A DNA stretch of 64,000 bases from positions 62,001 through 126,000 of the forward strand of contig NZ_FUYK01000007.1 of the NCBI RefSeq assembly GCF_900167955.1, read 5' to 3'. This stretch comes from Candidatus Nitrosotalea bavarica (GTDB taxonomy: Archaea; Thermoproteota; Nitrososphaeria; Nitrososphaerales; Nitrosopumilaceae). A model generated the notes under the pieces. It worked only from the letters and a program-made list of their open reading frames with translations. It searched no databases and was not told where the DNA came from. Below, piece by piece: positions 1 through 64,000 of this stretch (position 1 is its first letter; every line of letters begins with the position of its first letter). The position numbers were made by a program, and so were the translations under genes.

Positions 1-1857
1 TCTGATGCAAAAGATGAATTGAAAAAAGAAGGAACTAGAGTTTTTGTTGATGGGAGATTAATTGGATACTTTAAAGATGGACAGAAACTTGTTGATTCAT
101 TACGAGATCTCAGGAGAAATTTCAAGATTCATCCACACGTTGGAATTTTCTTGTATCAATCTAGTTTTGAAGGATCAACTAAAAGACTCTATGTTAACTG
201 TAATGCTGGAAGAGTGCTTCGTCCTCTAATTGTAATTAAAGATAATAAAGTTCTCTTAACACAAGAATTAATCGATAAAGTTAGTAAGAAATTCCTTTCA
301 TGGACAGATTTACTGCATATGGGAATAATTGAATTAGTAGATGCTAATGAAGAAGAAAACTCTTACATTGCAATTGATGAAACTGACATCAAGAAGCACA
401 CTCACATGGAAGTATTCCCATCAGCAATTTTGGGTGCAGGTGCATCAATAATTCCATATCCTGAACATAATCAATCTCCAAGAAATACATACGAATCCGC
501 AATGGCAAAACAAAGTCTTGGTTTCTCAACTCCTCTAATGAATGCAAGTACCTATGTTCGACAACACCTTATGCTTTATCCACAAACTCCAATCGTTAAC
601 ACAAAAGCCATGGGTCTTCTAGGACTTGAGGATAGACCTGCTGGTCAAAATTGTGTTGTTGCAGTACTACCATTTGATGGTTATAACATTGAAGATGCTA
701 TTGTCTTGAGTAAATCTTCAATTGATAGAGGACTTGGTAGAACATTCTTCTACAGAATCTATGAAGCTGAAGCAAAACAATATCCTGGTGGCATGAGGGA
801 TAATTTCGAGATTCCAACTGCAGAAGGAAATATTCGTGGATTTAGAGGAGACAAGGCATATAGATTATTAGAAGAAGATGGTGTAATTGCAACCGAATCA
901 ACAGTTCAAGGTGGAGATATACTAATTGGCAAAACAAGTCCTCCAAGATTCATGGAAGAATATAGAGAATTTGAGGTTAAGGGACCATATAGAAGAGATA
1001 CATCAATTGGAGTAAGACCATCTGAAAATGGAGTAGTTGACACTGTTGTCATGACTCAATCACATGATGGGGGAAGAATGTATAAGATTAGAGTAAGAGA
1101 TCTCCGAATTCCAGAAATCGGTGACAAATTTGCTTCAAGACATGGTCAAAAGGGAGTTGTTGGATTACTTGTCAATCACGAAGATCTTCCATACACTGCA
1201 GACGGAGTTGTTCCAGATGTTATGATTAATCCACATGCTTTCCCATCTAGAATGACAGTTGGAATGTTCCTAGAATCTGTAACGGGAAAAGCTGCAGCAT
1301 TACGTGGTAGTAAGATGGATGGTTCTGCTTTTGTTGGAGAAAAACTTGAAGATGTAAAAGGAGTTTTAGAACAAAATGGATTCAAGTATTCTGGAAAAGA
1401 AGTAATGTATGATGGAAGGACAGGAAAGCCATTTGCGGTAGATGTTTTCATTGGAGTTGTATATTATCAAAAACTACACCACATGGTTGCAGACAAGATT
1501 CATGCAAGAGCAAGAGGTCAAGTGCAAATGTTAACAAAACAACCAACAGAAGGACGTGCAAGAGGTGGTGGTTTGAGATTTGGTGAAATGGAGCGAGACT
1601 GTCTTATTGCATATGGTGCATCTATGATGCTAAAAGATAGATTACTTGATGAATCTGATAAAGCGGATATCTATATTTGTGAAAGATGTGGATTGGTATC
1701 CTATTATGATATTAAACAAAGAAGATTCGTATGTAGAGTCTGTGGAGATAAAGGAAAAGTTACATCTATCTCTGTAGCATATGCGTTTAAACTACTTTTA
1801 CAAGAAATGATGAGTCTTGATGTAGCACCACGACTTTTGATAAAGGAGAGAGTATAA
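1..1857 (+). CDS. rpoB: DNA-directed RNA polymerase subunit B (Rpo2), C-terminal part; 5' end outside window
   Basis: This is the second-largest catalytic subunit of archaeal RNA polymerase. The frame is open from base 1, so the gene begins upstream; 618 codons are visible. They cover the hybrid-binding and wall regions (for example GDKFASRHGQKG and GGGLRFGEMERD) and a C-terminal zinc site made of CERC and CRVC, followed by the clamp segment near the stop. The stop overlaps the rpoA start by one base (TAATG), so the two genes are probably translationally coupled. Whether rpoB is split into B' and B'' upstream cannot be seen here. Confidence 0.97.
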   Translation, partial: SDAKDELKKEGTRVFVDGRLIGYFKDGQKLVDSLRDLRRNFKIHPHVGIFLYQSSFEGSTKRLYVNCNAGRVLRPLIVIKDNKVLLTQELIDKVSKKFLSWTDLLHMGIIELVDANEEENSYIAIDETDIKKHTHMEVFPSAILGAGASIIPYPEHNQSPRNTYESAMAKQSLGFSTPLMNASTYVRQHLMLYPQTPIVNTKAMGLLGLEDRPAGQNCVVAVLPFDGYNIEDAIVLSKSSIDRGLGRTFFYRIYEAEAKQYPGGMRDNFEIPTAEGNIRGFRGDKAYRLLEEDGVIATESTVQGGDILIGKTSPPRFMEEYREFEVKGPYRRDTSIGVRPSENGVVDTVVMTQSHDGGRMYKIRVRDLRIPEIGDKFASRHGQKGVVGLLVNHEDLPYTADGVVPDVMINPHAFPSRMTVGMFLESVTGKAAALRGSKMDGSAFVGEKLEDVKGVLEQNGFKYSGKEVMYDGRTGKPFAVDVFIGVVYYQKLHHMVADKIHARARGQVQMLTKQPTEGRARGGGLRFGEMERDCLIAYGASMMLKDRLLDESDKADIYICERCGLVSYYDIKQRRFVCRVCGDKGKVTSISVAYAFKLLLQEMMSLDVAPRLLIKERV

Positions 1858-4800
1858 TGGCACTTGAGACAATCAAAGTAATTGACGGAATAAAATTCTC
1901 AGTATGGTCTCCAACAGAAATTCGAAAATACTCTGTTGCAGAAATTACTGCACCTGAGACTTATGATGAAGATGGAATGTCAGTTCAGGGAGGATTAATG
2001 GATGGAAGACTAGGTACACTTGAGCCAGGACAGAAATGTCTTACTTGTGGTAATACAGCTGCAAGATGTCCAGGTCACTTTGGTCACATTGAACTTGCAG
2101 AACCTGTTTTACACATTGCATTTATAGACAACATCTACAAGCTTTTAATTACAACATGTAGATCATGTGCTAGATTAAAACTTCCACAAGAAGAATTAGA
2201 AGAATATCATCAAATTATGAAAAAAGAAGCAGCTTATACTGTAATCTCAATTAAACATATTCCGACTGAAATAATTGAAAGAGCCAAGAAAGAAAAGACA
2301 TGTCCTCATTGTGGTAAATCACAGTATGAAATGATATTTACAAAACCAACTATCTTCATAGAACGAACTGAGCTTGGCGAGAACAGATTACTTCCAATTA
2401 CAATCAGAGAAAGATTCTCTCACATGATTGATGAGGATCTCAAATTGTTGGGATATGATCCCACTACTGCAAGACCAGAGTGGTTTATTTTACAAGTTCT
2501 TCCAGTTCCTCCAGTTACAGTAAGACCATCAATTATTCTGGAAACAGGAATTAGATCTGAAGATGATCTAACTCACAAACTTGTAGATATCATTAGAGTT
2601 AATCAGAGACTCAAAGAGAGTAAAGAAGCTGGAACACCTCCACTTATCGTACAAGACTTGGTTGATCTTTTACAATATCATGTTACAACTTACTTTGATA
2701 ATGAAGTATCCGGAATTCCACAAGCTCATCATAGATCAGGAAGACCTCTTAAAACTCTCACTCAAAGATTAAAAGGAAAAGAGGGAAGATTCAGAGGTTC
2801 GTTATCCGGAAAAAGAGTTGACTTTTCAAGTAGAACTGTTATCTCACCTGATCCAAACTTGGAAATCTCTGAAGTGGGAGTTCCAGAAGCAGTTGCAACT
2901 AAACTAACAATTCCAGAAGTTGTTACTGAATGGAACATTGAAAGACTGAAAAAACTTGTCATAAACGGACCAAGCAAGTTTCCAGGAGCTAACTATATTG
3001 TAAGACCTGATGGAGTAAAAATCAGACTTGATTTTGTTGAAGATAGAGAAACAATTGCAAATAATATTGAAATCGGATATCTTGTAGAAAGACACCTATC
3101 TGATGGTGATATTGTAATGTTTAACAGGCAACCATCATTGCACCAAATGTCAATTATGGGTCATTATGTTAGAGTATTGCCTGGTAAGACCTTTAGACTA
3201 CATCCATCAGTCTGTCCTCCTTACAATGCTGACTTTGATGGAGATGAGATGAATCTTCATGTGCCTCAGAGTGAAGAAGCAAGAGCAGAAGCTATACTCT
3301 TAATGCGTGTACAAGACCAATTAATTTCTCCAAGATACGGTGGTCCTATAATCGGTGCATTACGTGACTTCATTACTGGTGCATATCTGCTTACAAAAGA
3401 TGATACTACTTTAACACCACAAGAATTTGCAAATCTTGCAATGTTGGGTGGTTACACTGGAACATTCCCAGATCCAGCAGTTAAAGCAAAAGGCGGTTCA
3501 CTTTATAGCGGTAAACAACTCTTCTCGCTTTTCTTACCCAAAGACTTCAATTATGTTATAACTTCAAAATGGTCTAAAGGAACAAAGGGTCCTGTAAAAG
3601 ATGTTGTAATTAAAAATGGTCAACTGGTAAGCGGTGTAATTGACAAAGCATCAATTGGTGCAGAAGAACCTGATAGTGTTCTACATAGAATTACAAAAGA
3701 TTATGGATATGAAGAGGCAAAGAACTTCCTCAACTCTATCTTGATAATGTTAAAACAATTCATCACTGGATATGGATTCAGTTATGGTTATGCTGATCTT
3801 GAACTTGCAACAAAGACAAAAGATGGAATTCTTGAAAATATTCAAGAGTCATATGATAAAGTATATGATTTCATATCTCAAGCAAAGAAAGGTACTCTAC
3901 AACTCAGTAGGGGTCTTTCCGCTGAAGAAGCATTAGAGGCTCAAATCGTAAACGAACTTTCAAAAGCAAGAGATAAAGCTGGAAACTCTGCAGACAAATC
4001 TTTTGATGAGACTAATGCAGGAAGAATAATGGCAACAACAGGTGCTAGAGGTTCTTCATTAAACATTGGTCAGATGGCAGGTGCATTAGGTCAACAATCT
4101 ATTAGAGGTAGAAGAATTCTCAAAGGTTATAGTAACAGAGCATTACCACACTTCAAAGAACATGATGCAAATCCTGACGGTAAAGGATTTGTAAAATCTA
4201 ATTATAGAGAAGGATTGTCCACTCTGGAATTTTTCTTCCATGCTATGGGAGGTAGAGAAGGTCTTGTCGATACTGCAGTTAGAACACAGCAAAGTGGTTA
4301 CATGCAAAGAAGACTCATCAATGCACTTGAACATCTCAAACTAGAATATGATGGAACAGTTCGAGATCCTCATGGTCATATAATACAATTCCTTTATGGT
4401 GAAGATGGAATAGATGTAGCAAAAAGTGATCATGGTGAGGCATTTAGAATTGCTAGACTGGTAGAATCTGAAAGTATCATTGATTCAGGAAAGAAAGCCA
4501 CTAAGGAAGAAATTTCAGAACTTGTGAAAAAATATGTAAAGACATTCAATCCACGTTTATCAAAAACTGTGCTTGAAGCTTTACTAGAATCAAAACTTAG
4601 CAGAGATGGTGTTGATAAAGTCTGTAAAAAAGCATTAGAACTTTATGATAATGCAAAGGTTGAACCTGGTCAAGCAGTAGGTGTAGTTACAGCCCAATCA
4701 ATAGGCGAACCAGGTACTCAGATGACGCTTAGAACATTCCACTTTGCAGGTATCAGAGAAAGAAACGTAACTCTGGGACTTCCAAGATTAATTGAACTTG

Positions 4801-5651
4801 TAGATGCAAGAAAGAAACCAGTAACACCAACGATGGATATCTATTTGGAAGAAAATTACAAAAAATCAAAAGAAAAAGCAATTAAAGTAGCCAGAGAAAT
4901 ATTACACACAAAAATTAGTGCGTTGATATCCAGTACTGAAACCGATTATTCTACAAAAATTAAACTCAATCTTAATCAAGATAAGCTAAGAGATAGAGCA
5001 TGTACAATTGAGAATGTAGTGGATGCATTACAATCTTCCAAGAAAAAATTCGAAATTGAACCAAGTGGAAATTCTATTACCTTGACATTACCAGAAGAAT
5101 CTGATACTCAAACTGTTCTTGCAATGAGAAACAAAATACTCTCAACTACTGTTAAAGGTGTTACTGATGTAGAACGAGTAACAATCGTACAACAAGGAGA
5201 AGAATGGGTTATACAAACTTCTGGCTCAAACATTGCAAAGGTATGGGAAATAGACGGCATAGATAAGAAAAATATCAGAACTAACAATATCTTTGAAATA
5301 GCAGGTAGCTTGGGCATAGAGGCTGCACGAAATTCATTGATAAATGAATTAAATTCCACACTATCTGATCAAGGTTTAGAAGTTGACGTGAGATATCTCA
5401 TGTTAGTTTCCGATTTGATGTGTTCTAGAGGATATCTGCAACAAATTGGAAGACATGGAATCGCTGGAACAAAGACAAGTGTACTTGCAAGAGCCGCATT
5501 TGAAATTACCGTTCCAACAATTGCAGAAGCTGCACTAGCGGGAGAAGTTGAAGAGCTTAAAGGAGTAACAGAAAATGTTATAGTGGGCGCAAATATTCCA
5601 ATAGGTACAGGAACAGTTGATCTATACATGAAGGTAGTAGAAGATGGTTAA
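1857..5651 (+). CDS. rpoA: DNA-directed RNA polymerase subunit A, unsplit (A' + A'' in one chain)
   Basis: This is the largest RNA polymerase subunit, 1264 residues. An N-terminal zinc region (CLTC...CPGHFGH, about residues 60-85) is followed by CPHC near 150. The metal-binding NADFDGDEMNLHVP motif lies near residue 457. The bridge-helix and trigger-loop region, with QSIGEPGTQMTLRTFHFAG, lies near 945-965. In most archaea this protein is encoded as two genes, A' and A''; here the frame runs through the usual split site without interruption. An unsplit rpoA is a known thaumarchaeal trait and is the best taxonomic marker in the window. The gene's end overlaps rpl30e by 8 nt. Confidence 0.98.
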   Translation: MALETIKVIDGIKFSVWSPTEIRKYSVAEITAPETYDEDGMSVQGGLMDGRLGTLEPGQKCLTCGNTAARCPGHFGHIELAEPVLHIAFIDNIYKLLITTCRSCARLKLPQEELEEYHQIMKKEAAYTVISIKHIPTEIIERAKKEKTCPHCGKSQYEMIFTKPTIFIERTELGENRLLPITIRERFSHMIDEDLKLLGYDPTTARPEWFILQVLPVPPVTVRPSIILETGIRSEDDLTHKLVDIIRVNQRLKESKEAGTPPLIVQDLVDLLQYHVTTYFDNEVSGIPQAHHRSGRPLKTLTQRLKGKEGRFRGSLSGKRVDFSSRTVISPDPNLEISEVGVPEAVATKLTIPEVVTEWNIERLKKLVINGPSKFPGANYIVRPDGVKIRLDFVEDRETIANNIEIGYLVERHLSDGDIVMFNRQPSLHQMSIMGHYVRVLPGKTFRLHPSVCPPYNADFDGDEMNLHVPQSEEARAEAILLMRVQDQLISPRYGGPIIGALRDFITGAYLLTKDDTTLTPQEFANLAMLGGYTGTFPDPAVKAKGGSLYSGKQLFSLFLPKDFNYVITSKWSKGTKGPVKDVVIKNGQLVSGVIDKASIGAEEPDSVLHRITKDYGYEEAKNFLNSILIMLKQFITGYGFSYGYADLELATKTKDGILENIQESYDKVYDFISQAKKGTLQLSRGLSAEEALEAQIVNELSKARDKAGNSADKSFDETNAGRIMATTGARGSSLNIGQMAGALGQQSIRGRRILKGYSNRALPHFKEHDANPDGKGFVKSNYREGLSTLEFFFHAMGGREGLVDTAVRTQQSGYMQRRLINALEHLKLEYDGTVRDPHGHIIQFLYGEDGIDVAKSDHGEAFRIARLVESESIIDSGKKATKEEISELVKKYVKTFNPRLSKTVLEALLESKLSRDGVDKVCKKALELYDNAKVEPGQAVGVVTAQSIGEPGTQMTLRTFHFAGIRERNVTLGLPRLIELVDARKKPVTPTMDIYLEENYKKSKEKAIKVAREILHTKISALISSTETDYSTKIKLNLNQDKLRDRACTIENVVDALQSSKKKFEIEPSGNSITLTLPEESDTQTVLAMRNKILSTTVKGVTDVERVTIVQQGEEWVIQTSGSNIAKVWEIDGIDKKNIRTNNIFEIAGSLGIEAARNSLINELNSTLSDQGLEVDVRYLMLVSDLMCSRGYLQQIGRHGIAGTKTSVLARAAFEITVPTIAEAALAGEVEELKGVTENVIVGANIPIGTGTVDLYMKVVEDG

Positions 5652-5961
5652 ACTATTAGAAAAATTAATCAAAGATGCAATTGAGGATGGCAAATGCTCC
5701 TTTGGTACTAAAGAAGCAATTAGCACAATTAAAAATTCAAAGCTAATTGTCTTATCGCATTCAGTTTCAGAAGAAACACTTGAAAAAATACGAGAAGCAG
5801 CTAAAAGTTCAAAGGTTCCAACTTTGAATTATAATGGTTCCTCAGTTGAACTTGGTAGACTGTGTGGAACACAATTCAGAATTTCTGCACTATCGCTTAA
5901 GACTCTGAGCGATACTAATCTAAAAGCAATCACAAAAGAACTTGAAATAGAGACGAAATAA
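5644..5961 (+). CDS. rpl30e: Large ribosomal subunit protein eL30 (L30e)
   Basis: This 105-residue protein has the L30e/L7Ae-like alpha/beta sandwich pattern (GTKEAISTIKNSKLIVLS, then a LGRLCGTQFRISALS-type C-terminal half). eL30 binds 23S rRNA. The gene overlaps the rpoA stop by 8 nt, and its position between rpoA and nusA is conserved in archaea, which supports the assignment over other L7Ae-family members. Confidence 0.93.
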   Translation: MVKLLEKLIKDAIEDGKCSFGTKEAISTIKNSKLIVLSHSVSEETLEKIREAAKSSKVPTLNYNGSSVELGRLCGTQFRISALSLKTLSDTNLKAITKELEIETK

Positions 5962-6035
5962 TCCAATGTCATTTTCCTCACATGTTTTCTATCAAGATTT
6001 AAATGTCCCACAAAGAGATCGAGTTTAAAAAAGGC

Positions 6036-6494
6036 ATGACGGAAACAATCAAACTAACAACAGATCAAATAAAATTAATGTCACTTTTTCAGAATGTGAC
6101 TGGAGCTACGGCAAGAGATTGTATCGAAGATGAAAAACAGGACCGCGTCATATTTGTAGTAAATCCAGGTAAGATGGGATTAGCTATTGGTAAAGGTGGT
6201 TCTACAATAAAGAATTTACAAAATGTAGTAAAAAGAAATGTTGAACTTGTAGAATACTCTGAAGAACCATCTGAATTTCTTAAGAACATGCTAAACCCAA
6301 AGTTAGTTTCTGAAGTAAAAATAAACAAGAGATTAGACGGTTCGCTTCAAGCAATTGTTCTAGTTGATGCAAAGAAGAAAGGAATTGTAGTTGGTAGAGA
6401 AGGTCGCAATGCAGAAAAAGCAAGACTATTAGCCAAGAGATACTTTCAAATTTCTAGTGTTCTTATTCAAAGTCCGGAGAAAATAATGGAGTAA
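6036..6494 (+). CDS. nusA: Archaeal NusA-like transcription factor (two KH domains)
   Basis: This short archaeal NusA consists of two KH RNA-binding domains with GKGG near the middle and GREG near the C-terminus. It lacks the S1 and N-terminal polymerase-binding domains of bacterial NusA. I chose the ATG at 6036 (about 152 residues) because the product then begins with the family-like start [13 protein letters not shown], and a TTTAAA box at 5998-6003 lies about 33 nt upstream. An in-frame ATG at 6003 would add 11 residues but sits on that box. It lies between rpl30e and rps12 as in other archaea. RNA binding is inferred from the fold. Confidence 0.9.
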
Positions 6495-6499
6495 ATGGT

Positions 6500-6937
6500 A
6501 TGGCAAAATCACCACTAGGTCTATTTGCAGGAAGAGTTCTAAAGGATAAAAGAAAGCGCCAAAAATGGTCTATAGGTACTTACAAGAGAAGAGAACTAGG
6601 TCTTGACAAAAAGGCTAGTCCACTTGGAGGTGCACCACAAGCTCGTGGTATAGTTTTAGAAAAAGTTGGAATAGAAGCAAAGCAGCCCAACTCTGCAGTA
6701 AGAAAATGTGTTAGAGTTCAACTCATAAAAAATGGTAAAACAGTTACTGCCTTCCTTCCAAGAGACGGTGCACTTAATTTTGTTGATGAACATGACGAGG
6801 TACACGTGGAAGGTATGGGTGCATCCATGGGAGGAGCACTTGGTGATATTCCAGGTGTAAGATGGAAAGTCTTCAAGGTAAATGGAACTTCACTTAAAGA
6901 ACTTGTTTACGGAAAGAAAGAGAAACCTAGGAGATAG
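6500..6937 (+). CDS. rps12: Small ribosomal subunit protein uS12
   Basis: This is a 145-residue archaeal/eukaryotic-type S12 of the decoding centre. The conserved [15 protein letters not shown] block and the [10 protein letters not shown] segment are both clear. It starts 5 nt after nusA and is followed 3 nt later by rps7, the usual str-operon order. The lysine and arginine residues lining the decoding centre appear intact. Confidence 0.97.
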
Positions 6938-6940
6938 AAA

Positions 6941-7540
6941 ATGACAGAAACACAGAATCTTTTACTTTTTAGAAAATGGGATATCTCTAATATTGATATT
7001 AAAGATCCAGGTCTAAAAAATGTAATATCTCTTAAACAAGGAATAATGCCTCTGTCTTTTGGTAGATCAGCACTTAAACGATTCAATAAATCTGAAGTCA
7101 ATATTACTGAACGACTAATCAACAAACTATCTCACTTTGGAAAGAAATATGCAAAAAACACTGGTAGGATGGGTGGAAAGAAAGTTCGTGCAATCAATAC
7201 AGTAAAAGCAGCATTTGAAATTATACATCTTAAAACTGGAAAAAATCCAGTTGAAGTTTTGATTAGAGCAGTAGAACATTCTGCTCCTAATGAAGATACA
7301 ACTAGAATAGTTTATGGTGGAACTGTTTATCACGTTTCAGTAGACGTTGCTCCACTAAGAAGAGTTGATCTGGCATTAAGATTCATAGCAGAAGGTGTTA
7401 GAGATGCATCATTTTCTAATCCAAAAGCAGTAGAGGAAAATCTTGCAGAACATCTGATACTTGCTGCTGCAAATGACATGAATGCTCCTTCTGTTAAGAA
7501 GAAGAATGAATTAGAAAGAATTGCAATGGCTTCTAGATAG
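6941..7540 (+). CDS. rps7: Small ribosomal subunit protein uS7
   Basis: This 199-residue archaeal S7, with its N-terminal extension, carries the TGRMGGKKVRAINTVKAAFEII-type helix and the ALRFIAEGVRDA region. It nucleates assembly of the 30S head. It is the last gene of the rpoB-rpoA-rpl30e-nusA-rps12-rps7 run. A T-rich stretch right after the stop (about 7545-7551) could end the transcript. The elongation-factor genes that often follow are absent; a tRNA gene on the opposite strand comes next. Confidence 0.97.
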   Translation: MTETQNLLLFRKWDISNIDIKDPGLKNVISLKQGIMPLSFGRSALKRFNKSEVNITERLINKLSHFGKKYAKNTGRMGGKKVRAINTVKAAFEIIHLKTGKNPVEVLIRAVEHSAPNEDTTRIVYGGTVYHVSVDVAPLRRVDLALRFIAEGVRDASFSNPKAVEENLAEHLILAAANDMNAPSVKKKNELERIAMASR

Positions 7541-7564
7541 AAGTCATTTTTTAAAAATAATAGA

Positions 7565-7667
7565 TAGCCCGAGGCAGATTCGAACTGCCGTCCCCAGGTG
7601 TCCTCTCGTAAGATCCAGAGCCTGAGATCCCTAACCCAAAATTGTTTGGCCGCTAGACTATCGGGCT
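7565..7667 (-). tRNA. tRNA-Gln (CTG anticodon) with two probable ~15-nt introns
   Basis: On the minus strand a perfect 7-bp acceptor stem (AGCCCGA/TCGGGCT) with discriminator A, a T-arm GGCAG-TTCGAAT-CTGCC and a Gln-like D-arm (GTCTAGCGGCCAAACA) are clear. The span is 103 nt, 30 more than a mature tRNA-Gln. The anticodon arm closes only if TCAGG pairs with CCTGG around loop CTCTGGA (anticodon CTG). That requires removing about 15 nt at the canonical 37/38 site and about 15 nt between the D-arm and the anticodon stem. The exact splice points are ambiguous by one or two bases. Confidence 0.85.
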
Positions 7668-7692
7668 ACCGAGACGACTGGTATTTCTTGAG

Positions 7693-7701
7693 AATATATT
7701 A
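7693..7701 (-). promoter_or_regulatory. TATA-like box for tRNA-Gln
   Basis: The minus strand reads TAATATATT about 26-34 nt upstream of the mature 5' end of tRNA-Gln. It overlaps the stop codon of the upstream minus-strand gene (7699-8019), so the tRNA may have its own promoter inside that gene's end. Confidence 0.45.
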
Positions 7702-8019
7702 TTTTGTACTTGCCTCACGAACTGCAGTAGCATAATCACAATTTGCTCCAAGTCTCATGTAAGGAATTAATCTATAATGAATGGAGTAGATCTTGTTTTC
7801 TTTGTATAAAATTCCTTTTAACAAAAGTGAGACAAAACCTCCCGCAATTCGAGATGATGGAATGTTCAATTCCTTACATATTTGATCACGTTTTTTCTTG
7901 TATTGCAGAGTGGTAAAGCTAATCGTATTTACTTCCAAAATTAATGGCCACATGACTTTTTCCCAGACAAATCTTCGATTTTGAGTAGCAGATGCATACT
8001 TTCCCTTCTCTTCTAACAT
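7699..8019 (-). CDS. Hypothetical protein, 106 aa
   Basis: I do not recognise this protein. It is basic and mostly helical in appearance, without signal peptide, membrane segment or cysteine motif (a lone Cys lies in KRDQICKELNI and another in GANCDYA). The middle, KKKRDQICKELNIPSSRIAGGFVSLLLKGILY, followed by KENKIYSIHYRLIP, looks like a small winged-helix layout (helix, turn, helix, beta wing), but this is only an impression. It is divergent from the next gene, with 37 nt between the ends. Confidence 0.6.
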   Translation of the reverse strand: MLEEKGKYASATQNRRFVWEKVMWPLILEVNTISFTTLQYKKKRDQICKELNIPSSRIAGGFVSLLLKGILYKENKIYSIHYRLIPYMRLGANCDYATAVREASTK

Positions 8020-8059
8020 TGATAACGTTCAAAAAGTTCTGATCTCCATTTATTAGTTG

Positions 8060-8758
8060 ATGGTATCAAAAATAGAAGAAGCGTTAGATCTATTATCAAA
8101 AAACTGGAAAATTGAGCCTATCATTCTAGATTTTATTCTGGGTAGAAAAACAGATGTTGCTGACTTTCAGGTTAAAGTAAATGATGTAGTTTTTCATATT
8201 CCATATCTTAGGGATGAAAATGGCTATGTATTGTGGAAATGCTTCTGGCCCGACTGTCATAATTGCTGTAACAGACAAGGAAGACTTCCACTAACAAGTA
8301 ATGATCTAATAACAATAAGCAAGAATCTAAAATACAACAAAGTCTCTGATTTTATAAAAAAAGAGACCAATATCACTACTTGGGAAGAAAAGGGACCTGA
8401 AGGAAATTCAGTGGTAATGACTATGATAAATCTAAAACGTAAGGAAGATGAAAAAGAGTCAGAAGATGGAACTTATATCCGATGTAGATTTCTTGATGAA
8501 AAAGGCTACTGTGGACTCCATCCGTCTAGACCAGGAGTGTGTTATCTTTACCCGTTCTCATCATGGCTTGAAAATGAAAAAGGAAGAGCCAGAGTACATG
8601 CTACATTTCAATTTACTGGGGATTGTCCAGGATTTTATTTTGCAAAATCTCATGATGAAATGAAAGAAGTTTTACTTGAATATTCGAAAACGATCTATGA
8701 TTATACTATGAATTCAAATAGAACAACAAGAGAAAATTTTGGTTATGTAAGTATGTGA
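8060..8758 (+). CDS. YkgJ-type cysteine-cluster protein
   Basis: This protein is about 232 residues long. It has the cysteine cluster of the YkgJ/UPF0153 family: CFWPDCHNCC near residues 55-64, then CRFLDEKGYCGLHPSRPGVC and a later GDCPGF. Such clusters bind a metal or Fe-S centre; the biochemical role of the family is not established. I chose ATG 8060; an in-frame TTG lies one codon upstream. It converges with the next gene, leaving 2 nt between stops. Confidence 0.8.
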   Translation: MVSKIEEALDLLSKNWKIEPIILDFILGRKTDVADFQVKVNDVVFHIPYLRDENGYVLWKCFWPDCHNCCNRQGRLPLTSNDLITISKNLKYNKVSDFIKKETNITTWEEKGPEGNSVVMTMINLKRKEDEKESEDGTYIRCRFLDEKGYCGLHPSRPGVCYLYPFSSWLENEKGRARVHATFQFTGDCPGFYFAKSHDEMKEVLLEYSKTIYDYTMNSNRTTRENFGYVSM

Positions 8759-8760
8759 TT

Positions 8761-9768
8761 CTATGCCCTTGCCACTTTCATCATATCTGTCATCTTGATC
8801 TCCATTCCAAATCTGCTCTCGTTTTTCTTCATATATCTATAGATGGATAACATATCAACAAAATTCTTCATTATTCCAAACTTGCTTTCCATTTTGTTTC
8901 TTACAAAAGCTAATACCTTTGAATAAATTGCAAATTTTTCAAGTACCATCTGCCTATATCTTTCATTATTTCCTAATGTTTCAACAAAAATATCGCCACA
9001 AGTCATACTTGGAATTATTCCCTCACCAAGTAGTGGGTAAACCGTTCCTATTGATTCTCCAACTCCAACCACCTTTCCATGATAGAATGGTTCACAAAGA
9101 TTAGGGGTAGCAAGACGTATCGGTCTTCCAACTGTCTTTAGAACTTTACCTCCATATTTTTTTAAGAATGCATTAGTTTCTACAATGTGATTTCTATTTT
9201 TATCTCCAGCGCCAATATGTGCAAGTTTATCACCTAGTGGGAAATACCAAAAATATCCGCTGATGGAAGAAAATGGTTTGAGATAAAAATCATCAAATGG
9301 TACCTTGTCTTCGTATTGTACTTTGTATTGAAAAGTTGGCAGATGGAAATCTTTTTCAAGTCTTGGTAAGTATGATCGATGAAAACCTGTGGAATCAACA
9401 ATCATATCAAATTCAGGTTCTAAATCCTGTAATTTTGGGGCAGCTCCGTAATGTATCTTACATCCTTTTGCCATGTCTTTTATCAATCCAATCTTGTTGT
9501 ACGTACAAAGTCCTTTGAGCTTAATTTGGAATCTTTCTAAACCCATGTCAACATACATCTGTTTTCCATCATGAATTAGATAATCATTAAAATCAAGTCC
9601 AACTTTTTTAGAAAATTCTTGCATTGGTGCTTTTGATGTGCCCCACGCACATATGGAATCATGATTTTCTTGTGTAGATCTTTCAAAACCTACTACTTCA
9701 TGTTGATTCTTCAATCTTGCAAGGAGATATGCTCCTGCAACTCCTACTCCAACTACGGCAATCTTCAA
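8761..9768 (-). CDS. Geranylgeranyl-reductase-family FAD oxidoreductase
   Basis: This 335-residue flavoprotein has an N-terminal dinucleotide-binding motif (VVGVGVAGAYLLARL, residues 4-18) and the GESIGTVYPLLGEGI motif near 240-255 typical of the geranylgeranyl reductase group. These enzymes saturate isoprenoid chains of archaeal membrane lipids or quinones. It is somewhat shorter than typical lipid-acting members (about 380-450 residues), so the substrate is uncertain. It is monocistronic and convergent with the cysteine-cluster gene. Confidence 0.75.
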   Translation of the reverse strand: MKIAVVGVGVAGAYLLARLKNQHEVVGFERSTQENHDSICAWGTSKAPMQEFSKKVGLDFNDYLIHDGKQMYVDMGLERFQIKLKGLCTYNKIGLIKDMAKGCKIHYGAAPKLQDLEPEFDMIVDSTGFHRSYLPRLEKDFHLPTFQYKVQYEDKVPFDDFYLKPFSSISGYFWYFPLGDKLAHIGAGDKNRNHIVETNAFLKKYGGKVLKTVGRPIRLATPNLCEPFYHGKVVGVGESIGTVYPLLGEGIIPSMTCGDIFVETLGNNERYRQMVLEKFAIYSKVLAFVRNKMESKFGIMKNFVDMLSIYRYMKKNESRFGMEIKMTDMMKVARA

Positions 9769-9813
9769 GCGATCTTATACCATAAATTACCTAATAAAAA
9801 CATGCGGCAATTA

Positions 9814-12684
9814 TTATTCTATTAAGATGGCTGGTTTGTATGGTCTAGCTGTTCTTGATTTATTTTTCGGATCATATTTATCTTGATCTGATTCTGCAAA
9901 TACTTGAGACATAATTCCAAATTCTGCTTGTACAAGTGAATCTAACTCAAAAAGAATTTTCTTCTCATCGATTAAACCACTTCTATTTTTTGTCTCTCTC
10001 TCTTCCTGTGATTCTGATAAAATATCATTAACTGTTTTTTTAACAAAATCAGGATCCTTCTTTATTTCCTCTGTTTCCTTGTCTGCAATGAGTGATTTTA
10101 TTAAAGTGCCTATGTTTACCTCACCTTCAACAACTTTAGCTAAAATTTTCTGATAAGCTTTTACTTTCCATGGTGCTGGTGTGTAAATTGTTATTTTTTT
10201 AGGAATGATCTTTGTGACCTTGATTATATTTTTGATATCATCCATCGTATTTTTTAATAGATTTTCAGATTGAATTGAACCAAAATCAATATTGCCAGCA
10301 TGATATGTAGGCCAAGAAGACTTTGATACAATACCTGGATTTCCTAATCTGTACCACATCTCTTCTGATACATATGGCGCAAAAGGTGACATCATTGTTA
10401 CTCTCGTAGAAAATATTTCATGCAATATTCCTGAGAAATCTTCACGTTTCTTTGCGATAACTCGTTTCATATACCACTGAAGATCTGACTCAAATTCGTA
10501 GAGTATGAAATGTAGTGCTTCTCTTAATCTCATTTTTTGTATTGACGAAGTTGTCATGAAAGTCAATTGTTCAATCTTACTTTTTATCCATCTATCCTCC
10601 TGTTCAAGTTTGATATTGTGAGCAGATTTGTATTTTGAGCATTCGTCTAACATGCTTTCTAACTTGTTCTTTATTCCCTTGACTGCCTCTTGGTTGAAAT
10701 CTGCATCTTGTAATAGCTCCGCTGAAATTAAAATTGCGAGTCTTATAGAATCAGCCCCATGAATTCTTATGGCATCTCTAAGGGGAATTATATTTCCTTC
10801 AGACTTTGACATCTTTTTTCCATCCATTAAAACTGAACCATTGACCACAATTTCTTCAGGCCAGTATTTCTTGGGAAATATTGCTATGTGGTTGAAAATA
10901 AAAAATGTTAGATGATTGGGTACTAGATCTCTGCCTGAATGTCTTGCATTAACTGGATAAAAATACTGGAATTCATTTTTTATCTTCTCCAGTAGATTTG
11001 ATGTTATTTTACATTGAGACGAGACCGTTTCCGAACTTCCTTTGTTCAAAAATACATAATCAAAAAAAATATCAGATGTATTTTCTGATGTAATTTCTTT
11101 ACTGTTAACATATTTTGCTATTGTATAATATGCCATGTAAATTACTGAATCTGATAGACTCTCTATTATCCAGTTCTTATCCCATGGTAATTTTGTTCCT
11201 AATCCGTGTTGTCTTGCACATGCTCTCTCTCGGAGCCAATCTACCACATTATTGAATTCATTTCTAATTTCTTCTGGAAGAATTTTCATCTCATTTATCC
11301 ATGAATGAACTTTTGTTTTCCATTCTGGATCTGAATAGTTAAGAAACCATTGATTGTTGAGTATTTTTACTACGCATTCTGCACCACACCTACATCTTAT
11401 AGGTGTCTCATTTAGTTCGTACAGAATATCAGCATTTCCAGTTTGTAGCATCCATTTTTTTACTTCATCTTTTGCCTCTGATACTGTCTTGTTTACAAAT
11501 TTTCCAGTATTTTGTTTTAATCTGCCACTGTAAAATTCCTTTGAGTATATTTCCTTGGTCGCTTCTTCTAACTTGGGATTGTTCTGATTTTCAATTTGAA
11601 GTCTGATTATTACATCTTGAGCAGGAATTTCTCCATAGCCTTCTGTTGCAATTATTGATATGGCTTTAATATTCTGAATCTCAGAAAGATTAGGATATTT
11701 TGTAAATTCTTTTTTCAAATCTTCTAAAGCTTGATAATCAAAAGGAGCATGTGCTGGAACTGACATTACTATGCCTGTACCATTCTCGCTTTTGACAAAA
11801 CTTGCAGGTAGAATTAGAACTTGATCATTTCTTTCAGGAACCTGAACTTTTTTACCTATTAGTTCTTTGCCTGATATTTTATCTAATCTTGTTATTGTTT
11901 TATTGTGAAATTCTAACTTTCTTGCACACTCGCTTGTTACTATCCATTCTTCATCATTTACTTGTATGATTTCATAAACAAATTCTGGATTTATCCAAAT
12001 GTTTGTTACCCCAAAAATAGTCTCAGGTCGTAATGTTGCAGTGGGAATGATATACTTCTCATACTTGAATTTGATAATTGTGTATTCTGTAAAACTTGGC
12101 TCTACATCTCCCTGAGTATCATGTTGAGAGACAGGATTCTGATCCTTTGGACACCATCCTACAGGGTGGGTGCCCTGAATTATCAGATTCTTCTCTTTTA
12201 ATTTTCTAAACTGCCACTCAATAAATTTGCTATACACAGGATCTACTGTAGTAAATTCTCTTCTCCAATCTATTGAATAACCCATCTCTTTCATTCCTGC
12301 CTTTATTTCTTGGTGGAAATAATCTGCAATTTTTATCGGCTCTGAAAATTCTCTTATCTTCTCATCTGGAACCTTGTATATATTGCGAAATGTTTCTAAT
12401 AATTTTATGTCATTGTCTTGAACTCTTCTGGCCATGCCAAGGATGGGAGTTCCTGTATAGTGAAACCCCATTGGAAATAATACATTGTAACCCATCATGC
12501 GCATAAATCTTGCATGAACATCTGCCAACGTGTATGTTCTTCCATGTCCAACATGTTGCGGAGAATTGGGATATGGATAAGCTACAGTCACAAAGAATTT
12601 TTTTTCATTATTAGGATCAGTCTCAAAATATTTCTCAGTTTCCCATATGTGTCTCCATTTTTCTTCAAGTGAAGCCCAGTCCAT
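9814..12684 (-). CDS. leuS: Leucine--tRNA ligase
   Basis: This class I synthetase of about 956 residues charges tRNA-Leu. The HIGH-equivalent HVGH is near residue 45, and GKKMSKSEGN is near residue 625. Between them lies a CP1 editing domain (TLRPETIFGVTN near 220). A CRCGAECV zinc-like cluster is near 440. The ATG at 12684 is preferred because GGAGAG lies 10 nt upstream; a TTG at 12702 in the same frame would overlap alaS by 14 nt. With the ATG start the two genes are separated by 4 nt, forming a tight alaS-leuS operon. Confidence 0.96.
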   Translation of the reverse strand: MDWASLEEKWRHIWETEKYFETDPNNEKKFFVTVAYPYPNSPQHVGHGRTYTLADVHARFMRMMGYNVLFPMGFHYTGTPILGMARRVQDNDIKLLETFRNIYKVPDEKIREFSEPIKIADYFHQEIKAGMKEMGYSIDWRREFTTVDPVYSKFIEWQFRKLKEKNLIIQGTHPVGWCPKDQNPVSQHDTQGDVEPSFTEYTIIKFKYEKYIIPTATLRPETIFGVTNIWINPEFVYEIIQVNDEEWIVTSECARKLEFHNKTITRLDKISGKELIGKKVQVPERNDQVLILPASFVKSENGTGIVMSVPAHAPFDYQALEDLKKEFTKYPNLSEIQNIKAISIIATEGYGEIPAQDVIIRLQIENQNNPKLEEATKEIYSKEFYSGRLKQNTGKFVNKTVSEAKDEVKKWMLQTGNADILYELNETPIRCRCGAECVVKILNNQWFLNYSDPEWKTKVHSWINEMKILPEEIRNEFNNVVDWLRERACARQHGLGTKLPWDKNWIIESLSDSVIYMAYYTIAKYVNSKEITSENTSDIFFDYVFLNKGSSETVSSQCKITSNLLEKIKNEFQYFYPVNARHSGRDLVPNHLTFFIFNHIAIFPKKYWPEEIVVNGSVLMDGKKMSKSEGNIIPLRDAIRIHGADSIRLAILISAELLQDADFNQEAVKGIKNKLESMLDECSKYKSAHNIKLEQEDRWIKSKIEQLTFMTTSSIQKMRLREALHFILYEFESDLQWYMKRVIAKKREDFSGILHEIFSTRVTMMSPFAPYVSEEMWYRLGNPGIVSKSSWPTYHAGNIDFGSIQSENLLKNTMDDIKNIIKVTKIIPKKITIYTPAPWKVKAYQKILAKVVEGEVNIGTLIKSLIADKETEEIKKDPDFVKKTVNDILSESQEERETKNRSGLIDEKKILFELDSLVQAEFGIMSQVFAESDQDKYDPKNKSRTARPYKPAILIE

Positions 12685-12688
12685 TTTA

Positions 12689-15397
12689 CTATCTCTCTCC
12701 AATAACTGATTTCTCTATGGTCAGGAGGGCATCTTTTATTTTTGATAGATCTTTTCCTCCGCCCTGACCAAATGTGTCTCTTCCACCGCCAGAACCGCCA
12801 AGTACTTTGGATACATCCTTTACTAGATCTCCTGCTTTCTTGGTCGAAATGGCTTCAGAACCACAAAACGCAATTATCTTGATTGTTTCATTTTTTATTA
12901 TTAATGCGCAGTAGATCAACGATTTTTCAATCTTGGTTGCCATCTCTCCTGTGGATATGTGAAATTCTTCATCAAGTTCTTCCTCAACTGTACTGTAAAG
13001 TTTCACCTGTCCGATATTCTTTGCCTGAGTAATTGCCTCTTTTGCAGATGACTCTGAAGTTCTTTTCATTAATTGCTTTAATTTTCTTTTTGCATCATTA
13101 GAATCATTCATCACATGTTCAAACGATTCTAACATCTTTTCTTTGCTTGAACCAAGTGATTTTACTATATGTGAAATCTTTCTATCTTGATTTTGAGTAT
13201 ACTTTACTGCGGCCTCACCAGAAACAAATTCTAGTCTTACAACCCCGTCTTGGATTCTCTCAGCTTTTGTAATTTTTATTAATCCTAATTCACCCGTCTT
13301 TTGAACGTGAGTTCCACCACAAGCTTCCACATCGAATCCTTCTATGTTGACAATTCGTACTAGTTTTACTGGAACTACTCCTCCCTGATAAATTCTAAAG
13401 CCATACTCTTGTTCAGCTTTACCTCTTTCAAACTGATTGATTAATATCGGAATATTTTTTCTTATAGTGATGTTTGCAAGATCCTCTATCTTCATTATTT
13501 CTTCTTCTGTGAGATTTGAATGGTGAGTAATGTCCAATCTTGCATAATCTACATCCTTGAATGCAGAATGCTGCCAGATCCATGAGCCTAATATGTTTCT
13601 TGAAGACGCGTTTAGTACGTGAGTACTTGTATGATTACGTGTTATTCCAAATCTTCTTGTAGAATCAATTTTACATTTTACAATTATGCCTTCTTTTGGT
13701 GTAGAATCTTTAATCTCATGTAATACGACATTACCATGTTTTGTGACGTCTATCACATCAAATTCAGAAATTATTCCATGATCTGGCTCTTGACCGCCTC
13801 CTCTTGCATAAAATGACGTTTTATCTAGTATGACAAATTTATTATTGATCACTCGAAGAACTTTGGCTTCAAATTCATGAGGATCATCTTTGTAATATAG
13901 CAATTCTGTATCGGGTATTCCCTCCAAATTCAGTTCTTGTTTTTTTTCAGTTTTCTCAGATTGGTGCAAATCTGTTAATCTTTCATAGAACGTTGAAGGA
14001 ATTTCTGGTATTATCTGAGATTCTTTGAGGAAATCTGGTGTTATACCATCTGACTCGTACAAGCGAATGAGATCATCTACTGTTAATTTCTTATTCTGTG
14101 TCTTGAGAGTGATTGCCATGTTTTTCATTCTGACTCTAGATTCGTTGTAACGACTCTTTTCTACCTCGATTATTGTTTTAACATCATTACGAGTTTGTTC
14201 AAGCTCTGGGTAAGTTGATTTTAGATAATCTATGTGAAGATCAATCAAGTCATTGAGATCAAAATTCCAGCCAAATCTATCAATCGTAGCCAGTGTTCTC
14301 CTTAGAATCATTCTCAAGTTATAACCTCCTCCAACATTACTTGGCAATGCGCCATCAGAAATTGCAAAAATGAGGGTTCTCAAATGATCCGCTATCATGT
14401 ATATGCCTTCAAGTGGTGAAATTATCTTATTCTGTTTTGTTTCGTCTAAACCAGCAATTCTTGCAGCGGTTTTTCTGACTATTGAGATATCTTCTGATTC
14501 AGATAGAGCTTTTGCAACTGCCATAAAATATTTTGAAATTATGCTTGAATCTATATCAATACCTATTTTTTGTATCATGTGGTTTGTTATGGGTCCAAAA
14601 CAGCAATCATATGCAGTTGGAGTTCCCATTGTTATCCATGCGAATCTTTCAAGGCCTGCGCCCATGTCGATAATCTTTTGATCTAAAACAGAATAGTTAT
14701 TCAAATCTCCTTGGAATTCCGTAAATACTGCATTACCAAGTTCTAAACCTCTTACAAAATATTCAAGTGACGAACCAAAAGATCCTCCTCCTGCCCACAC
14801 ATCTTCAACAAATACTATTTCCTTTTTGTTAATTCCTAATCTATCTGTAAGAAGTTTAAAATCAAGTTCTACACATCTATCCTTCCAATATCCTTGGGAA
14901 TTTGGTATACTATGTTGTCCTATCATACAAAAACTAGAAAAATGTCTTCCAGTTACTCCGACATTCTCAATATCTTTGAATCTGAGACAAGTTTGAGGGA
15001 CAATTAACGGATTGGCCGGAAATTCAAAGACAACTTTGGAACCCATCACTCTCTGAAAATCCACAATTGATGCAATCGTAAAATAAAGGTCATCACGCCA
15101 TCTGCAAACTACTGGATACCTTCCAACTGATTTATGATTATTCTGTACGAAGAAAGATTCTACTTCTTTCCATGCTTGTGTATAATCAAATCTCTTGTTT
15201 GTAGGAGGATCACCAATGAAAGAATAACTATTTTCTATATGATCCGGGCACAAATTCATGTTATCATCTAAAGTCCAAAAATATCTTCGACATTTGCTGC
15301 ATGATTTTCTTCTAAATCCCTCATCTTCAAATAATGAAACTTTATAGTATCTTTCTGGATCCGTAGAAAACTTTGAAAGGATCTGATCTTTGTCCAT
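12689..15397 (-). CDS. alaS: Alanine--tRNA ligase (archaeal type)
   Basis: This class II synthetase of 902 residues has an archaeal N-terminal zinc motif (CSKCRRYFW...CPDH). It has motif-2/3 regions near 215-250 and the editing-domain signatures HTSTHVLNA (about 590) and ACGGTHV (about 690). The glycine-rich GGSGGGRDTFGQGGG near the end belongs to the C-terminal C-Ala region. It is the first gene of the alaS-leuS operon. A TTAAAT-like box lies on the divergent 15398-15474 spacer shared with the next gene. Confidence 0.97.
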   Translation of the reverse strand: MDKDQILSKFSTDPERYYKVSLFEDEGFRRKSCSKCRRYFWTLDDNMNLCPDHIENSYSFIGDPPTNKRFDYTQAWKEVESFFVQNNHKSVGRYPVVCRWRDDLYFTIASIVDFQRVMGSKVVFEFPANPLIVPQTCLRFKDIENVGVTGRHFSSFCMIGQHSIPNSQGYWKDRCVELDFKLLTDRLGINKKEIVFVEDVWAGGGSFGSSLEYFVRGLELGNAVFTEFQGDLNNYSVLDQKIIDMGAGLERFAWITMGTPTAYDCCFGPITNHMIQKIGIDIDSSIISKYFMAVAKALSESEDISIVRKTAARIAGLDETKQNKIISPLEGIYMIADHLRTLIFAISDGALPSNVGGGYNLRMILRRTLATIDRFGWNFDLNDLIDLHIDYLKSTYPELEQTRNDVKTIIEVEKSRYNESRVRMKNMAITLKTQNKKLTVDDLIRLYESDGITPDFLKESQIIPEIPSTFYERLTDLHQSEKTEKKQELNLEGIPDTELLYYKDDPHEFEAKVLRVINNKFVILDKTSFYARGGGQEPDHGIISEFDVIDVTKHGNVVLHEIKDSTPKEGIIVKCKIDSTRRFGITRNHTSTHVLNASSRNILGSWIWQHSAFKDVDYARLDITHHSNLTEEEIMKIEDLANITIRKNIPILINQFERGKAEQEYGFRIYQGGVVPVKLVRIVNIEGFDVEACGGTHVQKTGELGLIKITKAERIQDGVVRLEFVSGEAAVKYTQNQDRKISHIVKSLGSSKEKMLESFEHVMNDSNDAKRKLKQLMKRTSESSAKEAITQAKNIGQVKLYSTVEEELDEEFHISTGEMATKIEKSLIYCALIIKNETIKIIAFCGSEAISTKKAGDLVKDVSKVLGGSGGGRDTFGQGGGKDLSKIKDALLTIEKSVIGER

Positions 15398-15474
15398 TTC
15401 ACAATTTTTTCTTCTGACTGATATTAAGCATTCTGAAGCAACACATTAAATATGATTTATTAGAAAAGTTTCTC

Positions 15475-15981
15475 ATGTTTCAAAAGAAGGGCTGGAAAGA
15501 AGGAGACTTTGCCTTTGCATCCAAGCCCAATGGCGAGTATAATGATATCATTGTAGGCATTGTAACAGGAGTAGAAAACAATAACATTGGTGTTAATGGA
15601 ATTGTAATAAATCCTGTAGGTTTGAAGAATAAAGTGTTACAAGGAAAAGCTGGTCCTCAATCCGTTGAAATTCTGAAAAATCCTAAACCTAAGGAGTGTA
15701 TCTTTGCCTTGATCTATAGAGTTGAATTCAATAATTTTACTGGAGTATTTGATGTTGATACTAATGACGTTTACAAAATCCACAAAAATATTCATAATAT
15801 TATTTCTGGTTGGGTTAGAGAATCAATTCCTGAATTGATTAACAATGTTCTCTCTTTACCTAATGGTCCAGAAAGAGATCAGGCAAAGCGACTCCTAAAA
15901 CAAAGAATGGATACACTTTATGATAAAGAATTGAAGAAATACATGTATTCAATCTGTAGAGGTCTTAAGATCTTAAACTAG
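15475..15981 (+). CDS. Hypothetical protein, 168 aa
   Basis: I do not recognise this protein. It is soluble, with no signal peptide or membrane segment. The first half is beta-rich with several Gly/Asn turns (GVENNNIGVNG). The second half is helical and highly charged (NNVLSLPNGPERDQAKRLLKQ). A TTATTAGA-like box lies about 20 nt upstream of the ATG. It stands alone between alaS (divergent) and rpl12. Confidence 0.65.
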   Translation: MFQKKGWKEGDFAFASKPNGEYNDIIVGIVTGVENNNIGVNGIVINPVGLKNKVLQGKAGPQSVEILKNPKPKECIFALIYRVEFNNFTGVFDVDTNDVYKIHKNIHNIISGWVRESIPELINNVLSLPNGPERDQAKRLLKQRMDTLYDKELKKYMYSICRGLKILN

Positions 15982-16022
15982 AAAAGGCATTTTTTATTTA
16001 TTTTTTCTTAAAAGCTCCATAG

Positions 16023-16031
16023 TTTTATATT
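16023..16031 (+). promoter_or_regulatory. TATA box for rpl12
   Basis: TTTTATATT begins 34 nt upstream of the ATG at 16057. At standard archaeal spacing, transcription would start within a few bases of the ATG, so the mRNA is probably leaderless or nearly so. This also argues against the in-frame TTG at 16039. Confidence 0.55.
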
Positions 16032-16056
16032 ATGCCTCTTGCAAAATTTGTTTACA

Positions 16057-16353
16057 ATGGAATACGTATACGCTGCGTTGCTTTTGCACAAACAAAAGAA
16101 GGAAATCAACGAAGCAAATATTGCTAATGTTGTAAAGGCTTCTGGTGCTGAAGTAAATGAGGCACAAGTAAAAGCACTTGTAGCTGCACTAGCAGATGTG
16201 AACATTGAGGAAGCAATCAAAGCTGCCCCAGTAGCAGTTGCTGCACCAGCCGCACCATCAGGTGGAGCGGCAGAAGGAAAGAAGGAAGCTGAATTACCAT
16301 CTGCAAAGACCGAAGAACAGGCTATGGAAGGTCTTTCAGCACTATTCGGTTAA
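16057..16353 (+). CDS. rpl12: Large ribosomal subunit stalk protein P1 (L12ae)
   Basis: This 98-residue archaeal P1/L12 recruits translation GTPases. It has an N-terminal dimerisation and L10-binding helical domain ([13 protein letters not shown]), an alanine/proline-rich hinge ([10 protein letters not shown]), and a C-terminal tail ending [10 protein letters not shown] chose ATG 16057, which gives the family start; a TTG at 16039 would add 6 residues. Unusually, it is not directly behind rpl10: it lies on the opposite strand with the TRIC-type gene in between. A T-rich stretch follows. Confidence 0.95.
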
Positions 16354-16359
16354 AACTGT

Positions 16360-16378
16360 AATTTTTATCCCCTTTTTG
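16360..16378 (+). terminator. T-rich terminator after rpl12
   Basis: Two T runs (TTTTT and TTTTTG) separated by ATCCCC lie just after the rpl12 stop. Archaeal RNA polymerase commonly terminates at such T stretches. No stem-loop is visible. Confidence 0.35.
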
Positions 16379-16425
16379 TAATTTCTTAAAAACATTATTT
16401 ACTATAGTCTTGGTTAATTTGTTAT

Positions 16426-17058
16426 TTGACTGATTTATCATCCCCGATTCAGTTTATTGTCTTGATATTGGATTTGTTTGGAACTATGGCTTTTGCTGTC
16501 ACCGGTGCATTCAAAGCAATAGAGAACAAGGCAGACATTGTAGGAATTATTATTCTTGCAACAATAACAGGTGTTGCAGGAGGAACTATACGGGATATCA
16601 TCCTTGGTCATTTCCCTCCTCACTCTATTTCTGATCCAAATTATGTAATTGTTACTACAACAACTGGTGTTATCATATTCTTTCTTTATCCAAAAATGCA
16701 AAAACACTGGAATTTATTTTTAAAATTTGACGCACTTGGATTGGGAGTCTTTACTGCAATTGGTGCCACATTGGCATATCAATTATTTGGAATGAACTTT
16801 CTTGCTATGGTCATAGCAGGAATGCTTACAGCTGTGGGAGGAGGAATTCTGCGAGATATGTTTGTAAAAGAAATACCTATGGTTTTTGTCAAAGAGCTTT
16901 ATGCATCAGCAAGTTTTCTAGGTGTTGTTGTTTTTTACATTCTTTTAATTATTAAATTTCAAATTGAAGTGGCAACAATCGGATCAATTGTAGTTACTAC
17001 TGTGCTAAGACTAGTTGCTATGAAATACAATTGGAATTTACCCAAAGTGCGTGAATAA
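16426..17058 (+). CDS. TRIC-type cation channel (UPF0126) membrane protein
   Basis: This 210-residue integral membrane protein has about seven hydrophobic segments. It consists of two homologous halves, each with a glycine/arginine motif: GGTIRDIILG near residue 52 and GGGILRDMFV near 138. That repeat is the hallmark of the TRIC/UPF0126 family, whose members form trimeric K+-permeable channels. The start is TTG 16426, with an ACTATAG box about 25 nt upstream, suggesting a leaderless message. It is convergent with rpl10, with 7 nt between stops. Ion specificity is inferred. Confidence 0.85.
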   Translation: MTDLSSPIQFIVLILDLFGTMAFAVTGAFKAIENKADIVGIIILATITGVAGGTIRDIILGHFPPHSISDPNYVIVTTTTGVIIFFLYPKMQKHWNLFLKFDALGLGVFTAIGATLAYQLFGMNFLAMVIAGMLTAVGGGILRDMFVKEIPMVFVKELYASASFLGVVVFYILLIIKFQIEVATIGSIVVTTVLRLVAMKYNWNLPKVRE

Positions 17059-17065
17059 TTTTGAG

Positions 17066-17932
17066 TTATTGAGCGCTGTAGTTCTTTAGCTTTGTTGATA
17101 GTGATTTGGCTTGTCCATGAGCTCTCTGAATCGTTGATTCCTTAGTGTCTTCAGTAAGGAAACCTGATTCTATTGCAAGTGATCTTGCCTGCTGAGCAGC
17201 TCTTGAAAGTATGATGTTGACGTTCTCCTTGGTTACATATCCTATTTCTATGGATAATGCTAATGCTTCTTGATGGGCCTGAGCAAAAGCCAATCTATAT
17301 TTTTCTAGGTCCACTGTTAATTCTTCTTGATTGTAAACTATCTTCTCCTCCAAGGCGGAGTTTAATACTATGCCTGCCTCTACCGCCTTGACATCAAGCT
17401 TACTGAGTAAGGTAGCCAATTTTGCAGATATGGTATCACCTTTCTTTGCAGCTACTGAATCCTTGGTTATCCAAACTGTTCCTTGATCAATTTTTGTTGA
17501 AACTCCAGCCTCTTTGAAATCTGTAAGAATTGGTCCAGGAGTAATTCCTGTGTTACCTGCTTTAATTACCACATCTATACTTGCTTTATCTCCACCTCTT
17601 GCAGCCATCATTATTTTGTTTTTACCTAGTAGAATATTCAGTCTGATTGGACTCATATTTGTAAACATCAAAACACATTGTCCAACTAATTTTTCTGCAA
17701 GTTTCTCAAGTCCTGGAATCTTTAGTGTAGAAAGTGACTTTTGTGCAACTTTGTCTTTGATGCTTACGATTTCAACTTGTCCTTTGAATTTTTTTCTTAA
17801 TGGCAATAATTGTGAAGATCTTACTTTTTCCATTCTAACTAATGCTACAACTTTGTATTTGTTTGGTAATTCTTGAAGCTGCTGATACATCTGCATTTTC
17901 TTTTGAGGATATTTTGTTCTATTCTGATGCAT
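17066..17932 (-). CDS. rpl10: Large ribosomal subunit protein uL10 (P0), without the usual acidic tail
   Basis: This stalk-base protein has 288 residues, including the archaeal P0 N-terminal domain (ALVRMEKVRSSQLLPLR) and the insert domain with GNTGITPGPI. Helical P1-binding repeats follow (FAQAHQEALALSIEIGYVT and AAQQARSLAIESGFLT). The protein stops at LKNYSAQ. Euryarchaeal P0 proteins usually continue into a charged tail that ends like P1 (GLxxLFG); none is present here. The gene lies 1 nt after rpl1 and abuts the convergent TRIC gene. Confidence 0.94.
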   Translation of the reverse strand: MHQNRTKYPQKKMQMYQQLQELPNKYKVVALVRMEKVRSSQLLPLRKKFKGQVEIVSIKDKVAQKSLSTLKIPGLEKLAEKLVGQCVLMFTNMSPIRLNILLGKNKIMMAARGGDKASIDVVIKAGNTGITPGPILTDFKEAGVSTKIDQGTVWITKDSVAAKKGDTISAKLATLLSKLDVKAVEAGIVLNSALEEKIVYNQEELTVDLEKYRLAFAQAHQEALALSIEIGYVTKENVNIILSRAAQQARSLAIESGFLTEDTKESTIQRAHGQAKSLSTKLKNYSAQ

Positions 17933-17933
17933 C

Positions 17934-18593
17934 TTACTTCGTTCCTGGTTGCTGTACTGGTTTAATTATTTTTCCCATACTTGTCTTGATCATTATTCTC
18001 TTGATGTTCTTATCACCACTTGGTAATTTCTTTTCTATCGTACTAATTACTGCATTAGCATTTGCAAGTAAATCCTCATCAGACATTGTTTCATCCCCTA
18101 TCTTGCATGCCAAAGAAAGAGAGTTTTTCAATTTCACTTTGATTGAAGTTCTGAATCTTTCCAATATGGAATCAATTGGAGCATTGAACGGAAGTGGTGT
18201 AGGCATCTTGCCTCTAGGACCCATGAATTGACCTAATGTCTTACCGACATTTGCCATGACTGAAGTATCTGCAAGGAAAAAGTCATAACCGTTAATTAAT
18301 TTGCGTGATTCCCTCTTGTTTGTACCCATTTGTGTTATCTGTGCACTATCTATTACCATGTCTGCATTAGCACTCTTTGCTTTTACACCAAGATCTCCTG
18401 AAGCGATTACGCAAATTTTAGCTGGTTGACTCATCTTTTTTGGTAATTGAACTGTCTCAGTTATTGCAAATCCTTTCTTCACATCTACATCTCTGAAAGT
18501 CATGATTAGCTCTACTGACTGCTTGAATTTTCTTGCCTTTGTACTCTTTTTAGCCTCTGTTATCATCTGAGATATCTGTGACTCTGTAATCAT
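17934..18593 (-). CDS. rpl1: Large ribosomal subunit protein uL1
   Basis: This 219-residue L1 of the ribosomal L1 stalk contains the conserved GPRGKMPTPLPFNAP segment (about residues 122-136) and a C-terminal two-domain arrangement. It is followed 1 nt later by rpl10. L1 is a known autoregulator in archaea through an mRNA mimic of its rRNA site; I did not identify such a site here because the mRNA appears to start at or near the ATG. Confidence 0.96.
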   Translation of the reverse strand: MITESQISQMITEAKKSTKARKFKQSVELIMTFRDVDVKKGFAITETVQLPKKMSQPAKICVIASGDLGVKAKSANADMVIDSAQITQMGTNKRESRKLINGYDFFLADTSVMANVGKTLGQFMGPRGKMPTPLPFNAPIDSILERFRTSIKVKLKNSLSLACKIGDETMSDEDLLANANAVISTIEKKLPSGDKNIKRIMIKTSMGKIIKPVQQPGTK

Positions 18594-18615
18594 TACGAAA
18601 TCTTCCTGATTTGCC

Positions 18616-18624
18616 TATTTAAAA
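18616..18624 (-). promoter_or_regulatory. TATA box for rpl1-rpl10
   Basis: On the minus strand TTTTAAATA is centred about 27 nt before the rpl1 ATG, at the right distance for a leaderless transcript. The 166-nt divergent spacer 18594-18759 also holds the Lrp-gene promoter on the other strand; nothing else is recognisable in it. Confidence 0.5.
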
Positions 18625-18759
18625 TCCTTTAGCGACAAAACCATTCGAGAAATGCTAACATTCTAAAATTTTCATATTGTTGAACTTATCTTGAAATAAG
18701 AATACATTTCGCAAAAGGAACTTACATTTATTAAATACTAATAGAAACAAGTCGCAAAG

Positions 18760-19218
18760 TTGCACAAATTCGATGAATTAGATATGAAAATAATTACTGA
18801 ACTTAGCCGAGACGGTAATGCGTCAGTTCCTAATCTCTCAAAAAAACTTGGAGTAAATACTTCGGTTCTATATAGTAGAATAAAGAGACTTGTTAAGAAA
18901 AAATTAATCAAGAAATTTACTATTGTTGTTGATGAGTCTTTGATTGGTATAGGAGTAAGAGCTACTATGGGTATTAACAGGGATCCAAAGTTAAAGGACC
19001 AGATCCATAAGGCATTGATAAAAACTCCTGAAATAGTAGCAATATCTGAAGTCACTGGACGTTTTGATATTCTGTTAACTCTGAGAGCACAGAACCTCGA
19101 AGAATTACATACTGTGGCTATAGAAAAAATAGGTAAGATCGAAGGAATACTAAATACTGAAACTTTTGTTGAATTGCAAAGAACTGATAAAGATCCGATT
19201 TATTCTGTAATCGAATAA
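18760..19218 (+). CDS. Lrp/AsnC-family transcription regulator
   Basis: This 152-residue protein has an N-terminal winged helix-turn-helix (LDMKIITELSRDGNASVPNLSKKLGVNTSVLYSRIKRL, about residues 6-45) and a C-terminal ligand-binding RAM domain (ISEVTGRFDILLTLRAQNLEEL). It probably binds amino acids or similar small molecules. The start is TTG 18760, with TTTATTAAATAC (18728-18739) at leaderless distance. It sits, in opposite orientation, between rpl11 and rpl1, splitting a normally continuous ribosomal operon; its stop is 1 nt from the convergent rpl11 stop. Confidence 0.88.
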   Translation: MHKFDELDMKIITELSRDGNASVPNLSKKLGVNTSVLYSRIKRLVKKKLIKKFTIVVDESLIGIGVRATMGINRDPKLKDQIHKALIKTPEIVAISEVTGRFDILLTLRAQNLEELHTVAIEKIGKIEGILNTETFVELQRTDKDPIYSVIE

Positions 19219-19219
19219 T

Positions 19220-19702
19220 TTACTTGAATTTATCGTCCCACTTACCTGCTTCTAATTCGGCTGTTGCCTCTTTGGGATTTTTACCATCTATTTTTACTCC
19301 GAGTGCCAAGCAAGTTCCGATTATTTCCTTTGCAGCGGATTTGATATTTAATGCATAGGATGAATCTATTTTTAACTTTGCAACTTTGATAACTGAATCA
19401 GGTGATATTTCTCCAACCCATGTTGCACCAGAAGTTCCTGAACCTTTTTGAATGCCTGCCTCTTTTAAAATTAAAGCTGCTGCAGAAGGAATTCCTACTT
19501 CTACTGTCCATGTTTTTGTCTTCTTGTCTACATTGACTGTAACTGGGACTTTCATTCCCTCGAAATCTTTAGTTTTCTCATTTATTGCCGTGACTATCTG
19601 TAAAATATTAACACCCAATGGTCCCAATGTTGGACCTAGTGGAGGACCGGCACTAGCTTGGCCTCCTGTGACAAGTGCAGAAACACTTTGCATATCTGCC
19701 AT
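19220..19702 (-). CDS. rpl11: Large ribosomal subunit protein uL11
   Basis: This 160-residue L11 has the N-terminal domain with VTGGQASAGPPLGPTLGPLG, which contacts translation factors, and the C-terminal 23S rRNA-binding domain. It is the last gene of secE-spt5-rpl11. The rpl1 gene that normally follows is about 600 bases further left, beyond the inverted Lrp-like gene. Confidence 0.97.
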   Translation of the reverse strand: MADMQSVSALVTGGQASAGPPLGPTLGPLGVNILQIVTAINEKTKDFEGMKVPVTVNVDKKTKTWTVEVGIPSAAALILKEAGIQKGSGTSGATWVGEISPDSVIKVAKLKIDSSYALNIKSAAKEIIGTCLALGVKIDGKNPKEATAELEAGKWDDKFK

Positions 19703-19741
19703 GATATTTTTCTTCCCTCTTAACTGTAAATTTAATCCTTG

Positions 19742-20197
19742 CTAATGAGTTGATGGTTTAAGATAATTTGCATCAACAGTAACTGGTAATTGATATGGCG
19801 CATCAAGTAAAATTACAGTAGCCTCTTCTTTATCCTGATCTACTCTTGTAACTGTGGCTTTCATACCTTTGAAGGGACCGCCAATAATCTCAACAACTTG
19901 ATCCACGACTAATTCTGAAACTGTAGATTTCTTTACCAAATATCCTTCGATATCTTTGAATGTTAATTCTCCTCTTAGTTGACCTCTAATGTGTCTGATT
20001 CCCTGTAGTGCATCAAATGCTGCATTGGCATCTATGGCCTCCACAACAACATATCCTTTGAGATTCTCTAGAAGAAGAACTGACTGTATGTTGAGTTTTT
20101 TTAGTTTAATTCTGTTTTCTAGTAACCCCATGACAACTTTCTCTTGACCACCGGTGGTTCTAACTGCGAAAAAGTGTGATTTTGTTTCTTGTTCCAT
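19742..20197 (-). CDS. spt5: Transcription elongation factor Spt5 (NusG homologue)
   Basis: This 151-residue protein has an N-terminal NGN domain (FFAVRTTGGQEKVV) and a C-terminal KOW domain (VVEIIGGPFKGMKATVTRVD). With Spt4 it clamps RNA polymerase on DNA and raises processivity. Its position 1 nt after secE and 39 nt before rpl11 is the conserved archaeal and bacterial order, which supports the call. Confidence 0.95.
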   Translation of the reverse strand: MEQETKSHFFAVRTTGGQEKVVMGLLENRIKLKKLNIQSVLLLENLKGYVVVEAIDANAAFDALQGIRHIRGQLRGELTFKDIEGYLVKKSTVSELVVDQVVEIIGGPFKGMKATVTRVDQDKEEATVILLDAPYQLPVTVDANYLKPSTH

Positions 20198-20198
20198 T

Positions 20199-20384
20199 CT
20201 ATCTATGTCCTAAATTAATAACGGCAAATGTGAATTGAATTATGAACCCGATGGCACCAAGTGTAGCCATACCAAGAACTACTAATCTCAAATGTTCCAT
20301 GTAGTCTTCTTTATCTGACTTTTTGGCAAGTTTCATGGTGTTGACCATGTCCTTAAGCATCTGTTTTGGGTTTATCTTTACCAT
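20199..20384 (-). CDS. secE: Preprotein translocase subunit SecE (Sec61 gamma)
   Basis: This 61-residue protein has a charged cytosolic N-terminal helix and a single membrane span (about residues 34-57), the archaeal SecE/Sss1 layout. It clamps SecY in the Sec translocon. It is first in the secE-spt5-rpl11 run. The 39-nt spacer to divergent dtdA contains TTATAA and TTAATAAAG motifs usable as boxes on the two strands. Confidence 0.9.
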   Translation of the reverse strand: MVKINPKQMLKDMVNTMKLAKKSDKEDYMEHLRLVVLGMATLGAIGFIIQFTFAVINLGHR

Positions 20385-20423
20385 TGGAGGACGTTAATAA
20401 AGTGTCCTTATAATTCTTATTTT

Positions 20424-21200
20424 ATGCAACTACTCGTAGCATACCAATCTGATCCTGCGGGTTCTAACATGGCATCATTCATTTCAAAACAAATGAAAAA
20501 AGAAGATGAGATTTATCATGGAAATAATTTTGACCTTGTAATAATACCAACTCCAGCAATATCTGCTGATTGGCTTGAAGAAAAATATCATTATGACGGT
20601 TATGTGTTTTTATCAAAACACGCATCTGAGAGTGGCACACTTGCGTTGACATGCCATAGTACAGGAAATTTCGGGGATGCAATATTTGGTGGATTTCCGA
20701 GGCAGGTGGCAATACCACATCCACATTTCCAGAAATCATACATGAAACGATTATGGGAAGAAAGAGATACTTTTTCAAAATTTGATATAACAATAGAGGC
20801 AACTCATCACGGACCTACAGCCTTGAGTAAGCCTACTTTATTCATTGAAATAGGTACAACTGAAAAAGAATGGACTGATAAAAAATTGTGTGAAAGTGTA
20901 GCAAAAATCGTCCTAAAAGAAATGTCTGAGCCACAAAAGAAATATGATGTAGCCATATGTTTTGGAGGTACACACTATCCTAGTAAATTCAATAAAGAAT
21001 TACTCAAGGGTGATTTTGCACTGGGAACTGTTATTCCAAAACATGCTTTAGATGATCTTGACAAAAACCTTTTTGATCATGTTGTAGAGCGAAATATAGA
21101 AGCTAAATTTACATTGGTAGACTGGAGTGGACTTGGAAAGAACAAACAAAAAATTGTTGATATGATAAATTCAACTGATTTGGAGATGGTGAGGATTTGA
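20424..21200 (+). CDS. dtdA: D-aminoacyl-tRNA deacylase (archaeal/plant DTD2 type)
   Basis: This 258-residue protein has the DTD2/GEK1 signatures: a SKHASESGTLALTCHSTGNFG-like segment (around residues 68-88), and THHGP near residue 127. It hydrolyses D-amino acids from mis-charged tRNAs and so protects translation. The TTAATAAAG box starting at 20394 is about 30 nt upstream, suggesting a leaderless message. Its stop overlaps the next gene's TTG start by 4 nt (TTGA). Confidence 0.92.
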   Translation: MQLLVAYQSDPAGSNMASFISKQMKKEDEIYHGNNFDLVIIPTPAISADWLEEKYHYDGYVFLSKHASESGTLALTCHSTGNFGDAIFGGFPRQVAIPHPHFQKSYMKRLWEERDTFSKFDITIEATHHGPTALSKPTLFIEIGTTEKEWTDKKLCESVAKIVLKEMSEPQKKYDVAICFGGTHYPSKFNKELLKGDFALGTVIPKHALDDLDKNLFDHVVERNIEAKFTLVDWSGLGKNKQKIVDMINSTDLEMVRI

Positions 21201-21493
21201 ATCTTGAAAATGAGGTATATAAAAAACTCTTACAAGTACCAAAAGGAAAGGTAACAACTTATTCTGAGCTTGCAAAAGCAGTGGGTCTGAAAAATGGACA
21301 ACGATCTGTTGGAAGAATGATGAACAAAAACCCATTTCCTGTTATTGTTCCCTGTCATCGAGTAATTTTGTCTAATGGTAAGATTGGAGGTTATGCTTGG
21401 GGTGAGAAGATTAAGACTAATATGTTATCTAAGGAAGGAATTAAAATAAAGAACGGAAAAATTCTAGATTCAGATAAAATCTATAGATTTTGA
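21197..21493 (+). CDS. Methylated-DNA--protein-cysteine methyltransferase (compact MGMT)
   Basis: This 98-residue protein corresponds only to the DNA-binding and active-site domain. The acceptor cysteine is present (VPCHRV, Cys53), so it is more likely a suicide alkyl-DNA repair protein than an alkyltransferase-like protein, which lacks the Cys. The arginine-finger helix region (SVGRMMNKNPFP) is present. The N-terminal ribonuclease-H-like domain of long Ogt proteins is absent. The start is TTG 21197, coupled to dtdA by a 4-nt overlap. Confidence 0.88.
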   Translation: MNLENEVYKKLLQVPKGKVTTYSELAKAVGLKNGQRSVGRMMNKNPFPVIVPCHRVILSNGKIGGYAWGEKIKTNMLSKEGIKIKNGKILDSDKIYRF

Positions 21494-21495
21494 AT

Positions 21496-21945
21496 CTATT
21501 TCTTGGTACGAACTTCTTCTATTAGGCTACGAAGGTGAGCCAAGTTTCTTACTTGATTTCCACCGACTTGTTTGTAAAGTTTCCAATAGCTTGGATTTGT
21601 TATTTCTTTTCTTGATTTTGAAACTTTTAGTTGGTGTCTCATTGCTCTTATTCTCTTGACATACACTTCTTTCTTTCCTACTCTTGATCCTTTTCTTCCC
21701 TTCTTGGAACCTTGTTTAGTTCCACGTTTGCGTCTTTGAGATTTCTTGAAATGTGCTCTTCCTTTTGAAGTTCCTACAATTGATTTTATTTGGATTGTTC
21801 CTGCAGTTATCAGACTTCTAATATTGTCACGAGTAATTGCATCTGTTACATCATCTAGATATTCTGGATCAAATCGTACTCTGCCAGCTCCTACTCCAAG
21901 AATTCTGGAGACGAGTCGCCTTTTTGATTTAAGATTTACTACCAC
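21496..21945 (-). CDS. rpl19e: Large ribosomal subunit protein eL19
   Basis: This 149-residue, very basic protein matches L19e: N-terminal SKRRLVSRILGVGAGRVRFDP, a central basic linker (KKSQRRKRGTKQGSKKGRKG) and a long C-terminal helix. It overlaps rpl32e by 17 nt. In most archaea rpl32e-rpl19e lie immediately before rpl18 in the spc operon; here the pair is inverted and about 7.6 kb away from rpl18. Confidence 0.95.
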   Translation of the reverse strand: MVVNLKSKRRLVSRILGVGAGRVRFDPEYLDDVTDAITRDNIRSLITAGTIQIKSIVGTSKGRAHFKKSQRRKRGTKQGSKKGRKGSRVGKKEVYVKRIRAMRHQLKVSKSRKEITNPSYWKLYKQVGGNQVRNLAHLRSLIEEVRTKK

Positions 21946-22330
21946 TCGCTGACACTCTCGCGTTGAATACTTTGAAGTTCTTCTCTATTGCTTTTGTAAT
22001 TATTTCCGTTCTTTTCTTTTTTCCTACTCCATGAGCAAATCTAACTCCATCTTTCTTTGGATCAAGTCTCTCCAAGTCTTTTAAGTTGTAAACTAAATTA
22101 TCCGTAAATCCTGAAGGATGTAATCCTCTTGCTATTTTTGGTCCGCCATATCCTATTCGTACTAAAGCTGGCCATCCTTTCTTCTGTTTTCTCTGATGAT
22201 TATCCATGCCTTTGGGCTTTCTCCATGTCTCTGCAAGTTTTGAATATCTCCAGCTCTCTTGTCTGACAAAGGCTGGCCTATGCTCAGCTACCTTCTTCCT
22301 AAGTTCAAGAGCTTCTTTATTGATCGGCAT
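21929..22330 (-). CDS. rpl32e: Large ribosomal subunit protein eL32
   Basis: This protein of about 133 residues has the L32e core (RQESWRYSKLAETWRKPKG, then IGYGGPKIARGLHPSGF). ATG 22330 is preferred to an in-frame GTG at 22336. It heads the two-gene rpl32e-rpl19e unit and is divergent from pckA. An AATAAATAC motif at 22357-22365 in the spacer could serve either strand. Confidence 0.94.
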   Translation of the reverse strand: MPINKEALELRKKVAEHRPAFVRQESWRYSKLAETWRKPKGMDNHQRKQKKGWPALVRIGYGGPKIARGLHPSGFTDNLVYNLKDLERLDPKKDGVRFAHGVGKKKRTEIITKAIEKNFKVFNARVSASGSKS

Positions 22331-22383
22331 GTACACGACTCTGACTAAATTTTACAATAAATACGTTTCTTGTTTCATCATTT

Positions 22384-24036
22384 ATGATCCGAAGAGATAA
22401 TAAGGAATTTCATAAGGAATCGTCTTACCCGATGATAGAGGATTTGGAACCTACGATCACGCGTCATGTTGTATCTCAATTGGAGCAAATGGGAATTAGG
22501 CCTTCAAAGATACAACGAAATTTGCCAGTCAAGACCTTGATTGATTTAATTGAAGAAAGGAATGAAGGAATTCTTACTGCAAATGGGGCTATAGCAGTAA
22601 AAACTGGCAAATATACGGGAAGGTCTCCAGATGATCGTTTTATAGTAGATGATGAACAAACCCACAATACTATTGATTGGGGTAAAATTAATCACCCCTT
22701 TCCAGAAGATAAATTCGATAAAATATTTGAAAAGATAAAAAAATACATCGATGGCAAAGATATTTTCATCTTTGATGGATTTGTAGGAGCAGACCCAGAA
22801 CATAGATTGGCAATTCGAATCATAACTGATCATCCGTGGCAGAGTCTTTTTATACGACAACTCTTCATTAGACCGACTGTTTCAGAGCTTGAAGCACATA
22901 AGCCAGAGTATACAATTATCGCATTAAATGATTTCAAGGCAATGCCTGAAATAGATGGTACCAGAAATGATGCATTCATTCTTCTTAATTATACAAAAAA
23001 AGTTGTTTTAATTGGAGCTACATCATATGCTGGAGAAATAAAGAAAGCTATGTTTTCAGTAATGAATTACATTTTGCCATCACGCGATGTCTTTCCAATG
23101 CATTGCTCTGCTAACATTGGAAAGAATGGTGATACGGCTTTGTTCTTTGGTCTTTCAGGTACAGGAAAAACTACACTATCAGCAGATTCAAATCGTAATC
23201 TAATAGGTGATGATGAACATGGATGGTCAGATAGAGGAGTTTTTAATTTTGAAGGTGGATGCTATGCAAAGTGTATAAATCTCAACAAAGAAGCTGAACC
23301 ACAAATCTGGGATGCAATAAGATCTGGTGCAGTTCTAGAAAATGTCGTGATTGACAAAAACACTATGATGCCAAATTTCCATGATGGAAGTATTACGGAA
23401 AATACCAGAGCAGCTTATCCTCTTGATTACATCCCAGGTGCAGTAATACCAAGTCTTGGAGGAAATCCACAAGTCATAGTATTTCTCACTGCTGATGCAT
23501 TTGGTGTATTGCCGCCTATAGCTAGACTGACAAAAGAAGGAGCCATGTATCATTTTATGTCTGGGTATACAAGTAAACTTGCAGGTACTGAAAGAGGAAT
23601 TACTGAACCAAAAGCAACCTTTTCAGAATGTTTTGGTGCTCCTTTCATGTCCAGACATGCATCAGTTTATGCAAAATTACTAGGTGAAAAAATTACAAAA
23701 CACAAGACAGTAGTTTATTTGATAAATACTGGTTGGTCAGGTGGACCCTATGGAATTGGAAAAAGAATGAACATTCATTATACTAGAAGTATGGTTACTG
23801 CTGCGCTCTCAGGGGAGTTGGATAAGGTAAATTATAGACACGATCCGGTCTTCAATTTGGATGTTCCAACTACATGTCCAGATGTTCCATCTGATGTATT
23901 GAATCCAAGGAATACTTGGTCTGATAAAGATGCTTATGATACATCTGCAAAAAAACTAGCCCAAATGTTTGTAGATAACTTCAAAAAATTCGGTAATGTT
24001 TCTTCCGAAATACAAAATGCTGGACCGCATACCTGA
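22384..24036 (+). CDS. pckA: Phosphoenolpyruvate carboxykinase (ATP)
   Basis: This 550-residue ATP-dependent enzyme interconverts oxaloacetate and phosphoenolpyruvate. It has YTGRSPDDRF near 77-86 and the substrate segment ATSYAGEIKKAMFS near 215-228. The kinase P-loop GLSGTGKTT is near 256-264, GDDEHGW near 275-281 and ENTRAAYPL near 339-347. The ATP family is the one usual in bacteria, while many archaea use the GTP family. In an autotroph it would feed gluconeogenesis from C4 acids. Start ATG 22384; an in-frame ATG 22435 would lose 17 poorly conserved residues. Confidence 0.96.
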   Translation: MIRRDNKEFHKESSYPMIEDLEPTITRHVVSQLEQMGIRPSKIQRNLPVKTLIDLIEERNEGILTANGAIAVKTGKYTGRSPDDRFIVDDEQTHNTIDWGKINHPFPEDKFDKIFEKIKKYIDGKDIFIFDGFVGADPEHRLAIRIITDHPWQSLFIRQLFIRPTVSELEAHKPEYTIIALNDFKAMPEIDGTRNDAFILLNYTKKVVLIGATSYAGEIKKAMFSVMNYILPSRDVFPMHCSANIGKNGDTALFFGLSGTGKTTLSADSNRNLIGDDEHGWSDRGVFNFEGGCYAKCINLNKEAEPQIWDAIRSGAVLENVVIDKNTMMPNFHDGSITENTRAAYPLDYIPGAVIPSLGGNPQVIVFLTADAFGVLPPIARLTKEGAMYHFMSGYTSKLAGTERGITEPKATFSECFGAPFMSRHASVYAKLLGEKITKHKTVVYLINTGWSGGPYGIGKRMNIHYTRSMVTAALSGELDKVNYRHDPVFNLDVPTTCPDVPSDVLNPRNTWSDKDAYDTSAKKLAQMFVDNFKKFGNVSSEIQNAGPHT

Positions 24037-24038
24037 TT

Positions 24039-26069
24039 CTATCTACGTCTTACTGCTAACCCAACTATGACTGTAATAATTAGAATTGAGGAAATAATCA
24101 TTACTTGTTTAATGTGAATGTGTAGAATATCTTCAAAATCAATATTTTCTGTAACCTGATTTACCATTAATGTTTGATAGGCATGATCAGTTTTATTTCC
24201 TACCTTGATGTCAGCTTGGATCCAATATTCGCCTGTACTGTGAACAGTTAAAGTTCTATTATTGTCCGGAGTGATTGCGGTTGTTTTTACATCATGTGAA
24301 TCAGATCTGATTAAAGAAATCTTCGCATATGACCATTTTTCAGGATAATCTATTGAAAAATTTATCTGTCCATTATTTTGATTTACGTTTAATGTTCCCA
24401 TTGTTAAATGAATAAGAACCGGAATTCGATACAAAGTTTTTGAATCATCAACTGTTATGAATCCATCGTAATTGCCTATCTTTTTTGTATTATCTGTAAT
24501 TTGAGCAGTTATTGTATTATTGATTACATCATAATTGAAAGCAAGACTTGATTCGGTAGATGAAAATCGAACTTTTAGTTTTGGAATGAATGAATCATTA
24601 ATTGAACGTAACTTCAACGTCTTAGTTTCATTAGGGTGATCATAAGATAGATTGAAAGCTAAGCTATGGGGAATAATTATTAGATTTGCAGATTCTGCTC
24701 TGGTGACATTTAATCTTCCACTGCCAGCAACTTCGATTGGAAGTATACTACCATAAGCATCTGTAACGGGATCAGTTGTTGTTGTTATGAGTGATGCTAT
24801 AGATAGTGGATCTAAATTAGGATATTTTTGTAATAATATAGCAACAGCACCAGTAACATGTGGTGCAGCTATACTTGTTCCACTTGTTATATTGTATTTC
24901 CCCCCTAGCGTTGTAGTATTTACAAAAACTCCTGGAGCAACAAGATCAGGCTTTACATAAAAAACTGAAACTGGTCCGCGTGAACTAAATGGTGCTACAA
25001 AATCTGGGTGATAAAATATGTCAAAGTGGCCTATTGTGTTATTACTTAATGTTGATTTTAATTTGAGTCCATCTTCACCTGATATTGAAATGACTGGAAT
25101 TCTTGGCTGATAATCTCTAGTAGAATTAGGTCCTATAATCTCACCAAAAAAAATTCCACTTTTATTGTTGAATACTATTAGTCCAATTGCACCACGGTCT
25201 GCAGCATTTTTCTCTTTTTCTGAAAAAAATACTTTCTCACCTTTTGTATCGCTGCCTCTTTGCTCAAGTAATATGGCTCCTCTGACATTGATATTTTCAA
25301 GATCCTTTAATCTTCCATATCCGCCATAAATTATCTTGCCTTCAATGGGATTTTGTAAAGCACTGACGCCAAGCATTGGTATTGCGTCATATTGTTTACT
25401 TTCAATCTCAAAAGTTGATACAAGACTTGATGTTATGTTGTTATATGATGCGCCAACTGTTATCACATTGACATCTCTTCCAGGACTTCCAATTGTTTCA
25501 TTATCTGGACCATTATTTCCAGCTGCAGTCACCACCACAATTCCTTTTTTTACTGCCTCATCTACGGCATTCTCTAATCCATCATTAGTTCTGTTTACTC
25601 CAAGACTTATGTTTATCACATTCATCTTGTCATCTATGGCCTGAGAAATAGCCTGAATGATATATTCTGAGGAAACAGCTTCTCCTGTAGATGATACCTT
25701 GTATGAGTATAACTGAGATTTTGGAGCCATTCCAGAAAAATTTCCATTGGCACCAATTATGCCAGCAACTTCTGTACCATGACCGTTAGTATCTAATGGT
25801 TCTTCATTTGTGTCAACATAATTGTATCCTCCTACAACTCTTCCTGAAGAACCATAACCATGTAAATCGGGATGATTAAAATCAATTCCTGTATCTATGA
25901 TGCCCACCTTGACTCCTTGACCATTTAATCCATGTTGTCTTGGGATCTGAACGCCGACCAGCTGTATACTCTTTGAAAGAGGACTTTGCCCATCTTCAAT
26001 AGAATATGAAATAAAATATGAAATGCATAACACCAAAACAAGAGAAAAAATTAATGATTTCTCTATCAC
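24039..26069 (-). CDS. Subtilisin-like serine protease, membrane-anchored at the cell surface
   Basis: This 676-residue S8 family protease has a hydrophobic signal segment at residues 5-22. The catalytic triad is Asp59 (IIDTGID), His97 (GHGTEVAG) and Ser399 (GTSIAAPHV), with the oxyanion AAGNNGP near 183-189. A protease-associated insert lies about 235-355 and a beta-rich C-terminal region about 455-640. A final membrane helix (residues about 653-672) ends in RRR. The layout predicts an extracellular enzyme tethered by its C-terminus. It is convergent with pckA, with 2 nt between. Confidence 0.93.
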   Translation of the reverse strand: MIEKSLIFSLVLVLCISYFISYSIEDGQSPLSKSIQLVGVQIPRQHGLNGQGVKVGIIDTGIDFNHPDLHGYGSSGRVVGGYNYVDTNEEPLDTNGHGTEVAGIIGANGNFSGMAPKSQLYSYKVSSTGEAVSSEYIIQAISQAIDDKMNVINISLGVNRTNDGLENAVDEAVKKGIVVVTAAGNNGPDNETIGSPGRDVNVITVGASYNNITSSLVSTFEIESKQYDAIPMLGVSALQNPIEGKIIYGGYGRLKDLENINVRGAILLEQRGSDTKGEKVFFSEKEKNAADRGAIGLIVFNNKSGIFFGEIIGPNSTRDYQPRIPVISISGEDGLKLKSTLSNNTIGHFDIFYHPDFVAPFSSRGPVSVFYVKPDLVAPGVFVNTTTLGGKYNITSGTSIAAPHVTGAVAILLQKYPNLDPLSIASLITTTTDPVTDAYGSILPIEVAGSGRLNVTRAESANLIIIPHSLAFNLSYDHPNETKTLKLRSINDSFIPKLKVRFSSTESSLAFNYDVINNTITAQITDNTKKIGNYDGFITVDDSKTLYRIPVLIHLTMGTLNVNQNNGQINFSIDYPEKWSYAKISLIRSDSHDVKTTAITPDNNRTLTVHSTGEYWIQADIKVGNKTDHAYQTLMVNQVTENIDFEDILHIHIKQVMIISSILIITVIVGLAVRRR

Positions 26070-26145
26070 ATGGTGTCTGCATTAAGACCAGATAAAATGC
26101 ATTTGCAACCAAAGCCATAAATGGCAAGAAAAACTTGGAACTCTT

Positions 26146-26769
26146 ATGGCAAAATATGAACTTCCAAAAGTACCATATTCGTACGATTCTTTGGAACCAC
26201 ACATTGACGCCAGAACAATGGAGATTCATCACACAAAACATCATCAGGCATATACTGATGGCCTGAATAATGCATTGGTAAATCTGAGCACTGAATTACA
26301 AGACATGGAACTAACCAAGTTACTTTCAAACTTGAATCAAGTTCCAGAAAATGTTAGAGGTGCAGTGAATTTCCATGGAGGAGGTTATGAGAACCATGCT
26401 CTATTCTGGAATAATATGAAACCAAGTGGTGGTGGAAAACCAGGAGGTAGCTTAGAAGAATCTATCAATTCTGTGTTTGGAAACTTTGATAGTTTCAAAG
26501 AAAAATTCGTAAAGGATACAATTGCTATTCAAGGAAGTGGTTGGGGTTGGTTAACCTACAATCCACAGACAAAGAAAGTTGAGTTTACTACAATGCCAAA
26601 TCAAACAAGTCCACGTACCAAAGGTTTGATCCCACTGATGGGATTAGATGTTTGGGAGCACGCCTATTATCTAAAATACCAAAATCGACGTGCGGATTAT
26701 GTAAATGCTTGGTGGAATGTAATAAACTGGGACGAAGTAGACGCAAGACTTTCAAAGATAAAAGCATAA
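26146..26769 (+). CDS. sod: Superoxide dismutase (Fe/Mn family)
   Basis: This 207-residue Fe/Mn superoxide dismutase has the four expected metal ligands: His28 (MEIHHTKHH), His84 (NHALFW), Asp168 and His172 (DVWEHAYY). It converts superoxide to peroxide and oxygen in the cytoplasm. Which metal is used cannot be decided from sequence alone. An ATAAAT motif about 27 nt upstream of the ATG suggests a leaderless transcript. A T-rich tract follows the stop. Confidence 0.96.
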   Translation: MAKYELPKVPYSYDSLEPHIDARTMEIHHTKHHQAYTDGLNNALVNLSTELQDMELTKLLSNLNQVPENVRGAVNFHGGGYENHALFWNNMKPSGGGKPGGSLEESINSVFGNFDSFKEKFVKDTIAIQGSGWGWLTYNPQTKKVEFTTMPNQTSPRTKGLIPLMGLDVWEHAYYLKYQNRRADYVNAWWNVINWDEVDARLSKIKA

Positions 26770-26797
26770 TCTCTTCTTCTTTTTGTTTTATTCTATA
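26770..26797 (+). terminator. Pyrimidine/T-rich terminator after sod
   Basis: The stop is followed by a pyrimidine-rich run containing CTTTTTG and TTTTATT, a typical archaeal termination context. No hairpin is evident. Confidence 0.35.
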
Positions 26798-26810
26798 TTT
26801 TCAGAATGAA

Positions 26811-26817
26811 TTTATAG
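26811..26817 (+). promoter_or_regulatory. TATA box for pfdA-ftsY-argF
   Basis: TTTATAG begins 29 nt upstream of the ATG at 26840, predicting a leaderless message and supporting that ATG over the TTG at 26834. Confidence 0.5.
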
Positions 26818-26839
26818 TCATTAAGAGAATTTTTTGCAA

Positions 26840-27262
26840 ATGAGTGAAGAACATGCTCAAGCCTTATTGCAACAGATGCAATCCTTGGAATCTTATCTAA
26901 ATGATTTGTTGCAACGAGAAGAAACAGTGATGAGACTTTTACAAGAGGCAACAAATGCAGTTGAATCGATGAAAGTACTAACAGGTAATTCAGAATATGA
27001 GACTCTTGTGCCGGTGGGTTTGGGAGTATATGTTAAAGCAAAAATAAATCCTGATCAAAAAATGATTGTAAATATAGGCGCAGGTGCCTCAGTAGAACAA
27101 AACAAAGAATCTGCAATAAACTACATGGAATCCAGAATTAAGGAACTTGAAATGGTACTACAACAATTGGCATCACAAAGACAAGAAGTTTCCATGAAAC
27201 TTGAACAAGGACAACACGAAATGAACAAACTTATACAATCAAATCGTAGTTCTCCACAGTAA
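26840..27262 (+). CDS. pfdA: Prefoldin alpha subunit
   Basis: This protein of about 140 residues has two long coiled-coil helices (about 1-45 and 95-138) flanking a short beta region (VPVGLGVYVKAKI). That is the alpha-subunit jellyfish architecture of the GimC/prefoldin chaperone. The beta subunit is encoded at 57446 in this window. pfdA directly upstream of ftsY is a common archaeal arrangement. Confidence 0.9.
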   Translation: MSEEHAQALLQQMQSLESYLNDLLQREETVMRLLQEATNAVESMKVLTGNSEYETLVPVGLGVYVKAKINPDQKMIVNIGAGASVEQNKESAINYMESRIKELEMVLQQLASQRQEVSMKLEQGQHEMNKLIQSNRSSPQ

Positions 27263-27273
27263 GGCAGTACATT

Positions 27274-28278
27274 ATGTTTGAAAAACTACGAAATGCATTT
27301 TCTGTAGCAGTTAAAAGTTTTGGAGATAAGGAACTGAAGGAAAAAGACATTGATGAAGTTTTATTTGAACTTGAGATTGCATTATTGGAATCTGATGTTG
27401 CAACAGAAGTTATTGATGCGCTAAAAGATGACTTGAAAAAACAGTTAATCGGTGCCACGGTTAACAAGGACAAGATAGCTGAAGTTGTAAAACAAGAACT
27501 TCGAAAAAGTATTTCAAATATGTTCGATGTAGCGGGAACTGTTGATATTTTGTCTAACATTCAAAAAAAGAAGGATAAGGGAGAACCGTATATTATTTCA
27601 TTTATGGGTATTAATGGAACCGGAAAAACTACTACAATAGCAAAGATTGCAAATCTTTTACGAGAAAACAAATATTCCGTTGTGATTGCTGCGGCCGATA
27701 CTTACAGAGCAGGTGCAATTGAGCAGATAGGTGAACATGGAAAAAGATTGAACATCAAAGTTATCTCTCAAAACTATGGGTCAGATCCAGCTGCAGTGGC
27801 GCGAGATGCAGTACTTTATTCTAAATCTCATAAAATAGATTGCATACTAATTGATACAGCTGGAAGAATGCAAACTAGTAAAAATTTGATGGATCAAATA
27901 TCTAAAATTAACAAAGTAGTAAACCCTGATCTTAAATTATTTGTAGGTGATTCGTTGGCTGGTAATGACACTGTAAGTCAAGCAAGAGAATTTCATAATT
28001 ATACAAAATTTGATGGGGCCATACTTACAAAAAGTGATGCAGACGCACGTGGTGGAGCTGCCATATCCATCGTTAAAGTGACATCTAGTCCAATTCTTTA
28101 CCTAGGTATTGGGCAAGAGTATAAAGATCTGAAATCTTTTGATAAAGATGTATTTTTAGAAACTCTCTTTGGTCCTGCGGAAATTATTGAAAGTGTACAG
28201 AAAAAAGTTCTAGAACCTAAAGTTGAACTAAAACCAGAACCTAAAGTTGAACTAAAACCAGAACCAAAGTTGAACTAA
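27274..28278 (+). CDS. ftsY: Signal recognition particle receptor FtsY, C-terminal extension cut by a frameshift
   Basis: This SRP-receptor GTPase docks SRP-bound ribosomes at the membrane. The N helical bundle (1-95) and G domain are complete: GINGTGKTTT (112-121), DTAGRM (194-199) and TKSD (252-255). The chain then enters tandem EPKVELKP repeats and stops after 334 residues at EPKLN. The third repeat has lost one base, and the original frame clearly continues to 28622. Restoring that base gives 449 residues, and its stop then overlaps argF by ATGA. The NG domain is intact, so the truncated protein could still hydrolyse GTP. Confidence 0.95.
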   Translation: MFEKLRNAFSVAVKSFGDKELKEKDIDEVLFELEIALLESDVATEVIDALKDDLKKQLIGATVNKDKIAEVVKQELRKSISNMFDVAGTVDILSNIQKKKDKGEPYIISFMGINGTGKTTTIAKIANLLRENKYSVVIAAADTYRAGAIEQIGEHGKRLNIKVISQNYGSDPAAVARDAVLYSKSHKIDCILIDTAGRMQTSKNLMDQISKINKVVNPDLKLFVGDSLAGNDTVSQAREFHNYTKFDGAILTKSDADARGGAAISIVKVTSSPILYLGIGQEYKDLKSFDKDVFLETLFGPAEIIESVQKKVLEPKVELKPEPKVELKPEPKLN

Positions 28279-28331
28279 AACCAGAACCTAAAGTTGAACT
28301 AAAACCAGAACCTAAAGTTGAACTAAAAACA
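28213..28331 (+). repeat. Five tandem 24-nt repeats encoding EPKVELKP; third unit lacks one base
   Basis: Units start at 28213, 28237, 28261, 28284 and 28308. Units 1, 2 and 4 are identical and unit 5 has one substitution (aca for cca at its end). Unit 3 reads GAACCAAAG instead of GAACCTAAAG, losing one T and shifting the frame. Nearly identical tandem units are prone to slippage, so the copy number is likely variable. Confidence 0.95.
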
Positions 28332-28622
28332 GAAATCATTGTTGATAAGGAACAAGAAAAACAAATTTTAGAAGAAGATCTGTTCACAGGAATTTCAACA
28401 AAAGATATTGAAAAGTATTCCAACCTCTTTGATGTACCTCCTCCTGAAAACGATGAACAAGCGAGAAAACTTGCGTCAAATATTAAAAAATGGATTTCTG
28501 AGGGACGACCAAAAAAACAAGAACAACAAGTTGAGTTAAAAACTACAAAAGAAGAAATTGAAGAAATAGGTAATGAAAAGCCTAAGAAGAAGCACTCGTT
28601 ATTTGGGTGGATGAAGAAATGA
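28266..28622 (+). pseudogene. Frame-shifted C-terminal part of FtsY
   Basis: In the frame offset by one base from ftsY there is an open stretch of 118 codons that continues the EPKVELKP repeats. It then encodes an acidic/helical segment (LFTGISTKDIEKY...ASNIKKWISEGRPKK) and ends in the basic/aromatic tail KPKKKHSLFGWMKK. Its stop overlaps the argF ATG by ATGA, as expected for a genuine operon gene end. There is no own start codon or promoter, so it is best read as the severed end of FtsY. A sequencing or assembly error would give the same picture. Confidence 0.8.
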
Positions 28623-29533
28623 AAGTAAAAACAAAAGATCTACTTACAATAAATGAGCTGAGTAAACACGAATTATTGGAAATAATAGAAAATGCCATCA
28701 AGCTAAAGAAAGATCTTAAAAAAGGAATTTCCAAACCACTGTTAAAAAATAAAACACTTGCAATGATTTTTCAGAAACCATCCACTCGTACAAGAGTCAG
28801 CTTTGAAACTGGAATGTTCCAAATGGGTGGACATGCTCTTAATTTGTCTGCAGATGATCTCCAACTAAAAAGAGGTGAGACAATAGAAGATACAGCTAAG
28901 ACACTCTCACGATATGTTGATTTGATAATGGCTAGGGTGTATTCGCATGATGAAGTGGAAATATTGGCCAAAAATGCTACGGTGCCTGTGATAAATGGAC
29001 TCTCTGACTCATTTCATCCATGTCAAATCTTGGCAGACCTTATGACAATTAAAGAAAAAAAGAAAAAACTTAGCGGATTGAAAATTGCGTGGATCGGAGA
29101 TGGAAATAATGTTTGTAATTCCATGATTTATGGATGTGCAAAAGTATCTATTGATATTAACATTGCAACTCCTAAAGGTTATGAACCAAATCTGAATATA
29201 ATCAAAGAATCAAAAAAATTCATTGATATTCAGTTACTTGGTAATCCGGAACTGGCGGTAAAGAATGCTGATGTTGTGGTAACTGATACCTTTGTTTCAA
29301 TTCATCATCAAGCAACGGATCGAGCAAAAGATTTTCTGCCATACTTTCAAGTAAACTCAAATTTAATGAAAAAAGCAAATCATGATGCAATTTTCTTGCA
29401 TTGTCTTCCAGCAAAAAGAGGTCAGGAGGTTACAAGTGAAGTACTTGATGGTCCACAATCCGTAATTTGGGATGAAGCAGAAAATAGACTTCATGCACAA
29501 AAGGCACTAATGGCTTTACTACTCCAAGTCTAA
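28619..29533 (+). CDS. argF: Ornithine carbamoyltransferase
   Basis: This protein of about 304 residues makes citrulline from ornithine and carbamoyl phosphate in arginine synthesis. The carbamoyl-phosphate loop PSTRTRVSFE, FHPCQ, and the ornithine-binding HCLPAKRG motif are present. ATG 28619 is preferred because it overlaps the frame-shifted FtsY stop as ATGA; an in-frame GTG lies at 28607. No other arginine gene is adjacent, so it seems to be co-transcribed with ftsY. Confidence 0.95.
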   Translation: MKVKTKDLLTINELSKHELLEIIENAIKLKKDLKKGISKPLLKNKTLAMIFQKPSTRTRVSFETGMFQMGGHALNLSADDLQLKRGETIEDTAKTLSRYVDLIMARVYSHDEVEILAKNATVPVINGLSDSFHPCQILADLMTIKEKKKKLSGLKIAWIGDGNNVCNSMIYGCAKVSIDINIATPKGYEPNLNIIKESKKFIDIQLLGNPELAVKNADVVVTDTFVSIHHQATDRAKDFLPYFQVNSNLMKKANHDAIFLHCLPAKRGQEVTSEVLDGPQSVIWDEAENRLHAQKALMALLLQV

Positions 29534-29535
29534 CG

Positions 29536-29543
29536 TTTATAAG
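29536..29543 (+). promoter_or_regulatory. TATA box for the rpl18-secY-cbf5 operon
   Basis: TTTATAAG starts 47 nt upstream of the rpl18 ATG, overlapping the end of argF's downstream flank. At normal spacing it would leave a 5' leader of roughly 15-20 nt. Confidence 0.5.
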
Positions 29544-29582
29544 AGCTTCACCAAAATTTTTTGTAAATAGGAATTAGTACAT

Positions 29583-30071
29583 ATGGCATATTCACAAATA
29601 TTACGTAGATCTAGGGACGAGAAGACCAACTACAAAAAGAGAAGACATCTCTTGATGGGTAGACGAGACTTTATCACAGTTCAAATATCAAACGAAAATA
29701 CGCTGGTACAAATTCACAAGCCAGAAATGGCCGGTGATAAGGTTCTTTCATCAGCTCATTCCAGATCACTCATCAATAAGGGCTGGAAGGGATCAAGAAA
29801 GAGTATTCCAGCAGCATACCTGACTGGTTATCTGGCAGGTAAGAAAGCACTTGCAAGTGGAGTCAAGAGTGCAGTACTTTATACTGGTACTAGAAAATAT
29901 ACCCAAAGAATTGCGGCAGCATTGAAAGGAATAATAGATGCTGGACTAGATGTACCCGCAGACGCAGAAACTTTTCCATCCGAAGAGAGGATTAGTGGTA
30001 AGCATCTTAAAGTTGCAAATGAGATTGATAAAGTAAGATCTGCAATTGATAATGAGGTTAAATCCAAATGA
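29583..30071 (+). CDS. rpl18: Large ribosomal subunit protein uL18
   Basis: This 162-residue archaeal L18 binds 5S rRNA. It shows the N-terminal basic arm with RSRDEKTNYKKRRHLL, the AYLTGYLAGKKAL helix and LDVPADAETFPSEERI. It begins a long operon in which nearly every gene overlaps the next; its stop overlaps rps5 by 4 nt (ATGA). Confidence 0.97.
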   Translation: MAYSQILRRSRDEKTNYKKRRHLLMGRRDFITVQISNENTLVQIHKPEMAGDKVLSSAHSRSLINKGWKGSRKSIPAAYLTGYLAGKKALASGVKSAVLYTGTRKYTQRIAAALKGIIDAGLDVPADAETFPSEERISGKHLKVANEIDKVRSAIDNEVKSK

Positions 30072-30703
30072 GTAGAACAGAACAAAGATCAAGACCACCA
30101 AGAAGAGAACCAGAACAGGTATGGGTTCCAAGGACCAAACTGGGAACACTAGTTGCAACTGAAAAGATTACTACGATGAAAGAAATTTATGAAAATGGTT
30201 ATCGAATTCAAGAAGCTGGAATCATTAAAAAATTATTACCAGGAATTAAAACAGAAGTGATTGATGTTGGAATTGTTCAAAAACAAACAACCAACGGTGA
30301 ATATACAAGATTTAAGGCACTTGTTGCAGCAGGTGATGAAAATGGTTGGTTAGGAATAGGCCAAGGAAAATCAAAACAAATGAGAATCGCAATTGAAAAA
30401 GCAACAAATCAAGCTTATCTTAATGTCAGTCCGGTAAAACTTGGTTGCGGAAGTTGGGAGTGTAGATGTGAACAACCACATTCAGTTCCATTCAAAATTA
30501 GGGGCCGAGGTGGAAGTGTCACAATAGAAGTTATTCCAGGACCAAGAGGTCTGGGACTTGTAGCGGGTGGAAATATTAGAAATCTTTTGAAATTAGCAGG
30601 TTTGAAGGATGCTTGGACAAAAAGTACAGGATCAACAAACACAATGACATCTACATCAAGAGCTGTTTTGGACTGTTTGAGACAAACGTTTAGTCAGGGT
30701 TGA
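30068..30703 (+). CDS. rps5: Small ribosomal subunit protein uS5
   Basis: This 211-residue archaeal S5 has the double-stranded-RNA-binding-like N domain (VVQ-type motif GNGQGKS equivalent GIGQGKSKQMRIAIEKA) and the C-terminal domain with GPRGLGLVAGGNIRNLLKLAG. It contributes to decoding accuracy. It is coupled by overlap to rpl18 upstream and, if TTG 30700 is used, to rpl30 downstream. Confidence 0.97.
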   Translation: MSRTEQRSRPPRREPEQVWVPRTKLGTLVATEKITTMKEIYENGYRIQEAGIIKKLLPGIKTEVIDVGIVQKQTTNGEYTRFKALVAAGDENGWLGIGQGKSKQMRIAIEKATNQAYLNVSPVKLGCGSWECRCEQPHSVPFKIRGRGGSVTIEVIPGPRGLGLVAGGNIRNLLKLAGLKDAWTKSTGSTNTMTSTSRAVLDCLRQTFSQG

Positions 30704-31179
30704 ATGAAGATATGGGTAAAGCTTTCTTAATAGTCAGAATGAAAGGAACGGTTAATGTTCCTTATTGGGCTGATACAACAATGGATCTTCTAAACTTAGA
30801 CAAAAGATTCCGTGCCACGATAATTCCAGAAAAAGATAACACAAAAGGTATGCTTGACAAGATTAAACATTACGTCTCATGGCAGGAAATCGATGTACAA
30901 ACCACCAAAGAGCTATTGGAGAAAAAGGCACGTAAGGGTGGTTATAAAAAAATTACTCCAGAAGACATGACAAAATTAGGATTCAAAAATACTGATGAGC
31001 TTGCAAAATCACTTGCCGAGGGAACTGCTACACTATCTAAATTAAAACCACTTAAACCATGGTTTGCTTTATCGCCACCAAAACATGGATTCAAACGAAA
31101 TACCAAAAAGATGTATGGAGAAGGGGGAGTCCTTGGTAGTCACAAAGAACTCTTAGCACAAGTGAGGTTAATGATGTAA
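30700..31179 (+). CDS. rpl30: Large ribosomal subunit protein uL30
   Basis: This 159-residue archaeal long-form L30 (L7 family) begins with FLIVRMKGTVN and continues with an insertion and the C-terminal PKHGFKRNTKKMYGEGG segment. The TTG at 30700 gives the 4-nt TTGA overlap seen at other junctions here, but ATG 30712 (start MGKAFLIV) is an equally reasonable start. Confidence 0.94.
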   Translation: MNEDMGKAFLIVRMKGTVNVPYWADTTMDLLNLDKRFRATIIPEKDNTKGMLDKIKHYVSWQEIDVQTTKELLEKKARKGGYKKITPEDMTKLGFKNTDELAKSLAEGTATLSKLKPLKPWFALSPPKHGFKRNTKKMYGEGGVLGSHKELLAQVRLMM

Positions 31180-31180
31180 A

Positions 31181-31603
31181 ATGCCAACAAGATTGAGAAA
31201 GACAAGAAAATACAGAGGAAGTAGACACTGTGGTTGGGGACAGATTGGTCAACACAGAGCAAGTGGCCATAAGGGAGGACTTGGCCAATCAGGTTTGCAT
31301 AAACATCATTTCATAAGAATGCTATTAACTGATCCAAAACATTTTGGTCATGATTCCACTCATCCACCACATCCAAATCTAGTTCGTAAATGGGCTAGTG
31401 TGAGAGATCTAGATGATATCTTTGCAAAATTTGGAAAACAGGAAGGCGGCAAGAAACTGATAGACCTTACTGAACTAGGCTATGATAAGCTGTTAGGAGG
31501 AGGACAGACTAAGAATGCTTATGTTGTTAAGGTGGAAAAATTCTCTGCTTCTGCCGAAGAAAAAATAAAACAATCTGGTGGAGAGGTGCAAGCAGTAGCG
31601 TGA
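31181..31603 (+). CDS. rpl15: Large ribosomal subunit protein uL15
   Basis: This 140-residue archaeal L15 (L27a type) carries the glycine/histidine-rich N-terminal arm (CGWGQIGQHRASGHKGGLG) that threads into 23S rRNA and the C-terminal globular part ending near VVKVEKFSASAEEKI. Its stop overlaps the secY GTG start by 4 nt (GTGA). Confidence 0.96.
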   Translation: MPTRLRKTRKYRGSRHCGWGQIGQHRASGHKGGLGQSGLHKHHFIRMLLTDPKHFGHDSTHPPHPNLVRKWASVRDLDDIFAKFGKQEGGKKLIDLTELGYDKLLGGGQTKNAYVVKVEKFSASAEEKIKQSGGEVQAVA

Positions 31604-33039
31604 CAGCAGAAGAAGGTAAAGCCTCTGGCGGTTTTTTAAAAACTATTATTTCAAAAGCTGAAGTCTACATTCCACAAGTACCAAAGCCAAAAAAGAAAAT
31701 CCCATTGCAAGTACGTTTGATGTGGTGTGGAATAGTATTATTTATTTACATGATTATGGGACAAACTCCTCTTTATGGAGCATCAACACCATCATTTGAT
31801 TTTCTTGCATTTGCTAGAGTAATTTTTGCTTCACAACAAGGTACCTTGATAGAACTTGGAATTGGACCTATTGTTACTGCTGGACTCTTAATGCAACTTC
31901 TAAAAGGTTCTGAGATATTCCATCTTGATTTTAAGAAACCAGAAGATAGAGAACTATATCAAACAGCTACCAAGATTGTCACTTACATAGTAATCATTGC
32001 CGAGTCATCACTGTATGGTATGGCAGTTTATGGACCCAGGATGCCAAACCATGAAGCTATATTCATTCTGATTGGACAGTTAATCGGCGCATCTGTGATA
32101 ATCATGCTGATGGATGAATTAGTACAAAAAGGATGGGGACTTGGAAGTGGAATTAGTTTGTTTATTGCTGCAGGTGTAGCTCAACAAGTAATTTGGAGTA
32201 TATTCAGTCCAGTTCCTGCAGGAGATGGAGGTCCAGTAGGTGTATTTGCAAATATCATACATGGCGCGATTCATCATGATTTTACTAATCTATTCTTCCG
32301 GTCTAACCAATTGCCTGGCATATTTGGTTTATTAATAACAGCTGGAGTCTTGCTGATTCTTGTCTATACTCAGGGAATCAAGATAGAAATACCAATCGTA
32401 TCCACAAAATATAGAGGATTCTCAGCTGTATATCCAATCAAGTTAATGTACGTCTCAAACATTCCAGTAATTTTGGCTTCTGCTCTTACTGCTAACGCAG
32501 TGTTTATGGGCCAAATCATGTGGGCCAACTTTAATCCACGAAATGCAAATCCATTCCTGAATTTCTTAGGAATGTTTGATCCTACATCGCCATCCACTCC
32601 AACAGGTGGTATATTGTACTATGTTACAGCACCACGTGGTTTGGATATTGTTGCATTAGATCCAATGAGAGCTGTTTTGTATATTTTATTTATGGTGGGA
32701 ATCGTAGTTTTATTTGGTAGATTATGGATTGAGCTTGGAGGTCTTTCTGCAAAAAGCGCAGCCAAAAACCTACTTGATGCTGACGTACAAATTCCAGGTT
32801 TCAGACGTTCAAATCAACCAGTAGAAAATCTACTTCAAAAATACATTCCATCTGTTACTATAATCGGTTCTATCATACTTGGATTGTTAGCTGGTACTTC
32901 TGATGTGCTAGGAACATTTGGATCAGGGACAGGAATGTTGTTGACAGTTGATATTCTAATTAACTATTACAATTTACTTGTTCGAGAAAGAGTCGAAGAA
33001 GTAATGCCTTCACTGGGTGCATTACTTGGCAGAAAGTAA
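31600..33039 (+). CDS. secY: Preprotein translocase subunit SecY (Sec61 alpha)
   Basis: This 479-residue protein-conducting channel subunit has about ten transmembrane helices. The conserved plug and TM region reads MGQTPLYGAS, ELGIGPIVTAGLLMQLL follows, and the archaeal ending has RVEEVMPSLG. The start is GTG 31600. The partner SecE is at 20199-20384 and FtsY at 27274, so most of the membrane-targeting route is encoded in this window. Confidence 0.97.
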   Translation: MTAEEGKASGGFLKTIISKAEVYIPQVPKPKKKIPLQVRLMWCGIVLFIYMIMGQTPLYGASTPSFDFLAFARVIFASQQGTLIELGIGPIVTAGLLMQLLKGSEIFHLDFKKPEDRELYQTATKIVTYIVIIAESSLYGMAVYGPRMPNHEAIFILIGQLIGASVIIMLMDELVQKGWGLGSGISLFIAAGVAQQVIWSIFSPVPAGDGGPVGVFANIIHGAIHHDFTNLFFRSNQLPGIFGLLITAGVLLILVYTQGIKIEIPIVSTKYRGFSAVYPIKLMYVSNIPVILASALTANAVFMGQIMWANFNPRNANPFLNFLGMFDPTSPSTPTGGILYYVTAPRGLDIVALDPMRAVLYILFMVGIVVLFGRLWIELGGLSAKSAAKNLLDADVQIPGFRRSNQPVENLLQKYIPSVTIIGSIILGLLAGTSDVLGTFGSGTGMLLTVDILINYYNLLVRERVEEVMPSLGALLGRK

Positions 33040-33616
33040 TCGAATAATAATTGTAGGAATTCCAGGCGTTGGAAAGACTACCGTTGTATCACGTGTAGTG
33101 GAATTATTAAAAGAGAAAAAAGTAAAAGTGAGCGTCTCAATTTTTGGAACCGTGATGTTTGATGAAGCTAAAAAGAAAGGAGTTCAGAATAGAGATGATC
33201 TAAGAAAACTTTCAGTTAAAGAGCAAAGAGAATTACAATCTATGGCAGCAAGAACAATAGCTTCAATCGCTGACGATGTAGTGATTGTAGATACACATGC
33301 GTTCATTTCTACACAGGAAGGATTCTATCCTGGACTTCCACATAATGTTTTAGAGATACTCAATCCTGATAGTTTTATTATGATTACTGCAAGACCTGAA
33401 GAGATCTATAATCGTAGAATGACAGATACTACTAGAACTAGAGATATAGTATCAATTGATACAATAAAAAAAGAACTTGATGTTACAAGTGCAATGCTGT
33501 CTACCTGTTCAATACTTTGTGGTTCGCCAATTAAGATGGTTCTTAATACAGAAGGTAAGGTTGATGAAGCGGCAAAAGGTATCCTAAGTGCAATGGGGTT
33601 TAACAATGGAACATAG
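33026..33616 (+). CDS. adkA: Archaeal adenylate kinase
   Basis: This protein of about 196 residues belongs to the archaeal AdkA family, which interconverts 2 ADP with ATP and AMP. The P-loop IVGIPGVGKTTV is at the N-terminus; the VVIVDTHAFIST and RRMTDTTRTRD (lid-side arginines) segments follow. The start is uncertain: TTG 33026 or GTG 33017, both overlapping the secY end. secY-adkA adjacency is conserved across archaea. Confidence 0.93.
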   Translation: MAESNRIIIVGIPGVGKTTVVSRVVELLKEKKVKVSVSIFGTVMFDEAKKKGVQNRDDLRKLSVKEQRELQSMAARTIASIADDVVIVDTHAFISTQEGFYPGLPHNVLEILNPDSFIMITARPEEIYNRRMTDTTRTRDIVSIDTIKKELDVTSAMLSTCSILCGSPIKMVLNTEGKVDEAAKGILSAMGFNNGT

Positions 33617-34238
33617 CATATTCTTTGATTTCATAAATACGATAGCACTACAGATACCAGGTCTGAACAGGGGTCCTATGGGAAGCGCAAATCCGTTAGT
33701 AAAGGGAATGATCCCAGCTGCTTTAGGAATAATGTGTATTTCTATTGGTCTTAATCTGCTTAATGCTATGATAAAACGAAAGATGGTTGACCAAGATAAA
33801 TTGAAAAGATTACTCAAAGAAACTAGAGCTTGGCAAAAGGAAAGAATGGCTGCATTCAAATCAAAAGATCAAGAAAAAACTGATGAGCTTAACAAGAAAT
33901 CTGCATACATGAACAAGATGAATATGGAAGTTATGCAAATGAATATGAGACCAATGATGATTACTTTTCTTCCATTGATTCTTGTGTTCTATTTTGTACT
34001 TCCTCCACTATTTTCCTATACAGTGGCCATTGCACCAATATCGTTAAACATCATACCTGGAGGATTTTTTGAATTAACTTGTACTGCCGCAAAAGTGGCA
34101 GCGTCTCAACTTCCTGGTAATCCCAACATATGTCATCATGTAAACGACTTGTATTTCTGGGCGTGGTACTTCTTATCGTCTGCCTCCTTTAGTGGTATCA
34201 TAATGAGAGTTACAAAAACTACAATGGATACAAGCTAA
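33606..34238 (+). CDS. EMC3/Oxa1-superfamily membrane protein (DUF106)
   Basis: This protein of about 210 residues has three hydrophobic segments. One is N-terminal (AALGIMCISIGLNLLNAMI) and two are C-terminal. A long charged coiled-coil lies between (KLKRLLKETRAWQKERMAAFKSKD). This is the layout of archaeal DUF106 proteins, the Oxa1/YidC/EMC3 group of membrane insertases. It sits between adkA and cmk in the secY operon, consistent with membrane-protein biogenesis. ATG 33606 is favoured over GTG 33588. Insertase function is inferred from the family. Confidence 0.85.
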   Translation: MEHSIFFDFINTIALQIPGLNRGPMGSANPLVKGMIPAALGIMCISIGLNLLNAMIKRKMVDQDKLKRLLKETRAWQKERMAAFKSKDQEKTDELNKKSAYMNKMNMEVMQMNMRPMMITFLPLILVFYFVLPPLFSYTVAIAPISLNIIPGGFFELTCTAAKVAASQLPGNPNICHHVNDLYFWAWYFLSSASFSGIIMRVTKTTMDTS

Positions 34239-34239
34239 A

Positions 34240-34824
34240 TTGCTTCGTTCAGTTATAATTTCTGGTCCACCAGCCATAGGAAAGACTACAATAGCAAAAG
34301 GATTGGGAGAAGAATTTGGCTTGAAATATCTTAGCGGCGGTGATGTACTAAAAGAAATGGCCAAGGATCAAGGCTTTGAAACAGATAATGATGATTTTTG
34401 GGATACGGAAGAAGGAATGAGTTTTCTTAATATCAGAAAAGGAAATCCTGAATTTGATAAAAAAGTTGATGAAAAACTAAAAAAAATATTTCTAACTGAA
34501 GACGTAATCATAACAAGCTACACGTTACCGTGGTTAGTTAAAGACGGAATAAAAATTTGGCTTGCGGGTTCTCATGAAAATAGTGCGAAAAGAATGACAA
34601 TGCGTGATAGTATATCATTACAAGATGCACTTGGGATAGTAAAAAAGAGATATGATGAAAATAAAACATTATACAAGAAGCTTTATGGTTTTAATTTTGG
34701 AGAAGACCTTTCTGTCTTTAATAAAATAATAAACACAGATGATCTTGGACCTGAACAAGTTCTTGAACAGGCAAAAAATGCAGTGAAATACTACTATGAC
34801 ACTCAAACAATTACAAAATCTTAG
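34240..34824 (+). CDS. cmk: Cytidylate kinase (archaeal type)
   Basis: This 194-residue NMP kinase phosphorylates CMP/dCMP. It has the P-loop SGPPAIGKTTIAK (about residues 8-20), a YLSGGDVLKEMA segment and the lid-like region RMTMRDSISLQDA. The start is TTG 34240, one base after the DUF106 stop. In archaea cmk commonly lies next to cbf5, as here. A rpl14e gene often found between these genes is absent. Confidence 0.9.
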   Translation: MLRSVIISGPPAIGKTTIAKGLGEEFGLKYLSGGDVLKEMAKDQGFETDNDDFWDTEEGMSFLNIRKGNPEFDKKVDEKLKKIFLTEDVIITSYTLPWLVKDGIKIWLAGSHENSAKRMTMRDSISLQDALGIVKKRYDENKTLYKKLYGFNFGEDLSVFNKIINTDDLGPEQVLEQAKNAVKYYYDTQTITKS

Positions 34825-35794
34825 AGTAATAGACCAGGACATCACAAATGATGCCCATGGTACGTATTATGACCAGAGATCAATAGAGCAGCTTCTCAAC
34901 TATGGTTTTATTTTATTAGACAAGCCAAACGGTCCTACAAGTCATGAGACAGTAGCATGGGTAAAGAAAATATTGCATGTTCCAAAAGCAGGTCATAGTG
35001 GAACACTTGACCCACAAGTATCTGGACTTTTACCAATAGGACTAGGAGAAGCAACAAAGGCGCTCATAGTTTTATTACTTGGCCCAAAAGAATATCATGC
35101 TCTTGGAAGGCTACATACCCTCCCACCAAAAGAAAAACTGGCCGATGTACTCAAACAACTTACTGGTAAAATATTTCAAAAACCACCGCAGAGATCTGCC
35201 GTATCAAGACAAACCAGAATTAGGCATGTATATGAAATTGAAGTAATAGAGCAAAAGGAAAGATTACTACTTTTACGAATTTTATGTGAAGCGGGAACCT
35301 ATGTAAGAAAAATTTTCTATGATGTGGGGGAGATTCTTGGTGAAGGTGCAACAATGATCGAACTTAGAAGAAGTAGAGTGGGACACTTTAACGAGGATTC
35401 TAATTTAGTAAAAATACACGACCTTGTTGATGCTTATGCTTTGTGGAAAGAAAATGGTGATGATAAAAAACTAAGAAGAATAATGATGCCAATAGAATTT
35501 ACTCTAAGCGAGATAAAATCAGTTGTAATACGAGACTCTGCAGTAGATGCTCTATGTCATGGAGCTCAACTTGCAATACCTGGTATTCTTGAAATATCTC
35601 CTGGGCTGAAGCGTGGAGATTTTGTTGCAATATATACACAAAAAGGAGAGGTTGTTGCTCTTGCAGAAGCAACTCTGAATGAAGATGAGATTGTTGAAAA
35701 TACCAAAGGCTTTGCCTTTAAGATTAAGAGAATTATAATGGCTCCAAACACATACCCGAAAAGTTGGAGAACAAAGCCAGTAGTTAACAATTAA
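34796..35794 (+). CDS. cbf5: tRNA/rRNA pseudouridine synthase Cbf5
   Basis: This 332-residue TruB-family enzyme is the catalytic subunit of H/ACA RNPs and also acts at tRNA U55. Catalytic Asp72 lies in HSGTLDPQVSG, and the AGTYVRKIFYDVG motif is near 185-200. A C-terminal PUA domain (about 245-320) includes SAVDALCHGAQLAIPGI. The ATG overlaps cmk by 29 nt; it is the last gene of the rpl18-cbf5 operon. Confidence 0.96.
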   Translation: MTLKQLQNLRVIDQDITNDAHGTYYDQRSIEQLLNYGFILLDKPNGPTSHETVAWVKKILHVPKAGHSGTLDPQVSGLLPIGLGEATKALIVLLLGPKEYHALGRLHTLPPKEKLADVLKQLTGKIFQKPPQRSAVSRQTRIRHVYEIEVIEQKERLLLLRILCEAGTYVRKIFYDVGEILGEGATMIELRRSRVGHFNEDSNLVKIHDLVDAYALWKENGDDKKLRRIMMPIEFTLSEIKSVVIRDSAVDALCHGAQLAIPGILEISPGLKRGDFVAIYTQKGEVVALAEATLNEDEIVENTKGFAFKIKRIIMAPNTYPKSWRTKPVVNN

Positions 35795-35819
35795 AAAGGA
35801 ATCAAATCAAATTTTTCAA

Positions 35820-36269
35820 GTGATACCAAAAGGAGCTGCAATGTTTTTCTTAGTGGGGCTAGTAGCAGCTGGCTTTTTGGGATATTATCTTTCTCAAATT
35901 GCAAATCAGGTTCCAACTCTTGTATATAAAAACGGTCCATCTCTTACTGTCATTCCTGACAAAATCAACTATCATCTTGGAGAACCGGTTCGCATTAGAA
36001 TAATAAATTCTGGAACAATACCTCTTACATTTTCTGATGCTTCTTTTGGATTAAAGATAACTAGGCTTGATGGAATTCTAGTCTATTCACCCTTATCTAC
36101 ACAGGTAGTTTCTAAACTAGATCCAAAAGAGGAGAAGACATTCATCTGGGATCAAACAAAATCTGATGGTGGAAAAGCATATCAGGGAAGATACAAGATA
36201 GTATCAAGTACAATTGAAGATGGAGGAGTCTCATTGAAAAAATTTGTTACTATAAATCTATTAAAATAG
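35820..36269 (+). CDS. Secreted or membrane-anchored Ig-like domain protein, 149 aa
   Basis: The start is GTG 35820. The protein has an N-terminal hydrophobic anchor (about residues 7-27) followed by a beta-sandwich-like domain with LTVIPDKINYHLGEPVRIRI and NSGTIPLTFSD. This pattern resembles BsuPI-like and other extracytoplasmic Ig-fold domains. It has no cysteines and no catalytic motif. The function is unknown; it may follow cbf5 in the same transcript. Confidence 0.65.
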   Translation: MIPKGAAMFFLVGLVAAGFLGYYLSQIANQVPTLVYKNGPSLTVIPDKINYHLGEPVRIRIINSGTIPLTFSDASFGLKITRLDGILVYSPLSTQVVSKLDPKEEKTFIWDQTKSDGGKAYQGRYKIVSSTIEDGGVSLKKFVTINLLK

Positions 36270-36307
36270 ACCTTTCTAAAATAAAAAACCTCAATTCCAT
36301 ACAATAT

Positions 36308-36688
36308 CTATTTTGATCTAGACCATTTTTTCATCCATTGTAAAAGATTAATCATGGATTCAACAAGTTCCTGTCCTTTGTTAGTTAGCTTGTATTCCAC
36401 CCTAGGAGGAATTTCATTATAAGATAATCTTTCCAGCACTCCACTTTTTTCAAGTTCTTTTAATCTAATAGCAAGAGTTTTACTACTAATTCCTTTCAAG
36501 GCCTGTTTGAATTCTTTATGGCGTACTGGTTCTGTTGTACAACACAACGGGATTAGAATTTCAAGTGTACCTCTTTTGGTAATTATTTTTCTCAGCTTTG
36601 ACGTTTCAGACATTAATGAGGAAGCATCATATCCTTCAAAGCTGCAATTATCTTTAACCATTGGAAGTGATTTTCTTTTAGTTTCCAT
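36308..36688 (-). CDS. HxlR-family winged-helix regulator of the arsenic island
   Basis: This 126-residue protein matches the HxlR/MarR-like group: RGTLEILIPL, then RHKEFKQALKGISSKTLAIRLKELEKSGVLER and the wing PPRVEYKLTNKGQELV. It has cysteines at 15, 49 and 50; the adjacent pair lies in the DNA-binding domain, where arsenic sensors can bind As(III). It is divergent from the arsC-arsM-arsC-aqp operon with a 72-nt spacer. Arsenite sensing is an inference from location and the cysteines; the ArsR family itself is not present. Confidence 0.82.
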   Translation of the reverse strand: METKRKSLPMVKDNCSFEGYDASSLMSETSKLRKIITKRGTLEILIPLCCTTEPVRHKEFKQALKGISSKTLAIRLKELEKSGVLERLSYNEIPPRVEYKLTNKGQELVESMINLLQWMKKWSRSK

Positions 36689-36730
36689 CTTTACACTAAC
36701 TGTAATTGTTTATCCTTTACAACTTAAATG

Positions 36731-36745
36731 GTTTACTGAATAAAC
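36731..36745. promoter_or_regulatory. Possible operator: inverted repeat GTTTA-N5-TAAAC
   Basis: A perfect 5-bp inverted repeat (GTTTACTGAATAAAC) lies between a TTAAAT box (36724-36729) and the arsC1 ATG (36761). A further GTTTA half-site lies at 36708-36712, 23 nt away, about two helical turns. The position would block transcription start, as expected for a repressor made by the divergent HxlR gene. Short AT-rich repeats also occur by chance. Confidence 0.35.
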
Positions 36746-36760
36746 TAATACAAGATATAC

Positions 36761-37180
36761 ATGGGATTATTTGGGAAAAAACCAGCAAAATACGTTTTGT
36801 TTGCATGCATAGAAAATGCTGGACGAAGTCAGATGGCAGAAGGTTTCTTTAGAAAATATGCTCCAAAGGGATGGACTGCAATGAGCGGCGGTTCTAGTCC
36901 AAAATCATACGTCAATCCGCTTGCAATGGAGGTGATGAAAGAAATTGGAGTTGACATTAGCAGTCACAAGTCAAAGATACTGTCAGAAGATAAAATCCGA
37001 GGTGCAGAGTTGAAGGTGAATATGGGCTGTATGGATACTACGGAATGTCCAACTCTTATTCTTGGTAATTATGTAGATTGGGGAATTGAGGATCCTAAAG
37101 ACAAACCGATAGAGAAAGTCCGAAAGATAAGAGATGAAATAGAGATTAGAGTAAAAGAACTTGTCAAGGAATTAAAATGA
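36761..37180 (+). CDS. arsC: Arsenate reductase, thioredoxin-coupled LMW-PTP type (copy 1)
   Basis: This 139-residue protein has the low-molecular-weight phosphatase P-loop CIENAGRS (Cys16, Arg22). It also has MGCMDTTECP with Cys90 and Cys96, the pair that relays the disulfide in thioredoxin-linked ArsC, and the acid-loop VDWGIEDP. All three redox cysteines are present, which favours arsenate reduction over tyrosine dephosphorylation. It overlaps arsM by 4 nt (ATGA). A close paralogue lies downstream at 37942. Confidence 0.88.
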   Translation: MGLFGKKPAKYVLFACIENAGRSQMAEGFFRKYAPKGWTAMSGGSSPKSYVNPLAMEVMKEIGVDISSHKSKILSEDKIRGAELKVNMGCMDTTECPTLILGNYVDWGIEDPKDKPIEKVRKIRDEIEIRVKELVKELK

Positions 37181-37935
37181 GTGAAACAATAAAGGAAAAG
37201 GTAAAGGCGAGATACGGCAAGATTGCATTAACTGGCAACTCTGACTGCTGTTGCATGCCCGGCGAATGCAGTACAAATGATTCTGTTATTGATGCTACAA
37301 AAATAATTGGCTATGATCCAAAAGAATTAGAATCAATCCCACAAGAATCCATTTTAGGTGTAGGCTGTGGTGCACCAATAAAATTTGCTGATCTCAAAGA
37401 AGGTGAAACAGTTCTAGATCTTGGTTCAGGTGCAGGAATTGATGCATTCCTGTCTGCAAACAAGGTGTCAAAATCAGGCAAGGTAATTGGTATTGATATG
37501 ACTGATGAAATGTTAGAAAAAGCAAGAACAAATGCACGTAATGGTAATTATACAAATGTAGAATTTAGAAAAGGAGACATTGAAAAAAATATCCCAGTCG
37601 ATGATGATGCCATTGATGCAGTAATCAGTAACTGCGTGATCAATCTTACTTCAGACAAGACAAGTGCCTTCAAGGAGATTTATAGAATATTAAGAAAGGG
37701 CGGAAGAATGGTAATCTCTGATCTAGTCACAGACAGGGAGCTAGAACAAGACCAAGTCAATGCAGAACAATGGTGTAGCTGCATTGATGGTGCATTGACA
37801 CAGGAACACTATATTGAAAGCATCACGAAAGCCGGCTTTCATAATATTAGTGTTCTAGACCAGAGGGTGTACATGGAAGGTGAAAAGGTAAATGGCAGAA
37901 AAATCACCAGCCTTGTAATTAAAGCAATAAAGTGA
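37177..37935 (+). CDS. arsM: Arsenite S-adenosylmethionine methyltransferase (ArsM-like)
   Basis: This 252-residue class I methyltransferase has SAM motif VLDLGSGAGIDAF (79-91), an N-terminal Cys cluster (DCCCMPGEC, Cys24-26 and 31), and Cys64, Cys153 and Cys202. The last three fit the spacing of the As(III)-binding cysteines of known ArsM enzymes. The GVGCGAP and SNCVINL contexts are typical. It lies between two arsC genes, each on the same strand, which strongly supports an arsenic role. Confidence 0.87.
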   Translation: MSETIKEKVKARYGKIALTGNSDCCCMPGECSTNDSVIDATKIIGYDPKELESIPQESILGVGCGAPIKFADLKEGETVLDLGSGAGIDAFLSANKVSKSGKVIGIDMTDEMLEKARTNARNGNYTNVEFRKGDIEKNIPVDDDAIDAVISNCVINLTSDKTSAFKEIYRILRKGGRMVISDLVTDRELEQDQVNAEQWCSCIDGALTQEHYIESITKAGFHNISVLDQRVYMEGEKVNGRKITSLVIKAIK

Positions 37936-37941
37936 TTTTTT

Positions 37942-38364
37942 ATGAATTTTTTCTGGCAACAAAAAGACAAAAAAAAGATTCTATTTGTTTGTGTTGAAAA
38001 TGCAGGACGAAGTCAGATGGCAGAAGGTTTCTTTAGAAAATATGCTCCTACGGGATATGAAGTAATAAGTGCTGGAACAAAACCCACGCCAGAGATAAAT
38101 CCTATTGCCGTAGAAGCTATGAAAGAAATTGGCATAGATCTAAGCAAACAAAAGCCCAAAGTGCTAACTAATGAAATTATTTCCGATTCGATTTTGAGCG
38201 TAAACATGGGATGTATGGATAAAACCGAGTGTCCTGTGGTTTTTATGAAACATTCTGTTGACTGGAACATTGAAGATCCCAAAGGAAAACCCATTGAGAA
38301 AGTCCGAGAGATAAGAGATACCATTGAACTAAAGGTAAGACAACTTTGCAAAACTCTAGAATAA
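37942..38364 (+). CDS. arsC: Arsenate reductase, thioredoxin-coupled LMW-PTP type (copy 2)
   Basis: This 140-residue paralogue of copy 1 has CVENAGRS (Cys17, Arg23), MGCMDKTECP (Cys91 and Cys97) and VDWNIEDP. The stretch AGRSQMAEGFFRKYAP is identical in both copies, while the 50-80 region differs, so the duplication is not very recent. All catalytic residues are kept, so both copies look functional. Its end overlaps the aquaporin start by about 19 nt. Confidence 0.88.
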   Translation: MNFFWQQKDKKKILFVCVENAGRSQMAEGFFRKYAPTGYEVISAGTKPTPEINPIAVEAMKEIGIDLSKQKPKVLTNEIISDSILSVNMGCMDKTECPVVFMKHSVDWNIEDPKGKPIEKVREIRDTIELKVRQLCKTLE

Positions 38365-39029
38365 CAAATTGGTTATCCACTAATCAAAAGAGGTTCTTTG
38401 CTGAATTAATTGGTACATTTGTTGTAGTAGTATTTGCAACAGGTTCTGTTGTACTGGCTGTAAAATATTCTGAAACATTTGGTCTCTGGTTTGTAGCTCT
38501 TGCTCCAGCAGTTGCAGTAACAATAATGGTCTATGCATTTGGAAAAATATCTATGGCACATTTCAATCCAACAGTAACGGTTGGATTTTTTATTACAAAA
38601 CATATGCCAAAGAATCTCTTTCCTGTATATTTCATTGCAGAGATAATTGGTGCACTATTAGGCAGCATCTTTGTAAAATATATTATAGGCACGGAAGCAA
38701 ATCTTGGAGCAAACGCTCCAGATTATCACTTCCAAATTCCTATCATTGTTGGAGTTGAGATTTTAGCTACTGCATTGTTGATGACTGTGATTATGTTAGT
38801 TGTTCATACAAAAGGACTACGAGGATTTGGTGGAATTGTAATAGGTGCAATGGTGGGTCTTGATATCTTCTTTTTTGCATTTATTTCAGGAGCTTCTATG
38901 AATCCCGCAAGAGCATTAGCACCCGCAATAGTATCTGGTTATCTTGATAATCTATGGTTGTACTGGACTGCTCCATTCATAGGGTCTGCAATAATTGCTG
39001 TTATTTACAGAAAAAAGTTTGTGAAATAA
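38346..39029 (+). CDS. Aquaporin-family (MIP) channel, probable arsenite exit channel
   Basis: This 227-residue MIP channel has six membrane spans and two half-helix motifs. The first is altered (HFNPTVT instead of NPA) and the second is canonical (SMNPARA). The start is TTG 38346, overlapping arsC copy 2. In known arsenic operons with an aquaglyceroporin (AqpS type), arsenate taken up as phosphate is reduced and arsenite leaves down its gradient through the channel. No ArsB or Acr3 pump is present here, so that role is plausible but inferred; water or glycerol transport is the alternative. Confidence 0.85.
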   Translation: MQNSRITNWLSTNQKRFFAELIGTFVVVVFATGSVVLAVKYSETFGLWFVALAPAVAVTIMVYAFGKISMAHFNPTVTVGFFITKHMPKNLFPVYFIAEIIGALLGSIFVKYIIGTEANLGANAPDYHFQIPIIVGVEILATALLMTVIMLVVHTKGLRGFGGIVIGAMVGLDIFFFAFISGASMNPARALAPAIVSGYLDNLWLYWTAPFIGSAIIAVIYRKKFVK

Positions 39030-39042
39030 TCATCTCTTACAG

Positions 39043-39051
39043 TAATATATA
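39043..39051 (+). promoter_or_regulatory. TATA box for tRNA-Ser
   Basis: TAATATATA lies 38-46 nt upstream of the mature 5' end of tRNA-Ser, leaving a short 5' leader for RNase P removal. Confidence 0.5.
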
Positions 39052-39088
39052 GTCGGTTTTACAACGAAATTGAATTGGCGAGATGAAT

Positions 39089-39187
39089 GCCGGGGTCGCC
39101 TAGCCTGGTAGGGCGCGCGCCTGGAAATTAGAAAACCATAAAGCGCGTACTCGCAAGGGTTCGAGAGTTCAAATCTCTCTCCCGGCG
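39089..39187 (+). tRNA. tRNA-Ser (GGA anticodon) with a ~15-nt canonical intron
   Basis: The acceptor stem GCCGGGG/TCCCGGC (one G-T pair), discriminator G, T-arm GAGAG-TTCAAAT-CTCTC and a class II variable arm (TACTCGCAAGGGTTC region) mark tRNA-Ser. The anticodon loop CTGGAA gives anticodon GGA. About 15 nt (starting ATTAGAAAACC) lie between positions 37 and 38 and must be spliced so that the GCGCG halves of the anticodon stem pair. The 3' CCA is not fully encoded (CC then T). Confidence 0.92.
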
Positions 39188-39230
39188 CCTTTTACAAATC
39201 CATTAATCTCACTATGGTATTTTTACATCA

Positions 39231-40520
39231 TTGGAAAAATATGATATTGCAATAATTGGGGGAGGTTTACTTGGAACTTCAATCTCATATTGGATTTCAA
39301 ATTTGTATGATGCAAAAGTTGCAGTAATTGAGAAAGAATCTGAGGTTGGAATGCATACTAGCAGTCGTAATACGGGGGTAGTTCATTCTCCGTTTTATCT
39401 TAATCCTGATAAAAAAGGAAAGCTTGCAAGAGCCGCATTTCTTTCTCATGAAATGTGGAAGACATTTGCCCAAACAAAGGGATTACCATGGAATATGGTT
39501 GGTACCATGGAAATTGCACTTGATGAGAACCAACACAAAATTCTTGAAAAGTATATGGATTGGGGTCCAAAAAATGGCATGTCAGAGAAAGATGCTGATC
39601 TACTAAATAGTAATGAAGTCACCCAAAGAGAGCCAAACATCAGATGTCACTCTGCAATTCACTGTAAAACTGACGCGGTGGTTGATTATGGAGAGTTTAC
39701 ACGAAAACTAAAAGAAGAATCACAAAGAAATGGGACTAAATTTTTGTTAAATAAAAAACTAGAGTCAATTGAAGATCTAGATGGTTCCACGACACTTGCA
39801 TTTCAAAATAAAGAAAAAATTAGTTCAAAGATTATAGTAAACTGCGCTGGTGGTTATTCACTTGATATTGCAAAAAAGTTTGGATTGGCAAATGATTATT
39901 CCAGTCTTCATTTTAGAGGGGAATACTGGATTGCAAGTGAACAATATTCTAATCTAGTCAAGACCAATGTTTACTCTGTTCCAAAATATCCTGATTTTCC
40001 TTTTCTTGATCCCCATTGGATTATTAGATCTGATGGAAAAAGTGAAGTAGGACCAAATGCAGTTCCTGTTTCAAGCCCTGAAACTTATTCTGGTTATGTG
40101 GGAGATATTGAAACATTCATTTCTAAACTCACAGAAGTAGTTACAGGAAGTACCAGAAAATTACTTCTTAATGCAGATTTTATGAATTTGGTGGCAAAGG
40201 AATGGTTAAGCTCCTTATCGAAAACTGTCATGATAGAACGTATACAGGAATTTATGCCAAAGGTTAAACCCGAGTTCTTTTCAGAACGGGGCACTGCTGG
40301 AATTAGAACTCCTCTCATAACTCCTGATGGAAATTTCTTGCCAGACGTGTTAGAACTTTCGGGTCTAAACTCATATCATATTCTAAACTACAACTCTCCT
40401 GGTGCAACGGGGGCTCCTGCTTATTCTGCATATGTGGTAAAATCCATGCAGGAAAAAGGACTATTACAGTATAAAACACGAAAAACTGATTCTATTTGGG
40501 ATTTTGAAACTATTGTCTGA
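39231..40520 (+). CDS. FAD-dependent oxidoreductase, L-2-hydroxyglutarate oxidase-like
   Basis: This 429-residue flavoprotein has an N-terminal FAD motif IIGGGLLGTS (8-17), followed by SSRNTGVVHSPFYLNPDKKGKLA, strongly like the L-2-hydroxyglutarate dehydrogenase/oxidase (LhgO) group. C-terminal FPFLDPHWIIRSDGKSEVGPNAVP matches the family's substrate-side segment in modified form. The reaction would be oxidation of L-2-hydroxyglutarate to 2-oxoglutarate, a metabolite-repair step. The start is TTG 39231, 43 nt after tRNA-Ser. The substrate is inferred from family resemblance. Confidence 0.8.
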   Translation: MEKYDIAIIGGGLLGTSISYWISNLYDAKVAVIEKESEVGMHTSSRNTGVVHSPFYLNPDKKGKLARAAFLSHEMWKTFAQTKGLPWNMVGTMEIALDENQHKILEKYMDWGPKNGMSEKDADLLNSNEVTQREPNIRCHSAIHCKTDAVVDYGEFTRKLKEESQRNGTKFLLNKKLESIEDLDGSTTLAFQNKEKISSKIIVNCAGGYSLDIAKKFGLANDYSSLHFRGEYWIASEQYSNLVKTNVYSVPKYPDFPFLDPHWIIRSDGKSEVGPNAVPVSSPETYSGYVGDIETFISKLTEVVTGSTRKLLLNADFMNLVAKEWLSSLSKTVMIERIQEFMPKVKPEFFSERGTAGIRTPLITPDGNFLPDVLELSGLNSYHILNYNSPGATGAPAYSAYVVKSMQEKGLLQYKTRKTDSIWDFETIV

Positions 40521-40567
40521 AAATAACTTGAATCAAGATTAATATTCTGAAATCAAAAAACGAATCT

Positions 40568-40828
40568 GTGTTTCCCGAACATTGTTCTATTAGAAAAATG
40601 GGTAAGGATTGTCCAATGCCGCCTGAATTTGTAATTTCTATACAATCTAAAGATGGTGAATACATGGTTGGTGTTGCATGTGATGGACACAAAAATGCAT
40701 TTACTGAAAAGTTAGAGTCTCTACAAAAAGAAGGTAAGGTCCCACAAGGAACTATTAATTTTACTGGCCTAAAACCAGTTGGTACTAATTGTATCAGAAT
40801 AGATCCTAATGATCTAATTGAACTCTAG
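40568..40828 (+). CDS. Hypothetical protein, 86 aa
   Basis: I do not recognise this protein. It starts with GTG 40568 and has four cysteines (C6, C15, one in VACDGH and one in TNCIRI) and an N-terminal HCSIRKMGKDCPMPPEF segment. It looks like a compact soluble domain that could bind metal. It lies 47 nt after the LhgO-like gene on the same strand and may be co-transcribed. Confidence 0.65.
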   Translation: MFPEHCSIRKMGKDCPMPPEFVISIQSKDGEYMVGVACDGHKNAFTEKLESLQKEGKVPQGTINFTGLKPVGTNCIRIDPNDLIEL

Positions 40829-40848
40829 CCTATAGTCTAATAATTATT

Positions 40849-41811
40849 TTATAATTTAACTTGGTAAATCGGTTTTCTACCAGAGAGTGAAAGTATTAAA
40901 TTCTTGATTGCTATCTCTGCCATTTTCTTTCTTGTTTCTACAGTGGCACTCCCACTATGAGGTGTTAGTACAACATTATTCATTTTTACAATCGGATGTT
41001 TTGAATTAATTGGTTCTCTTTGAAATACATCAAGACCAGCTCCTGCAATTATTTTTCTTTTTAATGCAATGGCAAGATCTTTTTCATTTATTATTTTACC
41101 ACGAGCCGTATTGATCAAAAATGAAGTCTTCTTCATTTTCTTAAGTAATTTTAAATTCACAATTTCATGTGTTTGTGGTGTATATGGTGAGTGGATACTT
41201 ACCACATCACTTGTTCTAAAAAGATTATCTAGTGATACGTATTTCACTCCTATTTTTTTTTCCTCTTTAATTGATAGTCTAGTTCTGCTGTGATAAATTA
41301 TCTTCATCTCAAAACCTGTAGCTCTTTTTGCCACTGCTTTACCTATTCTTCCCATTCCGAATATGCCCAGAGTCTTTTGATATAGATCAGTTCCAAGAAA
41401 TTCATAAGGACCAAATATTGTATTCCATTTATCGTTACGAATTAGTTTGTCGCACTCAGGTATTCTTCTGAAAAGAGATAGCATCAAAGCCATTGTCATA
41501 TCAGCAGTAGCTCGAGTCAATACTTCTGGTGTATGGCCTACTGGAATGCCTTTACTCATAGCAGTCTTGATATCTATATGATCATAGCCTACGCTATACG
41601 CGGAAATTGCCTTAAGTTTAGTTCCAGCATTAATTACGTCAGCATCTATAGAATCATACGGGTAACAAATTATCCCATCTTTATCCTTGATTTTTGACAT
41701 CAGTAACTTTTTTGGCATCGGAATATTTCCAGTATAGATTTCTACATCGTATTTCTTTTTGAGCTCCTTTATAGCAAAATCATGCAGCCTTCTTGTGAGT
41801 AATATTTTCAA
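40849..41811 (-). CDS. D-isomer-specific 2-hydroxyacid dehydrogenase
   Basis: This 320-residue NAD(P)-dependent dehydrogenase has the Rossmann motif GMGRIGKAV (152-160) and the catalytic set Arg237 (NTARG), Glu266 (FQREP) and His285 (TPHSG). These enzymes reduce 2-oxoacids such as glyoxylate, hydroxypyruvate or 2-oxoglutarate, or oxidise 3-phosphoglycerate. It has no C-terminal ACT domain, which argues against a full-length SerA. The neighbourhood of 2-oxoacid enzymes suggests a 2-oxoacid substrate, which is inference. Confidence 0.88.
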   Translation of the reverse strand: MKILLTRRLHDFAIKELKKKYDVEIYTGNIPMPKKLLMSKIKDKDGIICYPYDSIDADVINAGTKLKAISAYSVGYDHIDIKTAMSKGIPVGHTPEVLTRATADMTMALMLSLFRRIPECDKLIRNDKWNTIFGPYEFLGTDLYQKTLGIFGMGRIGKAVAKRATGFEMKIIYHSRTRLSIKEEKKIGVKYVSLDNLFRTSDVVSIHSPYTPQTHEIVNLKLLKKMKKTSFLINTARGKIINEKDLAIALKRKIIAGAGLDVFQREPINSKHPIVKMNNVVLTPHSGSATVETRKKMAEIAIKNLILSLSGRKPIYQVKL

Positions 41812-41920
41812 CTATTTTCAATGTGTAAATGACAATTTTAAGCGTATCATGATGAAAAATTAACTAATCCTGAGTAAAAATCGACATAAAGAATTCATTT
41901 CGTGCCTTTACAACAACTCA

Positions 41921-41929
41921 TTTATAATT
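41921..41929 (+). promoter_or_regulatory. TATA box for the cysteine-rich small gene
   Basis: TTTATAATT starts 24 nt before the ATG at 41945. The spacing is short for a leader, so the message is leaderless, or translation may begin at the in-frame TTG 41951. The rest of 41812-41944 shows nothing recognisable. Confidence 0.45.
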
Positions 41930-41944
41930 AATCAAAGTAATGAT

Positions 41945-42085
41945 ATGCAATTGAAACACAAAGATGAGTTTGCCATTTGTGTGCAATGTAGAAATCCTTT
42001 AGAAAAATGTGTATGTGTTTGCCCATTTTGTGGTGAACGTGATAAATGCGAATGTGCCTTGTTTGATGCAGCAACTGGCGGTTAG
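41945..42085 (+). CDS. Small cysteine-rich (zinc-ribbon-like) protein, 46 aa
   Basis: This short ORF encodes 46 residues with eight cysteines at positions 12, 15, 22, 24, 26, 29, 35 and 37. The pattern is CxxC-x6-CxCxCxxC-x5-CxC (for example CVCVCPFCGE and CECAL). Eight cysteines could hold two zinc ions or an Fe-S centre. It has a good TATA box at leaderless distance and fills the only gap over 300 nt in the window. I do not recognise a family. It precedes korA by about 60 nt. Confidence 0.7.
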   Translation: MQLKHKDEFAICVQCRNPLEKCVCVCPFCGERDKCECALFDAATGG

Positions 42086-42146
42086 CATGCAGTCTTTTCA
42101 AAAAAATCATAGAATTATTAATATTTGATGAGTGTTTAGATGCATC

Positions 42147-44060
42147 ATGTCTTCTATTGATCTAACTTGGGTTATTGGCGGTCCTCAAGGAGGCGGTGTT
42201 GAAACTGCTGCAAATATTTTTGCTGGTGCATGTGCAGGTTATGGTCTGAAAGTATTTGGTAAAAGAGAATTTTATTCTAATATCAAAGGTGAACACAGTT
42301 ACTTTGGAGTCCGTGTTTCTGATAAGATAGTCAGATCAAATGTAAGTGGAATTACAATGTTAGTAGGTTTTGACGCTGAGACCTTATTTCGACATGCGGA
42401 TGCGGTGTTTGACGATGGTGCAATAGTGTATGAATCTGATTTATCTGATATAAAAATAGACGAAGTTCATACTCTTGACGCGCAATTCAAGGAACGCCTC
42501 AAAAAATACCTTTTATCAAAAAATAAACCATTGACCATTCAAGGTTCACTTGATGCAGCAAAGGAGAGGGGAGTTACACTCTATCCTGTCTCATTCAAAG
42601 AAATCCTAGGTAATTTATCTGATGAGACCAAAAATCCAAAATTACGTGGAATGTTTCGTATGCAAAATGTTCTTGCTGTTTCTATATCTATTGGATTGCT
42701 AGGACTGCCGCCTGAAACATTGCTGAAATCTGTAGGATCAGTATTTTCAAGAAAAGCAGAGATTGCAGAGATGAATAAAACTGCAGCAAACTATGCTTAT
42801 AATTTTTCTACAGTAAAGTATTCTAAATTCAAATATCAATTATATCCAATTCCAAAAGAAGAACATACGATGCTAGCTCAAGGCTTTCAATCTACTAGTC
42901 TTGGAAAGATAGCATGTGGTTGTAGGTTTCAATCTTACTATCCAATTACGCCAGCATCAGATGAAAGTGTATTTTTAGAATCAAATGAAATTTTTGAGGT
43001 TGAAAACAACAGACCTGGATCTACCCTAGTTGTACAAACAGAAGATGAGATATCTGCAATAGGGATGATTATTGGTGCATCCTTGACAGGAGCTAGATCT
43101 TCGACAAGTACATCAGGTCCAGGTTTCTCTCTTATGGCAGAAGCTCTTGGTTGGGCTGGAATAAACGAAGTTCCAATTGTAGTAACTTTGTATCAAAGAA
43201 GTGGTCCCTCGACAGGTCTCCCCACAAGACATGGACAGGATGATTTACAATTTGCAATTCATGCTGGACATGGTGACTTTCCAAGAATTGTATATGCGTC
43301 AGGTGATACGGAAGAGGGATTTTACGATACTGCAAAATGTTTCAACTTTGCTGACATTTATCAAATCCCTGTAATACACATGATGGACAAATTTATTGCA
43401 AGTACAGTTTCCACTGTAAAAAGATTTGATCCAACCAAGATAACAATAGAACGTGGAAAACTTCTTGAAAAAATTGAAGAGCCGGGATATAAAAGATTCA
43501 CACCATCACCAGATGGCATATCTCCAAGATCAAGACTTGGACTTGAAAATGGAATATTTTGGAATACTGGAGATGAGAGTGATGAATCCGGTCACATATC
43601 AGAAGATCCAGAAAATCGTATTTATAAAATGGACAAGCGTGAGCATAAAATGGAACTTGCACTAGATCAAATTCCTAAAGAAGACCAGGCGATAAACTAT
43701 GGAATATCAGATTTTTGTATTCTTAGCTGGGGTTCAACAAAAGGACCCATCTTGGATGCTATTGAAATGCTCAATAAAGCAGGCTATAAGGTTGGATTTA
43801 TCCAAATCAAAATGCTGCATCCATTTCCCACCAAATATGTCCAGTCCTTACTTTCAGGAGTTAAAAAAATAATTGATATCGAAGCAAATCAATCTGGACA
43901 AATGGGTTCATTACTTAATGAATATTTAGATAGGAAAGTTGACTATTACATATTAAAATACACAGGAAGACCAATGACTTGTAATGAACTCTTTGATTCT
44001 ATCAAAAAAATTATCGACAATAAATCTGAGAAAAAACAGGTGTTAACATATGGTGTCTAA
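42147..44060 (+). CDS. korA: 2-oxoacid:ferredoxin oxidoreductase, fused gamma-alpha subunit
   Basis: This protein of about 637 residues has an N-terminal gamma domain (WVIGGPQGGGVETAANIFA), an alpha domain with the YPITPASDES motif that marks the Sulfolobus-type two-subunit enzymes, and a C-terminal domain ending before korB. The enzyme oxidises 2-oxoglutarate or pyruvate to the acyl-CoA with ferredoxin, or works in reverse with reduced ferredoxin. ATG 42147 (start MSSIDLTW) is favoured; a TTG at 42132 would add 5 residues. It overlaps korB by 11 nt. Confidence 0.93.
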   Translation: MSSIDLTWVIGGPQGGGVETAANIFAGACAGYGLKVFGKREFYSNIKGEHSYFGVRVSDKIVRSNVSGITMLVGFDAETLFRHADAVFDDGAIVYESDLSDIKIDEVHTLDAQFKERLKKYLLSKNKPLTIQGSLDAAKERGVTLYPVSFKEILGNLSDETKNPKLRGMFRMQNVLAVSISIGLLGLPPETLLKSVGSVFSRKAEIAEMNKTAANYAYNFSTVKYSKFKYQLYPIPKEEHTMLAQGFQSTSLGKIACGCRFQSYYPITPASDESVFLESNEIFEVENNRPGSTLVVQTEDEISAIGMIIGASLTGARSSTSTSGPGFSLMAEALGWAGINEVPIVVTLYQRSGPSTGLPTRHGQDDLQFAIHAGHGDFPRIVYASGDTEEGFYDTAKCFNFADIYQIPVIHMMDKFIASTVSTVKRFDPTKITIERGKLLEKIEEPGYKRFTPSPDGISPRSRLGLENGIFWNTGDESDESGHISEDPENRIYKMDKREHKMELALDQIPKEDQAINYGISDFCILSWGSTKGPILDAIEMLNKAGYKVGFIQIKMLHPFPTKYVQSLLSGVKKIIDIEANQSGQMGSLLNEYLDRKVDYYILKYTGRPMTCNELFDSIKKIIDNKSEKKQVLTYGV

Positions 44061-45015
44061 TGTAGCTGATTACAAAACTGAAGTACACAATGATTGGTGT
44101 CCAGGATGTGGGGATTTTGGAATAGTTAGTGCAATTCAAATGGCTCTTGCAGAAATGGAAATTCCAAGACATAAAGCTGCAATATTTTCTGGAGTAGGAT
44201 GTTCTGGAAAAACATCTCATTATCTTAATGTATATGGCGTTCACACTTTGCATGGTAGAGTACTTCCATTTTCACAAGGTGCAAAACTTGCAAATCCTGA
44301 AATGACTGTTGTAGCAGTAGGTGGAGATGGAGATGGATTGGGAATTGGGGCTGGACATTTTGTTGCAGCTGGTAGAAGAAATGTAGATATGACTTATCTC
44401 ATATTTAACAATGGAGTGTATGGTCTTACCAAAGGACAAGCATCTCCCACACTCAAGCTTGGATTGAAAACCAAATCTCTTCCTGAACCCAATGTCAATC
44501 AATCAGTAAATCCAATCGCATTAGCTATAGCAAGTGGATTTACATTTGTTGCAAGAGGTTATGCGTACGATGTACGACAGCTTAAGGATTTGATAATTGC
44601 AGCAGTAAAACACCGAGGTCTTTCGTTTCTTGATGTATTGCAACCATGTCCAACTTACAATGATATCAATACAAGAGATTGGTTCTCAGGAATGGATAAC
44701 ATTGATGAAATGACAAATAGGCCAAGACCAAGAATCTACAAGCTTGAGGATGTGGGATATGATCCAGTTGTACACATAGACTCCCCAGCAGAAGAAAATG
44801 AGAAACTAACTCAGGCATTGATCAAGTCTAACGAATGGGATTCAAAGATCCCAACCGGAATATTTTACCAAAATGATATATCTGCATCCTATGATGAAAG
44901 AATGTCAGAACGAATTCCAAACTATCTTGAAAACCCTCCGGCATATCAAGTAATTTCTTCTGGTGGCAAGTCAATAACTGATATATCTAAAATGCTTGAT
45001 AAGCTAGAAATCTAA
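44050..45015 (+). CDS. korB: 2-oxoacid:ferredoxin oxidoreductase, beta subunit
   Basis: This 321-residue thiamine-diphosphate subunit has CPGCGDFGIV near the N-terminus and GVGCSGK near 60, both supplying Fe-S cysteines. GDGDGLGIGAGH is the ThDP/Mg motif, with NNGVYGLTKGQASPT following. It works with the fused gamma-alpha chain encoded immediately upstream. The electron acceptor is probably a ferredoxin such as the one at 61900. Substrate preference cannot be fixed from sequence alone. Confidence 0.94.
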   Translation: MVSNVADYKTEVHNDWCPGCGDFGIVSAIQMALAEMEIPRHKAAIFSGVGCSGKTSHYLNVYGVHTLHGRVLPFSQGAKLANPEMTVVAVGGDGDGLGIGAGHFVAAGRRNVDMTYLIFNNGVYGLTKGQASPTLKLGLKTKSLPEPNVNQSVNPIALAIASGFTFVARGYAYDVRQLKDLIIAAVKHRGLSFLDVLQPCPTYNDINTRDWFSGMDNIDEMTNRPRPRIYKLEDVGYDPVVHIDSPAEENEKLTQALIKSNEWDSKIPTGIFYQNDISASYDERMSERIPNYLENPPAYQVISSGGKSITDISKMLDKLEI

Positions 45016-45106
45016 CTAAAAATTCTATAATCCTTTAGAAAAATTGGTGGTCGCTTCCGATAATGAAATAAGTTATTAGCATCTTCGTAAAAAGGGTAAT
45101 TCTACG

Positions 45107-45541
45107 TTGAATCTGGAAGAAGTAAACAAGATATTTCGTAAATCTATAATTGATGGATATTTTGAGCCTAACCTTGTAAAACTTGATTTTAAAAAATCAA
45201 ACGTAAAACATCCTACAATTAGAGATGACGGACTAATGCAAACTAATTTACTGCATCTCTTCTTTGATATTGATACGGGTTCTGATTATCCTGATGGTGA
45301 TGAATGGTTTATGGCGGAATTTCTTTTTCCATATAGCATAAAGATTCCTGATAAACTCAAAGGCCCTGATTATTTTAGTACTGTATCAATAGGAGAGGGG
45401 AAAAATTTTTGGAGACACAGAGAACTTATCAGATACAAGTATGGAAAATCAAAGAAACTGGAAGAATCACTAGATTTTATTGAAAAAAAATACCGTGAAC
45501 TACATTCTATGTTGGAACCTCTTGAAAAAGAAATTAAGTAA
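45107..45541 (+). CDS. Hypothetical protein, 144 aa
   Basis: I do not recognise this protein. It is soluble, acidic in the middle (DIDTGSDYPDGDEWFMAEF) and ends in a charged helix (KKLEESLDFIEKKYRELHSMLEPLEKE). It has no signal, membrane segment or cysteine. Its 3' end overlaps the convergent 45534-46067 gene by 8 nt. The start at 45107 is TTG; no better ATG is in range. Confidence 0.6.
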   Translation: MNLEEVNKIFRKSIIDGYFEPNLVKLDFKKSNVKHPTIRDDGLMQTNLLHLFFDIDTGSDYPDGDEWFMAEFLFPYSIKIPDKLKGPDYFSTVSIGEGKNFWRHRELIRYKYGKSKKLEESLDFIEKKYRELHSMLEPLEKEIK

Positions 45542-46067
45542 TCTTCCATTCATTTTCTGAAAACTGATATGTTTGCTCTCCTACTTGACCTGCCCTGACA
45601 TTCCATTTTCCACTGATATAATCAAATTGGTATGAGACTTCGGTGATTTCTTTGGGTAGTTTTTTGGAATCAAGATGATATGGTAGCAATTCAAGAACAA
45701 AATCAATCTTATCGACAGCGGTATCAAAAGAACGTCTGTCATCTAGATCTATTGTAAAAATAATATCTGGCTTTCCTGAGAATTTTATGTATACGCGTAA
45801 ACTATTCCCTCCTCCCCTTCTCCGTTTCATTTCTTTTATGATGCCCTTGATTTTGTCCCATCGTGGAATTCCAAACCATTTGAAAAATGTTTCATTGAAT
45901 TCTAGTGGAAACGTAATGTTCATCATCGTTGTAAAATCTTCATCTTGGTTAGCGTTGGGATCTTCATTTACATTAAATATGTTATGTAATAGGGTGTAGA
46001 AAATCTCAAGCTCCCATGGAGAAATACCATAAAATCTTAGGGAAAGTGGAAGTTTGGTCGTACTCAT
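45534..46067 (-). CDS. Hypothetical protein, 177 aa
   Basis: I do not recognise this protein. It is soluble and mixed alpha/beta, with aromatic-rich ends (RFYGISPWELEIFYTLLHNIF; SYQFDYISGKWNVRAG), a basic patch KEMKRRRGGGNSLRVYIKF and an acidic DPNANQDEDFTT segment. It is followed upstream on the same strand by 46103-46654 with 35 nt between, so the two may form an operon. Confidence 0.6.
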   Translation of the reverse strand: MSTTKLPLSLRFYGISPWELEIFYTLLHNIFNVNEDPNANQDEDFTTMMNITFPLEFNETFFKWFGIPRWDKIKGIIKEMKRRRGGGNSLRVYIKFSGKPDIIFTIDLDDRRSFDTAVDKIDFVLELLPYHLDSKKLPKEITEVSYQFDYISGKWNVRAGQVGEQTYQFSENEWKIT

Positions 46068-46102
46068 TTACAGACAATGGTAAAAATTTCTAATTAAAGG
46101 TT

Positions 46103-46654
46103 CTAAACCGTCATGATGTACTTGAACAGATACAATATGCCTATTGTTGAAATTACATACACCATGGGCTTCCATGCTAATACTGGAAAACTTGGAGTGG
46201 CAAGTTTAACTTTGTAGTTATCGATGACCGTATTGACATACTTTCTTATTCGTTCATTCCAAATTTTGTATTCTATCTGATGTTTTTTTAATAGCGTTTC
46301 TATCTCGTAAAATACTGGAGTTCTCTGACAAAAAAGATGCTGTAGGTAGTCACGTGACACTTCTACTTCTGCTTGTATTGCAACAAAGCCTTTTTTCATT
46401 TCTAATAGTCTTACATGCATCTCCCATGGTTTTTTTAGCTTAAGAGATAAACCGCTACCAATCTGTGCTTCCTGTTTGTGTTCAAATTTTACATGTGTGA
46501 AACCTTCATGAGAAAATATCTTCAATAATTCCTCAACGCTTTTCTTTACTACTATGGTGAGTTGTTCTACTCCCTTTGTGTCAACCTTGACCTTGCTCTT
46601 GTTACCGTCTACAAAATACATGGTTTTGGGATATCTAGTAAGAAACTCTACCAT
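46103..46654 (-). CDS. Hypothetical tail-anchored protein, 183 aa
   Basis: I do not recognise this protein. The first 150 residues are soluble and charged (VKVDTKGVEQLTIVVKKSVEELLKIF; KLKKPWEMHVRLLEMKKG). A single hydrophobic helix near 163-181 (PMVYVISTIGILYLFKYIM) ends the chain, typical of a C-tail anchor exposing the domain to the cytoplasm. It lies between cofE and the 177-aa gene on the same strand. Confidence 0.65.
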   Translation of the reverse strand: MVEFLTRYPKTMYFVDGNKSKVKVDTKGVEQLTIVVKKSVEELLKIFSHEGFTHVKFEHKQEAQIGSGLSLKLKKPWEMHVRLLEMKKGFVAIQAEVEVSRDYLQHLFCQRTPVFYEIETLLKKHQIEYKIWNERIRKYVNTVIDNYKVKLATPSFPVLAWKPMVYVISTIGILYLFKYIMTV

Positions 46655-46695
46655 AACTCTGCGTCTATTTTAGTCATATTAAAACTATAGTTGTC

Positions 46696-47466
46696 TTAAA
46701 TTCTCATTCCTAGTCCACGAACATAGACACATTGTTCATACGAGATGGCCATGTCGCTTTCTCTTATCTTTCTATCAGTGAGTCTTGCATCAGAATCTCT
46801 AATTAGCACACAGGGAGTTGCATCTGACCCTTCACCCATCTTTAGATTTGCAATGGATGCAAGATCATCTGCTATAGCTTGAAAAGTAACTTTGAGAACA
46901 TTATCATACAAATCCTTTTCTCCTCGAAGATCAGAAGTTGGCTCAATACCTGAACAAGCTATTGCAACTCCAACAGTTCCTACTCTTCCAGGCATTAGTC
47001 TACTATCCGTGATGATTATTCCAACATGTGCATTATGCCTTAACATAAATTTTCTTCTAAGATGTTCTGCCACAAGATATGGCTCGTTTGGATACAAAAC
47101 CACGGTTCCACTTTGTGTATTGGATTTGTCTATTCCTGCATTTGGAGCCATGATATTATCTGATGATGTAATAACAAATCCTGGAATTCCACCAAATATT
47201 GTATCTGATTCCCTAAGAATTATTTCTGCTATCTTGGATTTCATGTGGAATCTCTTGCCAATTTTTTCTGCATCAAATGAAGGCACAACTTTATCGTACT
47301 CTAAAATTCTGTCCTGTGAATTAGCAACATACTTGCTTGAAATAACTAAAACATCGCCATTTACAGGAATCATATTAGCATTCTCCAAATCTATTACAAG
47401 GCTTTCAAACAAATCAAATTGTTCTTTTTTTAATGTGGACTTTATAGGTAAAACTGTAAGAGGCAT
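46696..47466 (-). CDS. cofE: Coenzyme F420-0:L-glutamate ligase
   Basis: This 256-residue CofE-family protein adds gamma-linked glutamates to F420-0. Typical segments are GDVLVISSKYVANSQ, NAGIDKSN, NAHVGIIITDSRLMPGR, GVAIACSGI and the DLYDNVLKVTFQAIADDLAS helix. It shows the organism makes the deazaflavin cofactor F420, used by many thaumarchaea. It is divergent from leuC1; the 70-nt spacer has boxes for both directions. Confidence 0.93.
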   Translation of the reverse strand: MPLTVLPIKSTLKKEQFDLFESLVIDLENANMIPVNGDVLVISSKYVANSQDRILEYDKVVPSFDAEKIGKRFHMKSKIAEIILRESDTIFGGIPGFVITSSDNIMAPNAGIDKSNTQSGTVVLYPNEPYLVAEHLRRKFMLRHNAHVGIIITDSRLMPGRVGTVGVAIACSGIEPTSDLRGEKDLYDNVLKVTFQAIADDLASIANLKMGEGSDATPCVLIRDSDARLTDRKIRESDMAISYEQCVYVRGLGMRI

Positions 47467-47536
47467 GTCTGGTTTTAAATAATAATTACTATTTAGGGTT
47501 CTGCAAACATTTTAATTTCTTGAAAGTTGATTTTTC

Positions 47537-48811
47537 ATGTTGAATATTACTGAAAAGATACTAGCCCGTGCTTCTGGAAAATCAAAGGTTTCCCCAGGAG
47601 ATGTGATTTTTGTTAATGTTGATAAGGTGATGATTCATGATGTATCTGGACCTGGAGTTATAGCAGTTTTTGAAAAATTGAAAAAGATAGGAATGAAAAT
47701 TGATAAATTATGGGATCCAGATAGAGTATGGGTTGCAGAAGACCACTTTGTACCTGCAGCAGATAAAATATCTGCACAAAATATTGTATCACTGACAAAC
47801 TTTACAAAACAATTTGGAATTAAGAAGCATTTCAAATATGGAATGGGCCAGTATGGCATATGTCATACTTTGTCTCATGAGGAAGCCATGGTGCTTCCAG
47901 GAGAAGTATATGTTGGAGGAGACTCTCACACCAATACTACCGGAGCTCTTGGAGCATTTGCTGCGGGTCTTGGACATACTGATATTGCGTATGTTTTGTT
48001 AAATGGTAAAATTTGGTTCAAGGTGCCTGAAACATTATACTTTAAGCTAAATGGAAAACTTCCAGATCATGTAATGGCAAAAGATCTGATACTAAAAATA
48101 ATTGGTGACATTGGAAATGATGGTGCAGCGTACAAGACAATGCAGTTTGGAGGTACAGGCATATCCGAAATGTCAGTTGAAAGTAGATTGACACTAACAA
48201 ATATGACAACTGAAGCAGGTGCCAAGAGTGGTATAGTTGAACCAGATCAAAAATTACGAGATTATCTTACAGCAAAAGGGGCTACAAAATATGATGAAGT
48301 TCATAGTGACGCAGATGCTCAATATGAAAAAATTTACGAGTATGAAGGTTCAGAAATAGAACCCACTGTCGCAAAACCATTCTCTCCTGAAAATATTGCC
48401 ATTGCACGTGACTTGTCTTCAATTGAACTTGATAAAGCATACATTGGATCATGCACTGGTGCAAAGCTAGAAGATTTACAAGCTGCAGCAAAAATTCTCA
48501 AAGGAAGAACTGTAAAAATAAGAACCGAGGTATTACCTGCCGCAATATCTATATTTAAAAAAGCCATGGAAGAAGGATTGTTGAAAATTTTCTTGGATGC
48601 TGGAGTAGTTGTAGGACCTCCTACATGTGGTGCCTGTTGCGGTGCTCATATGGGCGTATTGGCAAAAGATGAAATTTGTATCAGTACGACAAACAGAAAC
48701 TTTCCAGGAAGGATGGGACATGTTGAATCTCAAACATATCTTGCGTCACCACTTGTTGTAGCAGCATCTGCTATAACAGGAAAGATTACTGATCCGAGGG
48801 ATTTGAAATGA
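47537..48811 (+). CDS. leuC: 3-isopropylmalate dehydratase large subunit, archaeal type
   Basis: This 424-residue aconitase-superfamily protein has Fe-S cysteines in GSCTGAKLEDL and TCGACCGAHMG, plus GDSHTNTTGALG. The length fits the short archaeal LeuC/HacA group, which isomerises isopropylmalate or homologous 2-malates. Its stop overlaps leuD1 by 4 nt (ATGA). TTTAATTT at 47511-47518 is at leaderless distance. A second, longer large subunit lies at 49339, so this copy may act on a different substrate. Confidence 0.9.
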   Translation: MLNITEKILARASGKSKVSPGDVIFVNVDKVMIHDVSGPGVIAVFEKLKKIGMKIDKLWDPDRVWVAEDHFVPAADKISAQNIVSLTNFTKQFGIKKHFKYGMGQYGICHTLSHEEAMVLPGEVYVGGDSHTNTTGALGAFAAGLGHTDIAYVLLNGKIWFKVPETLYFKLNGKLPDHVMAKDLILKIIGDIGNDGAAYKTMQFGGTGISEMSVESRLTLTNMTTEAGAKSGIVEPDQKLRDYLTAKGATKYDEVHSDADAQYEKIYEYEGSEIEPTVAKPFSPENIAIARDLSSIELDKAYIGSCTGAKLEDLQAAAKILKGRTVKIRTEVLPAAISIFKKAMEEGLLKIFLDAGVVVGPPTCGACCGAHMGVLAKDEICISTTNRNFPGRMGHVESQTYLASPLVVAASAITGKITDPRDLK

Positions 48812-49290
48812 AAGGCTCTGTAATAAAATATGAACGAGATAACATAGATACTGATGTAATCTTGCCCGGTCCTTATCTTAAGATTCATGATTATGCTGAG
48901 TTGGCAAAACATGCCATGGAAGGACTCGACAAGGATTTTCATAAACGTGTTAAACCTGGTGATTTTATTGTCGCAGGAAAAAATTTTGGTTGTGGCTCTT
49001 CTAGAGAACATGCTCCAATAGCTCTATCTTATTCTGGAGTAAAAGCAGTTTTGGCTTTGTCTTTTGCAAGAATATTTTACAGAAATGCTGTAGATGGAGC
49101 TTTCTTACTCCCAATTGAAATAGATGAGAGTGCATATCATGATATCTCAGATATCGATTCACTTGAAATAGATATCTCTAAAAATGAAATTAAAAACTTG
49201 ACCAAAAACAAGGTATACAAAATGAAGCCTTTTCCAGAATTGATAGGTAAAATAATACAAGCTGGCGGGCTATTCAATTACAAACCTTAG
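48808..49290 (+). CDS. leuD: 3-isopropylmalate dehydratase small subunit, archaeal type
   Basis: This 160-residue small subunit has NFGCGSSREHAP, the swivelling-domain substrate loop. It forms the isomerase with the large subunit immediately upstream (4-nt overlap). The short length fits the archaeal LeuD group. The loop that determines substrate (after YERDNIDTDVILPG) matches the archaeal 2-malate isomerases, so the pair could be isopropylmalate or citraconate/homoaconitate specific. Confidence 0.9.
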   Translation: MKGSVIKYERDNIDTDVILPGPYLKIHDYAELAKHAMEGLDKDFHKRVKPGDFIVAGKNFGCGSSREHAPIALSYSGVKAVLALSFARIFYRNAVDGAFLLPIEIDESAYHDISDIDSLEIDISKNEIKNLTKNKVYKMKPFPELIGKIIQAGGLFNYKP

Positions 49291-49338
49291 CTCAAATCTT
49301 ATACCATTATATCTCCGGTTCTGATTAAGATGATCTAA

Positions 49339-50751
49339 ATGTCAAAGACATTATTTGAAAAAATATGGGATTCTCATATTGTTGTAGATGAAAATGGACG
49401 TTCACTACTTTATGTAGATAGACATCTTATTCATGAAGTTACATCTCCTCAAGCTTTCGATGGTTTACGCCTCAATGCAAGAAAAGTAAGACGTCCTGAT
49501 CTTACATTTGCAACAATGGATCATAACGTACCTACAAGTGATAGATCATTACCTATTTTAGATCAGACATCATCTGTACAAATTAAAACACTTGAAAAAA
49601 ACTGTAAAGAATTTGGAATTACGCTCTTTGACATTCATAGTCCGAATCAAGGTATTGTACACGTAATAGGCCCTGAATTGGGAATCACACTTCCAGGAAC
49701 AACAATTGTCTGTGGTGATAGTCATACATCAACACATGGTGCTTTTGGCTCCCTTGCATTTGGAATTGGTACCAGTGATGTTGAACACGTCTTGGCAACA
49801 CAATGTATTATGATGGAAAAACCAAAAACTTTTGAAATTAAAATTCAAGGAAAGAGAAAGAATCCTCATGCTGTAACTGCAAAAGACATCATCCTGTCAA
49901 TTATTAGGAAAATTGGAACTGCGGGAGGAACTGGAACCATAATTGAGTATCGAGGTGACACAATATCTGAATTGACAATGGAGCAGAGAATGACAATATG
50001 TAACATGTCAATAGAGGCAGGAGCACGTGCTGGATTGATTGCACCTGATGAAAAAACTTTCCAGTATCTTCGTGGACGAAAATACACTTCCGATAATTAT
50101 GATGAACTTGTTAATGATTGGCGTGAAAATCTAAAAACAGACAGCGGAGCAAAATTTGATAAATCCTTTACCCTTAGTGTAGAAAACATTGCACCTCAGG
50201 TTAGCTGGGGAACTAATCCTGCCATGACATCTGATGTAACTGAGAGTGTTCCTTTCCCAGATGAATATGGTAAAGGAAATCCCGAAGAAGTGAAGGGTGT
50301 AACAAAAGCACTCCAGTATATGGATCTTAAACCTGGTACTCCAATTGTGGATATTGTAATTGATAGAATATTCATTGGTTCATGTACTAATGCAAGATTA
50401 GAAGACTTGATGGAAGCAGCAAAAGTCGTAAAAGGAAAAAAGGTTTCATCTAAAGTGCGAGCAATGGTGGTACCTGGATCACAACTTGTAAAGAAAAATG
50501 CAGAAGAGATGGGTCTTGATAAAATATTCAAAGATGCTGGATTTGAATGGAGGGAATCTGGCTGTAGCATGTGTCTTGGTATGAATCCTGATATCTTGGC
50601 AGCAGGTGAGAGATGTGCCAGTACTTCTAACAGAAACTTTGAAGGAAGGCAGGGTACTGGTGGAAGGACACATCTTGTAAGCCCTGTAATGGCGGCTGCC
50701 GCTGCAATTAATGGCCACTTTGTAGATGTAAGAGAATTGGATCTGAAATAG
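49339..50751 (+). CDS. leuC: 3-isopropylmalate dehydratase large subunit, bacterial type
   Basis: This 470-residue protein closely resembles bacterial Leu[13 protein letters not shown] at the start, [13 protein letters not shown], and Fe-S cysteines in [11 protein letters not shown] and [12 protein letters not shown]. It converts 2-isopropylmalate to 3-isopropylmalate in leucine synthesis. A TTATAT box at 49307-49312 precedes it. It is followed 1 nt later by its own small subunit. It is a separate lineage from the 424-aa copy upstream, judging by length and motif context. Confidence 0.93.
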
Positions 50752-50752
50752 A

Positions 50753-51325
50753 ATGGAATCATTCAAGAAGATAAAAAGCATAGTTACACCACTTGACAAG
50801 GTCAATGTTGATACTGATCAAATAGTTCCAAAACAATTCCTAAAACTAATCCAGAGAACTGGGTTTGGTCAATTCTTGTTTTATGACTGGAGGTATGAAA
50901 AAGATGGTATTCTGAGAAAAGATTTCATCTTAAACGATCCAACGTACAAAAATTCTAGAATCTTACTTGCAAGAGATAACTTTGGTTGTGGTTCTAGTAG
51001 AGAGCATGCAGTATGGGCACTTGATGATTTTGGGTTTAAGGTGATAATCTCTACATCTTTTGCTGATATATTTTATAATAATTGTTTCAAAAATGGAATT
51101 TTACCAATTAGAGTCTCAGATGAAATATTGCAGAAATTATTTTCAACAAAATCTGAAATTGAAATAGATTTGGAAGATCAAACAATCATGGTGGATAATA
51201 CACATGTCTCATTTGACATTGAGCCTCATTGGAAAAAGATTCTACTTGAAGGTCTAGATGATATTGCAATGACTTTACAACATGAGAGCCAAATTACGAA
51301 ATACGAACGTTCTCACAAAATCTAA
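50753..51325 (+). CDS. leuD: 3-isopropylmalate dehydratase small subunit, bacterial type
   Basis: This 190-residue protein is like bacterial LeuD: DKVNVDTDQIVPKQFLK, RDNFGCGSSREHAVWAL and a C-terminal extension. It pairs with the large subunit ending 2 nt upstream. The 3' end overlaps the convergent nucleotidyltransferase by 4 nt. Confidence 0.92.
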   Translation: MESFKKIKSIVTPLDKVNVDTDQIVPKQFLKLIQRTGFGQFLFYDWRYEKDGILRKDFILNDPTYKNSRILLARDNFGCGSSREHAVWALDDFGFKVIISTSFADIFYNNCFKNGILPIRVSDEILQKLFSTKSEIEIDLEDQTIMVDNTHVSFDIEPHWKKILLEGLDDIAMTLQHESQITKYERSHKI

Positions 51326-52056
51326 GTGCCGAATTTCTTTATTATGGAATCAATCAATTCTTTGTTTCTATCCACACGTGTTGGAGAATCTATGTCTAAC
51401 CACTGGGTTTTTCCTATGTCATAGGCCGCAATCTTTCTTTTTCTAGATAATGGCTGCAAAATATCATACGATAGATTCAGGTCTTTCTTTTTTTGTTTTT
51501 TAATTTTTATTTTATTTATTATTTCAGAATTTATGATGTATATCCCTAGGCATTCGGCCATCTGCAATTCAATAGTGGGTTTTTCTTTAAATTCTTCAAT
51601 AATTCCGTTATTTACTATTGCAAATCCTGTTTCTTCTTTTCTATATCTTCTCACAGCTATTGTAGCTATAGTCTTGGAATCCTTGTGAAAACGATACATC
51701 TTGTTTATGTCGACTGGACATAGGTTATCAACAAACCACAAGATGAATTCTTTATTCTTTCCAATTGTTGAGCTTAGGTGAATAAGGTCCCCTCCCGTTC
51801 CACTCTGTGAATCTTGTATGAACTTTATTGGTTTTTTAACTGAAATGTGATTTTCAAAATATTTTTCTATCTGTTTCCCAATTCCCGAAAAATCTCCTAG
51901 TATGATTATACTATCAATGATATCAAACTTGGAAAGATATCTTACAACATGATAAATGAGCGGTCTACCCTGAACCGGAATCATTGCTTTTGGGATATGA
52001 TCTGTAAATGGCCTTCCGCGAGTTCCGCGGCCTCCTGCCAGAATTACAGCTTTCAA
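51322..52056 (-). CDS. Sugar-phosphate nucleotidyltransferase
   Basis: This 244-residue protein has the nucleotidyltransferase P-loop AVILAGGRGTRGRPFTDHIPKAMIPV, with later WFVDNLCP (metal site) and GFAIVNNGIIEEFKEKP. It activates a sugar phosphate to NDP-sugar (glucose-1-phosphate thymidylyl/uridylyl or mannose-1-phosphate guanylyl type) for glycan synthesis. It lacks the C-terminal beta-helix of GlmU. It follows rps9 by 2 nt on the same strand, so it is probably co-transcribed with the ribosomal genes. Confidence 0.85.
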   Translation of the reverse strand: MKAVILAGGRGTRGRPFTDHIPKAMIPVQGRPLIYHVVRYLSKFDIIDSIIILGDFSGIGKQIEKYFENHISVKKPIKFIQDSQSGTGGDLIHLSSTIGKNKEFILWFVDNLCPVDINKMYRFHKDSKTIATIAVRRYRKEETGFAIVNNGIIEEFKEKPTIELQMAECLGIYIINSEIINKIKIKKQKKKDLNLSYDILQPLSRKRKIAAYDIGKTQWLDIDSPTRVDRNKELIDSIIKKFGT

Positions 52057-52058
52057 GA

Positions 52059-52514
52059 CTATCTATACGATTTCTGTTTTCTTCTTCTAGCACCAGGACC
52101 GCCAAATTTCTTTGGTTCCTTTCGTCTATCGTCACCGCTTAGCAAATGTTTATCAAATTCTGTTAATCGTTTTCTAAGATCCTCTCTCACGGTTCTTGTA
52201 AGTGGATGATCCTTTGGTTCTTTTCTGGACTTTGTCCATCCTGTCATGGCTCTTGAAATTGCAATTGCACTTGCATATGATTGTCCAACAAAACCACCGC
52301 CTTTGACTTTAACTGAAACATCTATTTTGTTTCTAAGATCTCCTGCAACTTCCAAAGGTCCTAGCATAATTTCGCGTGCTACTTCTTGTTGAACCATTTC
52401 TACTGGAACATTGTTGATTCTTACACGACCTACTCCTTTTGTGATAAATGCATGTGCTCGTGCAGTCTTTCTAGTTGCGTAATAGCTTTCTAATTTTACC
52501 ATTATTCGTGCCAC
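52059..52514 (-). CDS. rps9: Small ribosomal subunit protein uS9
   Basis: This 151-residue S9 has RKTARAHAFITKGVGRVRINN at the start and the conserved C-terminal basic tail (PGARRRKQKSYR) that reaches the P-site tRNA. It overlaps rpl13 by 13 nt. In many archaea rpoN and rpoK follow here; neither is seen. Confidence 0.96.
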   Translation of the reverse strand: MARIMVKLESYYATRKTARAHAFITKGVGRVRINNVPVEMVQQEVAREIMLGPLEVAGDLRNKIDVSVKVKGGGFVGQSYASAIAISRAMTGWTKSRKEPKDHPLTRTVREDLRKRLTEFDKHLLSGDDRRKEPKKFGGPGARRRKQKSYR

Positions 52515-52981
52515 CCAACCATTTTACCTAATTCTCCTAGAGTTGTATAATATGGAGAAGGTCTTCTAATTTTTGCATCATCAAACTGTGTTGTTTTCTT
52601 TGATCTTAATTCATTTGGTACTCCGAGATAAGCTCTTAATCTTTTCAAAGATGTCTTACCTGATGGTTTATTCTTTGGTAACATTCCTCTTACCATTCTG
52701 CTTATGATAGTGTCTGGTCTACGAGGGTGGAATGGACCAAATTTAGGATTATTGATACTAGCTACTTCCAAAAACTTTCTATATTCTTCTATGATTGCTT
52801 TTCTATCTCCTGAAATCATAATGTTTTCAGAATTTACAATTGATACTCTATTTCCTTTTATGAGAAGTTTGGCAACATGTGAACAAAGTCTACCTGCAAT
52901 CAAATTTGTTCCGTCTACTATGATTGTTTGTGAAGCTGGATTCTTCTCTGCTGATTTTACTTCAGTAACTTGTTTAACCAA
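52502..52981 (-). CDS. rpl13: Large ribosomal subunit protein uL13
   Basis: This 159-residue protein has IIVDGTNLIAGRLCSHVAKLL, GPFHPRRPDTIISRMVRGMLP and the LRAYLGVPNEL ending of archaeal L13. It overlaps rpl18e by 8 nt and rps9 by 13 nt, so the three genes form one unit. Confidence 0.96.
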   Translation of the reverse strand: MVKQVTEVKSAEKNPASQTIIVDGTNLIAGRLCSHVAKLLIKGNRVSIVNSENIMISGDRKAIIEEYRKFLEVASINNPKFGPFHPRRPDTIISRMVRGMLPKNKPSGKTSLKRLRAYLGVPNELRSKKTTQFDDAKIRRPSPYYTTLGELGKMVGWHE

Positions 52982-53321
52982 TGATTTTCACTCCTTTTCC
53001 TGTTGGATGATTCTTGATAATTTGAGAGATGTCTAATATCTTTCCACCTGATTCTATTATCTTCTTTGCGCCAGTAGCTGATATGGAAAATGAACATAAT
53101 GATATTTTATGTGAAAGATTTCCTGTTCCTAATACTTTTCCTGGAACTATAATTACGTCATTATCTGACGCAAATTTATCTATCTGACCCAAGTTGAGTG
53201 TTCTCTTGGCTCTGGTTGGTTTTAAAGCCAGTTCTGCCAGTTTTTCCCATATGGGTGCATTGTTCTTCTTTGATGCACCACGTAAGGTCTTTACCATTTG
53301 AATAACAACTTGATTAGTCAT
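52974..53321 (-). CDS. rpl18e: Large ribosomal subunit protein eL18
   Basis: This 115-residue protein has KNNAPIWEKLAELALKPTRAKRTLNLGQIDKFASDND, typical of archaeal L18e, and a C-terminal PTGKGVKIIG. It is preceded by rpoD with 40 nt between, a conserved rpoD-rpl18e-rpl13-rps9 order. Confidence 0.95.
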   Translation of the reverse strand: MTNQVVIQMVKTLRGASKKNNAPIWEKLAELALKPTRAKRTLNLGQIDKFASDNDVIIVPGKVLGTGNLSHKISLCSFSISATGAKKIIESGGKILDISQIIKNHPTGKGVKIIG

Positions 53322-53361
53322 GTGTAATAATGCCCACTTTTACCCAAATATAATATATGCT

Positions 53362-53997
53362 TCAACCGAGTGCGGCTACGTTCTTCTGGAATTCGCCCAA
53401 TCTTTTTTCAAGCTCTTCGATGGCTGCTCTTAGAACCTCTTTTGGAGTCAAGCTACCTGTAGTCTCTATGGACAAAACATGTTCATCGGGATTATTTGTA
53501 GATGTAAGTGCTGAGACTGTGGCAGAATTCCATTTAGCATGATCGCTACCTCTACCTAGTCTTGCATAGGCTTCTACCTTCAATTTCTGACTAGGAGCTA
53601 GTGCAACAATTGGAATGTTAGGACTAACAGGCTTTACAACTTCATCTTCTGAGCTAATTTCTGCTGAAGTTATTGTACGAGTTGTATCTGCACTGCCGGA
53701 ATCAAGCATAAGTAAGACTCTACATCGACTACAGCCAAGTTCACTATGGCAGTCACATGCAGATGGCTCGATAAATCTCTCAAGATCTGTTTTTAATGGC
53801 ATCATTGCAAGTCTATGAGCTATTCCTTCATCAGGTAAAACTGATGAATTTTCAATAATTACAACATCATCAACAGCAAATGTGGGAATTCCTGCTAGGC
53901 AAATTCGTCTAAGCGCATTAGCATATTGAATAGGTATGCCTTTCAATTTTACAACCATATTGTTACCACTTTCCTCAACAATCTCTAAAGAAGTCAA
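53362..53997 (-). CDS. rpoD: DNA-directed RNA polymerase subunit D (Rpo3), without Fe-S domain
   Basis: This 211-residue alpha/Rpb3-like assembly subunit has an N-terminal dimerisation domain (YANALRRICLAGIPTFAVDDV) and a C-terminal helix. Cysteines 81, 83, 89 and 92 (CDCHSELGCSRC) match the zinc loop of eukaryotic RPB3. The extra ferredoxin-like domain that binds an Fe-S cluster in Sulfolobus and many euryarchaeal subunits is absent; the chain passes directly to LGRGSDHAKWNS. It lies upstream of rpl18e as in other archaea. Confidence 0.95.
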   Translation of the reverse strand: MTSLEIVEESGNNMVVKLKGIPIQYANALRRICLAGIPTFAVDDVVIIENSSVLPDEGIAHRLAMMPLKTDLERFIEPSACDCHSELGCSRCRVLLMLDSGSADTTRTITSAEISSEDEVVKPVSPNIPIVALAPSQKLKVEAYARLGRGSDHAKWNSATVSALTSTNNPDEHVLSIETTGSLTPKEVLRAAIEELEKRLGEFQKNVAALG

Positions 53998-54067
53998 ATC
54001 TTACGAAAAGGAACTAAAATTCCAAATAAAAATCTAGCGAGTTTTTCTTTATAGATAAATACCGAGT

Positions 54068-54772
54068 ATGAGTACCCCAATTATGGATACTAAAGTAACA
54101 GTCGTGAGGTTCTCAGTAGAAGGAGAAAAGTTTGAAATATTGGTAAAACCAGATCCTGCTTTGGAATTTAAGATAGGTAAGCGTAAGGACATCTCTGGAG
54201 TATTGATTTCAGATGAGATTTACACTGATTCCAACAAAGGAACGAGGGCGTCTACGGAGAAACTTATGAAGGCATTCAAAACCACCGACTCAAATGCAAT
54301 TGCCACTATAATGCTTGAGAAAGGAGAACTGAATCTTACTACTGACCAGCGAAGAAAGATGGTTTCTGATAAACGTAAACAGATAGTAGACTTTATTGCT
54401 AAAAGCTATGTTGATCCAAGATCACATCTTCCACATCCTCCACTTAGAATAGAACAAGCTATGGATGATGCAAGGGTATCAGTTGATCCTTTTAGAAATA
54501 CTGATGAACAGATTAAAGAAATAATAGAACAACTCCGATCGATAATTCCGTTAAAGTCTGAAAACATGCTTCTAGAAATTTTAGTGCCGGCTCAATTTGC
54601 AGCACAATCTTATTCTGTTTTAAAGTCATTTGGAACTTTGAAAAAAGAAGAATGGCAATCAAACGGTGGACTTAAAGTAATACTAGATATACCGGCGGCG
54701 GCAAGGGCAAATGTAATGGACAGATTAGGATCTGTAACAAAAGGCACTGCCTCTGTTGAGGTTGCAAAATGA
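54068..54772 (+). CDS. sbds: Ribosome maturation protein SBDS (Sdo1)
   Basis: This 234-residue protein has the SBDS domains: N-terminal FYSH (VVRFSVEGEKFEILVKPD), a helical middle (QIVDFIAKSYVDPRSHLPHPPLRIEQAM) and the RRM-like C-terminal domain. In eukaryotes Sdo1 helps release eIF6 from the large subunit; archaeal members are ribosome-linked. It overlaps rrp4 by 4 nt (ATGA). Confidence 0.95.
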   Translation: MSTPIMDTKVTVVRFSVEGEKFEILVKPDPALEFKIGKRKDISGVLISDEIYTDSNKGTRASTEKLMKAFKTTDSNAIATIMLEKGELNLTTDQRRKMVSDKRKQIVDFIAKSYVDPRSHLPHPPLRIEQAMDDARVSVDPFRNTDEQIKEIIEQLRSIIPLKSENMLLEILVPAQFAAQSYSVLKSFGTLKKEEWQSNGGLKVILDIPAAARANVMDRLGSVTKGTASVEVAK

Positions 54773-55473
54773 TGGACGTAAAAAGACGATATGTTATTCC
54801 TGGCGATGTAATAGCAACTGGTCCTCTACGACCAGAACAAAATGTGTATCAAGACGGTGACAGAATGATTTCAACATGTGTTGGAATTTCTGAAATTTTT
54901 GAAAATTCTGTAAAAGTTATTCCTCTCACGGGTGGATATGTGCCAAAGGCAAATGACTTGGTTATTGGAAAAGTAATTGGAACTTCTCCGCTTTCTTGGG
55001 AGTTTGACATTAATTCCTGCTTTGTAGGATTTTTGCCAGCCCAAGATGTTTTTGGCAGAGATTATTCTCCAACTAAAGATGAGCTCAAACAAAGATTGGA
55101 TATCGGAGATTTGGTTGCAACTAGAATTGCTAATTTTGATAGATCAAGAGATCCACTTTTGACAGTACAAGATAGGGATCTTGGCAAGATTGATTCAGGT
55201 GAACTAGTTGAGATTTCCCCCAGTAAAGTACCTAGACTGATTGGCAAACGTGGTTCAATGATTCAAACAATTGAGATGGCTACTAAGGCAATTATAACAA
55301 TAGGTCAAAATGGTTGGATAGTAATTTCATGTGAAGATTCAGAGGGATTATTAAAGGCAGTAGAAGCAGTGAAAATGATCGATGCCCTGGCGCATACACC
55401 AAACTTGACTGAAAGAGTCAAATCTATGCTTGGGGTAACAGATGGTGAAAATAATGACACAATTAATGACTGA
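54769..55473 (+). CDS. rrp4: Exosome complex RNA-binding subunit Rrp4
   Basis: This 234-residue cap subunit of the exosome has an N-terminal domain, S1 (IGKVIGTSPLSWEFDINSC, DLVATRIANFDRSRDPLLT) and a KH domain with PRLIGKRGSMIQ. It feeds RNA to the Rrp41/Rrp42 ring. It overlaps rrp41 by about 32 nt if the latter starts at 55442. Confidence 0.95.
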   Translation: MMDVKRRYVIPGDVIATGPLRPEQNVYQDGDRMISTCVGISEIFENSVKVIPLTGGYVPKANDLVIGKVIGTSPLSWEFDINSCFVGFLPAQDVFGRDYSPTKDELKQRLDIGDLVATRIANFDRSRDPLLTVQDRDLGKIDSGELVEISPSKVPRLIGKRGSMIQTIEMATKAIITIGQNGWIVISCEDSEGLLKAVEAVKMIDALAHTPNLTERVKSMLGVTDGENNDTIND

Positions 55474-56170
55474 AGATGGAATTAGATGTGACGGGAGAAA
55501 ACTAGACGAGCTTAGAGATATCTCAATTAAAGTAGGAGTACTAAAAAATGCAGACGGTTCTGCATATATTGAATTTGGAAAGAACAAGATTTTAGCTGGT
55601 GTTTTTGGTCCAAGAGATGTTCATCCAAAACACATGGCAAATCAAGATTCTGGAATTTTACGTTGTAGATATCACATGTCCCCATTCTCTGTTACTGAAA
55701 GAAAGAATCCTGCTCCATCTAGAAGAGAAATTGAAATTTCTAAGGTTATCAAAGAAGCCTTACAACCAGCTGTAATACTAAAAGACTATCCACGTACTGT
55801 AATTGATGTATTCATTGAAGTACTTCAAGCTGATGGCGGTTCAAGATGTGCGGCACTTGATGCCGCATCTGTAGCTCTTGCTGATGCAGGTATCCCAATG
55901 CGTGACTTGGTATCAGCATGCGCTGCAGGTAAAGTTGCAGATAGAATAGTTCTAGATGTCAATAATGAAGAAGATCAAGAGGGACAGGCAGACATGCCAG
56001 TTGCCTTGATGCCAAATGTAGGAAAAATTACGCTTTTACAACTTGATGGTATGCTAAAACCTGAAGAATTCAAAACATGTATGCAAACCGCACTAATCGG
56101 TTGTAGACGTGTTTATGAGATTCAAAGAAAGGCATTAATGGAAAAATACTTCCAATCTGGTGATCAATAA
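55442..56170 (+). CDS. rrp41: Exosome complex exonuclease subunit Rrp41
   Basis: This 242-residue RNase PH-fold catalytic subunit has EDGIRCDGRK near the start, and the active-site acidic segment GQADMPVALMPNVGKITLLQLDG. It degrades RNA phosphorolytically in the exosome. Later in-frame ATGs at 55454 and 55466 are also possible starts. It lies 2 nt upstream of rrp42. Confidence 0.95.
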   Translation: MVKIMTQLMTEDGIRCDGRKLDELRDISIKVGVLKNADGSAYIEFGKNKILAGVFGPRDVHPKHMANQDSGILRCRYHMSPFSVTERKNPAPSRREIEISKVIKEALQPAVILKDYPRTVIDVFIEVLQADGGSRCAALDAASVALADAGIPMRDLVSACAAGKVADRIVLDVNNEEDQEGQADMPVALMPNVGKITLLQLDGMLKPEEFKTCMQTALIGCRRVYEIQRKALMEKYFQSGDQ

Positions 56171-56172
56171 AA

Positions 56173-56976
56173 TTGGGTTCTCAAATATTAGATCAACTAA
56201 AACGAGGTAAAATTCTTGATCTTTTAAAAACTGGAAAAAGAATCGATGGAAGATCTCTTGACGAACAAAGACAGTTGACAATTGAAACAGGAGTAATTCC
56301 AAAAGCTAATGGTTCTGCTAGAGTAAAACTAGGAAATACCGAAGTTATAACTGGTGTAAAGATACAACTTGACAAACCGTTTCCAGATCTTGGTGATAAA
56401 GGAATTCTCATCTGCACTGCAGAAATTTTACCATTGGCAGATCCAAACGTAGAACCAGGACCACCAAATGAAGAGGTTATCGAACTTGCAAGAGTTGTTG
56501 ATAGAGGAATACGTGAAACTGAAATGATTGATTTGCACAAACTTGTTCTAATTGAAAATAAATCAGTTATTGGCATGTTCATTGATAGTAGTGTCATTGA
56601 TTCTGGTGGAAACTTGTTCGATGCTTGTTCTTATGCATCTGTAGCTGGTATTCTTTCTTGTACTGTTCCTAAATATGAAGTTAAAGACGAAGCTCCTGTA
56701 CTTGTAGAAGGTGTAACATCCAAGCCTCCGATTAAGACACTACCAGTATCAGTAACCATGGCAAGAATTGGTGATTACATAATAGTTGATCCAACCAAGG
56801 ATGAAGAATCATGCATGGATGCAAGAATTACAATTACTACAAACTCTGATGGTAACATTTGTGCAGTACAAAAGGGTGGAAGTGATGGATTTACTGCCGA
56901 ACAACTTATCCAGTGCTCTGAAACAGCCCTTTCTGTAGGAAAGAAAATAAGGAAGCAACTTGAGCAGTTGATGTAA
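56173..56976 (+). CDS. rrp42: Exosome complex subunit Rrp42
   Basis: This 267-residue RNase PH-fold partner of Rrp41 has GKRIDGRSLDEQR, ANGSARVKLGNTEVITGVKI and FDACSYASVAGIL. It lacks the catalytic Asp of Rrp41 in the equivalent region, as usual for Rrp42. The start is TTG 56173. It is followed 1 nt later by rpl37ae. Confidence 0.94.
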   Translation: MGSQILDQLKRGKILDLLKTGKRIDGRSLDEQRQLTIETGVIPKANGSARVKLGNTEVITGVKIQLDKPFPDLGDKGILICTAEILPLADPNVEPGPPNEEVIELARVVDRGIRETEMIDLHKLVLIENKSVIGMFIDSSVIDSGGNLFDACSYASVAGILSCTVPKYEVKDEAPVLVEGVTSKPPIKTLPVSVTMARIGDYIIVDPTKDEESCMDARITITTNSDGNICAVQKGGSDGFTAEQLIQCSETALSVGKKIRKQLEQLM

Positions 56977-56977
56977 T

Positions 56978-57193
56978 ATGGCAAAAGGTAAAAGCGCTTC
57001 ACTCAAAGGACTGGGTCAAAAATATGGCCTCAAACCAAGAAAAAAATACACGTCAGTACATAGACAACTAAAAGCACAAAGAAAATGTCCTGAATGCGGT
57101 TCTGAAAAATTTGGTAGGGAAGCAGTAGGAATTTGGATCTGCAAAAAATGTAATTTCAAAGTAGCAGGTCTAGCATATGACGTCAAACTATAG
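56978..57193 (+). CDS. rpl37ae: Large ribosomal subunit protein eL43 (L37Ae)
   Basis: This 71-residue protein has a zinc ribbon CPECG...CKKC and the basic start KGKSASLKGLGQKYGLKPR. In several archaea rpoP follows before pcc1; here pcc1 overlaps this gene by 17 nt and rpoP is not present. Confidence 0.95.
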   Translation: MAKGKSASLKGLGQKYGLKPRKKYTSVHRQLKAQRKCPECGSEKFGREAVGIWICKKCNFKVAGLAYDVKL

Positions 57194-57422
57194 CTCTAAA
57201 ATAGAAATCTCTGCTGGTGAAAGAACAAAAGCAATTTTTTACTCTATTGAAACTGATAACAAATTCTATGATGAAAATCCCACTCACACAAGTTTCTCAC
57301 TTGATAATAAAATTACAATTATGATTGATGCACAAGAAATTTCCCATCTACGAGCTAATCTTAATTCTACTTTGAGACTTGTCCAAGCAAGTAATGATTC
57401 GATCGAATCGGTAAAGATATAA
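57177..57422 (+). CDS. pcc1: KEOPS complex subunit Pcc1
   Basis: This 81-residue protein fits the Pcc1 fold: two beta-strand pairs (KAIFYSIETDN; SFSLDNKITIMIDAQEI) and helices with SHLRANLNSTLRLVQASNDSIE. Pcc1 dimerises and binds Kae1 in the complex that makes t6A37 in tRNA. Kae1 and Bud32 are not in the window. Confidence 0.8.
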   Translation: MTSNYSSKIEISAGERTKAIFYSIETDNKFYDENPTHTSFSLDNKITIMIDAQEISHLRANLNSTLRLVQASNDSIESVKI

Positions 57423-57445
57423 ACAAAACAGCAAATCAAACATTC

Positions 57446-57838
57446 ATGTCTTCTGGCGAACAACAGATTCCTCCTTGGTTACAAGAGCAAGTAGGTAGAT
57501 TACAACAATTACAACAAAATCTTCAGTCCATAATGCTTCAGAAACAACATCTTGAATCTGAACATCTTGAGACAGAAAGAGCGCTTGAGTTACTGCTAAA
57601 GGCAAATGATGATGATATTGTTTACAAAGCTGCAGGATCAATTCTTGTGAAATCTAATAAAACTAATTTGGTTTCAGAATTACAAGAAAAGAAAGAACTT
57701 GCAAATACTAGACTTACTGTATTGACAAAACAAGAAGTTAGGGTAAAGGAAAATCTAAAAGAGGCAGAGACTAAAATCCGAGAAATGTTGAAAGGTCCTC
57801 CTCCACCAGGACAAAATAAGATAGATACTCCTAAATAA
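57446..57838 (+). CDS. pfdB: Prefoldin beta subunit
   Basis: This 130-residue protein has coiled-coil arms (PPWLQEQVGRLQQLQQNL; KKELANTRLTVLTKQE) around a beta hairpin (DDIVYKAAGSILVKSN), the beta-subunit layout. It assembles with the alpha subunit (26840). Location after pcc1 is the usual archaeal order. Confidence 0.93.
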   Translation: MSSGEQQIPPWLQEQVGRLQQLQQNLQSIMLQKQHLESEHLETERALELLLKANDDDIVYKAAGSILVKSNKTNLVSELQEKKELANTRLTVLTKQEVRVKENLKEAETKIREMLKGPPPPGQNKIDTPK

Positions 57839-57843
57839 AATAT

Positions 57844-58551
57844 TTGCAGAAACTTAACGGTTTAATGAAAATTGAAGATCTTCGAATGGTAGTTGATGAA
57901 CGGGAGCGAAAAAGTGGGATCCCTGATCTACTAAAACAGATAGGAGTTAAAGTAGAAATGATGAATCTACCGGTTGGTGATTATATTGTTGCATCTGAAA
58001 CAGTAGTGGAAAGAAAAAGTGTCAGTGATTTTATCTCATCAGTTTTTGATGGACGTTTATTTGATCAATGTAATAGACTAAAAGAACACTTTGAACATCC
58101 CACTATAATCATAGAAGGAAATGTTGACGAAATTGATAAAATCACAGAAAATCCACTTGTGTTCTATGGAGCAATGTCCTCAGTAGTATTAGATTTCAAA
58201 ATACCTGTAATCCCTACTCCTAATGCATCGCACACTGCTAAATTGTTAATATCTATGTGTGCAAGGCAAGGGACTGTAAAGGGACCTTTCCTTAAAAAAA
58301 TTAGAAAGTCTGGCGATTTACAACAACAACAATTATCTATCCTGTCTAGTTTGCCAGGTGTTGGAGAAAAACTTGCGTCTAGAATGCTGGAAAAATTTGG
58401 TTCACCGAGTAGCTCATTGAATGCCTCATCGGTGGAATTATCTAAAATAAATGGAATGGGAGAAGCACGTGCTCAAAAAATAAGGAAAATACTTGATGCC
58501 AAAAATAAAAATATGAAAAAGACTGATCAAAAGACATTGCATGATATATGA
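57844..58551 (+). CDS. XPF/ERCC4-type structure-specific nuclease
   Basis: This 235-residue protein has an ERCC4 nuclease domain with VVDERERKSGIPD and VVERKSVSDFISS (ERKxxxD motif), and a C-terminal pair of helix-hairpin-helix motifs (LPGVGEKLASRML; INGMGEARAQKIRK). It cleaves branched DNA such as flaps and forks. The helicase domain of euryarchaeal Hef is absent, as in crenarchaeal XPF, which uses PCNA. The start is TTG 57844 or ATG 57865. Confidence 0.9.
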   Translation: MQKLNGLMKIEDLRMVVDERERKSGIPDLLKQIGVKVEMMNLPVGDYIVASETVVERKSVSDFISSVFDGRLFDQCNRLKEHFEHPTIIIEGNVDEIDKITENPLVFYGAMSSVVLDFKIPVIPTPNASHTAKLLISMCARQGTVKGPFLKKIRKSGDLQQQQLSILSSLPGVGEKLASRMLEKFGSPSSSLNASSVELSKINGMGEARAQKIRKILDAKNKNMKKTDQKTLHDI

Positions 58552-58591
58552 CACATTGTTCAAATATGTAGCTCTAATTCTAATCGAATAA

Positions 58592-59350
58592 TTGATAGTT
58601 TCACATCAGTGGTTAGCAGAACATTACAATGATCCAGATTTGGTAATATTGGATTCTCGTGGCAGTGTTGCATATTCATATGCTCATATTCCAAATTCTC
58701 AGCCTCTTGGAGTTGAAAAAGTTGTAAAAACTAATCAGTATGGAGCTAATCTTGTAATTGAAAATGAACAGGCTGCAACTCTATTTGGCTCACTTGGAAT
58801 TGATGAATCTAAAACTGTTATAATATATGGAGATTACTTGGATCCATCTGCTGCTAGGATATCTTGGACGTTATTATATTTTGGACATGAAAAAACAAAA
58901 ATTCTTGACGTCGGAATAAGAACTTGGCACAAAAAAGAACTTCCAATTACTAGAGATATCTCAAAATCAATATCCACAAAATTTATTCCAAAAATAAATT
59001 CTTCAATAAGGATTGAAGCGGAAGAACTTCATAAAAAAATTGACAGTGCGCTGATAATTGATGCTAGATCTCCTCAAGAATTTATGGCTGGTAGAATTTT
59101 GAACGCAGTACTTTTTCCCTTTACTGAAGGTGTAGGTGAAGGTGGTTCTCTTTTTAAAGAAAAAGATGAACTCTCGCGAATTTTTACCGAACAACAAATA
59201 CCAAAAGATAAGGAATTGATATGCTATTGTGCACTAGGTCACAGAGCTGCAAATGTATTTACTCAATTACGAATGGCTGGATATGATAACGTAAAGTTAT
59301 ACGATGGCTCTTTTGCGGATTGGGTTGGAAGAAGACTTCCTCTCGGATGA
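58592..59350 (+). CDS. Thiosulfate sulfurtransferase (two-domain rhodanese), copy 1
   Basis: This 252-residue protein has two rhodanese domains. The second has the catalytic loop CYCALGHRA (Cys in ICYCALGHR), and LYDGSFADWVG closes the fold. The first domain has DSRGSVAYSYAHIPN and GDYLDPSAARI without an active Cys. The 3' 54 nt overlap nob1 on the other strand. The start is TTG 58592. It may move sulfane sulfur or detoxify cyanide or thiosulfate; the actual donor and acceptor are unknown. Confidence 0.88.
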   Translation: MIVSHQWLAEHYNDPDLVILDSRGSVAYSYAHIPNSQPLGVEKVVKTNQYGANLVIENEQAATLFGSLGIDESKTVIIYGDYLDPSAARISWTLLYFGHEKTKILDVGIRTWHKKELPITRDISKSISTKFIPKINSSIRIEAEELHKKIDSALIIDARSPQEFMAGRILNAVLFPFTEGVGEGGSLFKEKDELSRIFTEQQIPKDKELICYCALGHRAANVFTQLRMAGYDNVKLYDGSFADWVGRRLPLG

Positions 59351-59815
59351 TTTTTTCTTTAACTTACTTCCACAAATGGGACAATTTGAGATCTTTTCAA
59401 AGATCTTACTGCAAGCAGGGCAAATGTACACACTATCTAATACCTTGGATATTCCCTTGCTCATTATTGGAATAACTTTCAAATTCAAATGTTTAGCAAC
59501 ATTTGATACTGTATAGTCATCTGTTACCAATTCACCATTTAACTGCACACACAATGCAAGTACTGATACATCTTCCTTTGATAACTCAGACAAGTCACCT
59601 GTATTCTTTGCTTTCTCTAAAACGAAATTAGTATTTTCTTGCTCTGGTTCTATAATTTTTAGTCTGTCTAAATCAATGAGAGCTTGTACGGCATCATGAC
59701 TTTTCTTAATATGTTTTATTTCTTCAAAAACTAGAGGAGTTGTAAAACTCTGTTCTTGTGAAGAAAATGGTATTCCGGCATAAAATGATGTGGCATCTAA
59801 AACTCTAGAAGCCAA
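59297..59815 (-). CDS. nob1: rRNA maturation endonuclease Nob1
   Basis: This 172-residue protein has an N-terminal PIN nuclease domain (LDATSFYAG with Asp7; SKEDVSVLALC; LVTDDYTVSNVA) and a C-terminal zinc ribbon (CPACSKIF...CPICGSKL). Nob1 cuts the 3' end of 16S rRNA in pre-40S/30S particles. It overlaps nadK by 11 nt upstream and the convergent rhodanese by 54 nt at its 3' end. Confidence 0.9.
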   Translation of the reverse strand: MASRVLDATSFYAGIPFSSQEQSFTTPLVFEEIKHIKKSHDAVQALIDLDRLKIIEPEQENTNFVLEKAKNTGDLSELSKEDVSVLALCVQLNGELVTDDYTVSNVAKHLNLKVIPIMSKGISKVLDSVYICPACSKIFEKISNCPICGSKLKKKSSERKSSSNPIRKRAIV

Positions 59816-60620
59816 GCTTACTCATCTGTCTAAGACCTTGTTTCTTTAGTCTTACAAACACAGCTTGTTTTTTGTATTTTTTAATTGTTATCACTTCGTC
59901 AAATCTTGCGGTTTTGATAACCTGTGCGTCCATGATGATACTTGAATCATGATTACTTATGATCTCAACTTTTTCATCAGGTACTACAATTGATGGCAAT
60001 TTGTTAACAGGGGCAACCGGTGTTATGATGAGTACATTTAGACTCTCGTGAAGTATCGGTCCTCCAAGAGAATAGGAATGACCTGTGGAACCACTTGGGG
60101 TTGCTACGATTACACCATCCATTTTTTGTGTTACTGTATCGCTTTGAAATTTAATTTCAAATAATGACGTCTTTGTCAAATTCACTCTGTTGATGTAGAT
60201 CTCATTTAATGCTGGTGGAAAATCTTGTCCTCCACAAGAGGCAACCACTCTAATTCTTCTATCAAAAAAAACCTTGTCTGAAATAATTTGGTCAATGGCC
60301 GTATCAATCTGAGGTAATGTTATTTCTGACAATATGCCTCTGTTTCCTCCGACATTTATTGCAAGATTTGGAACCTCATTTTCCAAATATCTGAAAGTTC
60401 GAAGCGTAGTTCCATCTCCCCCTAAGGTAATTGTCAAATCTAGTTTTGTTGTCTTGAGATCTTCTAAATCATTGACTTTTTTTGCACCGTCAACTTCTGC
60501 TGGAGAAACAATGTATACCTTAATTTTTTTTGCAAGTAGTTTCTTGGCTACTTTCTTTACCGCGTCCTCTGATTCTTTTGAACCAACTTTACTTACTATA
60601 GCTACATTATGAAGTTCCAA
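59805..60620 (-). CDS. nadK: NAD kinase
   Basis: This 271-residue protein has GGDGT (67-71) and the NAD-binding TPSGSTGHSYSLGGPI segment. It phosphorylates NAD to NADP with ATP or polyphosphate. It overlaps nob1 by 11 nt and is divergent from the second rhodanese. Confidence 0.93.
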   Translation of the reverse strand: MELHNVAIVSKVGSKESEDAVKKVAKKLLAKKIKVYIVSPAEVDGAKKVNDLEDLKTTKLDLTITLGGDGTTLRTFRYLENEVPNLAINVGGNRGILSEITLPQIDTAIDQIISDKVFFDRRIRVVASCGGQDFPPALNEIYINRVNLTKTSLFEIKFQSDTVTQKMDGVIVATPSGSTGHSYSLGGPILHESLNVLIITPVAPVNKLPSIVVPDEKVEIISNHDSSIIMDAQVIKTARFDEVITIKKYKKQAVFVRLKKQGLRQMSKLGF

Positions 60621-60709
60621 TTAATACTACTATTCTAATTTCACTTAAAAATCATCTGATAAGTATAAAATATTAAGAACCCTTTGAGTTCATTATAATA
60701 CAGATAGAA

Positions 60710-61552
60710 ATGAATTATTCACACCAAGTTTTAGTTGATACCGAAACAGTTGCAAATAACCTTAACAACAAATCGTTCAAAGTCATAGAAGTTGATTATG
60801 ATCCTGAAAATGCCTATAGGCAAGGCCACTTACAAGGAGCCAGTCTAATCTGGTGGAAGCGAGACATTAATGATCCTGTAACACGTGACATCATAAACAA
60901 ATCTCAATTTGAAGATCTTTTATCAAGAAATGGATTAACTGCACAATCTGAAGTTATTTTATATGGCGACTTTAACAATTGGTTTGCGGCTTTTGTATTT
61001 TGGATATTCAAGTATTATGGACATGAAAAAGTACAGATGATGAACGGTGGAAGGAAAAAATGGGAAATTGAAAATAGATCTTACACAAAAGATGAACCAC
61101 AAATTCCAAAAACTAATTATGTTGCACAACCGCCAAATGAAGGACTACGTGCATATCTATTTGATGTAAGACGGGCTCTTGATAAGAGTGATACAGTTCT
61201 AGTCGATGTACGTTCTCCAAAAGAATTTTCTGGAGAGGTAACTGCTCCTGCCGAATATCCGATGGAGCATGCTCAGAGAGGAGGACATATTCCGAATGCA
61301 AATAATATTCCTTGGGCAAGTGCCGTAAATGATACTGATGGTACCTTCAAGTCAGTTGAAGAACTTAAAAAAATTTATGAAACAAAAGGTGTGACGCCTG
61401 ATAAAGATGTCATATGTTATTGCAGAATCGGAGAAAGATCTTCGCATACTTGGTTTGTACTGAAATATCTACTAGGATATCCTCAAGTTAGAAATTATGA
61501 TGGTTCTTGGACTGAATGGGGTAATATGATTGGAAATCCAATCGAAAAATAA
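60710..61552 (+). CDS. Thiosulfate sulfurtransferase (two-domain rhodanese), copy 2
   Basis: This 280-residue protein resembles CysA/SseA-type sulfurtransferases: LVDVRSPKEFSGE and the catalytic loop CYCRIGERSSHTW (the CRIGERS motif). A TATAAAAT box at 60664-60671 precedes it. It overlaps the next gene by 23 nt. It is more similar to the bacterial thiosulfate sulfurtransferases than copy 1 is. Confidence 0.9.
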   Translation: MNYSHQVLVDTETVANNLNNKSFKVIEVDYDPENAYRQGHLQGASLIWWKRDINDPVTRDIINKSQFEDLLSRNGLTAQSEVILYGDFNNWFAAFVFWIFKYYGHEKVQMMNGGRKKWEIENRSYTKDEPQIPKTNYVAQPPNEGLRAYLFDVRRALDKSDTVLVDVRSPKEFSGEVTAPAEYPMEHAQRGGHIPNANNIPWASAVNDTDGTFKSVEELKKIYETKGVTPDKDVICYCRIGERSSHTWFVLKYLLGYPQVRNYDGSWTEWGNMIGNPIEK

Positions 61553-61862
61553 CGAAACAGCTAAAGAACAGCCGATTCTAAAAAAAGGTATATTCTATGC
61601 CATTCTTGATGGTGTATCTGATATTATAATGGAGGATAAGACTAAACGTGGTCTTACAGTACAAGAAAGATCAATTGACGAGAAATATGGTGTAAATTCT
61701 GATAAAGGGATGATCTATGATATGGATGGAATAGGCCATAAGGTGGGAATTCGTTGGTACTTTCCAAAAGATAAGTATGGATTTGAAAAAGTACTTGAAC
61801 ATGCAACAGAGATGGAACAGAGATATCGTAAGATCCGAGAAGAAACTTGTCCTGATTATTAG
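61530..61862 (+). CDS. Hypothetical protein, 110 aa
   Basis: I do not recognise this protein. The start is TTG 61530, overlapping the rhodanese by 23 nt. Segments include GLTVQERSIDEKYGVN, DMDGIGHKVGIRWYFPKDKYG and an EMEQRYRKIREETC tail. It has a single Cys near the end (EETCPDY). It is soluble. The overlap with the rhodanese suggests a linked role, which is only inference. Confidence 0.65.
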   Translation: MEIQSKNNETAKEQPILKKGIFYAILDGVSDIIMEDKTKRGLTVQERSIDEKYGVNSDKGMIYDMDGIGHKVGIRWYFPKDKYGFEKVLEHATEMEQRYRKIREETCPDY

Positions 61863-61899
61863 GAAGCATTTTTAAACTCTTTTTCCATATACAAATCAG

Positions 61900-62853
61900 A
61901 TGTCCCTCCTGCTAAAGGATAAGGTGTATACAGTTCAATCAGCTACATCAAAAAGGGGAGTATATCCTTTACACAGTTACAAACTCGGTCTTTATCGTCT
62001 CCCAATAAAACTAGAAGATACATATGAAATTGATTCTATAGTTAGTGGATTTAAGAAAGTTTTTGAAATGGATAAATTTGCTGACAGAGTTTATGCAACG
62101 TATCGTTGGAAGGAAGAAAATTTACCAGATCCAGATGATAGTGGATACAAGGAAATTAATCTTGAAGTACAAATTGAGATAGTAACTGGAGAAGTTGTAG
62201 ATATGATTTATCAAATCTATCCAGTTGAAAAATATGGAGATGGACTTTGGGTTAAAGATTATAGAAAGAAAGCTGATGCAAATGCAAAAATGGTCATTGA
62301 TACAATTTTGAGAAATAGTGTACTTGCTGACAAAATGGTTGAGCATGGAGTAAAAATGAAACAATTAACACCAGAACGAGCATTAGAAGAATTAGAAGAG
62401 CTCACTCCACTAGCTCAGATTGTTCCAAATGCAAAACCAAAACCAAAACCTGCAGCTCCTCAGCCAGGACAACAAGTTGCACAAGACGAAGAGCCAGTTG
62501 CTAATGATGGAGCAAAACCAGGTCCAATAGATGTAGACTTTAAATCAAAGCTTAAAGTCGTTGAGACTTTCACTGCCACATCCAATCATAAGATAAAGAT
62601 CTTTGGACAAAGAAGGGGCAATGAAATATTGGGAATCTGGGGAGAATTTGTATCAGTTGATTATGATATCTGTATAGGTGATGGTGCATGCATCGATGCA
62701 TGTCCTGTGAAAGTTTATGAATGGGCTGAATTTGCAGGGCATCCAGCTTCTGATAAAAAACCTCTCATGGCACGAGAACCTGATTGCATATTTTGTTTAG
62801 CTTGTGAAAACGTCTGTCCTGTTCAAGCAATAAAAATATCCAAAAAAGGATAG
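61900..62853 (+). CDS. Sulfolobus-type dicluster ferredoxin with long N-terminal domain
   Basis: The C-terminal part (about residues 210-317) matches Sulfolobus zinc-containing ferredoxins: CIGDGACIDACPVKVYEW with Asp261 at the position of the cluster I ligand, then CIFCLACENVC. It has seven cysteines (258, 264, 268, 296, 299, 302, 306). Cluster I is probably [3Fe-4S] or Asp-ligated and cluster II [4Fe-4S]. Residues 1-175 form an unrecognised domain and 176-205 a Pro/Lys linker. It is a plausible electron partner of KorAB. The role of the N-terminal domain is unknown. Confidence 0.85.
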   Translation: MSLLLKDKVYTVQSATSKRGVYPLHSYKLGLYRLPIKLEDTYEIDSIVSGFKKVFEMDKFADRVYATYRWKEENLPDPDDSGYKEINLEVQIEIVTGEVVDMIYQIYPVEKYGDGLWVKDYRKKADANAKMVIDTILRNSVLADKMVEHGVKMKQLTPERALEELEELTPLAQIVPNAKPKPKPAAPQPGQQVAQDEEPVANDGAKPGPIDVDFKSKLKVVETFTATSNHKIKIFGQRRGNEILGIWGEFVSVDYDICIGDGACIDACPVKVYEWAEFAGHPASDKKPLMAREPDCIFCLACENVCPVQAIKISKKG

Positions 62854-62872
62854 AGAAACTTTAGCGGTACGG

Positions 62873-62880
62873 CTATAAAG
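62873..62880 (+). promoter_or_regulatory. TATA box for the glycosyltransferase gene
   Basis: CTATAAAG starts 31 nt before the ATG at 62904, predicting a leaderless transcript. Confidence 0.5.
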
Positions 62881-62903
62881 ACTGTAAAGTTGAAAAACTC
62901 CAA

Positions 62904-64000
62904 ATGTTAACACATGCTCTTCCTAATACTCTAACACAGTTTCTTTGGAATGTTTTCATTGGAATTGCAATGATAATCACACTCTATACTTGCAACTTTT
63001 ATTATTTAGTAGTAATTTCAAGGCATCAAAAAAAGAACGATTCTATTGAACTAAAAGAAATCCCAACCGTTACTCTTCAACTTCCAATATATAATGAAAA
63101 ATATGTTGCTGCTAGATTGATAAACGCAGTATGCGCATTGGATTATCCGAAGGATAAACTCTGCATTCAAGTACTTGATGATTCAACTGATGAGACACAA
63201 GATCTACTTGGGAATCTAGTTTTAGACTATCAAAAGAAGGGATTTGATATACAACATATTCAAAGGTCAGATAGGAAAGGATACAAGGCAGGTGCACTTC
63301 GAAATGCAATGAAATCTGCAAAAGGTGATTTCATTGCTATTTTTGACGCTGATTTTATTCCACCAACATGGTTTCTAAAAAGAGCAATATCGTATTTCTG
63401 TAAACCAAATATTGGATTGGTTCAATGCAGATGGGGTCATGTCAATGAACAATATTCTCCACTCACAAAGGCACAAGCTCTAAGTCTTGACTTTCATTTC
63501 TTAATAGAACAAAAAGCAAAAAGCAATTCTCATCTCTTTATGAGTTTTAATGGTACTGCAGGTATTTGGAGAAGAAAGTGCATTGAAGATTCAGGTGGTT
63601 GGCATACTGCTACACTAGTTGAGGATTTAGATCTTAGTTATAGAGCTCAGATGAAAGGTTGGAAATGTATCTTTGTTCCTGATATTGTAGTAGAAGCAGA
63701 ACTTCCAGTACAAATGAACTCTGCAAAAAGACAACAATTCAGATGGGCAAAAGGTTCTATCCAATGTGCCATCAAATTGCTTGGAGATGTTACAATTAAG
63801 AAAATACCTATTGATACAAAGATTCAGGCTTTTGTTCAACTTACAAGACATATTGTACATCCACTAGTACTTGCACAATTTTTAATTTTGCCTATACTGC
63901 TAGCTTCCAAAATAAATCTCTATGTGATAAGTGGATTACCGGTATTAACAATAATTGCATATCTGGCTATGGGACCTGTGGCGTATATCATGGTAATTCG
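62904..64000 (+). CDS. Family-2 glycosyltransferase (cellulose-synthase-like), 3' end outside window
   Basis: This frame runs off the right edge with 365 codons visible. An N-terminal membrane span (about residues 9-32) is followed by a GT2 domain. It has the nucleotide motif LDDSTDE, the catalytic-site IFDADFIPP, the acceptor segment LVEDLDLSYRAQ and QQFRWAKGS, the QxxRW motif. Membrane spans begin again near 310. It is a processive or lipid-linked glycan polymerase of the cell envelope. The product is unknown. Confidence 0.9.
   Translation, partial: MLTHALPNTLTQFLWNVFIGIAMIITLYTCNFYYLVVISRHQKKNDSIELKEIPTVTLQLPIYNEKYVAARLINAVCALDYPKDKLCIQVLDDSTDETQDLLGNLVLDYQKKGFDIQHIQRSDRKGYKAGALRNAMKSAKGDFIAIFDADFIPPTWFLKRAISYFCKPNIGLVQCRWGHVNEQYSPLTKAQALSLDFHFLIEQKAKSNSHLFMSFNGTAGIWRRKCIEDSGGWHTATLVEDLDLSYRAQMKGWKCIFVPDIVVEAELPVQMNSAKRQQFRWAKGSIQCAIKLLGDVTIKKIPIDTKIQAFVQLTRHIVHPLVLAQFLILPILLASKINLYVISGLPVLTIIAYLAMGPVAYIMVI

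What the first reader, a model, noticed from the sequence alone, without database searches (positions are those of the whole stretch)
36308..39029. Pump-free arsenic island: regulator, two ArsC, ArsM and an aquaporin
The order is HxlR regulator (divergent), arsC, arsM, arsC, MIP channel. No ArsB/Acr3 pump and no ArsR are present. Reduction of arsenate followed by channel exit of arsenite, with methylation as an alternative route, would explain the set. Genes overlap, so expression is coordinated. The combination, with two paralogous ArsC genes around ArsM, is unusual.
Basis: partly seen in the sequence, partly recalled or inferred. Interest (0 to 1): 0.6.

Follow-up and report, generated by a model that had tools for sequence, protein, structure and literature searches.

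The report
Pump-free arsenic operon of ammonia-oxidising archaea
Five genes in an ammonia-oxidising archaeon look like an arsenic-detoxifying operon that lets arsenite leak out through a channel instead of pumping it out; the same set is shared by aquatic and soil relatives and is controlled by an unusual, probably arsenic-sensing, regulator.

Summary
The order is HxlR(-), arsC1, arsM, arsC2, MIP at 36308-39029. The 97%-complete host genome has no Acr3, ArsB/CitMHS or ArsP, and no Cys-bearing ArsR was seen. It is not a one-off island. HxlR<->arsM-arsC-MIP recurs in this order in two families (f1, containing Nitrosotenuis, and f8, apparently Nitrososphaeraceae). A MIP lies directly downstream of arsC at 59/64 f1 and 17/18 f8 loci; Acr3 is absent from all 82 f1 genomes sampled. 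The core is arsC-MIP; arsM and HxlR are often missing, and arsC1 is a lineage-specific extra paralogue. (1) The HxlR proteins of these loci share an invariant Cys triad (C15, C49, C50); the CC pair is absent from other HxlRs examined. The divergent promoter carries a palindrome beside the TATA-like box, present in 43/43 loci with this HxlR and 1/39 without. It is probably a dedicated As(III)-sensing repressor, from a family not linked to arsenite in the held literature. (2) The channels form one clade, nearly all with a Pro-Ile-Ala-Arg filter. Pump-free reduce-and-leak resistance is known (S. meliloti AqpS), so this is a new variant of a known kind. Function is inferred; nothing was assayed.

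The parts
36308..36688 (-). HxlR-family regulator with Cys15, Cys49, Cys50 (proposed As(III)-sensing repressor)
   Evidence: Pfam HxlR E 2.4e-21; C15/C49/C50 invariant in 43/43 ars-linked homologues, CC absent from unlinked HxlRs; AlphaFold model resembles EF0647, YodB, HypR
36723..36730 (+). TATA-like box CTTAAATG of the ars promoter (may also serve hxlR in the other direction)
   Evidence: conserved TTAAATRG in the divergent intergenic regions of both families; promoter role inferred
36731..36745 (.). Proposed operator GTTTACTGAATAAAC, imperfect palindrome directly after the TATA-like box
   Evidence: only site in the genome with <=1 mismatch to the order-wide motif, other hits at control level; motif in 43/43 loci with Cys-triad HxlR and 1/39 without
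36761..37180 (+). arsC1: LMW-phosphatase-type arsenate reductase, ArsM-linked paralogue clade
   Evidence: Pfam/NCBIfam; catalytic C, R, S and the GC...CP cysteines conserved; separate supported clade in the ArsC tree
37177..37935 (+). arsM: As(III) S-adenosylmethionine methyltransferase
   Evidence: PRK11873 above cut-off; Cys64/153/202 align with the As(III)-binding Cys of algal ArsM
37942..38364 (+). arsC2: arsenate reductase, core partner of the channel
   Evidence: closest solved relatives are an arsenate reductase (3t38, E 1e-26) and S. aureus-type ArsC (E 3e-22); C17, R23, S24, C91, C97, D112 invariant in 87/87
38346..39029 (+). MIP channel (aquaporin family) with ar/R filter P54-I174-A183-R189; proposed arsenite exit channel
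   Evidence: Pfam MIP E 2e-41; best solved relative by sequence is plant NIP2-1, E 4e-27; PIAR filter in 70/75 arsC-linked homologues; model pLDDT 91

Best explanation
This is a self-contained, pump-free arsenic-detoxification operon of ammonia-oxidising archaea. Arsenate entering by phosphate uptake is reduced by ArsC (ArsC2, with ArsC1 as a helper) using the cell's thiols. The uncharged arsenite leaves down its gradient through the dedicated aquaporin-type channel, which works because outside arsenite is low where arsenate dominates. ArsM methylates part of the arsenite as an optional side route. The divergent HxlR protein represses the operon, and probably itself, by sitting on a palindrome next to the TATA-like box; As(III) bound by Cys15, Cys49 and Cys50 releases it. 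Shown: gene order and conservation, absence of known pumps, catalytic residues, channel clade and filter, and co-occurrence of the palindrome with the Cys-triad HxlR. Inferred: substrates, direction of transport, As(III) as the inducer, and repression rather than activation.
For: No Acr3/ArsB/CitMHS/ArsP in the host; Acr3 in 0 of 82 f1 genomes. MIP directly downstream of arsC at 59/64 f1 and 17/18 f8 loci. ArsC Cys/Arg/Ser/Asp invariant 87/87; ArsM As-binding Cys invariant 39/39. The arsenic-linked channels form a 100/100 clade, 70/75 with PIAR, the other 5 HVAR, against HHAR in the paralogue. HxlR Cys triad 43/43; CC pair absent from the non-ars HxlRs fetched. Operator with regulator 43/43, without 1/39, Fisher p 1e-22 uncorrected for relatedness. 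Five of six bacterial plasmid relatives of the channel whose surroundings were read lie in arsenic-type gene clusters.
Against: No expression, binding, transport or tolerance data. A proline at the H2 filter position is not described for any arsenite channel known to me, and the window's channel has NPT instead of NPA (unlike all 75 homologues). Five arsC-linked channels have HVAR instead. Five of 64 f1 arsC loci have no MIP next to them (one of these ends at a contig end). An unknown exporter (MFS, ABC) cannot be excluded. The N-terminal Cys of HxlR/DUF24 proteins also senses oxidants. In f8 some genomes carry Acr3 as well.
Confidence: 0.68

Rival explanations
1. Same detoxification operon, but HxlR is a general redox/electrophile sensor of the HypR/YodB kind and responds to thiol stress (of which As(III) is only one cause), not to As(III) specifically.
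For: HypR, YodB and CatR sense oxidants through conserved N-terminal Cys (PMC6943732); closest folds include YodB and HypR.
Against: Two adjacent Cys are invariant besides the N-terminal one, and the CC pair is found only in ars-linked HxlRs. The operator occurs once in the genome, upstream of ars genes only, which suits a dedicated sensor better.
Confidence: 0.22
2. The channel's main job is not arsenite exit (water, ammonia, boric acid or methylarsenical passage), and arsenite leaves mainly as methylated species or by an unrecognised exporter.
For: Aquaporins are promiscuous; the filter Pro is unusual; MIPs can also pass methylated arsenicals (PMC4435449).
Against: arsC-MIP is kept where arsM is missing (34 f1 loci have neither ArsM nor HxlR but keep arsC-MIP), so the channel follows the reductase, not the methylase. 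A MIP is also paired with arsC in the f9/f10 families, in reverse order and from a different MIP clade.
Confidence: 0.12
3. The LMW-phosphatase proteins are protein phosphatases and the cluster serves signalling, not arsenic.
For: Pfam LMWPc covers both activities; scores are below NCBIfam's ArsC cut-offs.
Against: Nearest solved proteins are ArsC (E 1e-26) rather than phosphatases such as YwlE (2e-6). The extra GC...CP cysteines are invariant, and ArsM with its As-binding Cys is a neighbour.
Confidence: 0.03

Closest known systems
Sinorhizobium meliloti ars operon with AqpS
   Same: Arsenate reduction followed by downhill arsenite exit through a MIP that stands in for ArsB (described in PMC6205960, PMC4435449)
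   Different: As I recall it the operon is arsR-aqpS-arsC-arsH: ArsR regulator, ArsH, no ArsM; bacterial. The archaeal channel is its own clade with a PIAR filter
Salinispora tropica aquaglyceroporin-ArsC fusion
   Same: Reductase and channel coupled, there in one protein (PMC6205960); here adjacent, often overlapping genes
   Different: Separate proteins, HxlR control, ArsM added
Rubrobacter tropicus plasmid cluster arsM-arsR-phosphoesterase-arsC-arsC-MIP
   Same: Nearly the same parts list: arsM, two arsC, MIP
   Different: ArsR instead of HxlR; a permease-annotated gene precedes arsM; channel about 35% identical with FAAR filter
Prokaryotic AqpN / plant NIP channels
   Same: Best solved sequence match is plant NIP2-1; AQPN is reported in Nitrososphaerota (PMC11316224)
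   Different: In the small tree here the archaeal clade is separate from NIP2-1 and the bacterial ars-linked channels, with an unresolved join
HypR/YodB/HxlR (MarR/DUF24) redox regulators
   Same: Fold and an N-terminal Cys
   Different: Extra invariant CC pair, divergent from arsM/arsC, own conserved operator

Membership tests
Aquaporin-dependent pump-free ars operon (AqpS type) | arsC next to a MIP gene | tested here: met
   window genes; 59/64 f1 and 17/18 f8 loci
Aquaporin-dependent pump-free ars operon (AqpS type) | no ArsB/Acr3 to do the efflux | tested here: met
Aquaporin-dependent pump-free ars operon (AqpS type) | channel conducts arsenite; operon gives arsenate tolerance | not testable with these tools
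   needs transport and tolerance assays
Aquaporin-dependent pump-free ars operon (AqpS type) | ArsR regulator | tested here: not met
   HxlR instead; the best ArsR-fold match elsewhere in the genome has no Cys. So it works like the AqpS system but is not the same operon type
ArsM arsenite methyltransferase | three As(III)-binding Cys (72, 174, 224 of algal ArsM) | tested here: met
   C64, C153, C202 aligned and invariant; criterion from PMC5552862
Thioredoxin-linked ArsC (pI258 type) | P-loop Cys plus Cys82/Cys89 pair, and curated model score | tested here: inconclusive
   three Cys present, third aligned, second offset by one; best score 95 bits against a 215 cut-off
ArsR/SmtB arsenic regulators | HTH_5 fold with As-binding Cys | tested here: not met
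   Pfam places the regulator in HxlR, with no HTH_5 match
HxlR/DUF24 regulators | HxlR-like winged helix | tested here: met
   Pfam PF01638, 75.8 bits against a 20.8 cut-off; fold matches
AqpN/NIP channels | phylogenetic placement with NIP/AqpN | tested here: inconclusive
   sequence search favours NIP2-1; tree leaves the archaeal clade apart

The most novel reading that the evidence does not exclude
Ammonia-oxidising archaea use a previously unrecognised class of As(III) sensor, an HxlR-family repressor with a three-cysteine site, to control a widely shared pump-free ars operon whose channel has a new proline-containing selectivity filter.
Probability: 0.5. Interest if true: 0.68.

Novelty: new variant of a known kind. 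Interest (0 to 1): 0.58.

Why it matters
Ammonia-oxidising archaea are among the most abundant microbes in sea and soil, and how they handle arsenic seems hardly described. If right, they turn arsenate into free arsenite (and some methylated arsenic) without spending energy on export, which predicts tolerance to arsenate but sensitivity to outside arsenite and matters for arsenic cycling. An HxlR-type arsenic sensor with a mapped operator would be a new regulator class for arsenic and a possible biosensor part.

Tried and rejected
Hidden pump: rejected for the known families. A conventional ArsR elsewhere: the best HTH_5 match has no Cys and sits by an SRPBCC-type gene. ArsC as protein phosphatase: rejected by nearest solved relatives and the extra cysteines. 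arsC1 as a recent tandem copy of arsC2: rejected; 80 of about 139 residues identical, separate supported clade shared with another genus. Acr3 and arsC-MIP as strict alternatives: true in f1, but some f8 genomes have both. Filing the channel as AqpN/NIP: left open because the tree does not resolve it. Channel fold search: all aquaporins alike, no functional pointer. Rfam: only the tRNA. PADLOC: a generic methyltransferase match, ignored. A first upstream scan of the operator missed some loci because the ORF starts were called too far upstream; it was redone over whole loci.

Full report
What is there. Searches confirm five genes: hxlR (36308-36688, minus), arsC1 (36761-37180), arsM (37177-37935), arsC2 (37942-38364) and a MIP gene (38346-39029, TTG start). 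Family searches agree. The host is the genome G000 (1.55 Mb, 19 contigs, 97% complete). Its family f1 contains Nitrosotenuis chungbukensis: contig G214:C2 and NZ_AVSQ01000002.1 have the same length, 145,899. A member of the host's own genus is deposited as 'Candidatus Nitrosotalea sp.': G011:C100 and JANWJG010000100.1 are both 52,309 bases.

No pump. Acr3 (TIGR00832), ArsB (PF02040), CitMHS (PF03600) and ArsP (PF03773) are all absent from G000, while the same searches ring in control genomes. In 250 genomes of the order, Acr3 occurs in 33, none of them among the 82 f1 genomes (the 82 were counted from the listing). ArsB was tested only in the 41-genome set, where it was absent from all 25 genomes of the host's genus.

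Not an oddity. Gene order was read in 64 f1 arsC loci, 18 f8 loci and 39 loci of other families. In f1, a MIP follows arsC at 59 of 64 loci; one of the five without (L183) ends 72 nt after arsC, and another (L181) is in a genome with a separate arsC-MIP pair (L180). In f8, 18 of 18 have a MIP nearby, 17 directly downstream. HxlR<->arsM-arsC-MIP is found at 17 of 18 f8 loci and at 19 f1 loci, so the cassette spans two families (water, groundwater and soil lineages by the record names). Outside these, arsC is next to Acr3 in 6 of the loci read, and in f9/f10 a MIP of another clade lies mostly upstream of arsC, so arsC-channel pairing seems to have arisen more than once.

What is core. arsC-MIP is the most conserved pair; 34 f1 loci have neither arsM nor hxlR. 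arsM is decaying in several relatives: an apparent internal deletion leaving both gene ends in L109, and split frames in L108 and L113. arsC1 belongs to a supported clade (99/97) with ArsM-linked arsC genes of another genus (L181, L196), so it is an older paralogue, not a fresh duplicate. It shares a 189-nt stretch at 71% DNA identity with arsC2, including a run of near-identity. The site between truB and the tRNA/oxidoreductase genes is shared by several congeners, while others have the cluster elsewhere.

Enzymes. ArsC P-loop Cys17, Arg23, Ser24, Asp112 and the pair Cys91/Cys97 are invariant in 87 of 87 homologues. The closest solved proteins are bacterial ArsC. ArsM Cys64, Cys153 and Cys202 are invariant in 39 of 39 and align with the As-binding Cys 72/174/224 of algal ArsM (criterion from PMC5552862).

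Channel. The best solved sequence match is plant NIP2-1 (the rice one is Lsi1, from my own knowledge), E 4e-27; by fold all aquaporins look alike. Mapped on NIP2-1, the aromatic/arginine filter is P54, I174, A183, R189. It is PIAR in 70 of 75 arsC-linked f1/f8/f3 channels and HVAR in the other 5, while the commonest unlinked paralogue is HHAR. The linked channels form one clade with 100/100 support. That clade also holds two channels not next to arsC, including a second PIAR channel of G000 (L126). The join to NIP/AqpN is unresolved; PMC11316224 reports AQPN in Nitrososphaerota. Six plasmid relatives were read. Alicyclobacillus, one Priestia, Rubrobacter and Oscillatoria lie among annotated arsenic genes; the other Priestia shares the gene order of the first without a gene named for arsenic beyond an ArsR/SmtB regulator; Bradyrhizobium does not lie in an arsenic cluster. 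The Alicyclobacillus channel itself has no listed gene.

Regulator. In 49 distinct ars-linked HxlR sequences (some partial) and in 43 of 43 counted loci, Cys15, Cys49 and Cys50 are invariant. The AlphaFold model (pLDDT 79) resembles EF0647, YodB and HypR. HypR-type proteins sense by an N-terminal Cys (PMC6943732). A three-thiolate As(III) site across C15, C49 and C50 is my inference.

Operator. The divergent intergenic DNA keeps CTTGACAACTTAAATRGTTTACYNNGTAAAC, a TATA-like box followed at once by a palindrome. In the window this is 36723-36745. The pattern has a single <=1-mismatch site in the genome; the remaining 3-mismatch hits are at the level of the reversed control. Across 82 f1/f8 loci it is present (<=3 mismatches) in 43 of 43 with the Cys-triad HxlR and 1 of 39 without (Fisher p 1e-22, not corrected for relatedness); the exception, L111, lies on a contig where an HxlR remnant is detected (L266). 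A palindrome between TATA box and gene start fits a repressor.

Literature. No held paper contains both 'HxlR' and 'arsenite'. Searches for arsenic resistance in ammonia-oxidising archaea found no description of this operon in titles and abstracts. Subscription papers are mostly not held; a 2020 New Phytologist paper on bacterial AqpN in ars operons, known to me from memory, could not be read.

Verdict. New variant of a known kind. The pump-free principle is known from S. meliloti AqpS and the Salinispora fusion (PMC6205960). The widely shared archaeal operon, the Cys-triad HxlR with its operator and the PIAR channel clade appear undescribed in what I could search. Function remains untested.

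Noticed in passing
39089-39187 (+): tRNA with an intron-like insert directly after the MIP gene (anticodon reads as Ser GGA by eye); found by Rfam, missed by ARAGORN.
   Followed up: partly
L162, L171, L186, L205 and similar f1 loci: arsC-MIP loci without HxlR share another conserved upstream box, CATTCATATCAATTTAAATTTATATAAACTRATATTTATGT, perhaps the site of a different regulator.
   Followed up: no
L305, L309, L284, L288: HxlR-type regulators with an N-terminal C-x-C sit beside acr3-arsC (L305, Marsarchaeota), arsC (L309 Bathyarchaeota, L284 Nanoarchaeota) or a weak Acr3-like gene (L288): HxlR control of ars genes may have arisen more than once.
   Followed up: partly
L126 (G000:C15:311979-312611): Second channel with the PIAR filter in the host genome, 55% identical, not beside arsC.
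   Followed up: partly
38565-38573: The window's channel has NPT instead of the first NPA motif, unlike all 75 homologues compared.
   Followed up: no
L127 (G000:C15:239523-241369): The other HxlR of the host lies about 0.9 kb after its HHAR aquaporin.
   Followed up: no
L115, L222, L223, L224, L232, L234, L236: In f9/f10 families a MIP with FIAR filter from a different clade pairs with arsC, mostly upstream of it.
   Followed up: partly
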